From positions 1-45,754 of the forward strand of contig DATJYL010000075.1 in assembly GCA_035499655.1 (NCBI GenBank): a DNA stretch of 45,754 nucleotides, read 5' to 3'. Under the pieces are notes generated by a model, which had not been told where the DNA came from, did not search any database, and saw only the letters and a list, made by a program, of their open reading frames with translations. A program made the translations under genes and the position numbers. This DNA comes from Pirellulales bacterium. Its GTDB lineage: Bacteria; Planctomycetota; Planctomycetia; Pirellulales; JADZDJ01. This document shows, piece by piece, positions 1 to 45,754 of this stretch (within the stretch, counting starts at the first letter, position 1; every line of letters starts with the position of its first letter).

Positions 1-603
1 GCGCCGCTGGTGTCGGCCATCGGCGTGTCGTTCATCTTCCAAAACATCGGCCTTTTGTGGAAAGGCCCGGCCGATTTAAGCGTACCCAATCTCATTTCGC
101 AGCGGAATTTACTGGGCGATTCGGCAATCACGTTCACGCCGTCCGATGCCGTACTGTTGGTGGTCGTGGCCGCAATTATGGCAGCCTTGACCGTACTGGT
201 GAAATTCACACGGCTGGGTAAATCTATGCGCGCCGTATCGCAGGACCCGGTTGCCGCGCAGTTGATGGGCATTCACGTGGAGCGGGTGATTGGCGGCACG
301 TTTCTCATCGGCGGCGCTCTGGCCGGCTTTGCTGCGGTCATCTATGCCATGTACATCGGCACCATCGGTTTTCAAATCGGCTACGTCAATGGCTTGTATG
401 CATTCACTGCCGCCGTCTTGGGCGGCATCGGCAACATTCCCGGCGCGGTGCTCGGCGGCTTGGTGCTCGGCATGGTCCGATCGTTGGGCTCAGCGTATGT
501 TGAAGAACGGTGGACTGCGGCCATCATCTTCGGCATCTTAATCGTGATTTTAATTTTCCGTCCTTCCGGATTGCTCGGCGAGCGAACTCGCGAGAAAGTC
601 TAA
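1..603 (+). CDS. livH: LivH-type ABC permease, C-terminal part (5' end outside window)
   Basis: This is the membrane permease of a branched-chain amino acid (or urea/amide) ABC importer. The reading frame is open from base 1, so the first codons here are internal and the gene starts upstream of the window. The visible 200 residues contain several hydrophobic helices, the cytoplasmic coupling segment GKSMRAVSQDPVAAQLMGI, which is the typical LivH contact with the ATPases, a Gly-rich helix AAVLGGIGNIPGAVLGG, and the usual C-terminal IFRPSGLLGE. It is followed 34 bp downstream by livM in the same direction, and then by both ATPases. The family call is firm. The substrate (leucine-type amino acid, urea or amide) cannot be read from this part, and no periplasmic binding protein is visible in the window. 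Confidence 0.93.
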   Translation, partial: APLVSAIGVSFIFQNIGLLWKGPADLSVPNLISQRNLLGDSAITFTPSDAVLLVVVAAIMAALTVLVKFTRLGKSMRAVSQDPVAAQLMGIHVERVIGGTFLIGGALAGFAAVIYAMYIGTIGFQIGYVNGLYAFTAAVLGGIGNIPGAVLGGLVLGMVRSLGSAYVEERWTAAIIFGILIVILIFRPSGLLGERTREKV

Positions 604-637
604 CCTCCACCAAAACATTGCAGCCTCGGCCAGAAAA

Positions 638-1771
638 ATGGCTCTAACCCAAAAACAACCGGCGCGCTCATTCTGGCGATGGAATCTGTTCCCGCTGGCC
701 CTGTTGGCGCTCTTTCCGGTTGCCTGTTCGCTGGCTCGTTCGATTTTCCCCAATTGGCTGGGCCCGACTTTCGGCAACTCACTGGGCGATCAACTTTCCA
801 CCCTGTTCATCTTTGCCATTCTGGCCCTGGGCTTGAACGTGGCCGTCGGTTACACAGGCTTGCTGCAATTGGGTATCGCCGCGTTCTTCGGCATTGGCGT
901 GTACATCACGGGCATTTTGCGCGTACCTTCTTATCCGTTTCAGGTGCCGTTTACCTTGGCGCTAGTGCTGTCGGCCGTGGGAGCCGGATTATGCGGTTTA
1001 ATTTTGGGCGCGCCCACCTTGCGGCTACGGGGCGATTATCTGGCCCTGGTCACGCTCGGCTTCGGCGAAGTCGTAAAAGTCACGCTTCGCAACTTGGAAG
1101 AAATCACCGCCGGCACCAAGGGGCTGAATCCCATTCCGCCGCCGCACATGCCGCAATGGCTGGCTACAGGCGTGGGCTGGCTGGGCATCGAAAACAGTTG
1201 GGAAACCGACTATCGCCTGTTCTACTTTTTAACCCTGGCCATCCTGGCGCTGATGATTGTCCTGCTGACGAACCTGGAACACTCACGATTAGGGCGCTCC
1301 TGGATTGCCATCCGCGAAGACGAGCTCGCCGCCGCCTGCATGGGCATCAATGCTCCCCGCGCCAAACTTGCCTCCTTCGCCGTCAGCGCAAGCCTGGCCG
1401 GCTTAGCGGGCTGCCTGTACGCCACCAAGCTCACCACGACGGCCGATCCTAACTCGTACGATTTCAATCGATCCATCATCATGCTTTGCTGTGTAATTCT
1501 TGGCGGCCTTGGAAGCGTGCGCGGCGTATTGTTGGGAGTATTTTTGCTGCTGGGGTTTGACAACATCCTTTCGCCCCAAATTAACTCCTGCTTGCAGTCG
1601 TGGATGCAGGGGACGAGTGGCGGGAAATTATCGCCCCTGGCAGAACGATTGTTGTCGTTCAGCAATTGGCGGTTGATGATTTTCGGATTTGCCCTGGTCG
1701 CGATGATGCGATTCCGGCCCGAAGGCTTGTGGCCTTCGGTCCGCGTTCAGCGGGAACTGCACAACCAATGA
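638..1771 (+). CDS. livM: LivM-type branched-chain amino acid ABC permease
   Basis: The second permease subunit of the Liv importer, 377 residues. It begins with a transmembrane helix (about residues 18-36) and carries the LivM core AILALGLNVAVGYTGLLQLG (about 62-81), the segment APTLRLRGDYLALVTLGFGE, and the coupling region SRLGRSWIAIREDELAAACMGI that docks onto the LivG/LivF ATPases. The C-terminus ends with a FRPEGLWP motif, as is usual for this family. The ATG at 638 fits the family length. It lies between livH (34 bp upstream) and livG (32 bp downstream), so the genes are very probably cotranscribed. Nothing is unusual in this subunit, which contrasts with the modified LivG that follows. 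Confidence 0.95.
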   Translation: MALTQKQPARSFWRWNLFPLALLALFPVACSLARSIFPNWLGPTFGNSLGDQLSTLFIFAILALGLNVAVGYTGLLQLGIAAFFGIGVYITGILRVPSYPFQVPFTLALVLSAVGAGLCGLILGAPTLRLRGDYLALVTLGFGEVVKVTLRNLEEITAGTKGLNPIPPPHMPQWLATGVGWLGIENSWETDYRLFYFLTLAILALMIVLLTNLEHSRLGRSWIAIREDELAAACMGINAPRAKLASFAVSASLAGLAGCLYATKLTTTADPNSYDFNRSIIMLCCVILGGLGSVRGVLLGVFLLLGFDNILSPQINSCLQSWMQGTSGGKLSPLAERLLSFSNWRLMIFGFALVAMMRFRPEGLWPSVRVQRELHNQ

Positions 1772-1803
1772 CACGGGCTCATTGATCGGCCAATGAACAT
1801 TAA

Positions 1804-3141
1804 ATGACCAATTCCCAACCGCTGCTCAACATCCGCAATTTGACCATGCGTTTTGGTGGTCTCACGGCCGTCAGCAAGGTTGATTTGCAGATCGAGCCGG
1901 GGAAAGTTTTCTCTGTCATCGGTCCCAACGGAGCCGGAAAAACCACCGTCTTCAACGCCATCACCGGCATTTATCAACCAACTGCCGGAACTATTCTGTT
2001 CGACGGTCGCCGCCTGCAACGCCCGGTGAATTGGCGTTTATTCGTTGCCTGTGCCCTGGTGGGCATGATCACGGCTTTGGCCGCCGTCGCCGTGAGTGCG
2101 AACATCGATGACCTGTGGCACGCCACGATCAAACGCAATTACGATTTTGCCTCGAAACAATTTCATGTTACCAAAGCCTGGAGCGATCTGTGGAGCTACT
2201 TAGATGGCGCACTGGCTGTCGAGCCGCAGCCACGCGGCCGCTGGGCCGTGGTCACGACCAATGGCGAACCATTGTTGGGCGCCACCGCCAATCAATCCGG
2301 TCGCGCCGCCGCGGAACAACAATGCCAACAACTTCAACAGTTGGTCGCCTGTGGCAAGCCGATTGAGCCTGCGATGCACGGCGATCGCTGGGCCATTATG
2401 TCCGCAGCCGGCGATCAGGTTCTAGCAGATTATGCTTCGCCCACCACCGCTTCTCGCATCGCCGCTGCCATCTACGCTGTCCGCGACGAACAGGCCGATC
2501 GGCACCGCACCGAATGGGTTACATTCATTGTCGGCCTGTTTTTGGGGATCGCGGGCACGTGTGTCGTCTGGAGCCGGGCTCGTCGCACGCCCGATGTCAT
2601 CGCTCTGGCCGGCATCGCCCGCACGTTTCAAAACATCCGTTTATTCTCCAATATGACCGTGCTGGAAAACGTTATGATCGGGCTTGATCGCAGCCAATCA
2701 CGGAACCCTTTTCGAATGATGCTCCGTACGCCCGGCATTCGCCGCGAAGAAGCAGCCCTGCGTCAAACAGCCCGCGGCGCCTTAAAGTTTGTCGAACTCG
2801 ACGCTAAATCGAACACGCTGGCCAATTCGCTGGCCTACGGCGATCAGCGGCGGCTCGAAATCGCGCGCGCTTTGGCAACCCAGCCGAAACTGCTGCTGCT
2901 GGACGAGCCGGCGGCAGGGATGAACCCGGCCGAAACGAGCGAGCTGATGCAACTCATCCGCCGTATCCGCGCCGCCGGCATTACCGTCCTGTTGATCGAA
3001 CATCACATGAATGTGGTGATGGGGATTTCAGACCGCATCGCCGTCTTGAACTACGGCCAAAAAATCGCCGAAGGCCCCCCTGAAGTTGTCCGCAATAATC
3101 CCCAAGTCGTCGAGGCCTACCTCGGCAAGGAACACGAATAA
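1804..3141 (+). CDS. livG: LivG-type ABC ATPase with membrane-spanning insertion
   Basis: ATP-binding subunit of the Liv importer, 445 residues instead of the roughly 250-260 usual for LivG. Walker A GPNGAGKT lies at residues 40-47, the Q-loop Gln at 276 (IARTFQNIRLF), the LivG-style signature LAYGDQRRLEIARAL, Walker B LLLLDEPAAGMNP and the switch His in LLIEHHM. Between the beta-subdomain and the Q-loop sits an extra block, about residues 75-261. It has two hydrophobic helices (about 77-99 and 239-256) around some 140 polar residues. Removing the block restores an ordinary LivG sequence (RRLQRP joined to TPDVIALAGIARTFQ). All catalytic motifs are intact and the frame is uninterrupted, so the gene looks functional. 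The role of the insertion is unknown. LivM lies 32 bp upstream and LivF 55 bp downstream. Confidence 0.92.
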   Translation: MTNSQPLLNIRNLTMRFGGLTAVSKVDLQIEPGKVFSVIGPNGAGKTTVFNAITGIYQPTAGTILFDGRRLQRPVNWRLFVACALVGMITALAAVAVSANIDDLWHATIKRNYDFASKQFHVTKAWSDLWSYLDGALAVEPQPRGRWAVVTTNGEPLLGATANQSGRAAAEQQCQQLQQLVACGKPIEPAMHGDRWAIMSAAGDQVLADYASPTTASRIAAAIYAVRDEQADRHRTEWVTFIVGLFLGIAGTCVVWSRARRTPDVIALAGIARTFQNIRLFSNMTVLENVMIGLDRSQSRNPFRMMLRTPGIRREEAALRQTARGALKFVELDAKSNTLANSLAYGDQRRLEIARALATQPKLLLLDEPAAGMNPAETSELMQLIRRIRAAGITVLLIEHHMNVVMGISDRIAVLNYGQKIAEGPPEVVRNNPQVVEAYLGKEHE

Positions 3142-3196
3142 ATTTGTACTCATCCGCCGCCGCCGGCGACTCAGCAAAAATCGATTCACTCGCCAC

Positions 3197-3910
3197 ATGA
3201 CCGCACTCCTCTCCATCAATAACGCCGATGCCGGTTACGGATCGATCGAGGTCCTCAAAAATGTTTCGCTCGAAGTGCGCGCCGGAGAAATTGTTACTAT
3301 CATCGGCGCTAATGGAGCCGGCAAAACAACCACGCTAATGTGCATTTCTGGCGTCAACCGCTTGCGGTCTGGCAATGTTGTATTTCAAGGGCGGGAAATC
3401 CATCACTTGCCGCCGCATGAAATCGTGCGTTTAGGTTTATGCCAATCGCCCGAGGGACGAAAAATCTTTCCACGATTAACGGTGTTGGAAAATTTAGAAC
3501 TGGGGGCCATCGCTCGGCACGATCATGCCGACATCCGCCGAGATTTGGATCGAGTTTATGGACTGTTCCCCATCCTACGGGAACGCGCCAAGCAGGCCGG
3601 CGGCACACTTTCCGGCGGCGAGCAGCAAATGCTGGCCGTCGCCCGGGCGCTCATGGGCCGCCCTAAATTGCTGCTCCTGGACGAACCCTCGCTGGGTTTG
3701 GCTCCCCTGATCGTGGCGAAAATTTTTGAAGTCATCCGCCAACTCAATCAGGAAGGAATCGCCGTGCTGCTTGTAGAGCAAAATGCCCGAATGGCATTAA
3801 AATTGGCCCATCGCGGCTACGTACTGGAGACGGGCCGCATCACCACCAGCGCCCCGGCGGCAGAATTGCTCAACGATCAACGAGTGAAAGACGCATACCT
3901 GGGCGAATGA
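3197..3910 (+). CDS. livF: LivF-type ABC ATPase
   Basis: Second ATPase of the Liv importer, 237 residues from the ATG at 3197, which matches the family length. The frame stays open upstream to a start inside livG, but those residues do not resemble LivF, so the internal ATG is chosen. Motifs: Walker A GANGAGKTTT, Q-loop region GLCQSPEGRKIFPRLTVLENL, signature LSGGEQQMLAVARAL, Walker B LLLLDEPSLGLAP and the switch His replaced by Gln in LLVEQNARMAL, the normal state in LivF. It is the last gene of the run; the next gene lies on the opposite strand and converges on it. Unlike LivG it has no insertion, so the pair of ATPases is structurally asymmetric. Confidence 0.95.
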   Translation: MTALLSINNADAGYGSIEVLKNVSLEVRAGEIVTIIGANGAGKTTTLMCISGVNRLRSGNVVFQGREIHHLPPHEIVRLGLCQSPEGRKIFPRLTVLENLELGAIARHDHADIRRDLDRVYGLFPILRERAKQAGGTLSGGEQQMLAVARALMGRPKLLLLDEPSLGLAPLIVAKIFEVIRQLNQEGIAVLLVEQNARMALKLAHRGYVLETGRITTSAPAAELLNDQRVKDAYLGE

Positions 3911-3981
3911 ATTGCCAACAGTGGGTCCGGTTGTCTACGGTTGTTTGGTCGTGTCAGATTTCTATTTCCGGCACAGCAATA

Positions 3982-4016
3982 TTCTGCCTTCTGCTTTCCG
4001 CCTTTTGCCTTCTACC
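3982..4016. repeat. Imperfect tandem heptamer tract (TTCTGCC-like, five units)
   Basis: Five consecutive seven-base units, ttctgcc, ttctgct, ttccgcc, ttttgcc and ttctacc, fill the gap between the converging livF and PP2C/kinase genes. No convincing terminator hairpin was seen here. Similar heptamer tracts of different sequence occur elsewhere in the window (see findings). Confidence 0.7.
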
Positions 4017-4021
4017 TTCCC

Positions 4022-5806
4022 TTAATGCTTCATCCACGGATGGTTATACAGTAAGTACATCAGGCCAAAAACAACTACCGGTACTAATGCAAAGAAAATT
4101 ATCATCCGCGCGGTTCGCCATTTGGTTTTCCAGACCACTGGCGGCCGCAAGCGTTCGTGCCGGCCGGTTAGGGGCACGTTGTCCGGCGCGTCTAAATCGG
4201 CTTTCATTTCCGCCGCCGAAGCGTAACGCTTGTCCGGATCTTGCTCCATCGCGTGCAGAATGATTTCTTCCAAGTGCGGCGAAAGCTCCTTGTTCCGTTT
4301 GCGCGGAGCGATTGGGTCGCCCCCCAGCCGCGCGTTCATAATCAAGTATGGGTTCGCGCCGTCAAACGGCGGGCTGCCGGTCACCATTTCGTACAACATC
4401 GCGCCTAAAGCGTAAATGTCGGTGCGGGCGTCGCCGCGCTTCCCTTTGACCTGCTCCGGCGCCATGTAATCGGGCGTGCCCATCGATGGGGAAAATCCAG
4501 CGAACGTCAATCGCCGCAACCCTTCGGCCTTGGCGATGCCAAAATCCATAATCCGCAGGCCGCCTCCCTTCAGCAGCATAATATTTTCCGGCTTCAAGTC
4601 CCGGTGTACGATGCCTTTGTCGTGCATGTAAGCCAGCGCGTCGCAAATTTGGCTGGTAATTTTTAAGGCATCGGCCACAGGCATCACGCCGTAACTGCGC
4701 ATGACTTGCCGCAGTGTTTTTCCTTCCAGCAATTCCATGGCGATGTACGGCCGGCTTTTTTTCCCGTCCACGGGAATCATGCGCAAGATATTCGGGTGCT
4801 GCAGCATCTTGCCGATTTCTTCTTCTCGCTGGAACCGTGAGAAGAAGGCCGGATCGCTTTCGAACTGCATGAACGGCACTTTCACGGCCACAATTTCGCC
4901 AGTTTGGCGGTCGAGCGCTTTGAAAATCGAAGCCATGCCGCTGCGGCTGATCACGCTTTGCAGCTCGAAGCGGTCGTCCAGCACTTGGCCGAGTTCGGTT
5001 TCTGTCATGGCTGGAGGAGGCTCATCATAAACCGGCAATCCGCGGTAGTAACGCACCTGAGTTACACTGTCGATCACCGCCACTTGCACTGATAAATTGT
5101 CGCTGGTTTTGCGCCGCTCGGCCAGCTCGATCAATTGCTTGCACGCTTCTTCCGGCGTGGCGTGCGTGACAATTTCCAAAATTTCATCGTCGGTGATGCA
5201 GGCGTACAATCCATCGGAGCATTGCACCAAATAATCGCCGCGGTTCACCGTGCGGGTGTAAAAATCAACTTGAACTGTCGGCTCCTTGCCGATGCTGCGG
5301 GTCAGCACGCAGCGCATTTCGCTCGTGGCCGCCTCCAACGGCGAGAGTAATCCCATTTTGACTTGCGAGGCCGCATAATTGTGGTCGGCGGTCACCTGCT
5401 CGATGCGACCATTTTGAATCAGGTATACACGGCAATCGCCAACGTGACCTATCGTCAGTTCGTCATGACGAAATATCGAAACGGTCAGCGTCGTGGCCAT
5501 GCGACCCACGCCGCGGTTCGTCATGCCCCGGTCGTACACCGCCACATTGGCGGCCGTGATCATTTTCCACAGAACTTGCCTGGCAGGAGTCTCCGGCTTG
5601 ACTTCCAAAAACCGTCGCAACGCCACTTCCACGGCCAATTGGCTGGCCTGCTCCCCATCGCCGTGGCCACCGACGCCATCGGCCAGGGCCAACACCGTTC
5701 CCCGAGTTATACGGTCTTCTTCATTTTCGGGCTCCCAATGCCCCACCCAGTCTTCGTTGTTTGGGCGTGGGCCCATCGACGACTGTTGGGCGAACGTCAA
5801 CTTCAT
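4022..5806 (-). CDS. Bifunctional PP2C phosphatase / Ser-Thr protein kinase, membrane anchored
   Basis: A 594-residue fusion of two opposing enzymes. Residues 1-245 form a PP2C-type phosphatase with metal-binding Asp residues in LADGVGGHGDGE (D43), GHVGDCRVYL (D124), CSDGL (D198) and SDNLSV (D236). Residues about 280-545 form a Hanks-type kinase: Lys309 in VAVKV, HRDLKPEN (D403), DFGIAK (D421) and TPDYMAPEQ. The glycine-rich loop is degenerate (SRSGMASIF). One transmembrane helix at about 568-587 anchors it, leaving a very short tail outside, so there is no sensor domain. It is divergent from the APC permease across a 655-bp gap. In Pseudomonas a protein of this architecture sits beside nitrate/nitrite assimilation genes, and the neighbouring nitrogen transporters here suggest a similar link. 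That link is inference; the enzyme families are clear. Confidence 0.92.
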   Translation of the reverse strand: MKLTFAQQSSMGPRPNNEDWVGHWEPENEEDRITRGTVLALADGVGGHGDGEQASQLAVEVALRRFLEVKPETPARQVLWKMITAANVAVYDRGMTNRGVGRMATTLTVSIFRHDELTIGHVGDCRVYLIQNGRIEQVTADHNYAASQVKMGLLSPLEAATSEMRCVLTRSIGKEPTVQVDFYTRTVNRGDYLVQCSDGLYACITDDEILEIVTHATPEEACKQLIELAERRKTSDNLSVQVAVIDSVTQVRYYRGLPVYDEPPPAMTETELGQVLDDRFELQSVISRSGMASIFKALDRQTGEIVAVKVPFMQFESDPAFFSRFQREEEIGKMLQHPNILRMIPVDGKKSRPYIAMELLEGKTLRQVMRSYGVMPVADALKITSQICDALAYMHDKGIVHRDLKPENIMLLKGGGLRIMDFGIAKAEGLRRLTFAGFSPSMGTPDYMAPEQVKGKRGDARTDIYALGAMLYEMVTGSPPFDGANPYLIMNARLGGDPIAPRKRNKELSPHLEEIILHAMEQDPDKRYASAAEMKADLDAPDNVPLTGRHERLRPPVVWKTKWRTARMIIFFALVPVVVFGLMYLLYNHPWMKH

Positions 5807-6461
5807 CTGCTAAATGACTCCGCTGTAAACGGCTGATCGGTGGACTGGATTAGAACCACCGCCTATTTTTTCGCTGTTGTTTGCCCGGCCCACTATATCA
5901 AAAGTTATTCACAATACAGGACGGGTAAAAAAGACGCCTGCAGGACGACCTGTTCGGCGCAAACGCCCCACTTCATGGCAATACTTGCCTGATTCGTTAG
6001 CATATTTTTTATGCACGAGCTGTCCGACGCACGCCAGATAATATCGTCTAAAACATTATGAATCAAACACTTATAAAAACAACGAAGGCGATAAAGATTT
6101 TCTAAACTCTGCTGGTACGTTACTTGCAAAATAAACGCCGCATTAAGAAACAGGGCACAGGCGGAGGCGGATTGTCCATGGCCAGCGCGACTACGCGCGA
6201 GAAGGGACTTCTCCAAGAGATCAACGCGTGCATATCGGACGGGAAAAATTCGTACGGCCCCCCGGGCTGACAGATTGTTCCCGCTGGTGTTTCGTTCTCT
6301 TTCCTTCTCGATGCCCAAACCGCGCTCGGTCTGTGAGGCGGTCGGACGATGTGTTTGCTAACGTGTTTTTAGGCGAGGTGTTGTTTCGTAGCCGCAGTCC
6401 CTGTTTCGACTCCTTCCAGGCGTTTGTTCCCATCCTTCTGGCAAATTGAACGAGGTGTTGC
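5807..6461. other. Divergent intergenic region between kinase and permease
   Basis: This 655-bp gap between the PP2C/kinase and the permease contains no convincing gene. Open frames on the minus strand (for example 5905-6318) have no family resemblance and lie across the promoter. It holds the sigma-54 promoter at 6113-6128, then a predicted leader of about 320 nt. That leader includes two adjacent small hairpins near 6185-6215: GCGCG/CGCGC with a 4-nt loop, then GAGAAG/CTTCTC with a 3-nt loop. Their function is unknown. The kinase promoter must lie in the left part but was not recognised. Confidence 0.6.
6113..6128 (+). promoter_or_regulatory. Sigma-54 (-24/-12) promoter upstream of APC permease
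   Basis: The 16 bases TGGTACGTTACTTGCA match the sigma-54 consensus TGGCACG-N4-TTGCA at all key positions except C to T in the -24 element. The GG (6114-6115) and GC (6126-6127) pairs are separated by exactly 10 bp. Transcription would start near 6139, leaving a leader of about 320 nt before the permease start. An enhancer-binding activator site was not identified. Confidence 0.75.
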
Positions 6462-8387
6462 ATGTCTGCTGATCCTTCCTCTGGCCCGGTAATGAAAAAG
6501 ACGCTCGGTCTCACCGGGCTAACGATGAACGCCATGGCGCTCATCGCCCCAGGCGCGTTTTTGTGGTTGACGTTGGTAGAACAGTCCCAATATGGGGCTC
6601 CCACGGCCGGGTGCGCAATTTGGTTTGGCATTTTCGCAGCCGTTTTGCTGTGTTATGCCACTGCCATTTCTTATGCCGAATTGTCCAAGCTTTATCCCGG
6701 AGCGGGTTCATCATATTTTTTTGCCGAACAAGCATTTCTCTCGAAAACCCATGCCTATAAATTCGCACGACTTGCCAAATTCGTCATCGGCTGGGCAAGC
6801 CACTTATATTACTGGGTTTATCCAGGGCTGATGGTAGGGGTTACCGGTATTTTCATCGGTTACATCGCGGGTACGCTGATGCCCGACACGTTCAGCAATG
6901 CCGTCGGCAGCCCAACATTGATGATTGGTTTCTGCGTCTTTTTCTCAGCCTTTGTTTCCTACATTGCCTATCGCGGAGTCGTTGGTTCCACGGGAGTCAA
7001 TATCGCAGTCAACGTCATTCAAATCACGGCGCTGTTGATTTTCTCAGTCATTGCCATTGGTTACCGATTGAATCATGGGGAAGGCTCCGTCGGTTGGACT
7101 TTAGATCCCGATGGTTACCCCATCAATTACAACATTGCCAATGATAAAGATGGCAAACCGATTAAGGATGATAAAACCGGGCACTATCAACCGGATGTGG
7201 TCAAGGACGACAAGGGCAACCCGGTCATGGACAAAGACGGCAAACCGCAGATTTCGTACTTGACTCTCAACTACGCAGGACAAGGTTTCCAACAGTTACC
7301 ATCGGACCCGAACGATCCCAAAAGTGAAAAGCAAGATACGTTCCAATTTCACGAATCTGCCGTGTCGGTAATCGCGCCTCATCTAAGCGGCGAGCATGGC
7401 AATCCTACATTTTTGGTCGTACAAGCCTGCATCGCAATTCTCATCCTAGTGGGCTTTGAATCGGTCACTTCGTTGGGCGAAGAAGCCAAGGATGCCAAGC
7501 GCGATATTCCCCGCGCGGTGTTGTTGGCGTTGTTCGTTCAAGGCGTAATTTGTTACTTATTCGAATACTTTGCCGCGGGCTACTTCCTCAATCCGGCTTA
7601 CCCGATTACAACTGCCGCAGGTTCAAGCGCCCCCTTAGCAGATATGATGTTGTTGGCCGGAACTTGGTTCTTTGGCAGCGCCAGTGCTGCAAAAACCTTC
7701 ATGTTGGTCGAAGCGGTCACCGTGTTCCTGGCTTTGATTGGCACAACTCTGTCGTGCATGAATACCGGCGCGCGAGTGACTTATGCCATGGGTCGCGATG
7801 ACGAAGTTCCTTCCCATTTCGGCATGTTGCACGGGAAAAATCTGACGCCACATCGGGCCATCTGGACGCTCTGTTTTGTTTCAATGTTCTTTGGGATTAT
7901 TACCGTTCTGTGGTATTTATGCGGACCTGGGGCCACCGCAGGGCTCGATACCGCTCTGTCGGACACCCAGAAGGCCAGCATCTGGTATCCAGCCTTTTTG
8001 GTGCATTCGTTCGCAGCAGCGCAGAATATTCCGAACAGCTTCCTGATCGTCACTTTGGTAAGCAACTTCGGAACATTCATGCTCTATGGCCTCACCTGCT
8101 TTATCGCCATTGTGGCCTTTAGAGAGCATCACACTTTCAGCGGAATTAAACACATGTTTATTCCGCTGTTTGGCATATTCGCTAATTTGGCGTGCATGGT
8201 GTGTTACCTCGTAGGGCCATTCTTTATCGCGGGAATGAGCAAGCTGGAGCCTTTTATCGCCTTGGGGGTCGCTGGAGTCTGGGGCGTTTATGGCGTCTTC
8301 TACTTCGTCACTTCCGGCAAGAAGAAAGGCAAAACATCGTTTGTCAGTTCCGCCGATGCAGCTTCTCGCAAGGTTTCCCCTGCCTAA
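6462..8387 (+). CDS. APC-superfamily amino acid permease with Asp-rich loop insertion
   Basis: A 641-residue secondary transporter of the amino acid-polyamine-organocation superfamily. It opens with KKTLGLTGLTMNAMALIAPGAF, the usual first helix with its unwound Gly segment, and continues with about 12 helices including GFESVTSLGEEAKDAKRDIP, the conserved APC loop. Between residues about 205 and 317 lies a hydrophilic insertion with three copies of a DKDGKP-like motif (about 228-233, 249-254, 257-262) and many Asp/Lys residues, resembling DxDG calcium-binding loops. Codon use resembles the neighbours. A sigma-54 promoter lies about 330 bp upstream and a strong terminator follows. The substrate is not identifiable; nitrogen-regulated amino acid uptake is the likely role (inference). 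Confidence 0.85.
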   Translation: MSADPSSGPVMKKTLGLTGLTMNAMALIAPGAFLWLTLVEQSQYGAPTAGCAIWFGIFAAVLLCYATAISYAELSKLYPGAGSSYFFAEQAFLSKTHAYKFARLAKFVIGWASHLYYWVYPGLMVGVTGIFIGYIAGTLMPDTFSNAVGSPTLMIGFCVFFSAFVSYIAYRGVVGSTGVNIAVNVIQITALLIFSVIAIGYRLNHGEGSVGWTLDPDGYPINYNIANDKDGKPIKDDKTGHYQPDVVKDDKGNPVMDKDGKPQISYLTLNYAGQGFQQLPSDPNDPKSEKQDTFQFHESAVSVIAPHLSGEHGNPTFLVVQACIAILILVGFESVTSLGEEAKDAKRDIPRAVLLALFVQGVICYLFEYFAAGYFLNPAYPITTAAGSSAPLADMMLLAGTWFFGSASAAKTFMLVEAVTVFLALIGTTLSCMNTGARVTYAMGRDDEVPSHFGMLHGKNLTPHRAIWTLCFVSMFFGIITVLWYLCGPGATAGLDTALSDTQKASIWYPAFLVHSFAAAQNIPNSFLIVTLVSNFGTFMLYGLTCFIAIVAFREHHTFSGIKHMFIPLFGIFANLACMVCYLVGPFFIAGMSKLEPFIALGVAGVWGVYGVFYFVTSGKKKGKTSFVSSADAASRKVSPA

Positions 8388-8430
8388 CTGATTGTCTGAT
8401 GTTACGTTTCGGTGGTTTAACCTAAACTTG

Positions 8431-8475
8431 AGGTGCCACGGGTAGCAATTGCCCGTGGCACCTTTTATGTTTTTA
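8431..8475 (+). terminator. Rho-independent terminator after permease
   Basis: A perfect 12-bp inverted repeat, AGGTGCCACGGG (8431-8442) and CCCGTGGCACCT (8452-8463), with a 9-nt loop, is followed by a T-rich run (ttttatgttttt). It lies 43 bp after the permease stop and separates the permease from the amt1 promoter. Confidence 0.88.
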
Positions 8476-8561
8476 TAGAGGCAGTTTCCACCGTACACGT
8501 TCTTCCCGGTGGAAGATGCTTAGTTCCCCAAGCGACCGTGCCAAAGGCGAACCTGCCGTGG

Positions 8562-8577
8562 TGGAAGTACAATTGCA
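8562..8577 (+). promoter_or_regulatory. Sigma-54 (-24/-12) promoter of amt1
   Basis: TGGAAGTACAATTGCA keeps the invariant GG (8563-8564) and GC (8575-8576) with exact 10-bp spacing and a full TTGCA -12 element. The -24 flank is weaker (AAGT instead of CACG). The predicted transcript would start near 8588, about 46 nt before the amt1 ATG and its GAGGGAG ribosome-binding site. Confidence 0.62.
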
Positions 8578-8633
8578 AAGAGGAACAAATTATCTCGCGG
8601 AAGTGCTGTTTCAAACCGATTGAGGGAGCTTGC

Positions 8634-10166
8634 ATGTTTCAAAGGCGGACCGTTCCTTTATGCGCCGGGTTGTGTCTAGCTTGGGCGCTCATCAATTCAC
8701 CTGCTGCGCTTGCGCAAGATTCCAAATCGCCCATGCCCAGCGCCGCCGCTTCATCGTTTTCGCCGTTCGTCGTTTGGGCGCTCATGGCAGGTTGCCTGAC
8801 ATTGCTCGTGCCCGGGGGCCTCGCGCTGGTTGCCGGCGGCTTGGGACGACCGAAGAATTCCGCGCATCTGTTCGCCGTGAATTTGATGATTGTGCCGTTG
8901 GCCGGCTGTGCGATTTTTTTGTATGGCTTTGCCCTGGGATGGGGAAACCTAGCGGGCGGACTCGCTCCGCCCGGCTGGTCTGCGGGGTTGGACAGCGACA
9001 TGAATCTGCTCAACCACGGCGTAGGCATCGGTTCCGATCCTAACGCCCCCGACATATCAACCAACGGCCTACTAGGCACGAAAGGTTTTGGACTCGCCGG
9101 ATTGAACTCGCCCGCCGTATTAGCATTTTTCTTTTTGATGGCCGCACTTCTGATTGTCGCCGCCGCGATTCCCACCGGCGCCATGGCCGAACGCTGGGCT
9201 TGGCGAAATTTCGTTTTGTATAGTTTTTGGGTGATCGTGCCGCTGGCGCTATTTGCCAACTGGATGTGGGGTGGCGGCTGGCTGGCCCAAATGGGAAAAA
9301 ATTGGAATTTGGGGCACGGCGCCGTCGATTTCGCCGGTTCTGGAGTGATTCACGCCATGGGAGCTGTCATCGGCTTGGCTGGCACCATTTGCATGGGTCC
9401 GCGGCTGGGAAAATTTGTGAATCGCCGGCCACGCGCCATGCCCGGGCACAGCATTCCTTTCGTCATTATCGGCACGCTCATTTTGCTGTTCGCCTGGTTT
9501 GGAATGACAGCGGGCGCCACGCTGGCGGGAACCGATTTGTCGCTCAGCTCGGTCTTCGTGAACACTGCGCTGGGTGGTTTTGGCGGCGCGGTAGGCGCCA
9601 TGTTTTATCTGATGTTTACTGTGAAAAAGCCCGATCCTACGCTCATGTGCAACGGCTTGGTCTCCGGATTGGTGGCGATCAGTGCAGCCTGTGCCTTTGT
9701 CGAACCGTGGGCGGCGCTGGCCATTGGCGCTATCGGCGGTGTGTTGGTCATTATTAGCGTGCTGTTTTGGGATAAGGTCGGCATCGACGATCCCGTCGGT
9801 GCAATCTCCATGCATGGCGTGGCCGGCCTGTGGGGCGTCATTGCCGTCGGTTTGTTTGCCACTGGAAAATTCGGCGCCGGCTGGAACGGCGTGGCCCGCG
9901 ATGATTACGCCAAGCTACCCGGCGGCGTCGATGGTGTCCGCGGGCTGTTTTACGGCGACGGAGGCCAACTTGTGGCGCAGCTTTTAGAAGCCGGCGTGCT
10001 GCTTGTCTTTGGCTTCATCGCCGCGTATGGATTATTTAAACTCAGCGCGCTGGTCACGCCGCTGCGTGTCAGCCGCGATGCGGAACTCCAGGGACTCGAC
10101 GGCAGCGAAATGGGCACCCTAGCATACCCCGATTTCGCGCTCAAAAGCGGAATTTTAGATGCCTGA
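8634..10166 (+). CDS. amt: Ammonium transporter Amt1, coupled to histidine kinase
   Basis: Amt/Mep/Rh-family ammonium channel, 510 residues. The ATG at 8634 is chosen because a GAGGGAG ribosome site (8622-8628) precedes it and because the longer open frame (from 8433) would start inside the upstream terminator. Residues 1-28 form a signal peptide ending ALAQ, as in other bacterial Amts. The twin pore histidines are H240 (GVIHAMG) and H394 (SMHGVAG), and the conserved Asp is D232. The N-terminal half is divergent: the usual MxxGFxxxEAG-type stretch in the first helices is replaced by LVPGGLALVAGG. The stop codon overlaps the start of the following kinase (TGATG), so translation is probably coupled. 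This Amt has no adjacent PII gene, which suggests a sensory rather than purely transport role (inference). Confidence 0.93.
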   Translation: MFQRRTVPLCAGLCLAWALINSPAALAQDSKSPMPSAAASSFSPFVVWALMAGCLTLLVPGGLALVAGGLGRPKNSAHLFAVNLMIVPLAGCAIFLYGFALGWGNLAGGLAPPGWSAGLDSDMNLLNHGVGIGSDPNAPDISTNGLLGTKGFGLAGLNSPAVLAFFFLMAALLIVAAAIPTGAMAERWAWRNFVLYSFWVIVPLALFANWMWGGGWLAQMGKNWNLGHGAVDFAGSGVIHAMGAVIGLAGTICMGPRLGKFVNRRPRAMPGHSIPFVIIGTLILLFAWFGMTAGATLAGTDLSLSSVFVNTALGGFGGAVGAMFYLMFTVKKPDPTLMCNGLVSGLVAISAACAFVEPWAALAIGAIGGVLVIISVLFWDKVGIDDPVGAISMHGVAGLWGVIAVGLFATGKFGAGWNGVARDDYAKLPGGVDGVRGLFYGDGGQLVAQLLEAGVLLVFGFIAAYGLFKLSALVTPLRVSRDAELQGLDGSEMGTLAYPDFALKSGILDA

Positions 10167-11800
10167 TGTCCACAACCAACCCTGACTCACCGGCCTCCTC
10201 CCACACTGCGGCTCTGCAGAAAGCCCCGTTTTCTTGGAAGCGTTATGCGGCCACGGCGGCGGTCATTGCCAGTTGCGGCCTGCTGGGCTGGCTCAGTTAC
10301 AACGTCGGATTGACGACAACCAACATCGCCATGATTTTCCTGGCGGCGGTGGCGGTCGTAGCGGCACGCTTTGGACGCGGGCCCGCCATTGCCGCGGCGG
10401 TTCTCGGAGTATTGGTTTTCGATTATTTCTTCGTCGTGCCGCTTTTTACTTTTGCCCGCAGCGACACACAGTACATCGTCACGTTGGGAGTGATGTTGGG
10501 CATCGGCATTTTGATTAGCGAGCTTACGGCCCGGCTGCAAGCGCAATTGCGGACCTCGCAACAGCACGAACGCCAAATGGAGGAACTGTTTCTTGCTTCT
10601 CAGCAACAGGAGCGCCGCACCGCGCAACTCTATCGTATGACACGCCAATTAAGCGAGCTGGCCGGGACGGAGTACTTAATTCCCCGGGCTGGCCGCCAAT
10701 TGATCGAGGCATTTGCTGGCGAAGTCGTGTTATCTTTGTCCAAGGCTGACGGCGAATTACAAATTCAATTTGGCGCCGAAACCGCTCTGGCCGGCAATGC
10801 GGCTGACATCTCCGCCGCGCAATGGGTGGCGGAAAACCGCTGCACCGCAGGGCTGGGGACCGATCTGCTTCCCAACGCCATGGCCATTTGGATACCCTTA
10901 ATCGGTTCCCAGCGCCTGATGGGTGTGATGGGAGTTCGGCCCGGCGACGTTCGTCGGTTGTTCGATGTTGAAGAGCGCCGCATGTTGGAAACCTGCGCCA
11001 GCCTGATCGCCTTGGCCATTGAGCGCGATCAATCTCGCCTGGAAGTTCAACAGGCTCAATTGCGTGTCCAGGCGGAGGAGTTTCGCAATGCGCTGCTCAG
11101 TTCGGTCTCGCACGATTTGCGCACGCCGTTGGCGATGATTGCCGTCACCGCCGCCAGCTTGCTGGACAATTCGACCGACCCTAATTCCGCTGGCAGCCGC
11201 GAAATGCTGCAAACCATGGTCGATGAATCGCATCGCTTGTCGCGACAGGTCGATAATCTGTTGGAAATGGCCCGCCTGAATTCAGGTACACTCGTGCTCA
11301 ATTGCGAGTGGCAAGTGCTGGAAGAACTGGTGGGGGTGGTCCTGGCCCGCATGCGCGGAGAACTTCAGAAGCATACCGTACAGGTGAATATTGCCCGTGA
11401 TTTCCCCCTGCTTTGGGTCGCTGCCGAACTCATCGAGCAAGTTCTCGTCAATTTGCTGGAAAATGCTGCACGCTACACGCCGCCAGGCACACGCATCGAA
11501 ATCACTGCCCATCGCCAAGGCGATGTCGCCGAAATCTGCGTGGCAGACAACGGGCCAGGCCTGTCACCCGGTAGTGAAACCAAAATATTCAATAAATTTT
11601 ATCGCGGCTCGCGAATTGTGGCTGACGGCCAGCGCGGCATCGGCTTAGGCTTACCCATCTGCCAAGGTATCGTGCATGCCCACTCGGGGAAAATCCGCAC
11701 CGCCAATCGGACGGCCGGCGGCGCCGAATTTATTATTACGCTGCCCTGCCCACCGCGGAGCCCGCAAGCTAATCTAATGGTAGAGGAATCACTCGCCTGA
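10166..11800 (+). CDS. KdpD-like sensor histidine kinase lacking the KdpD N-terminal domains
   Basis: A 544-residue sensor kinase matching only the C-terminal half of KdpD. Residues about 28-120 form the DUF4118 four-helix membrane domain (NVGLTTTNIAMIFLAAV, then FDYFFVVPLFTFA). A predicted coiled coil follows at about 120-165 and a GAF-like domain at about 165-290. The dimerisation/phosphoacceptor motif is SVSHDLRTPL with H316, followed by the ATPase motifs NLLENAARYTPPGT, DNGPGL and GIGLGLPI. The KdpD ATP-binding and universal-stress-type sensor domains are absent, and no kdpFABC genes are nearby. The ATG shares its A with the amt1 stop codon. Its input is therefore likely to come from Amt1 or from the membrane domain itself (inference). 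The partner regulator is 38 bp downstream. Confidence 0.92.
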   Translation: MSTTNPDSPASSHTAALQKAPFSWKRYAATAAVIASCGLLGWLSYNVGLTTTNIAMIFLAAVAVVAARFGRGPAIAAAVLGVLVFDYFFVVPLFTFARSDTQYIVTLGVMLGIGILISELTARLQAQLRTSQQHERQMEELFLASQQQERRTAQLYRMTRQLSELAGTEYLIPRAGRQLIEAFAGEVVLSLSKADGELQIQFGAETALAGNAADISAAQWVAENRCTAGLGTDLLPNAMAIWIPLIGSQRLMGVMGVRPGDVRRLFDVEERRMLETCASLIALAIERDQSRLEVQQAQLRVQAEEFRNALLSSVSHDLRTPLAMIAVTAASLLDNSTDPNSAGSREMLQTMVDESHRLSRQVDNLLEMARLNSGTLVLNCEWQVLEELVGVVLARMRGELQKHTVQVNIARDFPLLWVAAELIEQVLVNLLENAARYTPPGTRIEITAHRQGDVAEICVADNGPGLSPGSETKIFNKFYRGSRIVADGQRGIGLGLPICQGIVHAHSGKIRTANRTAGGAEFIITLPCPPRSPQANLMVEESLA

Positions 11801-11838
11801 ACGCGCTCAAATCAAACTTTTCAACACTCGCGAATTCC

Positions 11839-12546
11839 ATGTCCGCCAGCATTTCCTCGCCGCCGCTGGTCCTGTTGGTGGAAGACGAAGCGCCCATGCG
11901 GAAATTTCTACGGGCGTTTCTGTCCGGCGCCGGTTATCGCATTGAGGAAGCCAGTGCGGGCGAGCAAGCGCTGTCAGTGGCTGCGCAAAATCCGCCCGAC
12001 GTCGTGATATTGGATCTCGGTCTCCCAGACATGGATGGCCAGGAAGTGCTTCGCAAACTGCGCGATTGGCTCAAATCCCCGATTATCGTCCTGTCGGTCC
12101 GCAATCAGGATGCGCAAAAAATCATGGCATTGGACCACGGCGCTGACGATTACCTGCAAAAGCCGTTCAGTACCGGCGAATTGCTCGCCCGCATTCGCGT
12201 GGCCTTGCGTCATAACGCCTACGTACAAAACGGCAACGAGACGCCAATCTTCGAATCGGGTGATTTGAAGGTTGATCTGTCCGCCCGCCGCGTTGTTCTC
12301 AGCGGCGCTGAAGTGCATCTCACGCGCATGGAATACAATCTGCTCACCACGCTGGTGCGTCACGCCGGAAAAGTGCTGACGCATCAATTTCTGCTGGCGG
12401 AAGTCTGGGGGCCATCGCAGGCTGAAAACACGCAACATTTGCGCGTGTTCATGGCCAGTTTGCGTCGCAAGATCGAAGCCGATCCTGCCCAACCGCATTA
12501 CTTGCTTACGGAGCAAGGCGTCGGATACCGGCTGGCGAGCGAATGA
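11839..12546 (+). CDS. KdpE-like OmpR-family response regulator
   Basis: A 235-residue two-component regulator. The receiver domain spans residues about 9-125, with acidic pocket VEDE (residues 14-17), phosphoacceptor D59 in VVILDLGLPDMDG, and the conserved Lys in DYLQKPF. The DNA-binding domain is a winged helix of the OmpR/PhoB type at about 137-235, with the typical recognition segment HLRVFMASLRRKIEADP and wing YLLTEQGVGYRL. Its overall sequence is closest in style to KdpE. It lies 38 bp after the kinase and is presumably cotranscribed with amt1 and the kinase. As an OmpR-type protein it is not a sigma-54 activator, so it does not explain the upstream sigma-54 promoters. Its targets are unknown. 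Confidence 0.93.
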   Translation: MSASISSPPLVLLVEDEAPMRKFLRAFLSGAGYRIEEASAGEQALSVAAQNPPDVVILDLGLPDMDGQEVLRKLRDWLKSPIIVLSVRNQDAQKIMALDHGADDYLQKPFSTGELLARIRVALRHNAYVQNGNETPIFESGDLKVDLSARRVVLSGAEVHLTRMEYNLLTTLVRHAGKVLTHQFLLAEVWGPSQAENTQHLRVFMASLRRKIEADPAQPHYLLTEQGVGYRLASE

Positions 12547-12647
12547 GTCAGGCCGATTGGCCGCCAGCGAAGGAACTTGAGATAGACGATCCTAAATCGT
12601 TGCGGTGAAATATCTAAGTTATCTTTGCCCAGCTACCAGAGCGTTGA

Positions 12648-14300
12648 ATGGCTCGCGACCGTCATCTTCGACATCCTCCTGTTGCCGTGGCGCCAACGTC
12701 ACGGTTGCCAGTTTCTTCGCACAGCGTAATTATCGGCGTTGGTATAGTCATCGTGTGTTATGCAGTGTCGGTTTTGGTCGGCTGGCCGCAGCACGCCACG
12801 ACCTTAATCGTCAACGAAATGCACGCCGCTGCGGCATCAGCAGCGCAGCCCGATGCTAAAATCAATGTCGCGGGAACCAAGGCTGCGGCCCACGATCAAC
12901 AAGCGGAACTCACACCGCCACCGCTTTACACGGTCCTCCCCTTCGTGCTCATGTTGGCGGCCATTGCCATCCTCCCGCTTTTGCGCGGAGCCAAACATTG
13001 GTGGGAAAGCAATCTCCACCGCTTTTACGTGGCCGGCGGTTTGGCCGCCCTTACCGTGTTGTATTACGCGCTGGCACATCAATATCCCATCATCGGCCAC
13101 TTTCCCGCTCAGCACGTGGCGCCTTTTGTCCCCGACGAATCATTCCACATAGGCACCGTCAGCAATCTGCTAGCCAATGCGATATTGAACGAATACGTCC
13201 CGTTCATGGTCCTGTTGACAAGTCTGTACACTATCAGCGGCGGCATTCGCATCGAGGGCGATCTGCCAGCTCACCCATTCACCAATACGGTCTTTTTGGC
13301 GATCGGGGCACTGTTGGCCAGTTTCATCGGCACCACGGGCGCGGCAATGGTCCTTATCCGCCCGTTACTGGAAACAAATCGAGAGCGCAAGCATGTCACG
13401 CACACCGTGGTGCTGTTCACGTTCATCGTTTGCAACTGCGGGGGTTGTTTGTTGCCCCTGGGCGATCCACCCCTGTTCCTCGGATACTTGCAAGGCGTGC
13501 CGTTTTTGTGGACCCTCACGCTGTGGAAAGAGTGGCTCTTCATCAATGGGTGCCTCTTGGCCATCTATTGGGCCTGGGACAGTTACTATTTTTATCCGCA
13601 CGAGGATGCGCGCGACATCGCTCGTGATGAATCCCGAGTGCATCGCTTTCGTTTTGCAGGCTGGCAATTGAATGGGCTGTTGCTGTTGGGTGTCATCCTA
13701 GCGGTGGCCTTTCTCGATCCCAGCAAAGCCCTTCCCGGCACCGATTGGCATCCCTGGCTCTACTTGCGCGAAGTGGTTCAGCTAGGGCTGCTGACGCTGT
13801 CATTGCTGCTGGGTTCGGCCCACACCCGCAAAATGAACGATTTCAATTTCGCAGCCATTATCGAAGTCGCGGTGCTCTTTTTCGGCATTTTCATTTGCAT
13901 GCAGCCGGCGCTGCAAATTTTGAACGCCCGCGGAGTTGAGCTCGGTTTGAATAATCCCTACAAATTCTTTTGGGGCACCGGAACGCTTTCGTCGTTCCTC
14001 GACAATGCGCCCACGTATTTGGTGTTTTTCCAAACCGCAAACGCCATGACCACCGCTCCCGGCCACGGCATTTTAGCACTGCAAAGCGGGCAATTCATCC
14101 GTGAAGATCTGTTGGCCGCCATCAGTCTGGGCGCGGTGTTTATGGGCTCGATGACCTACATCGGCAACGGCCCCAATTTCATGGTCAAATCGATCGCCGA
14201 ATCCTGGGGCGTGCGAATGCCTAGCTTTTTCGGCTACATGGTCTACAGTTGTGCCATCCTGCTGCCGTTGCTAGTGCTGTTAAACGTGTTTTTCTTATAA
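12648..14300 (+). CDS. Sodium:proton antiporter-like carrier (IT superfamily, NhaD/ArsB type)
   Basis: A 550-residue polytopic membrane protein of the ion-transporter superfamily. A first hydrophobic helix at about 26-46 is followed by an Ala-rich external stretch and then roughly a dozen helices. Family-like re-entrant segments are visible: ANAILNEYVPFMVLLTSLYT, GTTGAAMVLIRPLL, NCGGCLLPLGDPPLFLG, TGTLSSFLDNAPTYL and YIGNGPNFMVKSIAE. These repeated NxP/GTT-like loops bind the coupling ion in this superfamily. It follows the response regulator by 101 bp in the same direction, so it may belong to the amt1 transcript or be a target of that regulator. The exchanged ions cannot be read from sequence; Na+/H+ is the usual annotation, and an organic-acid or NH4+-related role remains possible. 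Confidence 0.82.
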   Translation: MARDRHLRHPPVAVAPTSRLPVSSHSVIIGVGIVIVCYAVSVLVGWPQHATTLIVNEMHAAAASAAQPDAKINVAGTKAAAHDQQAELTPPPLYTVLPFVLMLAAIAILPLLRGAKHWWESNLHRFYVAGGLAALTVLYYALAHQYPIIGHFPAQHVAPFVPDESFHIGTVSNLLANAILNEYVPFMVLLTSLYTISGGIRIEGDLPAHPFTNTVFLAIGALLASFIGTTGAAMVLIRPLLETNRERKHVTHTVVLFTFIVCNCGGCLLPLGDPPLFLGYLQGVPFLWTLTLWKEWLFINGCLLAIYWAWDSYYFYPHEDARDIARDESRVHRFRFAGWQLNGLLLLGVILAVAFLDPSKALPGTDWHPWLYLREVVQLGLLTLSLLLGSAHTRKMNDFNFAAIIEVAVLFFGIFICMQPALQILNARGVELGLNNPYKFFWGTGTLSSFLDNAPTYLVFFQTANAMTTAPGHGILALQSGQFIREDLLAAISLGAVFMGSMTYIGNGPNFMVKSIAESWGVRMPSFFGYMVYSCAILLPLLVLLNVFFL

Positions 14301-14753
14301 AATAGAAATCTCGAATCAGACTCGTCCGCTGGCCGATTCGCCGACAACGATGTCTTCGGCCGCACTTTTCCAACGGGCTTGGGCTCGCTTCCTACTTCCA
14401 ACATTCTCCTCCCTACTTCATACATCCATTTCAGTCCGTGCGAAGATTTCATAAACTCACTTCGCGATCGCATAAATACTCTATAAATTTGCCAATCTTT
14501 CCGGCAATCACCGCTTCGCAGCGTAGCATTTCTGTTTTTCATGCCGCGCACTCGCGCATGCAATTTTTTTATCGCTGCGCATTCCTAAGCTAGCGGTCAG
14601 CAAGCAGTTGCAAGCGTTCGTTATGAATTGTTTGTGCAGCGCTGCGCTCTGGTACAGCGATTGCAAATCGGCACGCAGCCTTTGATAGGTCGACGCCCAT
14701 TAATCGCATTGTGGTGTGCGCTGCGCACGGACTTTTTATCCGAGGAGAATGTC
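14301..14753. other. Intergenic region upstream of amt2
   Basis: The 453 bp between the antiporter and amt2 contain no convincing gene. A loose pyrimidine-rich repeat with cctacttc-like units lies at about 14388-14430. A GC-rich near-palindrome (tgccgcgcactcgcgcatgca, about 14542-14562) lies about 90 bp upstream of the sigma-54 promoter, where an activator site would be expected, but it was not matched to a known operator. The sigma-54 promoter is at 14650-14665. Confidence 0.5.
14650..14665 (+). promoter_or_regulatory. Sigma-54 (-24/-12) promoter of amt2
   Basis: TGGTACAGCGATTGCA matches TGGCACG-N4-TTGCA with only two deviations in the -24 flank. The GG (14651-14652) and GC (14663-14664) are spaced by exactly 10 bp. 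Transcription would start near 14676, about 78 nt before the ATG at 14754. This excludes the longer open frame that begins at 14628. Confidence 0.75.
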
Positions 14754-16490
14754 ATGTCGAACAGGCGGAAACAGCATTTGTTAGGAGAACGGCGGATGAC
14801 TTACGCGGAAAAATTTTTCCGCTTTCGTCAACGTTTGAAAGATCCCGAGTGGCGGCGTTACGGCAAGCTGCTGTTTGCCGGCAAGTTTCTGGGCATCGCG
14901 ATGGTGTTTGCAGCGATGATCGGCGTTCCCACGCTAGTGCGGGAACTTCCCAAAATGATTTGCGGCACGGCCCAGGCGCAAGATGCAAAACCCGCAGATC
15001 AATCGGCCGCACCCGCGGCTGCTGCCGCCGCGCCGGCTACTCCGCCCGATCCGTTTGAACAACCCATCGCCAAGGCGAAAGACGTTGTTGACCCGGTCAA
15101 CACCGCTTGGACTCTTGTGGCTGCGTATCTGGTGTTCGGCATGCAAGTGGGCTTCACCATGTTGGAAGCCGGTTTTTGTCGCTCACGTGAAACCGTCAAC
15201 GTGCTCATGGAGTGCGTCGTCGACACTTGCTTGTGCGGCTGCTTGTTCTATGCGTTCGGTTACGCTTTCATGTTCGGCCACGGTTGCGGCTTCATCGGCT
15301 GGGGTGATGCCGACGGCCATCCGTGGTGGTTCTTGCAAAACGGACCAGTCACGTATGAAGGAACCGGCGTGGCGTTTTTAGCCCACTGGATTTTCCAATT
15401 CGCATTTGCCGACACCTGCTCCACGATTACCTCCGGGGCCATGATCGGCCGCACTGGTTTCGTGGGCGATTTGCTTTACAGCGTCGGCGTCTCTGGCTTC
15501 ATTTATCCGATCATTGGCCACTGGGCTTGGGGACCGGATGGTTTCTTGGCCACAATGGGCACGCCCGATCCCAGCGGTAAATGGATTTTCCTGCCCGATT
15601 TCGGCATGAATTTCCACGATTTTGCCGGTTCAACGGTGGTACATACCATCGGCGGGTTCATCGCCTTGGCAGGCTCCATCGTGCTGGGTCCGCGGTTGGG
15701 TCGAAAATTCAAACGTGATGGCGGCGGTCCGATGCTGCCTCACGATTTAACGGTCGCCGTAGCGGGCGGTTTGATTCTGTGGTTCGGCTGGTACGGATTT
15801 AATCCCGGAAGCACGCTGTCAGCGATGGATTTTGAAGGCATCGGCCGAGTCTCAGCCAATACCACACTGGCCGCTTGTGCAGCCGGTTTGGGGGCCATGC
15901 TTACCGCCTATATTCCCAGCAAAAAATGGGATGTTAGCTTTACGACAAACGGCTTCCTGGCTGGTTTGGTCGCCATTACTTGTCCGTGCTACTGGGTCAG
16001 CCCGACGGGCGCGGTCATTTTGGGATTCATTGCCGGCATCCTGGTGGTGCTAGGCGTCGAACTGCTCGAATGGCTGCGAATTGACGATCCCATCGGAGCG
16101 GTTCCGGTGCACGGGTTCTGCGGCATTTGGGGCACCTGGTCGCTTGGGTTGTTCGCTTGCGGACAATACTCGGCCGGAGGCAGCGGGCCATTCCCTCCCG
16201 ACGTTTCCGATCCCGCTTCGCACCTTACCGGTTTATTTTATGGCGGCGGTTGGAAAGTGTTTGAAGCCCAGGTCATTGGCAACGGAATCATTACGCTGGC
16301 CACATTTGGCGTGGCAATGATTTTGATGCTGGTCGTCAATGCCACGGGAACGTTGCGGATTTCCAAAGAAGGCGAATTGTACGGACTCGACTTGCACGAG
16401 CACGGTATTTCCGCCTATCCGGAATATGTGCTTTCGAATTGGGCAGCCCCCGGCGGAATGGCCCCAGAAAGCGTGAATAAGCTTTCTTGA
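14754..16490 (+). CDS. amt: Ammonium transporter Amt2
   Basis: Amt-family ammonium channel of 578 residues, larger than typical AmtB (about 400-430). The ATG at 14754 follows a clear GAGGAG ribosome site (14742-14747), and the sigma-54 promoter lies between it and the longer alternative start. The extra length is an N-terminal part: a basic cytoplasmic stretch (1-40), one hydrophobic helix (about 43-62), and an Ala/Pro-rich linker (about 75-105) before the Amt core. The core has MLEAGFCRSRETVNVLM, pore His297 (TVVHTIGG) and His453 (PVHGFCG), and the usual end LHEHGISAYPEYV. The PII gene follows 228 bp downstream, which is the classical amtB-glnK pairing. It is therefore the likely PII-gated transporter, in contrast to Amt1. 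Confidence 0.95.
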   Translation: MSNRRKQHLLGERRMTYAEKFFRFRQRLKDPEWRRYGKLLFAGKFLGIAMVFAAMIGVPTLVRELPKMICGTAQAQDAKPADQSAAPAAAAAAPATPPDPFEQPIAKAKDVVDPVNTAWTLVAAYLVFGMQVGFTMLEAGFCRSRETVNVLMECVVDTCLCGCLFYAFGYAFMFGHGCGFIGWGDADGHPWWFLQNGPVTYEGTGVAFLAHWIFQFAFADTCSTITSGAMIGRTGFVGDLLYSVGVSGFIYPIIGHWAWGPDGFLATMGTPDPSGKWIFLPDFGMNFHDFAGSTVVHTIGGFIALAGSIVLGPRLGRKFKRDGGGPMLPHDLTVAVAGGLILWFGWYGFNPGSTLSAMDFEGIGRVSANTTLAACAAGLGAMLTAYIPSKKWDVSFTTNGFLAGLVAITCPCYWVSPTGAVILGFIAGILVVLGVELLEWLRIDDPIGAVPVHGFCGIWGTWSLGLFACGQYSAGGSGPFPPDVSDPASHLTGLFYGGGWKVFEAQVIGNGIITLATFGVAMILMLVVNATGTLRISKEGELYGLDLHEHGISAYPEYVLSNWAAPGGMAPESVNKLS

Positions 16491-16506
16491 TGTTGCATTG
16501 AACGCA

Positions 16507-16550
16507 GTCCGGCCGGTTCCTCAATGTGCAGTTGGGGAACACGGCCGGAC
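16507..16550 (+). terminator. Strong hairpin after amt2 (terminator or attenuator)
   Basis: The left arm GTCCGGCCGGTTCC (16507-16520) pairs with GGAAC (16536-16540) plus CGGCCGGAC (16542-16550), with a single bulged A, starting 16 bp after the amt2 stop. No clear T-run follows, so it may be an RNA-processing or partial-termination element between amt2 and the PII gene. Confidence 0.6.
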
Positions 16551-16610
16551 GGCTTGAATAGATTTCCGAATCGCGGTTTTACATGCCGCAGATTGCATCA
16601 CCAACAAGTC

Positions 16611-16654
16611 GGCGTCTCGCTCCGGCGGTGTGGCGCCGTGCGGAGCGAGATGCC
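16611..16654 (+). promoter_or_regulatory. Hairpin in the leader of the PII gene
   Basis: A 14-bp stem (16611-16624 with 16641-16654, one G:T pair; core TCTCGCTCCG/CGGAGCGAGA) encloses a 16-nt loop that can itself pair weakly. It ends 64 bp before the PII start. With the hairpin at 16507-16550 it makes two tandem stable structures in the amt2-PII interval. The function is unknown; differential expression of the two genes is possible. Confidence 0.5.
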
Positions 16655-16703
16655 GCAACCGGCAAATCGATATCCTTCATCCTTCTCAAACGACAGTTTC
16701 TGA

Positions 16704-17057
<354 letters not shown>

Positions 17058-17142
17058 ACCGCTGCCGGTGCTATTGAACGTACTGTTTTGCAGTGCGACG
17101 TCCCGCACCGTGAATTTTGTAGTGCGATCGAGCTGCGAACGA

Positions 17143-19410
17143 CTACCGCGCGACCGACTCCACGTGCGCCAGCACCAGTCGAATCATATCGTACGGCACA
17201 CGGCCATCCAAGCGTTCAAAAATGGGACTCAATCGGCGTTCTTCCAGTTGAGCCGCAGCAGCGGTCACTTGGCGGTAAAGTTCGTGGCTGACCCAGCAAT
17301 CGATCCGCGGCGGTTTTTCTTCGGCGATGAACTCCGCCAGATAGCCGCAGGTCGTGCTGCGCGCCCGATTGATTTTGTGTTTCACATCGTCGATCGACCA
17401 ACGTTGACGGAACAACTCGAAGGCTTGTGATTTCGCCGCATTGGGAAGCTTGGGCTTGATATATGCCATCGGCGCTTCGCCGCCGCTGCCATCCCCCATG
17501 GAAATGGAAGTTGCAGCAGTTTGATCGGTCTCGACTTTATGTTCCGTGCAATACTGGCGAACCAGTTCGACCAAGGCGGCGCCAAAATCGGCCAGCCGTT
17601 TTTCGCCGATCCCACGAACTTCTTTCAGCGTTTCCAGTCGCGTAGGCCGAATTCGCGCCAGGCTGCGCAGCGAGGCATCGTCCAGCACCAAATAAGGCGG
17701 CACTTGGCGCTGCTGGGCTAACTCCAGCCGCCATGAGCGCAACTGTTCGAACAGGCCGCGGTCTACGCCATCCCAGGAATCGGCATCGACCTGGGCTTGC
17801 GTCGGGGCGGTCTGCTTGGGCCGCAGCAATTTCACTTCGCGCTGGCCATGCAACACTTGCCACGAAGCATCGTTGAGTTTGAGTAGCGGCCGTTCCCCCG
17901 GCGTGCGATCCAGTAAACATTGATCGATCAGTTGATAAACCATCGATTGCACCTGCTTCTTGGGTACGTCGCGCAACAGGCCATATGTACTGAGTTGCTC
18001 GTGCCGGCAGTTGCGGGTCATTTCTGTGTTCGCGCCGGTCAATACATCGACCACGTGCCCCACGCCAAATTTCTCTTCCACCCTGGCAACGCACGATAGA
18101 ATTTTTTGCGCCGCGACGGTGCCATCTTCCACGCCTTCCACATCGGCCAGGCATACATCGCAGGCGCCGCAGTTTTCCCGTTCGTAAGTTTGGCCGAAGT
18201 ATTCGACCAGTGCCCGATGGCGGCAGCGCGGCGAATTGCAGAGCCGTTGCATTTGCTTGAGCAATTGCAATTGGGCGTCGATCAACTGGCCCGGGTTCTC
18301 GGCGCCGGCGGCACTTTTGTGAATCAGGCCGTCCCACCGCATGGCATCGGCGAACGAATACAGCAGCACGCATTCGGCTTCCAGACCATCGCGCCCGCCC
18401 CGGCCTGTTTCTTGCTGATAATGCTCCACCGTTTTGGGCATGGCCGTGTGCAACACGCAGCGCACATTGCTGCGATCGATGCCCATGCCGAACGCCACCG
18501 TGGCCACCACTACATTTAATTGCTCCGCGGCAAAAGCATCTTGCACCTGATGCCGCACCTGCGGTTCCAAGCCGGCATGATACGCCGCCGCTTGTATGCC
18601 ATTGGCATTGAGCACGGCCGCCACGCGCTCAGCATCTTTTCGCGTGATGCAGTACACGATCACCGCTTCGTTGCGATGCCGCCGCACGATTTCGATGGTT
18701 TGCCCATACACGTCGACCTGCGGCAGCACACGGTAAACCAAATTCGGCCGATCGAACGAACCGACCAACACCGCCGGATCGCGCAAGTTCAATTGCCTGA
18801 CCACGTCGTCTCGCACCCTGTGTGTGGCCGTGGCAGTGAACGCATTAAAACTGGCCTGCGGAAATTGCTCGCGCAGCTTCGCCAGTTGGCGGTATTCCGG
18901 CCGAAAATCATGACCCCAATGGCTGATGCAATGGGCCTCGTCAATGGCGAACCGCCGCACCTTCAGCCGTTGGGCCATGTTCAAGAACGAAGCTGTGACA
19001 GCCCGCTCCGGCGCGACAAACAACAGCCGATATTCGCCGCGGATCAATCGCTGCTCGATGTTTTTCCGCTCCTCGCCTTCAATGCCGCTGTGCAGCGCCG
19101 CCGCCGGATAGCCGCATTCGCGCAAACCGTCGACCTGGTCTTTCATGAGCGAAATAAGCGGCGAAATCACCACGTCGGTCCCGCCGCTCACGGCCGGCGG
19201 CACTTGATAGCACAACGATTTGCCGCCGCCGGTGGGCAGCACCACCAGTGAATCTCGCCCAGTCAAAGCCGCTTCGATCGCCTCCGCCTGCAATGGCCGC
19301 AGTTGCTGAAAGCCCCAGAACCGGCGAATCGTGGCCAGCACCGCGGAATTGACCGTGCCGGAAGCATTCGTCGGATCCGTGGGTAAGGCTGAGACAGCTG
19401 CAGTGGACAT
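17143..19410 (-). CDS. recQ: ATP-dependent DNA helicase RecQ
   Basis: A 755-residue 3'-5' DNA helicase of the RecQ family. Domain order: an N-terminal Q-motif region (FGFQ-like FWGFQQLRPLQ at 31-41), Walker A TGGGKS (60-65), DEAH box (157-160), the second RecA fold with TVAFGMGIDRSNV and QQETGRGGRDG, and a zinc-binding RQC region with Cys residues in SPRCRHR and CGACDVC. An HRDC domain lies at about 560-640. A C-terminal helix-turn-helix extension (about 660-750; SIDDVKHKINRARSTTCGYL) of the HTH_40 kind is seen in RecQs of some lineages but not in E. coli. It converges with the PII gene (85 bp gap) and is divergent from the MFS gene. All helicase motifs are intact. Confidence 0.96.
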   Translation of the reverse strand: MSTAAVSALPTDPTNASGTVNSAVLATIRRFWGFQQLRPLQAEAIEAALTGRDSLVVLPTGGGKSLCYQVPPAVSGGTDVVISPLISLMKDQVDGLRECGYPAAALHSGIEGEERKNIEQRLIRGEYRLLFVAPERAVTASFLNMAQRLKVRRFAIDEAHCISHWGHDFRPEYRQLAKLREQFPQASFNAFTATATHRVRDDVVRQLNLRDPAVLVGSFDRPNLVYRVLPQVDVYGQTIEIVRRHRNEAVIVYCITRKDAERVAAVLNANGIQAAAYHAGLEPQVRHQVQDAFAAEQLNVVVATVAFGMGIDRSNVRCVLHTAMPKTVEHYQQETGRGGRDGLEAECVLLYSFADAMRWDGLIHKSAAGAENPGQLIDAQLQLLKQMQRLCNSPRCRHRALVEYFGQTYERENCGACDVCLADVEGVEDGTVAAQKILSCVARVEEKFGVGHVVDVLTGANTEMTRNCRHEQLSTYGLLRDVPKKQVQSMVYQLIDQCLLDRTPGERPLLKLNDASWQVLHGQREVKLLRPKQTAPTQAQVDADSWDGVDRGLFEQLRSWRLELAQQRQVPPYLVLDDASLRSLARIRPTRLETLKEVRGIGEKRLADFGAALVELVRQYCTEHKVETDQTAATSISMGDGSGGEAPMAYIKPKLPNAAKSQAFELFRQRWSIDDVKHKINRARSTTCGYLAEFIAEEKPPRIDCWVSHELYRQVTAAAAQLEERRLSPIFERLDGRVPYDMIRLVLAHVESVAR

Positions 19411-19630
19411 ATGAACCCTTTCTATGAAAAGCCGTTATACCACCCTTTCGGATGTTGTAAAGCTAGCGGAGGAGAAATCTGTCGCCCTATTGGCATTCTA
19501 TAAATGCGGCTGCATAAATCTCGCCATCTCGCTGGACGAGCGGCAGGCCGACATTTATCATTGAACCTCTCGTCGGGGGAAACCGCTCGCTGCCAGTCAG
19601 AACTGCTAGACCATAGCCCAGGATTGTTTC

Positions 19631-20977
19631 ATGGCCGAATTGAATTTGGAAACGCCGGACAAAATCGACCTGCATCCGGGCCCTTGGTATCGCGAGATGA
19701 ACGGGCACTGCTGGTTTGTGCTTGCCGTGGCGGCCATGGCCTGGCTGTTCGATTGTCTCGATCAGCATTTGTTCAATCAGGCGCGCAGCCCGGCCATGGA
19801 AGAATTGCTCACTGGGACCGGCAAAAGTCCCACAGCTTACGGTTATTTTGTGACGGGCATGTTCCTAGTTGGCTGGGGCACCGGTGGCATTTTCTTCGGC
19901 GCGGTGGGGGATAAAATCGGCCGCGCGAAAACCCTCGTCATCTGCATTTTGCTCTACTCAGTCTGCACTGGACTCATTTATTTTTCGCACGCCTTTTGGG
20001 ATTTTGCTGTTTTTCAGATGATGACGGGGTTGGGCATCGGCGGCGTGTTTGCCGTCGGCGTCGCCTTGGTGGCCGAAACGGTCCCTTCGTCCGCCCGTGC
20101 CGGCGCGCTCGGTTTGCTGCAAGCCCTTTCTACCGTCGGGAATGCTCTGGCCGGAGTCATTGGCTACGTAATTGGCAAATACTGGCGATGGATGTTTGTC
20201 GTGGGCTCGCTGCCAGCGCTAGGGGTTGTGTTTGTGATCTTGAAGCTCCGCGAACCGGAAGCCTGGCTCAAAGCCAAGGCCGAAGGCAAACTTGCCGTCG
20301 GCCTGCTGGGCTCGCTGGGAAAAATGTTTTCAGACCGCCGCTGGCGAAAAAACGCCATTGTCGGACTTGTGTTGGGTTGCTCCGGCATCGTCGGCTTCTG
20401 GGGGATTGGCGTTTTCAGCAATGACTTGGTTCACGGCGTACTGCAAGATCATCTCAAAGCCCAAGGCTTGGAAGGCGATGCCGTCAAAAGCCAGCTGAGC
20501 ACCTGGGTCTCTCTGAATACGTTGATGATGCAAGTTGGCGGCTTCACCGGCATGATGCTGTATGCACGTATGGCTCGTGTATTGGGCCGCCGGCCAACTT
20601 TTGTTGTTGCCTTTATCCTGGCATTTCTGGCAACGATTTGGGAGTTCCAGGGACTGACGTCGCACTATCAAGTCTTCTGGCTCACGCCGATCATGGGATT
20701 TTGCCAGCTTGGCATTTTCGCGCTGTATGCAATTTACTTTCCCGAATTATTTCCCACTAGCCTGCGGGCGACGGGCACTTCGTTCTGCTACAACTTCGGC
20801 CGATTCGTTACCGCCAGCGGCGCTCTCATTCAGGGTTATTACGCTCTCCATCAGGCATCGGGCCGATCGGTCGAGACGCTCCGCAGCATTGGCACTTGGA
20901 CAGCCTTAGTGTATCTGGTCGGCATTCTCGCCCTGCCTTTTGCCCCGGAAACCAAAGGCAAACCGCTGCCGGAATAA
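19631..20977 (+). CDS. MFS transporter (sugar/acid-type)
   Basis: A 448-residue major facilitator superfamily carrier with 12 predicted helices. An acidic residue in the first helix (WLFDCLDQHLF) and the motif A loop GAVGDKIGRAKTL after helix 2 are conserved, as is a second GRRPTF loop in the C-terminal half. The segment YFPELFPTSLRATGTSFCYN followed by a GR motif is typical of the sugar/aromatic-acid:H+ symporter branch. The C-terminus PETKGKPLPE also resembles sugar porters. The ATG at 19631 gives a normal length. It is divergent from recQ and 117 bp upstream of DedA. The substrate is not predictable from neighbours. Confidence 0.88.
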   Translation: MAELNLETPDKIDLHPGPWYREMNGHCWFVLAVAAMAWLFDCLDQHLFNQARSPAMEELLTGTGKSPTAYGYFVTGMFLVGWGTGGIFFGAVGDKIGRAKTLVICILLYSVCTGLIYFSHAFWDFAVFQMMTGLGIGGVFAVGVALVAETVPSSARAGALGLLQALSTVGNALAGVIGYVIGKYWRWMFVVGSLPALGVVFVILKLREPEAWLKAKAEGKLAVGLLGSLGKMFSDRRWRKNAIVGLVLGCSGIVGFWGIGVFSNDLVHGVLQDHLKAQGLEGDAVKSQLSTWVSLNTLMMQVGGFTGMMLYARMARVLGRRPTFVVAFILAFLATIWEFQGLTSHYQVFWLTPIMGFCQLGIFALYAIYFPELFPTSLRATGTSFCYNFGRFVTASGALIQGYYALHQASGRSVETLRSIGTWTALVYLVGILALPFAPETKGKPLPE

Positions 20978-21007
20978 TGGCGCGGGTATGGTATGGTTAT
21001 CTAGACA

Positions 21008-21056
21008 TAGCCGGAAGGCCACGCCTTCCGGTCCGGATGCTGTTAACATCCGGCTA
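21008..21056. repeat. Palindromic intergenic element (double hairpin)
   Basis: Between the MFS and DedA genes lies a compact nested palindrome. CCGGAAGGC (21011-21019) pairs with GCCTTCCGG (21023-21031), CCGGATG (21033-21039) pairs with CATCCGG (21047-21053), and the outer TAGCCGGA/TCCGGCTA ends are also complementary. It resembles a REP-type dispersed element, although only one copy is in this window. It may also act as a terminator for the MFS gene. Confidence 0.6.
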
Positions 21057-21094
21057 CTTCAAATTAGCCTTGGTGGGCGCCCGGAGAATTATCC

Positions 21095-21790
21095 TTGGCA
21101 TTTTTTCAGCGAATCGTTGAAAAAGTCAAATGGCTGATGAGCCTGGCGCAGCCGGATAATCTGCGCACGCTTGTCAACCTTGGCGGTCCGCCGTGGGTGA
21201 GTTATGCCATTCTCGGCGCTATTGTCTTTAGTGAAACCGGCCTATTAGTTGGCTTTTTCCTGCCGGGCGATTCGCTCTTGTTTGCCGCCGGGTTTTTGTC
21301 CAGCCAAGATGTGTTCAACATCGCGGTGCTCGATCTGGTTTTAATTCCGGCCGCCATTTGCGGCGACGCTTGCAATTATTTTCTCGGGCGGCAACTGGAA
21401 GCACACGTGTTCGAAAAAGGCCGCTTGCGGTTCGTCAAGCATTCGCACCTGATGTCGGCCAAGGCGTTTTACGAAAAGCACGGTGGCCGTGCGATTGTGT
21501 TGGCCAAGTTTGTGCCCATCGTCCGCACCTTCACTCCGTTTGTGGCCGGAATTGCCCGCATGACGTACCGCCGTTTCCTCATGTTCAACGTGCTTGGCGC
21601 CAGCAGTTGGATTCTGCTGATGACCTGGGCCGGCTACTGGCTGGGCCGCTTCGCCTGGATTAAAGACCATTTCGAACTGGTCGTGCTGGGCATCGTGATC
21701 TTAAGCGTCCTGCCGGCACTCATCGGCGCATGGCGTGCTTGGCGCGGCGAAGAACTGCTTCACGGCGATGAACGGCCGACGGCCGATTGA
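21095..21790 (+). CDS. DedA-family membrane protein
   Basis: A 231-residue inner-membrane protein of the DedA/VTT family, whose members translocate undecaprenyl phosphate or phosphatidyl lipids and support membrane homeostasis. Family motifs are present: FSETGLLVGFFLPGDSLLF in the first re-entrant region, GDACNYFLGR, and KFVPIVRTFTPFVAGIARM with the conserved Arg. A TTG start at 21095 is chosen because CGGAGAA lies about 7 bp upstream; an in-frame ATG at 21137 is a possible alternative that would shorten the protein by 14 residues. The gene lies alone between the palindromic element and the converging DUF502 gene. No partner is suggested by its context. Confidence 0.93.
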   Translation: MAFFQRIVEKVKWLMSLAQPDNLRTLVNLGGPPWVSYAILGAIVFSETGLLVGFFLPGDSLLFAAGFLSSQDVFNIAVLDLVLIPAAICGDACNYFLGRQLEAHVFEKGRLRFVKHSHLMSAKAFYEKHGGRAIVLAKFVPIVRTFTPFVAGIARMTYRRFLMFNVLGASSWILLMTWAGYWLGRFAWIKDHFELVVLGIVILSVLPALIGAWRAWRGEELLHGDERPTAD

Positions 21791-21792
21791 AT

Positions 21793-21890
21793 CTCGCCCC
21801 GCGTCCCTCGCCCCACATTCTCGCTCGGCTACCGCCTCGCGGCTAAACGCCCCTTACCCCTCGCCACTTACTTCTCGCCCTTCCCCTCGA
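21793..21890. repeat. Pyrimidine-rich heptamer tract reaching into a gene end
   Basis: Units such as ctcgccc, cgcgtcc, ctcgccc, cacattc and later ccctcgc, cacttac, ttctcgc, ccttccc follow one another with seven-base spacing. The tract overlaps the last codons of the DUF502 gene (stop at 21868-21870), so that its C-terminal GKGEK is encoded by repeat sequence. Confidence 0.55.
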
Positions 21891-22767
21891 TCCGCTCTTC
21901 TAGCTGCTCTGGCGGCAGCACCACCCCGCAACTGACGATGTATTCCACCGCTTGCTCCACGGTCATCTCCACGTCCAGTACGTCGCTTTTAGGCACCAGC
22001 ATCGTGTAACCGCTCACCGGCACGGGACTGGTCGGCAACAAAATAGTTACCATCGGCATGCCGGCCACCGTTTGCACGTCGTTCATTCCTTCGTTGGTGA
22101 CAAACGCTAGCGACCACACGTTGCGGCACGGATATTCCACCGCCACCACGCGGGTAAAATCCAACTCCCGATCGCTGAACACGTAATTTGTGACCTGTTT
22201 GGCGGAACTGTACACAGCCCGCACCAGCGGCAATCGGCCAATCCCCTGCTCAAACCAACCCCAAAACGCCCGGCCCAAACCGGCTGCAAACAAAATCCCC
22301 AGCACGTACATCAGCAGCACGAACACGACCAAAAACACCGGTCCCACAATCCACGGCCGCAGGTAGGTCACGTCCAGCCATCGCCGATATGCCTCTTGCC
22401 CGCTTTCCGGCGGCGCCTCCCCTGGGCTGCGCTTCATGACCGTGGAATAAACCGAAAGCGGTATAAATTGATCGCTTTCCAGCCGCTTGTATTCCTTGCC
22501 ATCTGAAACGACCACGCTAGGGTCGGACGTGGCTTGTGCATCGGAAAGTTGCGTGCGAATGTCGGCCCATTCACGGACCACCAAATCTCGAGTGGCATTC
22601 AGCACCGGCTCCAGAATGTAATAATCCACCGTTCGCACAATCCACAGCAAAATCACCAGAGTCAACAGCGGCGCTGCCACCACGCCCAGGCCACGCAATA
22701 CCGCCGTGCGAAACGGCCGCAAGCCAGACGATAATTGCGACGACAGGCCCGATGTTTCTGGAGCCAT
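21868..22767 (-). CDS. DUF502 family membrane protein
   Basis: A 299-residue protein of the DUF502 family (function unknown, found in many bacteria and plants). Two hydrophobic hairpin-forming segments are visible at about residues 27-48 and 137-168. They are followed by the conserved soluble part: FSDRELDFTRVVAVEYPCRN, WSLAFVTNEG, ILLPTSPVPVSGYTMLVPKS and a C-terminal segment DVEMTVEQAVEYIVSCGV. The region between the two helices (about 49-136) is longer than I expect for the family. It converges with dedA with a 77-bp gap filled by repeat sequence, and a small zinc-ribbon gene lies divergently on its other side. No direct evidence of function is visible. Confidence 0.9.
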   Translation of the reverse strand: MAPETSGLSSQLSSGLRPFRTAVLRGLGVVAAPLLTLVILLWIVRTVDYYILEPVLNATRDLVVREWADIRTQLSDAQATSDPSVVVSDGKEYKRLESDQFIPLSVYSTVMKRSPGEAPPESGQEAYRRWLDVTYLRPWIVGPVFLVVFVLLMYVLGILFAAGLGRAFWGWFEQGIGRLPLVRAVYSSAKQVTNYVFSDRELDFTRVVAVEYPCRNVWSLAFVTNEGMNDVQTVAGMPMVTILLPTSPVPVSGYTMLVPKSDVLDVEMTVEQAVEYIVSCGVVLPPEQLEERIEGKGEK

Positions 22768-22984
22768 GACTGGCTAGGGCATTCGAAAAGGAACGTACGG
22801 CAAACTGAACACGCTGAGCAGCATTTTATCGTTGCGGCCATCCATGGCTCGGCAATTCAACGTCGAGTCTAAGCGTTTTTTCCCGCCGTTACCAGTTGCA
22901 CGCGGCCCACCGCCTTGATTCGGCAGGCGGCAGCCGATAAATTGGTTGGTTCATGTTTTCGAAAGCGCGTAGGAGATTATCCGC

Positions 22985-23194
22985 ATGGTTCGCATCCGTC
23001 CCCGCACCAAACTCAAGCTGAAGCGCAAAGCCCGCCGCTGCCCGAAGTGCGGCGCAAAGCTCAATAATCAACAAATCCGCTGCAAGCGCTGCGCCGCCGA
23101 AGTCAGTCTGATGGGCGTGGCCCCTGGCACCCGCAAGGGCCGCTTCGTCAAAGCCTACCGCCGTCGCCGCAAACGAGCCTTGGACGGTGGCTAA
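22985..23194 (+). CDS. Small basic zinc-ribbon protein
   Basis: A 69-residue, strongly basic protein not recognised as any named family. It begins MVRIRPRTKLKLKRKARR, has one CPKCGAKL...CKRC zinc-ribbon knuckle pair (Cys at about 19, 22, 33, 36), and ends in a run of Arg/Lys (AYRRRRKRALDGG). A good ribosome site, AGGAG at about 22970-22974, precedes the ATG. Composition resembles small ribosomal or nucleic-acid-binding proteins, but it does not match L32, L33 or other zinc ribosomal proteins that I can recall. It stands alone between DUF502 (divergent) and the U32 gene (downstream, same strand, 131 bp). The coding call is good; the function is open. Confidence 0.72.
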   Translation: MVRIRPRTKLKLKRKARRCPKCGAKLNNQQIRCKRCAAEVSLMGVAPGTRKGRFVKAYRRRRKRALDGG

Positions 23195-23325
23195 ACAACT
23201 TCAACAACCAAGTCGCCTTCAATTCCGAGAATCGTAGGCGTTTTCTAAGTCGGTCGTCGCCGTGCAGAGTGCGCGATATATTGGGTGGATGCTGGCTGAT
23301 CCTTCCCCATGCCCGGTGTCCCATC

Positions 23326-25950
23326 GTGTCCAATTCTCATTCCGCCGATCACCCTGAACTGCTTGCTCCCGCCGGAGATTGGGAGTGTTTGCGCGCCGCC
23401 GTCGCCAACGGGGCCAATGCCGTCTATTTCGGCCTGTCGAATTTCAACGCACGGCATCGCGCCGAAAATTTCACACTCGAAGAACTGCCCAAAGTCATGG
23501 CATATCTCCACCGCCACAACGTGTGCGGATACGTCGCCTTCAACACCCTGATTTTTTCCAGCGAACTGCCTGAAGCCGTGCGGTTCATTGCAGCCATCGT
23601 GGCGGCCGGTGCCGACGCCGTCATCGTCCAAGACCTCGGCTTGGCACATTTAATACGCCAGGTCGCCCCGGGCTTGCCTATCCACGGCTCCACGCAAATG
23701 ACGCTGACAGAGCCGCGCGGCATCGAATTCGTCCGTCGCTTGGGCGTCGAGCGAGTGATTGTAGCCCGCGAGCTCTCGATCGACGATATCGGCCGCATCG
23801 CTCAGCAAACCCCTATGTCTCTGGAGGTCTTCGTTCACGGCGCCCTGTGCGTGGCCTACAGCGGGCAATGCCTGACCAGCGAAGCTCTCGGCGGCCGCAG
23901 CGCCAACCGTGGCCTATGCGCCCAGGCCTGCCGCTTGCCCTACGAGCTGTTTGTCGACGGCCAACCGCGCGATACTGTCGATCGGAATTACTTGCTTAGC
24001 CCGCAAGATTTGGCCGCCTACGATCTGATCGATCCGCTGGTCAAACTCGGCGTGCGCAGCTTCAAAATCGAAGGCCGCCTGAAAAGCGCCCAGTACGTCG
24101 CCATCACTTCGCAAACGTATCGATCCGCCATTGACGCCGCTCTGGCACAACAACCCTTCGCCCTAGACGTCCAGGAGCAGCGCGACCTGCAGCAAAGTTT
24201 CTCCCGCGGCTTCAGCCACGGTTTCCTGGGCGGCGTAAATCATCAAGTGTTAGTCCAAGGCCGCTTTCCCAAAAATCGGGGCGTGCGCTTGGGTATGGTG
24301 GTCGATAAAACGACCCGGGGCGTGATGGTGGAGTTGGAGGTTGCGCATGCCGGTCAACCGAGCGACATCGTTCAACCCGGCGACGGAATCGTGTTCGACG
24401 AAGGCCATCCCGAGCAGGACGAACAAGGGGGCCGCGTGGTGGCGGTGCGAAGGGTTGCGTCCAACGCTTCATTTAGCCGCGTTGCTTGCAACGCATTGGG
24501 TGGTGAACATCGCATCGAACTCATTCTGCACCACGGCAGCGTGAACCTGTCGGCCATCGCCATCGGCAGCCTGGTATGGAAAACCGACGATCCGCAACTG
24601 CGGCAGCGGATGGAGCAATCGTTTGCCCGCGACGTGGTGGTTCATCGCAAGCCGGTACAGTTCGTTTTGGCCGGCACACTGGGGGGCGCTTTGAACTTGG
24701 AAGTGTGCGATTCGACCGGCAACCGCGGCGGCGCAACCTGGCCCGGGCCATTGCAAATCGCTCAAAAACATCCGGTCACGCTGGAACTGCTGCAAAAACA
24801 ACTTGGCCGGCTGGGCGAAACGCCGTTCGAATTGGCCGGCGTGCAATGCGACCTGCCGCCAAATGCGATGGTTCCCAAAAGCGTGCTGAACGAATTGCGG
24901 CGCCAGTCCATCGCCGCTCTTGAGCAAATGCGAGATTCAAAACGCCAGCGGACGATCAATCAGCAAGCGCTGGACGAGTTGCGAAGCGAGGCTCGGAACT
25001 ACCGTGCTTCATCGCCCGACAGTAAATCGTCGCTGTACGTGCTGGTCCGCAATCTGGAGCAGCTTGAAGCCGTGCTGGCCTGGCGGCCGGAGTTGCCTCT
25101 TTCGACGCCGGCCATGGTGTACTGCGATTTTGAAGACCTGCGCCGCTATCACGAAGCCGTTGCCAAAGCCCGCGCGGCGGGGATGCCCATCGGACTGGCC
25201 TCGCTGCGGATCATCAAGCCCGGCGAAGAAGGCTTGCTGTGCATCATCGCCAAAGCCCAGCCCGATGCCGTCTTAGTGCGAAACCTCGCCGCGTTGATGC
25301 TGTTCTGCGAAAAGGCAACCTTGGCAAAATCAGAAACACTCCATATCCCTCACCCCTCACCCCTCACCACTCACTCCTCCACGCCGCAACTCATCGGCGA
25401 TTTTTCGCTCAACGTCGCCAACGAATTAACCGTCCATTTGCTAACGCATGAAGGACTCAGGCGCCTGGTGCCCAGTTACGATTTGAATTGGGAACAACTT
25501 GCCGCCATGCTCCGCCGGATTGATCCAGGGTTGTTTGAAGTCGTCGTCCACCAGCACATGCCGATGTTCCACATGGAGCATTGCGTGTTTGCTGCCATGC
25601 TGTCCAACGGCAAAGACGCCCGTGATTGTGGCCGACCCTGCGACCGGCATAAAGTGGAATTGCGCGATCGGACCGGCGCGGCCTTTCCCTTATTAGCCGA
25701 CACCGGCTGCCGCAACACGGTATTCAATTCCGTGGCTCAATCGGCTGCCGAGTATATCCCAGAAATGCTGGCCTTAGGCGTGCGTCACTTTCGCGTCGAG
25801 TTGCTGCGCGAATCAGCCACCCAAGTTGCACCACTCTTGGAACATTACACCCGCGTAATTGCCGGCTTGGAACCGCCTCGGCAAGCCTGGCGCAGCTTGC
25901 AAGTATTGAATCAACTGGGAGTTACGCGAGGGACGCTTCAATTGGCGTGA
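23326..25950 (+). CDS. Peptidase U32 family protein, RlhA/TrhP-like
   Basis: An 874-residue U32 protein. In this family most bacterial members are not peptidases but take part in RNA hydroxylation (RlhA on 23S rRNA, TrhP on tRNA). The N-terminal U32 barrel starts with PELLAPAGDWECLRAAV and carries the signature VHGALCVAYSGQC followed by further Cys residues in GLCAQACRLPYEL. A DUF3656-like beta domain follows (about 310-420), then a second U32-like half with Cys residues in MEHCVFAAML and CGRPCDRH (about 757-780) and CRNTVFN. A GTG at 23326 is chosen because homologues start just before PELLAPAGD; a GTG at 23269 is an alternative. A 21-bp heptamer repeat is embedded in frame at 25347-25367. 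Confidence 0.87.
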   Translation: MSNSHSADHPELLAPAGDWECLRAAVANGANAVYFGLSNFNARHRAENFTLEELPKVMAYLHRHNVCGYVAFNTLIFSSELPEAVRFIAAIVAAGADAVIVQDLGLAHLIRQVAPGLPIHGSTQMTLTEPRGIEFVRRLGVERVIVARELSIDDIGRIAQQTPMSLEVFVHGALCVAYSGQCLTSEALGGRSANRGLCAQACRLPYELFVDGQPRDTVDRNYLLSPQDLAAYDLIDPLVKLGVRSFKIEGRLKSAQYVAITSQTYRSAIDAALAQQPFALDVQEQRDLQQSFSRGFSHGFLGGVNHQVLVQGRFPKNRGVRLGMVVDKTTRGVMVELEVAHAGQPSDIVQPGDGIVFDEGHPEQDEQGGRVVAVRRVASNASFSRVACNALGGEHRIELILHHGSVNLSAIAIGSLVWKTDDPQLRQRMEQSFARDVVVHRKPVQFVLAGTLGGALNLEVCDSTGNRGGATWPGPLQIAQKHPVTLELLQKQLGRLGETPFELAGVQCDLPPNAMVPKSVLNELRRQSIAALEQMRDSKRQRTINQQALDELRSEARNYRASSPDSKSSLYVLVRNLEQLEAVLAWRPELPLSTPAMVYCDFEDLRRYHEAVAKARAAGMPIGLASLRIIKPGEEGLLCIIAKAQPDAVLVRNLAALMLFCEKATLAKSETLHIPHPSPLTTHSSTPQLIGDFSLNVANELTVHLLTHEGLRRLVPSYDLNWEQLAAMLRRIDPGLFEVVVHQHMPMFHMEHCVFAAMLSNGKDARDCGRPCDRHKVELRDRTGAAFPLLADTGCRNTVFNSVAQSAAEYIPEMLALGVRHFRVELLRESATQVAPLLEHYTRVIAGLEPPRQAWRSLQVLNQLGVTRGTLQLA
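25347..25367. repeat. Three perfect CCCTCAC heptamers inside the U32 gene
   Basis: CCCTCAC is repeated three times without interruption (21 bp, divisible by three), followed by degenerate units to about 25380. It encodes a Ser/Pro/Thr/His-rich linker between two domains of the U32 protein. Confidence 0.8.
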
Positions 25951-26084
25951 ACAAAAATAACTGCACCTTACATCAATCTGAATTACAATTAAACAAGCGG
26001 AGTTTTGCTGAGATAACATCGGAAATGATTGCCTTCCGATCGAACCCGCATCTGCACGGAAGCCTGCATTTTTCGGAGGTTTCC

Positions 26085-27125
26085 GTGCGAAGTCTTACAC
26101 CTGGGCGCATCACACTTCGATCGTTCGCCCCCACGGCAATGGTGATTCTGCTGTGGTTCGCTCCTGCCCTTCCTGCAGCCGCGCAATTCGACCAGGGATC
26201 CAGCAGCAACTCGCCCCCAGGCGCCAACGCCCCTAAGACCGATCAATCAGAAACTTCTAAAATTCAATTCGGCGTAAAGGTCAAGGCCATTGGCGGGGCC
26301 TGCCGCGGCATTGTCGCAACCATTCCGGTTCCGCTGGATTGGCCCGAGCAAAAGGTGTCGGTCGACAGCGAAGACATTTCCCCAGGCGTCCACGAAATGA
26401 ATTACCGCACGCTCCAGGGAGGCGCCAAACAAATGATCGTTACCATCCCGGTTTTGAATGCCGGGGAGGAAGCCCATGCCCTGGTAACATTTGAAGTGAC
26501 CCGGTCTTCCGTGTTGCCTCCCGATGATACGTCGGTTTATAAGGAGTGCCCCAAGGACAAGCTGCCCAAAGACGTGCTGCAGTATTTGATGCCTAGCCCC
26601 TACATCGAAAGCACGCATCCCAAAATTGTCGCTCTGGCCAAAGATACGACGGAGGGAAAAACAGATTGGGAAAAGGTCGAAGCCCTGTATGACATCACCC
26701 GCGAAAAAATCAAATACAAAAATGGACCGCTCAAAGGCGCTCTCAAGGGCTTGCTCGATGGCACCGGTGATTGTGAGGAACTAACGTCGCTGTTTGTCGC
26801 GCTCTGCCGGGCCAGCAATATCCCGGCCCGCACCGTGTGGGTGCCCGGGCATTGCTATCCGGAATTTTACTTGGTGGATGGGGCCGGCCAAGGCTACTGG
26901 TTTCCCTGCCAGGCCGCCGGAGCGCGAGCGTTTGGCGGAATTCCGGAACATCGGCCGATTTTGCAAAAAGGAGATAACTTCCACGACCCAGACCGCCCGG
27001 AAAAAAAGCTTCGCTATGTGAGTGAATTTCTTAAAGGCTCCTCCGTTACTCCACATTCCGGCACTGGCGCAAACGCGCCCGTCGGCAGGCCCCAAGTCCA
27101 ATTTCTAGGAGGCGAATCGACTTGA
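26085..27125 (+). CDS. Secreted transglutaminase-like domain protein
   Basis: A 346-residue exported protein. The GTG start at 26085 is chosen because an excellent GGAGG site (26075-26079) precedes it and a signal peptide follows directly (hydrophobic core TAMVILLWFAPALPAAAQ). The open frame extends upstream to the U32 stop, but those residues show no signal or family features. The C-terminal half is a transglutaminase-like cysteine-protease fold, with Cys230 in GTGDCEELTSLFVALCRA and His256 in WVPGHCYPEFYLVDG. The N-terminal half (about 40-150) is probably a beta-sandwich domain. It lies 134 bp after the U32 gene and 220 bp before an ABC exporter. The substrate is unknown; family members include proteases and crosslinking enzymes. 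Confidence 0.85.
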   Translation: MRSLTPGRITLRSFAPTAMVILLWFAPALPAAAQFDQGSSSNSPPGANAPKTDQSETSKIQFGVKVKAIGGACRGIVATIPVPLDWPEQKVSVDSEDISPGVHEMNYRTLQGGAKQMIVTIPVLNAGEEAHALVTFEVTRSSVLPPDDTSVYKECPKDKLPKDVLQYLMPSPYIESTHPKIVALAKDTTEGKTDWEKVEALYDITREKIKYKNGPLKGALKGLLDGTGDCEELTSLFVALCRASNIPARTVWVPGHCYPEFYLVDGAGQGYWFPCQAAGARAFGGIPEHRPILQKGDNFHDPDRPEKKLRYVSEFLKGSSVTPHSGTGANAPVGRPQVQFLGGEST

Positions 27126-27345
27126 GCGGGTTGTCCGCTGCTTGCGATTTTTGCCTTTGCTAGCGTCGCGTGGCCGCTATTGGCTCCACCTCGGCAATTT
27201 GTTAGAACTGCGAACCCTTTGCGGCGGAATGGGCTGGCGATGATAGCATCGGCGTGAGCCAATTCCGCGCGATAAAACCGCGGCGCAGGATGCGCGAAGC
27301 GAACCAAACCTTCTCCCGATTTACTCTGCCACGGATGGCTTTGGT

Positions 27346-29343
27346 ATGAAGAATTTTTATCGCACATTGCGGATGGTGTTTCGCTACAAGTGGACGCTGG
27401 CCGCTTCCACGTTCACTGCCATTATGGTGGCGCTCTTATGGGGTCTCAATATCGGCGGCGCTTATCCGGTAATTGCCGTCGTAACCAGCGGTAAGTCAAT
27501 ACAGGAATGGCTCAAAGCTGAGATCGATACATCGCAACAAAAAATCACCGACTTCAACAAGGAAATTAACAAGCTATGCGCCGACTTAGCCGCAGTTCCT
27601 CCGGAACAGCAAGTACCGTTGAAATCCAAGATTGCCAGCGACCGCAGCGGCGTGAAAGCCGAACAATCGCACCTGGATAATTACCTAAAAATCCAACCGT
27701 ATGCGGAAAAGTTTTTGCCGTCTGACGCATATCTGGCGTTGTTTGTGATCATGATGGTTATTTCGGCGGGCTACATTCTCAAAAACATTTTCCTCGTTTT
27801 CGATTCGGTTTTAGTCGATCGACTCTCAAATTTAGCAACATTGGATTTACGCAAAAAGTTCTACCGCCGGACGTTGCGCATGGATTTAGGCAGTTTTAGC
27901 GATGCCCGCGTCAGCGAGCTTATGACCCGGTTCACGAACGACGTCGGCGCCATCAATGGCGGCATTCAAACGGTCATAGGCAAGGCAATTCGTGAACCGT
28001 TGAAGATGGTGGCGTGCCTCATTGGGGCGGCTTACGTATGTCCGCGGCTATTGGTCATCTCGCTCTTGGTTGCGCCGCTCGCCGGATATTTGATCCGCCG
28101 CTTGTCCAAAACGCTAAAGCGCGCCAACCACAAGGCGCTGCAAGAAACCTCGACTCTATACAACATACTCAGCGAAACGTTTGGCGGCATTAAGGTTGTC
28201 AAAGCTTTTACTATGGAGCGCCAGGAACGGCTCCGGTTTCACCAAAACTGCAAACAATACTATCGCAAATCGATGAGAATTTCGTGGCTCGATGCGCTAA
28301 TTCACCCAGTGACGGAATTAGCCGGCATCACGATGATTTGCCTCACGATTTTGGCCGGCACCTATTTGATCATTAAGAACGAAACACACCTGCTCGGAAT
28401 TAAAATTTGCGACCGGCCGCTGGAATTCGCTGAATTGGCTTTATTCTATGCCATGTTGGCTGGATCAATCGATCCGGCCCGCCGCTTGTCCGACGTTTTC
28501 AACGGCATTCAGCGCGCCTTTGCCGCTTCAGACCGAGTGTATGAATTGCTCGATCGTGAACCCACCGTGCGCGACCCCGTGAAGCCGCGTGTATTGGCTC
28601 GTCACCATCGGCATATCGTTTTCGACAATGTGAATTTTAGTTATCTCGCCGACCAACCCGTGCTCTGCAATCTTAATCTGCGCATCCCGTACGGCGAAAC
28701 TTTAGCAATTGTCGGAGCTAACGGATCCGGCAAAACCACCATGGCCAATTTGATTCCGCGGTTTTATGATCCCACTAGCGGATCGATCCGTATCGACGAT
28801 GTCGATTTGCGCGAGGTCCGCATGCGCGATTTACGCGGCCAAATCGGTTTGGTCACACAGGAGCCGTTCTTATTTGATGATACCGTATTCAACAACATCC
28901 GCTATGGTTCACCGCAGGCCACCAAGCAACAAGTTATCGAGGCGGCCCGCAAGGCCTACGCCCATCGGTTTATCGAAGAGCTATTGGAAAATGGCTACGA
29001 TACCAATGTGGGGCAATTGGGGGGACGCCTTTCTGGCGGTCAGCGACAACGCATTTCAATCGCTCGGGCTATATTGCGCGACCCGCCGATTCTCATTCTC
29101 GACGAAGCCACGAGCCAAATCGACTTGGAAAGCGAGCAACTGATCCACAAGGTTCTGGAGCAATTTGTGCGCGGGCGGACAGCCATCATCATTACGCACC
29201 GCTTGCAAACACTTGATTTGGCTGACCGTGTGTTAGTTCTCGACCAAGGCCACATCGCCGATTTAGGCGCCCACGACGAATTGATGGGCCGCTGCGAACT
29301 TTACCGCCGCCTGTACCAAATCCACCTCCGCGAATCAGCTTAG
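27346..29343 (+). CDS. MsbA/multidrug-type ABC exporter with periplasmic coiled-coil loop
   Basis: A 665-residue half-transporter with a fused membrane and ATPase domain, acting as a homodimer or with an unseen partner. TM1 is at about 17-42. A polar, predicted coiled-coil stretch at about 50-125 then sits in the first external loop, which is normally only a few residues long in MsbA-type exporters. Five more helices follow. The ATPase has Walker A GANGSGKTT, Q-loop LVTQEPFLFDD, signature LSGGQRQRISIARAI, Walker B LILDEATSQID and switch His ITHRLQT. The ATG at 27346 gives a natural start. Substrates may be lipids, peptides or drugs; nothing nearby decides this. The extended loop is the distinctive feature. 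Confidence 0.9.
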   Translation: MKNFYRTLRMVFRYKWTLAASTFTAIMVALLWGLNIGGAYPVIAVVTSGKSIQEWLKAEIDTSQQKITDFNKEINKLCADLAAVPPEQQVPLKSKIASDRSGVKAEQSHLDNYLKIQPYAEKFLPSDAYLALFVIMMVISAGYILKNIFLVFDSVLVDRLSNLATLDLRKKFYRRTLRMDLGSFSDARVSELMTRFTNDVGAINGGIQTVIGKAIREPLKMVACLIGAAYVCPRLLVISLLVAPLAGYLIRRLSKTLKRANHKALQETSTLYNILSETFGGIKVVKAFTMERQERLRFHQNCKQYYRKSMRISWLDALIHPVTELAGITMICLTILAGTYLIIKNETHLLGIKICDRPLEFAELALFYAMLAGSIDPARRLSDVFNGIQRAFAASDRVYELLDREPTVRDPVKPRVLARHHRHIVFDNVNFSYLADQPVLCNLNLRIPYGETLAIVGANGSGKTTMANLIPRFYDPTSGSIRIDDVDLREVRMRDLRGQIGLVTQEPFLFDDTVFNNIRYGSPQATKQQVIEAARKAYAHRFIEELLENGYDTNVGQLGGRLSGGQRQRISIARAILRDPPILILDEATSQIDLESEQLIHKVLEQFVRGRTAIIITHRLQTLDLADRVLVLDQGHIADLGAHDELMGRCELYRRLYQIHLRESA

Positions 29344-29586
29344 GCCCGCAATAGGGGTCTACCTCAGCACCATTCCCGGTCAAGGGCTCTCGCCAGATTC
29401 GCCTTCATTCCTGCAACTTGACCATCCCTCTCCTCGGCGGATAAATTTATCTAATGGCAGAGGATTGCTCCCGGGCGTGCGGATGAAGCCCAGGCAACGA
29501 GCTGCCGTGGGGTCTTTCGTCGAATTGGGCCAGTGACCGACGTCGCAACGTGCAGGCTGCGGCAGGCTCACGGGAAGGGATTTCGT

Positions 29587-30711
29587 ATGCCGCCTCTGGT
29601 GATTGATGTTCGCAGCGCTGAAGATACGCGCGATTGCATTCATCGCGCCGTACAAGCCTTGGCAGAAGGCAAGCTGGTGGCCTTTCCCACCGAAACCGTA
29701 TATGCGCTGGCTACAAGTGCCTTGAACGAAGCTGCGGTAGGCCGCATGTTGAAAACCAAGCGCCGTCCCGCTGGACAGCCCCCCCTGACCTTGGGTATTA
29801 AAAGCGCCGACGAAGCGCTCGATTACGTGCCTCAAATGACGCCGCTGGGCCAACGCCTGGCCCGTCGCTGTTGGCCAGGACCGGTCACCATTGTCTGCGC
29901 TAATCACAATCCAGAAAGCTTGCTCAACCGATTGCCCGAAGGGGTTCGAAAAGCCGTTACTCCCACCGGAACTGTTGGCTTACGTGTGCCGGGTCACAAA
30001 CTTTTTCTCGACACGATGAAACTGATTGTCGGGCCTGTGGCGCTCTCCAGCGCCAACCGGGCGGGTCAACCCGATCCGCTGACTGCGCAGGAAGTCGTAG
30101 CTGGCCTGGGAGACGACGTGGCGTTGGTGCTCGACGATGGTCGCACGCGCTTCGGGCAGTCTTCTTCCGTGATCAAAATCGGCGATCGCGGCTTCGAAGT
30201 CATCCGTGGCGGTGTTGTTTCGGAACAAACACTTTCACGACTGGCCTGCTTCAGCATTGTGTTTGTTTGCACGGGCAATACGTGCCGCAGCCCGATGGCC
30301 GAGGCACTTTGCCGCAACATGCTTGCCGCTCGGCTGCATTGTTCCCCTGATGAACTGCAAGACCGGGGCGTCACGATTTCGTCGGCAGGCATTTCGGCCA
30401 CCATGGGCGGTCGGCCCAGTCCGGAGGCCGTGGCCGTGTTGTCTGAAATCGGCGTCGATTTGTCACATCACGAAAGCCAGCCGTTGGCCGAGCAATTGGT
30501 GCGGCATGCCGACATCATTTGGACTATGACCCGCGGCCATCGCCAGGCCATTTTATCACAGTGGCCTGAAGCGGGTAGCCGCGTACACCTGCTCAGCATG
30601 GATGGGCAAGACATTCCCGATCCGATCGGTTGCTCCGAGGAGCAATATCGACGCTGCGCGGAGCAGATCAAGGCCGAGTTAGATTCGCGGTTAAAAGACT
30701 TGGAGCTGTAA
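29587..30711 (+). CDS. Sua5/YrdC-type protein fused to low-molecular-weight phosphatase (YwlE-like)
   Basis: A 374-residue fusion. The start ATG at 29587 follows an AAGGGA site. Residues 1-215 form a Sua5/YciO/YrdC domain, which makes threonylcarbamoyl-AMP for tRNA t6A, with VAFPTETVYAL, a KRRP segment and SSANRAGQP. Residues 222-374 form a low-molecular-weight phosphatase with P-loop CTGNTCRS (C228-S235) and the acid loop DIPDP (D345). Thr232 within the P-loop corresponds to the Thr that makes Bacillus YwlE an arginine phosphatase; tyrosine phosphatases usually have Ile there. The stop codon touches the rpiB start. In Bacillus the separate genes ywlC (Sua5), ywlE and ywlF (rpiB) lie together in the same order, so this is a fused version of that cluster. 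Confidence 0.92.
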   Translation: MPPLVIDVRSAEDTRDCIHRAVQALAEGKLVAFPTETVYALATSALNEAAVGRMLKTKRRPAGQPPLTLGIKSADEALDYVPQMTPLGQRLARRCWPGPVTIVCANHNPESLLNRLPEGVRKAVTPTGTVGLRVPGHKLFLDTMKLIVGPVALSSANRAGQPDPLTAQEVVAGLGDDVALVLDDGRTRFGQSSSVIKIGDRGFEVIRGGVVSEQTLSRLACFSIVFVCTGNTCRSPMAEALCRNMLAARLHCSPDELQDRGVTISSAGISATMGGRPSPEAVAVLSEIGVDLSHHESQPLAEQLVRHADIIWTMTRGHRQAILSQWPEAGSRVHLLSMDGQDIPDPIGCSEEQYRRCAEQIKAELDSRLKDLEL

Positions 30712-31167
30712 ATGAAAATTGCAATTGGCTGCGACCACCGCGGTTTCGAAGTCAAAATCAAGCTTATCGAAATGGTGGCCAAGCTCGGTCACGAGGTGAC
30801 CGACGTCGGGTCGTATAACGCCGAAAGTTGCGATTACCCCGATTTGGCCGCCGCCGTCGGCCGCAAGGTGAGTTCCGGCGAAGTGGATCGCGGCATTCTG
30901 CTGTGCGGCAGCGGGATTGGAATGTGCATTGCCGCCAACAAAATTCCCGGCGTGCGGGCCGCCCCCTGCTATGACGATTTAACCGCCGAAATGAGCCGCC
31001 GGCACAACGATTTGAATGTGCTCTGTTTGTCGGCCGACATGCTCGGCGAACGGCTCATTGACCGGCTCGTGGAAGTTTGGCTTAATACTCCATTTGAAGG
31101 GGGTCGCCATAGCCGGCGGCTGGAAAAAATCACGGCTTTAGAGCACAGTTCAATCACGGCTCCTTAA
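30712..31167 (+). CDS. rpiB: Ribose-5-phosphate isomerase B
   Basis: A 151-residue RpiB/LacAB-family sugar-phosphate isomerase that interconverts ribose 5-phosphate and ribulose 5-phosphate. Family motifs are complete: IAIGCDHRGFE (His and Arg binding the phosphate), CDYPDLA, LCGSGIGMCIAANKIPGVRAA (anion hole and catalytic loop) and SRRHNDLNVLCLSA. The ATG directly abuts the stop of the preceding fusion gene (TAAATG), so translation is probably coupled. The C-terminus ends with the typical TPFEGGRHSRRLEKI. No unusual residues were seen. The following gene is about 100 bp away and may be separately expressed. Confidence 0.96.
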   Translation: MKIAIGCDHRGFEVKIKLIEMVAKLGHEVTDVGSYNAESCDYPDLAAAVGRKVSSGEVDRGILLCGSGIGMCIAANKIPGVRAAPCYDDLTAEMSRRHNDLNVLCLSADMLGERLIDRLVEVWLNTPFEGGRHSRRLEKITALEHSSITAP

Positions 31168-31265
31168 CCAACCTGCTTGCCATCCGGGCATCCATTTGGT
31201 TATCTTAAAGCGTGATTGCTGTCACTCGGCTGGCGATCTCATCTATCTTTCCTCGAGGGCTTGTC

Positions 31266-32369
31266 ATGAGTTCTGCTTCGCACACACCTTCTCAGCCGTC
31301 GTCGTTTTCGTTTGCACGTGTCGTAACATTGTTGGCGCTAGCCGTGTTGACTATTGGCATCGTGTACGTCGTTAAATCTCGGGAATGGGAACAGGCGGCG
31401 CGCGAGAAAGAGCCGACCATGCTGGCCCAAATGGGTTTCGGTCCGTCCACGCCGATGCAGCTCGATCCGCAGTACACCGACGCCGACGGCGATTTGGTGG
31501 CCGACCCGCCGAAAGATCCAGCCAAGCTTGTCAATCCGGATAAAATCGAGTTTTCGTTCGTCGGTTCAGACACGGCCGACGAAGAACGCTCCAACTGGAA
31601 AGATTTTGCCGATTTTCTGTCGAAGAAGATTGGCAAACCTGTGGAGGTGGTCGCGTTTAAAAATCGAGAAGACGAAATGCAAGCCATGCGCGACGGCAAG
31701 CTACATGTGGCTGGTTTCAATACCGGTAACGTGCAGTTGGCGGTAAACACGTGTGGATTTGTGCCGGTTTGTGCGCCTGGACGTGATGATGGCAGCATCG
31801 CCAATTACACTTCTCAAATTATCGTGCCAGTGGGAAGTTCACTGCATGTGCTGCAAGATCTCAAGGGGAAAACCGTCACATTTACCGACCGCACTTCCAA
31901 CGCCGGTTACAAGGCGGCGCTCATCTTGCTCAAGGATCGAGATCTTCTTCCCCAGCGCGATTACAATTGCCGCTTTTCTATGTCCTATCAAAAGTCCATC
32001 GACGGCGTATCCAATGGTCAGTACCAGGCCGCGGCCATCGCCAGCGATATGCTGCAGCGGGCCGTCGCCAGCGGCGCCGCCGATTTGGCCAAGCTGCAAG
32101 TCATCGACCAATCCAAGCCGTTTCCTCCGGCTACACTGGGTTACATTTACAACTTGTCGCCGGAATTGGCCAAAAACATTCGCGACGCAATGCTGGATTT
32201 CCCCTGGGCCGGCTCTGGATTAGAGAAAGAGTTCGCCGGCACAAGGGCTACCAAATTTGTGCCCGTTTCATATAAAAACGATTTCGAGTGGGCCCGAATT
32301 GTGGCCGAGGCGGTCCGCGATCCCCCCGACGCCGCCATTGAAAAAGATTCTGTCAGCCAGTCGCCATAA
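31266..32369 (+). CDS. Membrane-anchored PhnD-like substrate-binding protein
   Basis: A 367-residue periplasmic binding protein of the phosphate/phosphite/phosphonate PhnD type. The ATG at 31266 follows a GAGGG site. An uncleaved-looking hydrophobic segment (about 19-35), without a lipobox Cys, suggests anchoring by a helix. A short acidic stretch, YTDADGDLVADPP, resembles a calcium-binding loop. The binding fold follows: IEFSFVGSDTADEE, the central VTFTDRTSNAGYKAA ligand-binding Ser/Thr loop and SMSYQKSIDGVSNGQYQAA. No permease (PhnE) or ATPase (PhnC) gene is adjacent, so it is an orphan component here. Phosphonate or phosphite uptake, or a sensor role, are both possible. It precedes lhgO tail to tail. 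Confidence 0.87.
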   Translation: MSSASHTPSQPSSFSFARVVTLLALAVLTIGIVYVVKSREWEQAAREKEPTMLAQMGFGPSTPMQLDPQYTDADGDLVADPPKDPAKLVNPDKIEFSFVGSDTADEERSNWKDFADFLSKKIGKPVEVVAFKNREDEMQAMRDGKLHVAGFNTGNVQLAVNTCGFVPVCAPGRDDGSIANYTSQIIVPVGSSLHVLQDLKGKTVTFTDRTSNAGYKAALILLKDRDLLPQRDYNCRFSMSYQKSIDGVSNGQYQAAAIASDMLQRAVASGAADLAKLQVIDQSKPFPPATLGYIYNLSPELAKNIRDAMLDFPWAGSGLEKEFAGTRATKFVPVSYKNDFEWARIVAEAVRDPPDAAIEKDSVSQSP

Positions 32370-32377
32370 GCTGCAAA

Positions 32378-32396
32378 AGTCTCTTTGAGACTCTTT
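32378..32396. terminator. Small hairpin between converging genes
   Basis: AGTCTC (32378-32383) pairs with GAGACT (32387-32392) across a 3-nt loop, followed by CTTTGATATTTA. It lies just after the PhnD-like gene and before the lhgO end. It is short and its T-run is weak. Confidence 0.4.
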
Positions 32397-32427
32397 GATA
32401 TTTATAGCTAAAGCGTAGAACTTGGCT

Positions 32428-33627
32428 CTACGTCCAGCGTGCGGCCAGCTTCTCCGCAATGATCCTTCCGATATTTAGCGAGGCCGTGGCCGCTGGCGAC
32501 GGCGCGTTGCACACGTTCACCACACACTGGGTTTCCAAAATCAAAAAATCGTCCAGCATCACGCCGTCGGGGGCCACGGCCTGGGCTCGGACGCCGCTGG
32601 GCGCCGCTTCTAAATGCTCCGCCTGAATGGCCGGCACCAACCGCTGCAGTGCCCGTACAAACGCGCGCTTGCTAAAGCTCCGCCACATTTCCCCCATGCC
32701 GGTGCGCCAGTATTTGGCGGCCATTTTCAAAAATCCGGAATATGTCAACGTCTCGGCCAAATCGCGCAGCGAAATGTCGCGCTTGCGGTAGCCTTCCCGA
32801 GCAAAAGCCAACACGGCGTTCGGCCCGCACTCCACGCCCCCATGGATCATCCGCGTAAAGTGCACCCCCAGGAACGGAAAATTCGGGTCGGGTACCGGAT
32901 AAATTAAATTACGGCACAGCAAGTGAGCCTCCGGCTTTAATTCAAAATACTCGCCCCGAAATGGAATAATTTTCGGATCGACGTGCTGCCCACTTAGCTT
33001 GGCCACGCGGTCAGATTGCAAACCGGCGCACGTCACTACCCATTGGGCTTGGAACTCGCCCGCGGTGCTCTCCACCACCATACTCTCGCTGCTGGTGTGC
33101 ATCGCTTTCACTCGCGCGCTGCACACAATTTGCCCGCCCGCTTGGCTGATGCATTGTGCTAGCCGTTGGCATACCGCTGAGTAATCGACAATCCCCGCCT
33201 CCGGAACATGAATCGCTTGGATGCCTGCCGTATGCGGCTCCAATTCCGTCAACCGGGCGCGGTCGATCATCTCGCACCGTACGCCATTGGCTTGTCCTCG
33301 CTCGTAGATTCTATTCAATGCGGGCAATTCACGATCATCCAGTGCCACAATCACTTTACCGCAAATTTCGAAGGGAATTCCTTCTGCCTCGCAGAATTGC
33401 TCCATCGCGGCTTTGCCCGCGCGGCAATTCAGCGCTCGCAAGCTTCCCGGTCGATAATAAATTCCCGAATGTAACACGCCAGAGTTATGGCCTGTTTGAT
33501 GTTGCGCCAACTGCAGCTCTTTTTCCAACAGCGTAACTCGGCGATCGGGATATTCGCGCGTCAAATGATAGGCGGTGGCCAATCCCACGATGCCTCCGCC
33601 CACAATTAATACGTCGCTGGTGTGCAT
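32428..33627 (-). CDS. lhgO: L-2-hydroxyglutarate oxidase
   Basis: A 399-residue FAD-dependent oxidoreductase of the LhgO (YgaF) family, which oxidises L-2-hydroxyglutarate to 2-oxoglutarate and passes electrons to the respiratory chain. The N-terminal dinucleotide-binding motif [18 protein letters not shown] is followed by [16 protein letters not shown], the hallmark of the family. The motifs [36 protein letters not shown] and [15 protein letters not shown] complete the DAO-type fold. The length is typical. It stands alone, with its 3' end facing the PhnD-like gene. By producing 2-oxoglutarate it touches the nitrogen signal read by PII, but that link is only biochemical. Confidence 0.93.
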
Positions 33628-34086
33628 TTAAATTCAGAACTGCGTGGGCAGTTGATGTGATGCAACTAAGAAAATGACAAACGGGAATACGGCACTTGCG
33701 TGGCCTGCCAAAAGGCGGTATCAGCGAGCAAATTATTTATTGGTCCTTAGGCTTCTGCTCGGCCGAATTGGAAAGTTTAACGGTTAGGTGAACTCTGCGG
33801 CCGCAGTCTCACGGTCGTGCCGAATGTATAAACACGCTATCAAACAAAAATCGCCAGATTCTCTTCCATTCTAGTTGCAGGATTGCAAAGCGTAATTAAA
33901 TTCGAGATTTAGGACCAGGGTACGACCCACGTTCAGGCCGCCGATGCGCTGCCGCATCCCCAACCTGTCCGCGGATGGTTTCGCAATCCGTCCGGCCCGG
34001 TCTGCACTTGAAACCGTGAAGCAGCCCTTCGGAGAACCGCCTCCGCGGGAACCGATTCCATCATTTCCTCGAAAGCTTGCCACCTT
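33628..34086. other. Intergenic region between lhgO and a hypothetical gene
   Basis: The 459 bp contain no convincing gene, tRNA or promoter that I can name. A short palindrome, CTGCGGCCGCAG, lies near 33798-33809, and an A/T-rich part at about 33820-33910 may hold promoters for the divergent genes. The open frames crossing it are short and without family features. Confidence 0.5.
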
Positions 34087-34656
34087 ATGTCGTCGGTTCA
34101 TCAACCCAATTCGGATGAAGTGGACCATTTGTTGCGCAACGCCCAATTGCGTGACGAGCTGGAGCCGTATCTCGACGAGGCGGTGCTGAGCTTGAATCAA
34201 GAGCAAGTTCCCACGCCGGTCGAAAACGAATTCCTGGCCTCGATGCTGGCTTGGGAAAAAGCTCCGATCCTCCCCATCTGCCAATGGTTCACTCCTGCGC
34301 TGGCCCCACCCGCGCCAGATAAACTCGACGACGAGCAATTGCACACCGCCCTGTACGACGTCATCCACAAGCTGTTCGACAAGCGCGTGGTTCTCGATTT
34401 CACCGATCATCTCACGGACCGTGAGTTATATTGCCTCATCTGGCGCAACATTCTTCCTTCGCCGGAAAAGAAAATCGACAACTCCTCCACGTATCTCCAC
34501 TGGGATTGTTCGGACGCCAGCGGCGATGCGCTATTATGGCTCCGCTATTACGCCACGGCCGAGGAGCGCGCGCAGTGGGCTGAAGATTTTGGCAATGAAT
34601 TGCCCCCGCACGAAGAGCCGCCTTATCGCCGCGACCTGCCCCGCGCCGCGTTCTAA
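34087..34656 (+). CDS. Hypothetical acidic protein
   Basis: A 189-residue soluble protein without a signal peptide or membrane segment. I do not recognise the family. It is acidic and Trp/Leu-rich, with helical segments such as EVDHLLRNAQLRDELEPYLD and a well-structured central part (HTALYDVIHKLFDKRVVLDF, then TDRELYCLIWRNILP). A Pro-rich linker lies at about residues 70-76. The coding call rests on length, composition and regular codon use, and the ATG at 34087 is the natural start. It converges with an MFS gene 21 bp downstream. A weak hairpin (CAGCAAC/GTTGCTG at 34664-34687) between the two ends may help terminate both. Confidence 0.75.
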   Translation: MSSVHQPNSDEVDHLLRNAQLRDELEPYLDEAVLSLNQEQVPTPVENEFLASMLAWEKAPILPICQWFTPALAPPAPDKLDDEQLHTALYDVIHKLFDKRVVLDFTDHLTDRELYCLIWRNILPSPEKKIDNSSTYLHWDCSDASGDALLWLRYYATAEERAQWAEDFGNELPPHEEPPYRRDLPRAAF

Positions 34657-34677
34657 ACGTTCCCAGCAACACGCGTT

Positions 34678-36015
34678 CTAGTTGCTGCGACTCATCACGA
34701 TTCTTTCAGCCCGCGGCAAAATGCACAGCAACCAGGTCACACCCAGCGCGCCGACGCCCGCGGCAATTCCAAATGCCCATTGCGGCTGGCCACGTTGCAA
34801 CAACGCCCCGACGTACAAACTGGAAATCATATCTCCCACGGCGTTAGCGCTAGCCAATATGCCCAATCCTAGGCTGCGGACATCGCGTGGCAGCAGATCG
34901 GCCACGACAGCCTTTTCCAGCGTCTCTTCCATGGCAATGTACGTGCCCGAAAGCACGAAAATCAGCGCCAGCCAGCCGATCGAGCTGCTCTCAATGGCCA
35001 ACAGTGAATTCGTCGCCACTCCCAATGCGTAGCCGCCAATTAACAGCGGCAGCTTGGCTCGGCGATCACCCAAATGACCAACGGGATAAGCCGCCATGGC
35101 ACTCACGGCATTGTGCATGGCATACAGCAGCATTGGCAGCGCGGCAAAATGCACGATGGCAACGCCCCCTGCTGCAGTGTTGCCGGAAGCCGCGACGGCT
35201 GACGACATTCCCCCATTACCCAGCGCTAATGCCGCCAGCCATACCAGGAACGTACGAGAAAAATCGCCAATTCCAAATACCAGCACGCCGAACAAAATCA
35301 ACCAAAACATCCGCGGAAACTTTTGCCACGCCCCGGTTTTCCATCCGGCCGAGTGATGAGCATCTCCGCCGGGTTCTTCTTTCGAAATGTCCCCTTCCCG
35401 CATCTCTGCCTCTGTTTCTGGTTCAGCATCGCCACGTTCCCGCGCTATAAAAAAAATCGATGCCGCCGCTAACAATCCCGGCACAATGCCCCATTTTATA
35501 ATCGTCGCCGGATCCACGCGCCACCAAATCATGGCGGCCGCTAATAGCGGTCCGACCATTGCCCCCAGCATGTCTCCGGCACGCTCCAAGCCAAAAGCCC
35601 GGCCGTAGTGGGTTTTCTCCACGGCATCGGCCAGTAAAAAGTCACGCAGCGGAGAGCGGTACCCGCGCCCCGCCCAAGCGACCGTGCGCAACGTCACCAT
35701 GGCCGTCAGCGTTTTCGCGAAGCCAATGGCGGCCGTGCAAACCGTCGTGATCAGGTACCCCAAAGCTGCCCACGGCTTTTTGTGCTGCACGTAATGCCCC
35801 AGTACGCCCCCGCCCAACTTGGAAATGCTGACCAGAAAATCGGCCAATCCCTCAATCAGCCCCAGCGCCAGGGGTCCCATCCCCACTGCTTTGATGAAGT
35901 CGGGCAACACAGCGGTGGCCATCTCGTGGCTGACATCGGAAAAAAAAGTCGCCACGACGATGCCCCATACCGTGCGGTTCAGCCAGCGACGGGTCATTGC
36001 GGTTTTTGGCGACAT
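34678..36015 (-). CDS. MFS transporter
   Basis: A 445-residue major facilitator with about 12 helices. It begins with TVWGIVVATFFSDVSHEMATAVLPDF, where the Asp-Val-Ser-His-Glu in helix 1 marks a drug/unknown-substrate MFS group. The loop after helix 4 holds AWAGRGYRSPLRDFLLADAV, a variant with the conserved Arg and Asp residues. The central cytoplasmic loop (about 193-225) is charged and His/Glu-rich. A second motif-A-like loop, GHLGDRRAKLPLL, is present in the C-terminal half. The gene is divergent from the methyltransferase across 64 bp and converges with the hypothetical gene. Its substrate is unknown. Confidence 0.85.
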   Translation of the reverse strand: MSPKTAMTRRWLNRTVWGIVVATFFSDVSHEMATAVLPDFIKAVGMGPLALGLIEGLADFLVSISKLGGGVLGHYVQHKKPWAALGYLITTVCTAAIGFAKTLTAMVTLRTVAWAGRGYRSPLRDFLLADAVEKTHYGRAFGLERAGDMLGAMVGPLLAAAMIWWRVDPATIIKWGIVPGLLAAASIFFIARERGDAEPETEAEMREGDISKEEPGGDAHHSAGWKTGAWQKFPRMFWLILFGVLVFGIGDFSRTFLVWLAALALGNGGMSSAVAASGNTAAGGVAIVHFAALPMLLYAMHNAVSAMAAYPVGHLGDRRAKLPLLIGGYALGVATNSLLAIESSSIGWLALIFVLSGTYIAMEETLEKAVVADLLPRDVRSLGLGILASANAVGDMISSLYVGALLQRGQPQWAFGIAAGVGALGVTWLLCILPRAERIVMSRSN

Positions 36016-36079
36016 CGGCTATAGAATGCTGCTTCCTGTGTCGCGTTGATTGTATCTCGATGTGGTTGAAGTGCCATCC

Positions 36080-36952
36080 ATGAAAAAAAGTGATTTGTTG
36101 TGTACCTCATGGTACGACTATCCCGAATGGTTTGAGATCGGCTTTGATAACGAAACAAAAAAAGAAGCCGATTTTTTTGAGAAAGCTTTTAAGCGTTGGT
36201 GTAAATTTCCTGTCCGGCGGGTACTGGAGCCGGCCTGCGGCAGCGGCCGCCTCGTGGTGGAAATGGCGCGGCGCGGTTTCGACGTGACTGGGTTCGATTT
36301 GAGCCAACCGTCGCTGGATTATTTGAGCCGGAAACTAAGGCAGCGCCACCTCAAAGCGACTGTGCTCAATGCTGACATGACGAAATTTCGCTTTGCGAAG
36401 CGATTCGACGGCGCCTTTTGCACGTTCAATAGCTTTCGGATTCTTACCACCGAAGCAGCCGCCCGCAGTCATTTACAAAGCGTGGCGGCGGCGTTGCGTC
36501 CGGGCGGTTTATTTTTTCTGGGCCTGCACCTCGCCCCGCCCGATGCAGAGCCGCTGGGCATGGAACGTTGGGTGGGCCAGCGCGGCCGGACCCATGTTAC
36601 CACGACGCTACGGGTGGTCGATTCCAAACCCAAGCAACGCGTGGAGCGGCTGCGAATTAATCTGCTGGTGCGTCAGTTTAGCGGCAACGGCCACGCTCAT
36701 GTGAAGAGCAACGGTAAATCTACGGCCCGAAAGAAGGATGTCGGCAAGCGAAACAGTCGCCTGGCTACGATCACAAGGCTCCGCGACGAATTCGACTACC
36801 GTCTATACACGGCGGCGCAAATTCTCAAGCTGTTCAAAAGCGTCCCGCAGTTCGAATTGGTCGAAGTTTTCGACTTCTGGTATGAAATGGACGAACCGCA
36901 GAAGCTCGATAACGATGCTTGCGACTCACTCTTCGTGCTAAGGCGCGTTTAG
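36080..36952 (+). CDS. SAM-dependent methyltransferase (class I)
   Basis: A 290-residue methyltransferase from the ATG at 36080; a TTG at 36050 would add ten residues without family support. The Rossmann-type fold is recognisable: motif I VLEPACGSGRLVVEMARRG, motif II acidic residue in DVTGFDLSQPSLDYL, motif III-like NADMTKF, then FDGAFCTFNSFRIL and LRPGGLFFLGLHL. A Lys/Arg-rich insertion lies at about residues 205-240. The N-terminus (WYDYPEWFEIGFD) resembles a family of small-molecule methyltransferases. The target is unknown. It is divergent from the MFS gene, and a non-coding stretch of several hundred bases follows. Confidence 0.9.
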   Translation: MKKSDLLCTSWYDYPEWFEIGFDNETKKEADFFEKAFKRWCKFPVRRVLEPACGSGRLVVEMARRGFDVTGFDLSQPSLDYLSRKLRQRHLKATVLNADMTKFRFAKRFDGAFCTFNSFRILTTEAAARSHLQSVAAALRPGGLFFLGLHLAPPDAEPLGMERWVGQRGRTHVTTTLRVVDSKPKQRVERLRINLLVRQFSGNGHAHVKSNGKSTARKKDVGKRNSRLATITRLRDEFDYRLYTAAQILKLFKSVPQFELVEVFDFWYEMDEPQKLDNDACDSLFVLRRV

Positions 36953-37101
36953 GGTCGACCGAGCACACGTGCAAAATTCGATGCGCGGCAGGCAATTTTC
37001 GTCAGCGTATTGCCGATTGCCCGGCGGACTTTGACATGAGATTTCATGATTGTGTAGGCGAAACTGCCGCTTCGTCTGAGACCCGCGTAGGAATTTTGGG
37101 C

Positions 37102-37332
37102 CTACTTCGTTTTCTGCGCGTGACATCGCGCATGGTGGGCATCTATCAAAGCTTGGCATTGTGCGATGGCGGTTGCCTGATTCGGGCCGAAGCAGGTTGG
37201 GTTGTGTTGGTCCCCACACGTCTGGCACTCCCAAAAGACAAGGTATCCGGCAGGGCTGCGGTAGATACTGATTACATAATTGATGCTGTCCCGTGCAACG
37301 ACACGGGAATTAACAAAATTGACATCAGACAC
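37102..37332 (-). CDS. Possible small Cys-rich protein
   Basis: A 76-residue open frame starting with GTG inside the 608-bp gap between the methyltransferase and pstS. It has a plausible folded composition: a beta-strand-like start (INYVISIYRSPAGYLVFW), a CQTCG knuckle, later single Cys residues, and a helical end with ALIDAHHARCH. The Cys/His pattern (CxxC...C...HHxxCH) suggests metal binding. There is no convincing ribosome site and I do not recognise the family. Overlapping frames on both strands are less protein-like. The rest of the gap shows nothing else except the Pho-box-like repeat near its right end. Confidence 0.45.
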   Translation of the reverse strand: MSDVNFVNSRVVARDSINYVISIYRSPAGYLVFWECQTCGDQHNPTCFGPNQATAIAQCQALIDAHHARCHAQKTK

Positions 37333-37468
37333 AACGCACCCATTCGGCGTAGATTAAGGGCATCTTCAGCTTACAGCCGGCGGTAACAAAAGCCAATGGA
37401 ATTGGGCCCAAAGGGGAGCGCTCTAAAAGCAGTAACTTTCTAATCTTACGGAACTTTTTGACGCGGTG

Positions 37469-37490
37469 CTAACAATTTCCTAACAATTTC
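37469..37490 (+). promoter_or_regulatory. Pho-box-like direct repeat upstream of pstS
   Basis: CTAACAATTTC occurs twice in tandem (37469-37479 and 37480-37490), an exact 11-bp period as in PhoB/PhoP operators, where TTAACA or CTGTCA elements recur every 11 bp. A degenerate third unit, TTGACGCGGTG, precedes it (37458-37468) in the same phase. It lies 71 bp before the pstS start, where phosphate-starvation control is expected. Confidence 0.65.
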
Positions 37491-37560
37491 CCGGTAGATT
37501 GGCGGTACTTGTCAAAACGGCGGACGTGTCGCTTGAAATATCTTCCCTCAGGGCCGATCG

Positions 37561-38718
37561 ATGAAAATTCGATTTTCCTGCACGATCGCACTTTCGCTGG
37601 GCGCGGCTGTTTGGCTGGCGAGAGCGGTTTGCGTTGCTCAATCTTCGGTTCAACCGATCAGCGCGGCGGTGCAAACAACAGATAGGACGTCGCCAGCCTC
37701 AGGGGCAGCGTCCATGACGCTCGGAGCAGTACAGGTTGACTCCCATCTGCCGGCGTATCAGCAGCAAAGCGGCGAAGTGTCCGGCGATATCAAAGCCATT
37801 GGTTCCGACACGATGATTAACCTGATGCTGCTGTGGAGCGACGGCTTCAAGCATTACTATCCCGATGTCAAAGCGGAGGTGGAAGGCAAAGGCTCGTCGA
37901 CCGCCCCGCCGGCGTTAATCAACGGGATGGCCAACTTCGGTCCGATGAGCCGCGATTGGAAAGCGTCGGAAATTGACGACTTCGAAAAAAAATTCGGCTA
38001 CAAGCCGACGTCGCTGGTCACCAGCATCGACATGCTGGCCGTGTACGTGAACAAAGATTGCCCATTAGATAGCCTCACGCTGGAGCAGCTGGACGCCATT
38101 TTTTCCGCCACGCGCAAGGGTGGATACGGGAAGGACCTTGTCCGATGGGGTGATTTGGGGTTGAAAGGGGAGTGGGCCGATAAACCCATCAGCCTGTATG
38201 GACGCAACTCTGCCAGCGGGACATATCAATACTTCAAGGAGCATGCCCTGTTCGGTGGCGACTTCAAACCGAAGGTGGCGGAGCAGCCGGGCAGTTCGGC
38301 GGTGGTGAATAGCATTGCCAACGACCGTTACGGCATTGGTTACAGTGGCATCGGTTATAAAACGCCAAACGTGAAGGCCCTGGCGCTGGATAGCGGCAAG
38401 GGCTTGGTTCCGGCACTGCCGGAAAACGCCTACAACGGCAAATATCCGATGACCCGCCCGTTGTGGTTGAGCATCAATTACACGCCGGGCAGCCCGTTAG
38501 ATCCGCTGCGCCGTGAATTTATTTTGTATGTGTTTAGCCAGCAGGGTCAGCGCGACGTGATTAAAGACGGCAACCTGCCGGTCACCGCCGCCATGGCAGA
38601 AAAGCAGTTGGCCAAAGTCGGCATGGGTGCGAAAGCGAAAACATCGGCTGCGGGAACGGGCAGCCAAGCGATCGGTGTGCATGTCGAAGCTGTGCATGCC
38701 GAAAAGACGCCGGAATGA
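37561..38718 (+). CDS. pstS: Phosphate-binding protein PstS
   Basis: A 385-residue periplasmic phosphate receptor of the high-affinity Pst importer. An N-terminal signal peptide (core TIALSLGAAVWLARAVCVAQ) precedes a low-complexity Ser/Thr/Ala segment to about residue 75. The binding fold follows: IKAIGSDTMINLMLLWSDGF with the phosphate-binding Ser-Asp-Thr, the loop GKGSSTAPPALINGMANFG, GRNSASGTYQYF and GIGYSGIGYKTPNVKAL. The C-terminal tail (about 350-385) is Ala/Gly/Glu-rich and lies beyond the fold. It is the first gene of pstSCAB-phoU and is preceded by a Pho-box-like repeat. Identification is firm. Confidence 0.95.
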   Translation: MKIRFSCTIALSLGAAVWLARAVCVAQSSVQPISAAVQTTDRTSPASGAASMTLGAVQVDSHLPAYQQQSGEVSGDIKAIGSDTMINLMLLWSDGFKHYYPDVKAEVEGKGSSTAPPALINGMANFGPMSRDWKASEIDDFEKKFGYKPTSLVTSIDMLAVYVNKDCPLDSLTLEQLDAIFSATRKGGYGKDLVRWGDLGLKGEWADKPISLYGRNSASGTYQYFKEHALFGGDFKPKVAEQPGSSAVVNSIANDRYGIGYSGIGYKTPNVKALALDSGKGLVPALPENAYNGKYPMTRPLWLSINYTPGSPLDPLRREFILYVFSQQGQRDVIKDGNLPVTAAMAEKQLAKVGMGAKAKTSAAGTGSQAIGVHVEAVHAEKTPE

Positions 38719-38750
38719 ACGACGAAATCCACTGACCCCCGTGCCAGCGA

Positions 38751-41435
38751 ATGTCCAAACAATTCTCTTTCACCGGCCGCCGACGCCGACGCACCACTCG
38801 CTGGACGGTGACGCTGAGTAATTCGCTGGCGCATTTCGTGATTGCCGTCGGCGGGATTGGCACGATTGTGGCCGTTTCGCTAGTGTGCGTGTTTTTAGTG
38901 TGGGTGGTGGTGCCGCTATTTCTGCCTGCCTCGGTGGGGAAGGGAGTGGACATTAGGGTTCAGGGTTCAGGGTTTGGGAGAGAGGGCGCAGGAGGCGGGA
39001 CGCAGAGCGCAGGTGAAAAAGCGCAGGGGGCAAATGGCAACCAGACGCCACTGGCTTTGGGTGCCGACGATTACTGGTTAATGGGTTGGGAAATCGCGCG
39101 CGATGGAAGCGTGCGCGTGTTTCGGCTGGATAATGGGCAAACCCTGGAACAACTAACGCCGGAGCAAACTTCGTTGGCAGGCGTATCGTCGGCGTCAGTA
39201 GCCATCGATGGCCAATCCGCCGCCTTTGGCTTTTCCGATGGCCAAGTGCGGCTGGGGGAAATCCAGTTCGATTATCAAATTGTGCCGCCCGAGGAATTGC
39301 CGGCCGCCGCCCAAAAACTTGCGCCAGGAGAGGTTGCGCAGCTCGAAGGCGGCGCCCTGATTGCGCGGACGGAACAAGGGGATTTTCGCCGGCAAAAATT
39401 CGAGCTGAAATTACAGCCGCCGCTGGAGGCAGCCATGGCGGCCATCGTACGGCTGGATCACGTCACCACTGATTCCGGAACCCGCTTTTGTACTCTTTCG
39501 GCCGATGGCAAGCTGCGGATGAATTTGCTGAGCGTCACGCACAATAACATCACCGATGAAGATCAAACCGAGCTCACCGGCGCCGAATTGCCGCTGCCGA
39601 AAAACGCCTCGACGCTCCCCGATTATGTGCTCGTTTCCGACCGGGGTGACGGCGTTTATGTCGCCTGGCGCGATGGCCGGCTATTGCGGTTTTCCACCCG
39701 CAATGTGCAACAGCCGCTGCTGGAAGAAGATATCGACTTGGTGCCCGAAGCGGGCCACTCGCTAACGGCGTTGTCGTGGTTGCTGGGCCGCGAAACACTA
39801 GTGGCCGGCGATACGCTGGGCCGTGTGCGAGCCTGGTTTACCAAAGAAACCGGGGAATTCGGCCGCATTTCCGACGACGTGATTCCGCCCGATCATCATG
39901 TGCTGGTCGCCGCGCACGAATTTACGGCCCAGGGGCACGCGGTCAGTTCGATGGCCGCCTCGCCCCGTTCGCGTCTGGTGGCCGTGGGCTTTGACGATGG
40001 GCAAGTGAAGCTTTTGTATGTGGCGGCACAACGCACCCTGGCGGTGCTACAGTGCCCTCAGCCCACCACCGTGATCGGGTTGGCGATTGCACCCAAGGGA
40101 AATTGCTTGTTGGCGGCCACGGCCAGCAGAATTATGCGTTGGAATTTTGACGCCCGACATCCGGAAGCGACGTTGGGGATGTTGTTTTTGCCGGTGTGGT
40201 ACGAAGGCCGATCGCAGCCGGAACACGCTTGGGAAAGTACTGGCAGCAGCGACGCCTCGGAAGCCAAGTTCGGCTTAATGCCGCTGGTGTTTGGCACGCT
40301 GAAAGCCACGATCTACACAATGTTGTTCGGAGCGCCGTTGGCGCTATTGGCGGCGATTTATTCCAGCGAGTTTTTGCATCCGCGGCTGAAAGCACGCATT
40401 AAACCGACCATCGAAATGATGGCCAGCCTGCCCAGCGTAGTGCTGGGCTTTTTGGCCGGGCTGGTTGTCGCGCCGTTTGTCGAATCGGTGGTGTCGCAAA
40501 CGCTGACGTGCCTGTTCACGGTGCCCCTTAGTTTTCTAGTCGGGGCGTATCTGTGGCAATTACTACCCAGCGATACGGTCGTGCGGCTCTCGCGGTTCCG
40601 TTTGCTGTTCATCATGCTGATGATGCCGCTGGGCATTTTGGCGGGCATTTGGTTAGGCCCACTGGTGGAACAATGGCTGTTCGCCGGGAACATCAAGGAA
40701 TGGCTCGACGGTCAGCGGGGCAGCAGCACCGGGGGTTGGTTGCTGTTGCTGTTGCCGCTTGCCGCGTTATTTACCGCGGTGCTGTCGTCGCAGCAAGTCA
40801 ATCCCTGGCTCCGCCGCCGTGGCGCTCACTGGTCCCGAACGCAGGCGGGTTTGGCCGAACTGTTGAAATTTGTGGCCGGCGTGGCTTTCACCCTTGCCAG
40901 TGCGCTAGTCGTGGCGTGGGCACTGGATGCGCTGAAGCTTGATCCGCGCGGCACCTTGGTCGGCACTTACGTGCAACGAAATGCGCTGGTGGTCGGCTTT
41001 GCGATGGGCTTTGCCATCATCCCGCTGATTTACACCATCGCCGACGATGCCCTTTCCACGGTGCCGGAACATTTGCGATCCGCCTCCCTAGGCGCTGGCG
41101 CCACCCCGTGGCAAACCGCCGTGCGGATTGTCATCCCCACGGCGGCCAGCGGCCTGTTTTCCGCGCTGATGATCGGGCTGGGCCGGGCCGTGGGGGAAAC
41201 GATGATCGTGCTGATGGCGGCTGGTAATACGCCGCTGATGGATTGGAACATTTTCCAGGGGTTCGAAACGCTTTCAATGGCCCTGGCCACCGAGTTGCCG
41301 GAAGCGGCCAAAAACAGCACGCATTATCGAGTGCTGTTTTTGGCGGCGCTGACGTTGTTTGCCTTCACGTTCGTCGTGAATACGGTGGCCGAAATGGTGC
41401 GCCAGCGATTCCGCCGGAGGGCCTATGAGCTCTAG
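38751..41435 (+). CDS. pstC: Phosphate ABC permease PstC with large external beta-rich domain
   Basis: An 894-residue PstC, about three times the length of E. coli PstC. TM1 is at about 27-57. An external region of about 440 residues then runs to about residue 500. It has repeated WD40-like strands, for example IARDGSVRVFRLDNGQTL, QSAAFGFSDGQVRLGEI, RLVAVGFDDGQVKLLYVA and ASRIMRWNFDARHPE. The permease core (about 505-890) starts with LMPLVFGTLKATIYTMLF and carries the coupling loop SASLGAGATPWQTAVRIVIP. Long PstC forms are known from some Gram-negative groups. Within the first external residues an AGGGTTC heptamer repeat is embedded. It overlaps pstA by 11 bp and lies 32 bp after pstS. Confidence 0.93.
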   Translation: MSKQFSFTGRRRRRTTRWTVTLSNSLAHFVIAVGGIGTIVAVSLVCVFLVWVVVPLFLPASVGKGVDIRVQGSGFGREGAGGGTQSAGEKAQGANGNQTPLALGADDYWLMGWEIARDGSVRVFRLDNGQTLEQLTPEQTSLAGVSSASVAIDGQSAAFGFSDGQVRLGEIQFDYQIVPPEELPAAAQKLAPGEVAQLEGGALIARTEQGDFRRQKFELKLQPPLEAAMAAIVRLDHVTTDSGTRFCTLSADGKLRMNLLSVTHNNITDEDQTELTGAELPLPKNASTLPDYVLVSDRGDGVYVAWRDGRLLRFSTRNVQQPLLEEDIDLVPEAGHSLTALSWLLGRETLVAGDTLGRVRAWFTKETGEFGRISDDVIPPDHHVLVAAHEFTAQGHAVSSMAASPRSRLVAVGFDDGQVKLLYVAAQRTLAVLQCPQPTTVIGLAIAPKGNCLLAATASRIMRWNFDARHPEATLGMLFLPVWYEGRSQPEHAWESTGSSDASEAKFGLMPLVFGTLKATIYTMLFGAPLALLAAIYSSEFLHPRLKARIKPTIEMMASLPSVVLGFLAGLVVAPFVESVVSQTLTCLFTVPLSFLVGAYLWQLLPSDTVVRLSRFRLLFIMLMMPLGILAGIWLGPLVEQWLFAGNIKEWLDGQRGSSTGGWLLLLLPLAALFTAVLSSQQVNPWLRRRGAHWSRTQAGLAELLKFVAGVAFTLASALVVAWALDALKLDPRGTLVGTYVQRNALVVGFAMGFAIIPLIYTIADDALSTVPEHLRSASLGAGATPWQTAVRIVIPTAASGLFSALMIGLGRAVGETMIVLMAAGNTPLMDWNIFQGFETLSMALATELPEAAKNSTHYRVLFLAALTLFAFTFVVNTVAEMVRQRFRRRAYEL
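38955..38975. repeat. Three AGGGTTC/T heptamers inside pstC
   Basis: AGGGTTC, AGGGTTC, AGGGTTT occur in tandem (21 bp, in frame), followed by a purine-rich degenerate stretch to about 39045. It encodes a Gly/Gln/Ala-rich linker just after TM1 of PstC. Confidence 0.8.
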
Positions 41436-43398
41436 AGCCATCGTAGCTCGGCCGACACCTCACGCGGCAACCGGACAGGGCAACTCGGGCCCACAGAAGC
41501 CGGTTTCTGCACCAACCGCGGGGGATACACAGCCTACGACTCTTCCGTCGCGGATGTCAGAGGCCGTTCCACCAACAGCTGCCGGTATTCGTCGGCAAAT
41601 CCGCATGCCCAAGCATCGCGTGTCATCGGCCCACACCACGCTTTCGGCCCACGGTGCGCCCCTGGTGTGGCTTACCGGCGGCGCCTTGGCTACGGCCTTG
41701 TTGATGATCATCGGACTGTTGATGCTTGTGCTGTATGAAGGCCTGCAAACTTTTTGGCCTGCTCCGCTGGTGCAGCTTGAAGTCAAGAGCGACGGCGCCG
41801 GCCCGGCTACCACATTGCTGGGCGAGATCAGCCGCTCCGAAACCTTCAAACCCGAGCCGACGTTTTTGGACGATCTGAAGCAGCACGCTCCGGATTTATT
41901 CGCCAAGGCGCAGGCAGAAATGGCTTCCCACGACGGGTTGTTGCGTCGCCAATTGATTTGGACCGGCCGCACCGCCGCTGTCGACTTTGCGGGCAGTCGC
42001 GCGATGTGGGTCAACGATTTTGCCATTCAATCGCAATCGCATCCCGAGTGGGCCATCGTGGTGGAACGTTTCGACGGGGGCCGCAGTTATGGCACGCCCG
42101 CCGAATTGACTGGGGATGGTAAATCGGTCGCGAATGGCCCCGAAGAAGTGTGGAGCAAGTACAACGAACTTCATGGCGAGGTGTTGAGCCGGTGGCGACT
42201 AAGCGTTTCGCTGGATCGGAACGACCGGGGGGCGATCGACCGCAGAGAACGTTCCGCTCGGCTGGCTTTGGTGGGCGCTCAACTCAATCTGAAAGATTTA
42301 CAGCGCGATCATCCCGGCGAAGGCGCGGCCATTCAAAGCGCGACAACGGCGGTCGAGACCAAGCAAAAAACGTACGACAGTGTGGAAGTTCAGGCCGTCG
42401 CCGAGAAAGCCAAAATTACCGACCAAATAAAAGCCTTGGAAGCCGAAAACGCTCGCTACGCACTTCATCTGACCACCGCCGCTGGATCGCCGCTGGAGTT
42501 GCCGCTGGCCGACATCATGCGGGCTTACCCGGCCAATCGTCTGTCGCTGGCGGGCAAGCTTGGCGTTTATGCTTCGCGTTGGTGGGAATTTTTGACGGCC
42601 GATCCGCGCGAATCGAACACCGAAGGAGGCGTGTTTCCGGCCATTTGGGGCACGGTGGCGATGACGCTGATTATGTCGGTCTTGGTTGTGCCGTTTGGCG
42701 TGTTGGCGGCGTTGTATTTGCGCGAATATGCCAAGGCGGGGGCCATTGTCAGCGCCATTCGCATTTCGATCAACAACCTGGCAGGCGTGCCCAGCATTGT
42801 GTTCGGGGTGTTCGGGCTGGGGCTATTCTGTTATGTGATCGGCGCATCGATCGATCAGTTGTTTTTTCGCGCCGCCCTGTCCGAGGGGACGCCCACCTTC
42901 GGCACCGGCGGCATTATGTGGGCATCGTTCACATTGGCCCTGTTGACGCTTCCAGTTGTGATTGTCGCCACCGAAGAGGCTCTGGCGGCGGTCCCCAACT
43001 CGATGCGGGAAGGCTCCTATGCCTGCGGCGGAAGCAAATGGCAAACCATCCGCCGCATTGTGCTTCCCCGGGCGATGCCCGGCATTATGACAGGAATGAT
43101 TTTGGCCATGGCCCGCGGCGCCGGCGAAGTGGCTCCGTTGCTGTTGGTGGGAGTGAAAGATTTATCCCCCTCGTTGCCGGTCGACGGCGTGTTTCCGTAC
43201 GTGCATCCGGAGCGGAGTTTCATGCACCTGGCGTATCAGATTTACATCGTCGGCTTCAAAAGCCCGAATGCCGAGACTGCCAAACCAATGGTCTTCACAA
43301 CCACGTTATTGCTGATTGTGATGGTAGCCATGCTGAGCATCACCGCAGTATACTTGCGTTCCAAGTTGCGCAAGCGTTTTGTGCTCACGCAGTTTTAG
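41425..43398 (+). CDS. pstA: Phosphate ABC permease PstA with external coiled-coil region
   Basis: A 657-residue PstA, more than twice the usual length. The ATG at 41425 overlaps the pstC stop (ATGAGCTCTAG), which implies translational coupling. A disordered Pro/Thr/Ala-rich cytoplasmic part (1-70) is followed by TM1 (about 80-108). An external region of about 290 residues comes next, including a long charged helical stretch at about 255-350 (RRERSARLALVGAQLNLKDL, TDQIKALEAENARYALHL) likely to form a coiled coil. The permease core begins near 400 (FPAIWGTVAMTLIMSVLVVP) and contains the ATPase-coupling loop SYACGGSKWQTIRRIVLPRA. Together with the enlarged PstC, it suggests a large periplasmic assembly above the importer (inference). 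Confidence 0.93.
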   Translation: MSSRAIVARPTPHAATGQGNSGPQKPVSAPTAGDTQPTTLPSRMSEAVPPTAAGIRRQIRMPKHRVSSAHTTLSAHGAPLVWLTGGALATALLMIIGLLMLVLYEGLQTFWPAPLVQLEVKSDGAGPATTLLGEISRSETFKPEPTFLDDLKQHAPDLFAKAQAEMASHDGLLRRQLIWTGRTAAVDFAGSRAMWVNDFAIQSQSHPEWAIVVERFDGGRSYGTPAELTGDGKSVANGPEEVWSKYNELHGEVLSRWRLSVSLDRNDRGAIDRRERSARLALVGAQLNLKDLQRDHPGEGAAIQSATTAVETKQKTYDSVEVQAVAEKAKITDQIKALEAENARYALHLTTAAGSPLELPLADIMRAYPANRLSLAGKLGVYASRWWEFLTADPRESNTEGGVFPAIWGTVAMTLIMSVLVVPFGVLAALYLREYAKAGAIVSAIRISINNLAGVPSIVFGVFGLGLFCYVIGASIDQLFFRAALSEGTPTFGTGGIMWASFTLALLTLPVVIVATEEALAAVPNSMREGSYACGGSKWQTIRRIVLPRAMPGIMTGMILAMARGAGEVAPLLLVGVKDLSPSLPVDGVFPYVHPERSFMHLAYQIYIVGFKSPNAETAKPMVFTTTLLLIVMVAMLSITAVYLRSKLRKRFVLTQF

Positions 43399-43454
43399 AG
43401 TTGCATATCGCATGAGTTGAGTTTCCAACGATTTTCACCCCGGTTGAGGAATTC

Positions 43455-44438
43455 GTGTCATCGCTCAGTTCCAGTTCAATGTCGCCCGGTCCCAACCCGA
43501 TGTCGGGGAGAGAATCGTCCCACGAGCCGCCATCGTTGTCGGAAGACGCAGCGCTGCCGAACGGCTCGTCCACGGTTTCTCCAACGCTTGTGGGGGTTAG
43601 CGAACCGTTGGCCACGGGACGGCTGGCAGCCATTGCCCAGGGGGATGCCGTTCCGACGGAAACGCATGCCGCGGTGGCCAAGGAAGAGCCAGTACTGCAA
43701 ATCGACGACTTTAACCTGTGGTATGGGGCCAAGCACGCGCTGCACAACATCAGCATGGCGATTCCGCGCAATAAAGTGACGGCGCTGGTGGGGCCGTCGG
43801 GATGCGGCAAATCGACGTTGTTGCGGAGCGTGAACCGGCTGAACGACCTGTTGACGCATGTTCGGATTGAAGGAGACATGTCGCTCAACGGCGATTCCAT
43901 TTATCACACCGCGGTCGACGTCATCGAGCTTCGCAAGCGGATGGGAATGGTGTTTCAAAAGCCCAATCCTTTCCCCATGAGCATTTACGAGAACGTGGTT
44001 TACTCGCTGCGCATCGACGGTGAGCGCGACCGCGGCCTGTTGGACGAGGTTTGCGAGCGCAGCCTGCGCGGGGCCGCACTGTGGGACGAAGTCCACAAAG
44101 ACCTGCACGAAAGTGCGCTGAAGCTTTCCGGCGGCCAGCAGCAGCGTTTGTGCATTGCCCGGGCCATTGCCGCCGAGCCGGAAGTGTTGTTGCTGGACGA
44201 ACCATGCTCGGCGCTGGACCCCATTGCGACGGGCAAAATCGAGGATCTAATCCAGGAGCTGCGGGGCTCCTACTCCGTGTTGATGGTCACGCACAACATG
44301 CAGCAAGCCTCCCGCGCCAGCGACTACACGGCGTTCATGTACCTGGGCCGCCTGCTGGAATACGGCCCGACGCGGGATATTTTCACCAAGCCAATCCTGA
44401 AGGAAACCGAGGATTACGTGACAGGCCGGTTTGGATAG
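43455..44438 (+). CDS. pstB: Phosphate ABC ATPase PstB with N-terminal extension
   Basis: A 327-residue PstB. The ATPase core (about 80-327) is canonical: [15 protein letters not shown], Walker [11 protein letters not shown]-loop [16 protein letters not shown], signature [15 protein letters not shown], Walker [13 protein letters not shown], switch His in MVTHNMQQA, and the end EDYVTGRFG. It carries an extra N-terminal stretch of about 75 Ser/Pro/Glu-rich residues that looks disordered. The GTG at 43455 is preceded by GAGG at a suitable distance, so the extension is probably translated; in-frame ATGs at 43479 and 43500 would remove only part of it. It follows pstA by 56 bp and precedes a large inverted repeat and phoU. 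Confidence 0.94.
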
Positions 44439-44456
44439 AATGGCGTATAATGACCC

Positions 44457-44566
44457 AATGACGAAATGTCTGAATGACTAAATGACGTGTTCTTATCGAC
44501 ATCGAAGTTTGGTCTAGCCAGGGTATTCGACGTTCCGTCATTTAGACCTTTCGATATTTCGTCATT
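44457..44566. repeat. Large imperfect inverted repeat between pstB and phoU
   Basis: Two 31-base arms (44457-44487 and 44536-44566) are complementary at both ends (11 bp AATGACGAAAT and 10 bp CTAAATGACG) with a mismatched middle, around a 48-nt loop. The arms are themselves built of AATGAC-like short repeats. The element fills most of the pstB-phoU gap and ends eight bases before the phoU ATG. Confidence 0.75.
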
Positions 44567-44574
44567 TCTCCGCC

Positions 44575-45237
44575 ATGACCAAGCACATCCAACGACAGAC
44601 CGAAGTTCTCAAGCAAAAAATCCTCTATGTCGGCACGCTGGTGGAGGAAGCAATCGCCAAGGCCATTGCCGCGCTGATTAACCGCGATGCCCAGTTGGCG
44701 AAAAGAATTATTGACGCCGACAACGAGATCGACCGCATGGAAGTGGATGTAGAGGAAGAGTGCTTGAAAATCTTGGCGCTGTATCAGCCGGTGGCCACCG
44801 ATTTGCGGTTTGTCGTGGCCGTGCTCAAAATCAACAACGACCTGGAGCGGATGGGCGATTTAGCCCAAAACATCGCCAAGCGAGTGGTGTATTTGTCGAA
44901 AGCCGAACCGATGGATTTACCCATCGATTTCCGCAGCATGGCCGCCAAAGCGCAAACCATGGTCAAGCAAAGCTTGGACGCGCTAGTGAACGCCGACCCG
45001 GCGCTGGCTCGGCAAGTGCGCGGCGAGGACGACGAAGTGGACCAAGCGCGGCAACGCATTCGAGACCAAATTATGGACGCCATCCGCAAACACCCCAATC
45101 GCGTAGAGTATTTGCTGAAGCTCAACTCGGTTTCCAAACACTTAGAGCGGCTGGCTGACACCGCTACCAACGTGGCCGAGGATGTGATTTACATGGTGGA
45201 GGGGGAAATTGTCCGCCACCAGCGCGTGGAAGAATAG
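44575..45237 (+). CDS. phoU: Phosphate signalling regulator PhoU
   Basis: A 220-residue PhoU made of two three-helix bundles. It binds metal ions and connects the Pst importer to the phosphate sensor kinase. Metal-ligand E/DxxxD motifs are visible in each repeat: NNDLERMGDLAQNIAKR (about 87-103) and SKHLERLADTATNVAED (about 187-203). The start MTKHIQRQTEVLKQKIL is typical. No ribosome site is visible before the ATG, since the upstream bases belong to the large inverted repeat, so translation may depend on that structure. It ends the pst operon; no phoB/phoR pair is in the window. Confidence 0.95.
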   Translation: MTKHIQRQTEVLKQKILYVGTLVEEAIAKAIAALINRDAQLAKRIIDADNEIDRMEVDVEEECLKILALYQPVATDLRFVVAVLKINNDLERMGDLAQNIAKRVVYLSKAEPMDLPIDFRSMAAKAQTMVKQSLDALVNADPALARQVRGEDDEVDQARQRIRDQIMDAIRKHPNRVEYLLKLNSVSKHLERLADTATNVAEDVIYMVEGEIVRHQRVEE

Positions 45238-45252
45238 TGCGGAGCAAATATC

Positions 45253-45754
45253 ATGTTGCGGCGTCTGGCTTGGATTTCCCCGGCAGGTGTTTTTTCTGTT
45301 GGATTGTTCTTGCTGCTGGGCGCGACAGTCGGAATTTGCGCCGACGATTCCGCCGCGCCGCTGCCCCGCTACAAATTGCAGGTGGGCTAGCAACTAAATT
45401 ATGAGGGAAGCGGAGACGACCTGTACAGCGATGGAAGCAAATACCGCAGCGAAGGACATTGGGAGTTCGACGTGCTTCGCGGCAACGACAGCGGCAGCTA
45501 TCGCGTGCTTTTTCGGATGGTCAGCGCATCGACCGACATTGACAAAGACGGCAAAGAACAAAAATCGCCCGAGAAGACAGATCTGGCCATGTTCGACATG
45601 GACGATATGGGAAACATGACCGAATTATTTGACTCATTTGGCTACAGTGCGGACCCGAAGCTGGATTTGCCCCCACTGCCGGCCGACGCAAAGCAACTGG
45701 CCAACGGCTGGCATTCTGACGGTCGGTTTGGAAGCAGACTTCATTTGCAGACCC
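45253..45754 (+). pseudogene. Secreted-protein gene with in-frame amber codon, cut by window end
   Basis: Starting at the ATG at 45253, the frame encodes a signal peptide (hydrophobic core VFSVGLFLLLGATVGICA, cleavage near residue 30) and then PRYKLQVG. A TAG follows at 45388-45390 (codon 46). Directly after it the same frame stays open for more than 120 codons to the window end with protein-like sequence (QLNYEGSGDDLYSDG, YRVLFRMVSASTD and so on). A CAG at this place would give LQVGQQLNYEG, so one C to T change explains the stop. It may be a recent pseudogene, a sequencing error or a readthrough codon. The family is not recognised. It lies 15 bp after phoU. Confidence 0.7.

Follow-up and report, generated by a model that had tools for sequence, protein, structure and literature searches.

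How proteins discriminate between NH4+ and K+, which are nearly equal in size, is a long-standing question. It arises here from a gene cluster of a Pirellulales bacterium (contig DATJYL010000075.1), in which a sensor kinase and a response regulator resembling KdpD and KdpE lie between two ammonium transporter genes. We asked where this pair comes from and what it may sense. The window, that is, the whole stretch of 45,754 nucleotides that was analysed, contains the following features (compared genomes are given by their G numbers):

6462..8387, + strand: APC-family permease (Pfam AA_permease_2), the upstream neighbour of amt1; orthologues adjoin an Amt in G001, G018, G034 and G149
8634..10166, + strand: Amt1, an Amt-family protein of 510 aa (PF00909, 277 bits; residue mapping)
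10164..10168, + strand: TGATG, with one base common to the amt1 stop and the kinase start (sequence)
10166..11800, + strand: truncated KdpD-like sensor histidine kinase with four-TM DUF4118, GAF-like, HisKA (H316) and HATPase_c domains
11839..12546, + strand: KdpE-like OmpR-family response regulator (best match KdpE; Response_reg and Trans_reg_C)
12648..14300, + strand: CitMHS_2 family transporter, a putative antiporter (PF16980, 475 bits), which adjoins amt also in G001, G047, G020 and G145
14748..16490, + strand: Amt2, with a complete pore and most Ks-Amt5 ammonium-site residues; its orthologue lies directly 3' of kinase-regulator in G052

Domain structure of the kinase

The domain search bears out the preliminary description of the kinase as the DUF4118, GAF-like and catalytic parts of KdpD. 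DUF4118 spans residues 27-133, the GAF-like domain approximately residues 206-287, HisKA residues 307-374 and HATPase_c residues 421-528. The top NCBIfam match is KdpD, aligned only from model position 402 onward; the N-terminal half is therefore missing, and Pfam detects neither the N-terminal KdpD domain (PF02702) nor the USP domain. The phospho-accepting histidine lies in the H box SHDLRTPL (residues 315-322), and the N and G boxes align with those of a KdpD crystal structure. Judged by sequence, the catalytic motifs of the kinase are intact and the two proteins have the features of a functional histidine kinase/response regulator pair. A genome-contig search with the kinase gave an unrelated Paenibacillus kinase as its sole match, and no Rfam elements were found at gathering thresholds.

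The only same-genus relative found is G001. Between the genome of the window (G000) and G001, the genes of the cluster show dN values of 0.07-0.18 and dS values of 0.95-1.63, and this comparison indicates that amt1 is under purifying selection. Two features of the kinase are confined to this genus: an insertion of 14 residues, corresponding to two heptads, in the helix that follows TM4 (at about residues 129-142), and the loss of an acidic residue in the TM1-TM2 loop, which is kept by KdpDs and by the other members of the clade described below.

A clade of amt-linked KdpD paralogues

The tree built from 74 kinase cores groups five truncated kinases, which belong to four families within one order, in a single clade (support 100/99), with the remaining 69 cores outside it. 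The clade is nested within full-length, kdp-linked KdpDs, the nearest of which (G002 and G111) follow kdpABC. All five clade members adjoin amt, as against none of 22 other KdpD-like loci (Fisher 1.2e-5, for rows that are not phylogenetically independent), and kdpABC adjoins none of the five and 10 of the 22. Three of the five genomes (G001, G052 and G154) also encode a full-length KdpD, and the amt-linked kinase is therefore a paralogue. Within the genome sample searched, the clade has a patchy distribution, with five members only, all in one order; a search of the families to which G052, G154 and G047 belong added none to those known.

Residues specific to the clade occur in both proteins: in the kinase they fall within the DHp domain, and in the regulator within alpha1 and the DNA-recognition helix. 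Diagnostic positions of the kinase are V327 (glycine in 69 of 69 others), Q361 and A419 (aspartate in each of the others); comparably deep clades carry 0-1 such residues, except another truncated clade, which has 11. V327 aligns with A271 of HK853, which we take to be a partner-specificity position. The regulators form a clade with support 89 and five diagnostic residues: M20, F27 (alpha1), V87, Q183 and H200 (recognition helix).

We consider it reasonably likely, at a probability of about two in three, that the kinase and regulator are a KdpD/KdpE paralogue that arose once, through loss of the N-terminal half of KdpD, and was taken into gene clusters for ammonium transport. The clade has a single origin, is linked to amt and is absent from kdp operons. 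Because the KdpDE copy moved once into amt clusters and stayed there, a potassium sensor has probably turned into an ammonium-related one. The proposal in the preliminary description that KdpD and KdpE were repurposed and tied to ammonium transport is supported by a single clade in which five of five members adjoin amt and none adjoins kdp, and by the clade-specific residues. A kinase pair located with kdpFABC or apart from amt, which the preliminary description had named as evidence against its split-sensor reading, was not found for this clade.

The half that the kinase has lost comprises the KdpD domain (serine kinase/ATP) and the USP domain (c-di-AMP/UspC). We infer the signal and regulatory targets of the pair as follows. 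The four-TM DUF4118 and GAF-like domains would read monovalent-cation status in the manner of KdpD, the signal being NH4+ itself or its balance with K+; KdpD senses K+ via its TM and GAF domains (PMC11018627, PMC5936718). The kinase would phosphorylate the regulator encoded with it and would be kept apart from any KdpE, and this regulator would control the neighbouring genes for Amt, PII and CitMHS_2; a PII gene neighbours the ammonium transporter in G001, G154 and others. Salts of NH4+ alter kdp expression, via KdpD in M. smegmatis and reportedly also in E. coli (PMC5401905). In these two organisms NH4+ is a salt-stress inducer and not a specific ligand, which counts against the favoured reading, as do the small and patchy membership of the clade, the lack of a regulator beside the kinase of G047 and the fact that adjacency to amt does not prove regulation. 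Also against it, no shared regulator-binding site was established upstream of the amt genes and no motif was found across families; conserved pieces are present between the two same-genus species, and a GTACA-TTGCAAA element with one match in the window precedes Amt2.

Possible role of the adjoining ammonium transporters

The one-base overlap of the amt1 stop and kinase start that the preliminary description reported is confirmed in the sequence. In G001 the overlap is 8 nt long and in a different register (ATGCGTAA); since it differs in length and register and is nevertheless present in both species, it has been maintained. In both, amt1 and the kinase are separate reading frames and there is no Amt-kinase fusion. 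Conservation of the overlap is confined to this one genus (two genomes): outside it, the kinase adjoins amt without an amt-kinase overlap, with the order kinase-regulator-amt in G052 and G154 and kinase-CitMHS2-amt in G047, where no regulator adjoins the kinase. In the genus of the window, the position of the pair behind amt1 would couple them translationally and thereby tie the dose of the kinase to that of the transporter. Codon conservation at the 3' end of amt1 was rejected as proof of coupling, because 42 of 499 windows are equally conserved and the signal is therefore not significant.

Aligned with sensor and transporter Amts, a comparison that the preliminary description had proposed, Amt1 has an altered pore (F103L, F215M, N216T and S219A in AmtB numbering, with W148, D160, H168 and H318 retained). 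The acidic residues of the Ks-Amt5 ammonium site are missing from Amt1, as are most other residues of that site: Q24, E31, N47, D50, T51, T109 and T112 are replaced by, or retained as, P, A, N, I, V, A and T, respectively. The same pore changes (F215M, N216T and S219A) recur in APC-linked Amts of G018, G034 and G149, in which no kinase of this clade was found at the threshold used. The APC-Amt gene pair also occurs, without kinase, in other families in the neighbourhood comparison. Monophyly of the APC-linked, pore-decayed Amts was rejected, as the tree requires three label changes.

It is possible that the adjoining Amt itself acts as the sensor; the relatives give this no support. In one form of this idea, which we regard as unlikely, Amt1 is a non-transporting receptor that controls the activity of the kinase by contact within the membrane, so that the logic of Ks-Amt5 is distributed over two proteins. 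The overlap retained in two species despite the register change is in favour, as are the two-heptad insertion together with the lost acidic loop residue and the presence of F215M in Amt1 of both species, given that AmtB no longer transports when its F215 is replaced by A, H, E, S or W (PMC10433425). However, S219A by itself leaves AmtB unimpaired (PMC10433425), Amt1 does not have the residues of the Ks-Amt5 site (Q24, E31, D50 and T51 are P, A, I and V), and the pore has decayed also in the three genomes without a detected clade kinase. Moreover, the other clade members adjoin Amts with intact pores, in kinase-regulator-amt order; because they precede intact-pore amt genes, a split sensor was rejected as a general rule. 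The earlier view of Amt1 as the ammonium-sensing subunit is therefore not supported, with the overlap limited to one genus, the Ks-Amt5 site absent and pore decay seen in genomes where no kinase of the clade was found. A version restricted to the genus of the window, in which a pore-decayed, non-transporting Amt1 relays an ammonium signal to a co-translated kinase with a decayed cation loop and a signalling helix two heptads longer, is likewise unlikely. That Amt2 and not Amt1 is the partner, with Amt2 sensing ammonium and the kinase reading or regulating Amt2, we consider very improbable. Amt2 matches Ks-Amt5 with 224 bits and a further Amt in the PDB (644 aa) with 202, compared with only 109 for AmtB, and keeps seven of nine compared site and pore-plug positions (N47 is C and T112 is S; Q24, E31, N47, D50, T51, T109 and T112 read Q, E, C, D, T, T and S). 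The order kinase-regulator-Amt2 in G052 also fits this arrangement, but in G001, G047 and G154 the surroundings of the kinase showed no Amt2-type protein. Amt2 also retains a complete transport pore, and similar Amts without a kinase may be plain transporters.

A further alternative concerns kdp genes elsewhere in the genome. The earlier statement that kdpFABC is absent holds for the window, which has no kdp genes, but not for the genome, where kdpA occurs twice, each time in a kdpABC cluster. A free-standing KdpD/USP protein adjoins one of these (L008:14325-15509). The kinase of the window could thus be the C-terminal half of a split KdpD that works with this protein and controls kdpFABC. A KdpD/USP chain with a separate TM/GAF/DHpCA chain, the layout of the window kinase, has been described (PMC11018627), and a KdpD-type core occurs in no further kinase of this genome. 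Here, in contrast, the kinase and the KdpD/USP protein are at different loci, and the kdp locus with the latter encodes a HAMP-PAS kinase and an NtrC-type regulator of its own. With full-length KdpD retained in addition to the amt kinase in three genomes, and the clade kinase never adjoining kdp and diverged at interface positions, we consider a split KdpD improbable, and favour the recruited KdpD/KdpE paralogue.

Comparison with known systems

A literature search gave no description of a link between a KdpD-type kinase and amt. A KdpD lineage that passed from the operons of K+ pumps into those of ammonium transporters, and whose sister group is known and fixed differences are few, represents a natural experiment in how ion specificity changes, and likewise in how the two copies of a duplicated signalling pair become insulated. 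The lineage also points to a candidate ammonium regulator of planctomycetes, distinct from both NtrBC and Amt fusions. The amtB-glnK operon under NtrBC also combines an ammonium transporter with a PII neighbour, but the cluster described here contains a KdpDE-type pair in place of a PII-NtrB pair. GrtK/GrtR, the external ammonia sensor of Burkholderia (PMC12918730), is likewise a two-component system for ammonia and not an Amt protein; it is tied to oxalate synthesis and not to amt genes, a distinction made from its description and not from sequence. Ks-Amt5, the Amt-histidine kinase fusion of Kuenenia (PMC5764959), shares the link between an Amt and a HisKA kinase in a planctomycete. In contrast to Ks-Amt5, the Amt and the kinase are two separate proteins here, the kinase has its own four-TM sensor, and Amt1 lacks the ammonium site. 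With KdpD/KdpE the pair shares the four-TM DUF4118 sensor, the GAF-like domain, a HisKA/HATPase part whose H box is intact and an OmpR-type regulator, and in the tree the kinase is nested in KdpD. The pair differs from KdpD/KdpE in that the kinase lacks the KdpD/USP half and adjoins amt rather than kdpFABC, and in its clade-specific DHp, alpha1 and recognition-helix residues.

Gene cluster and kdp genes of the source genome

Genes of the cluster in the window, with Pfam assignments
6462-8387, upstream of Amt1: APC permease
8634-10166, + strand: Amt1, 510 aa; Ammonium_transp
10166-11800, + strand: kinase, 544 aa; DUF4118, GAF-like region, HisKA, HATPase_c
11839-12546, + strand: regulator, 235 aa; Response_reg, Trans_reg_C
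12648-14300, downstream of the regulator: CitMHS_2 transporter
14748-16490, downstream: Amt2, the second Amt of the window

The window sequence bears out the one-base overlap between the amt1 stop codon (TGA) and the kinase ATG noted in the preliminary description. The kinase is indeed reduced to the DUF4118, GAF-like and catalytic parts of KdpD, as seen from its Pfam domains and from its match to NCBIfam KdpD, which begins at model position 402 with nothing before. KdpD and KdpE are the top NCBIfam models for kinase and regulator, and the closest solved structures are the E. coli KdpD catalytic part and E. coli KdpE, respectively. No Rfam elements were found in the window. The gene at 4022-5806, divergent from the APC-amt1 cluster, joins a PP2C phosphatase to a Ser/Thr protein kinase, and the same neighbour occurs in G018 and G034; at 29533-30708 a low-molecular-weight phosphotyrosine phosphatase domain is fused to a Sua5/YrdC domain.

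The reported absence of kdpFABC holds for the window but not for the genome, which has two kdpA genes, each with kdpB and kdpC, on contigs C201 and C23. It also encodes three Amts and, besides the window kinase, one further DUF4118 protein, a short HWE-like kinase on contig C222. The C201 operon is adjoined by an NtrC-type sigma-54 regulator, a HAMP-PAS kinase and a free KdpD/USP protein. At L008:4935-15509 such a set is divergent from kdpABC, which suggests control of this kdp locus by the sigma-54 system; G052 has a similar set, in which no regulator was seen. The KdpCs of L008:4935-5966 (343 aa) and L009:4651-5727 (358 aa) appear to contain a large insertion, the others here being ~190 aa.

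Descent of the kinase and its linkage to amt

In a maximum-likelihood tree built from the cores of 74 kinases, five amt-linked truncated kinases form one clade (support 100/99), nested inside full-length KdpDs and nearest to the kdp-linked KdpDs of G002 and G111 (98/93). They come from the window, the sole same-genus relative found (G001) and three further families (G047, G052, G154; 49-59% identity), and are the only members found in 1,803 genome searches, mostly of draft assemblies, in overlapping draws of relatives, order, class and phylum. Full-length KdpD is additionally encoded in G001, G052 and G154, which makes the truncated kinase a paralogue. The nearest full-length KdpDs (55-58% identity) come after kdpABC in G111, G002, G001 and G090. 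Remaining short DUF4118 kinases are placed elsewhere, without an amt neighbour. A second truncated DUF4118 clade (G014, G043, G070, G077) is separate, and no amt or kdp neighbour was found in the stretches read (L049, L050, L051, L052).

As proposed, the KdpD/KdpE-type pair lies away from kdp and is tied to amt: in the fetched stretches, amt is present at 5/5 clade loci versus 0/22 other KdpD-like loci, and kdpABC at 0/5 versus 10/22, some of the 22 comparison stretches being short or at contig ends. The Fisher value for amt linkage (1.2e-5) overstates the evidence, because the five loci share ancestry. Flanking genes and Amt type differ among the five, and the linkage has therefore outlasted rearrangement. 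In G001, the APC and Amt1 genes are followed by kinase, regulator, a further Amt, PII (confirmed by a separate check), a second transporter-like gene, CitMHS_2 and RecQ; the order is kinase, CitMHS_2, Amt in G047; kinase, regulator, Amt2-type Amt in G052; and kinase, regulator, Amt, PII, Amt, PII in G154. The amt-kinase overlap is kept in G001, as 8 nt versus 1 nt in the window, but not in G047, G052 and G154, where the kinase precedes amt. In G226 (L189:560-3455), a KdpE-like regulator (59% identity) precedes an Amt gene, with no kinase match in the 560 upstream bases to the contig end.

Three residues set the five clade kinases apart from the other 69: V327 (G in 100% of the others), Q361 (L in 93%) and A419 (D in 100%). 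The second truncated clade has 11 such sites, but in other clades of similar depth there is one at most. V327 aligns with A271 of HK853, which we take to be a partner-specificity residue. The regulators, present in four genomes, likewise form one clade (SH-aLRT 89). With the residues of twelve KdpEs in brackets, it is marked by M20 (I) and F27 (A/S/T) in alpha1, by V87 (A) and, within the recognition helix, by Q183 (R/K) and H200 (Y). Such a pattern would be expected if the pair had split from KdpDE and switched its DNA target. No regulator-binding site was established upstream.

Amt1, Amt2 and Amts beside APC permeases

Aligned to AmtB, Amt1 retains W148, D160, H168 and H318 of the pore and carries F103L, F215M, N216T and S219A, changes common to its G001 orthologue; the two are under purifying selection (dN 0.126, dS 1.01). 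AmtB transport is abolished when F215 is replaced by A, H, E, S or W, and not by S219A (PMC10433425). Amt1 may well not transport, since substitutions at F215 have this effect, although its own F215M differs from those in AmtB.

Amt1 had been proposed as a sensor like Ks-Amt5, the Amt-histidine kinase fusion of Kuenenia, from which the kinase would receive the ammonium signal. Two features confined to the same-genus kinases are compatible with reliance on another membrane protein, and we keep this reading as a rival on their account. Both kinases contain a 14-residue insertion, two heptads that resemble a duplicate of the adjacent SQQQERR stretch, in the helix linking TM4 to the GAF-like domain. 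Both also have T or S beside a conserved Asn in the TM1-TM2 loop, at a position held by D or E in KdpDs and the rest of the clade (displaced by one residue in E. coli KdpD). However, alignment shows that Amt1 lacks the Ks-Amt5 ammonium site (residues from PMC5764959), with Q24 replaced by P, E31 by A, D50 by I and T51 by V, which speaks against a Ks-Amt5-like sensor. Amt2 retains Q, E, D, T and T there and is nearer to Ks-Amt5 than to AmtB (224 vs 109 bits).

Pore decay also recurs in the APC-adjoining Amts of G018, G034 and G149, none of which has a kinase of the amt-linked clade at the threshold used; it therefore goes with the APC neighbour, not with the kinase. Three changes are required on the tree, so decay beside APC seems to have arisen repeatedly. 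In three tree-separated lineages S219 is replaced by A, H, R or P and N216 by T, as if the ammonium filter had been lost repeatedly next to this permease.

APC permease with pore-decayed Amt
window, 6462-10166
L105, 7869-12322
L106, 5483-9758
L188, 2-2325

A strongly decayed Amt of G047 (L191:5583-7376; H168F, F215A, S219N, H318C by alignment) adjoins an RPE65/carotenoid-oxygenase-family gene. The regions upstream of Amt2 (14301-14747) and of the post-regulator Amt of G001 (L042 8061-8422) both contain GTACAGCGATTGCAAATCG, possibly a common control element; the Amts downstream are of different types.

Comparison with KdpD

KdpD reads outside K+ via its TM region and inside K+ via its C-terminal cytoplasmic part, and its N-terminal half is an atypical serine kinase acting on KdpB (PMC11018627, PMC5936718). 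NH4+ salts are reported to induce kdp in M. smegmatis, in a KdpD-dependent manner, and the same is cited there for E. coli (PMC5401905). The descent, linkage, domain content and diagnostic residues of the pair are observed, and from them we infer its signal, targets and insulation. Most plausibly, the truncated kinase would read monovalent cation or ammonium status and, with its regulator, set transcription of the amt, PII and CitMHS_2 cluster, since, compared with KdpD, it keeps both sensing parts but lacks the pump-directed kinase half, and is located with amt, PII and CitMHS_2 genes.
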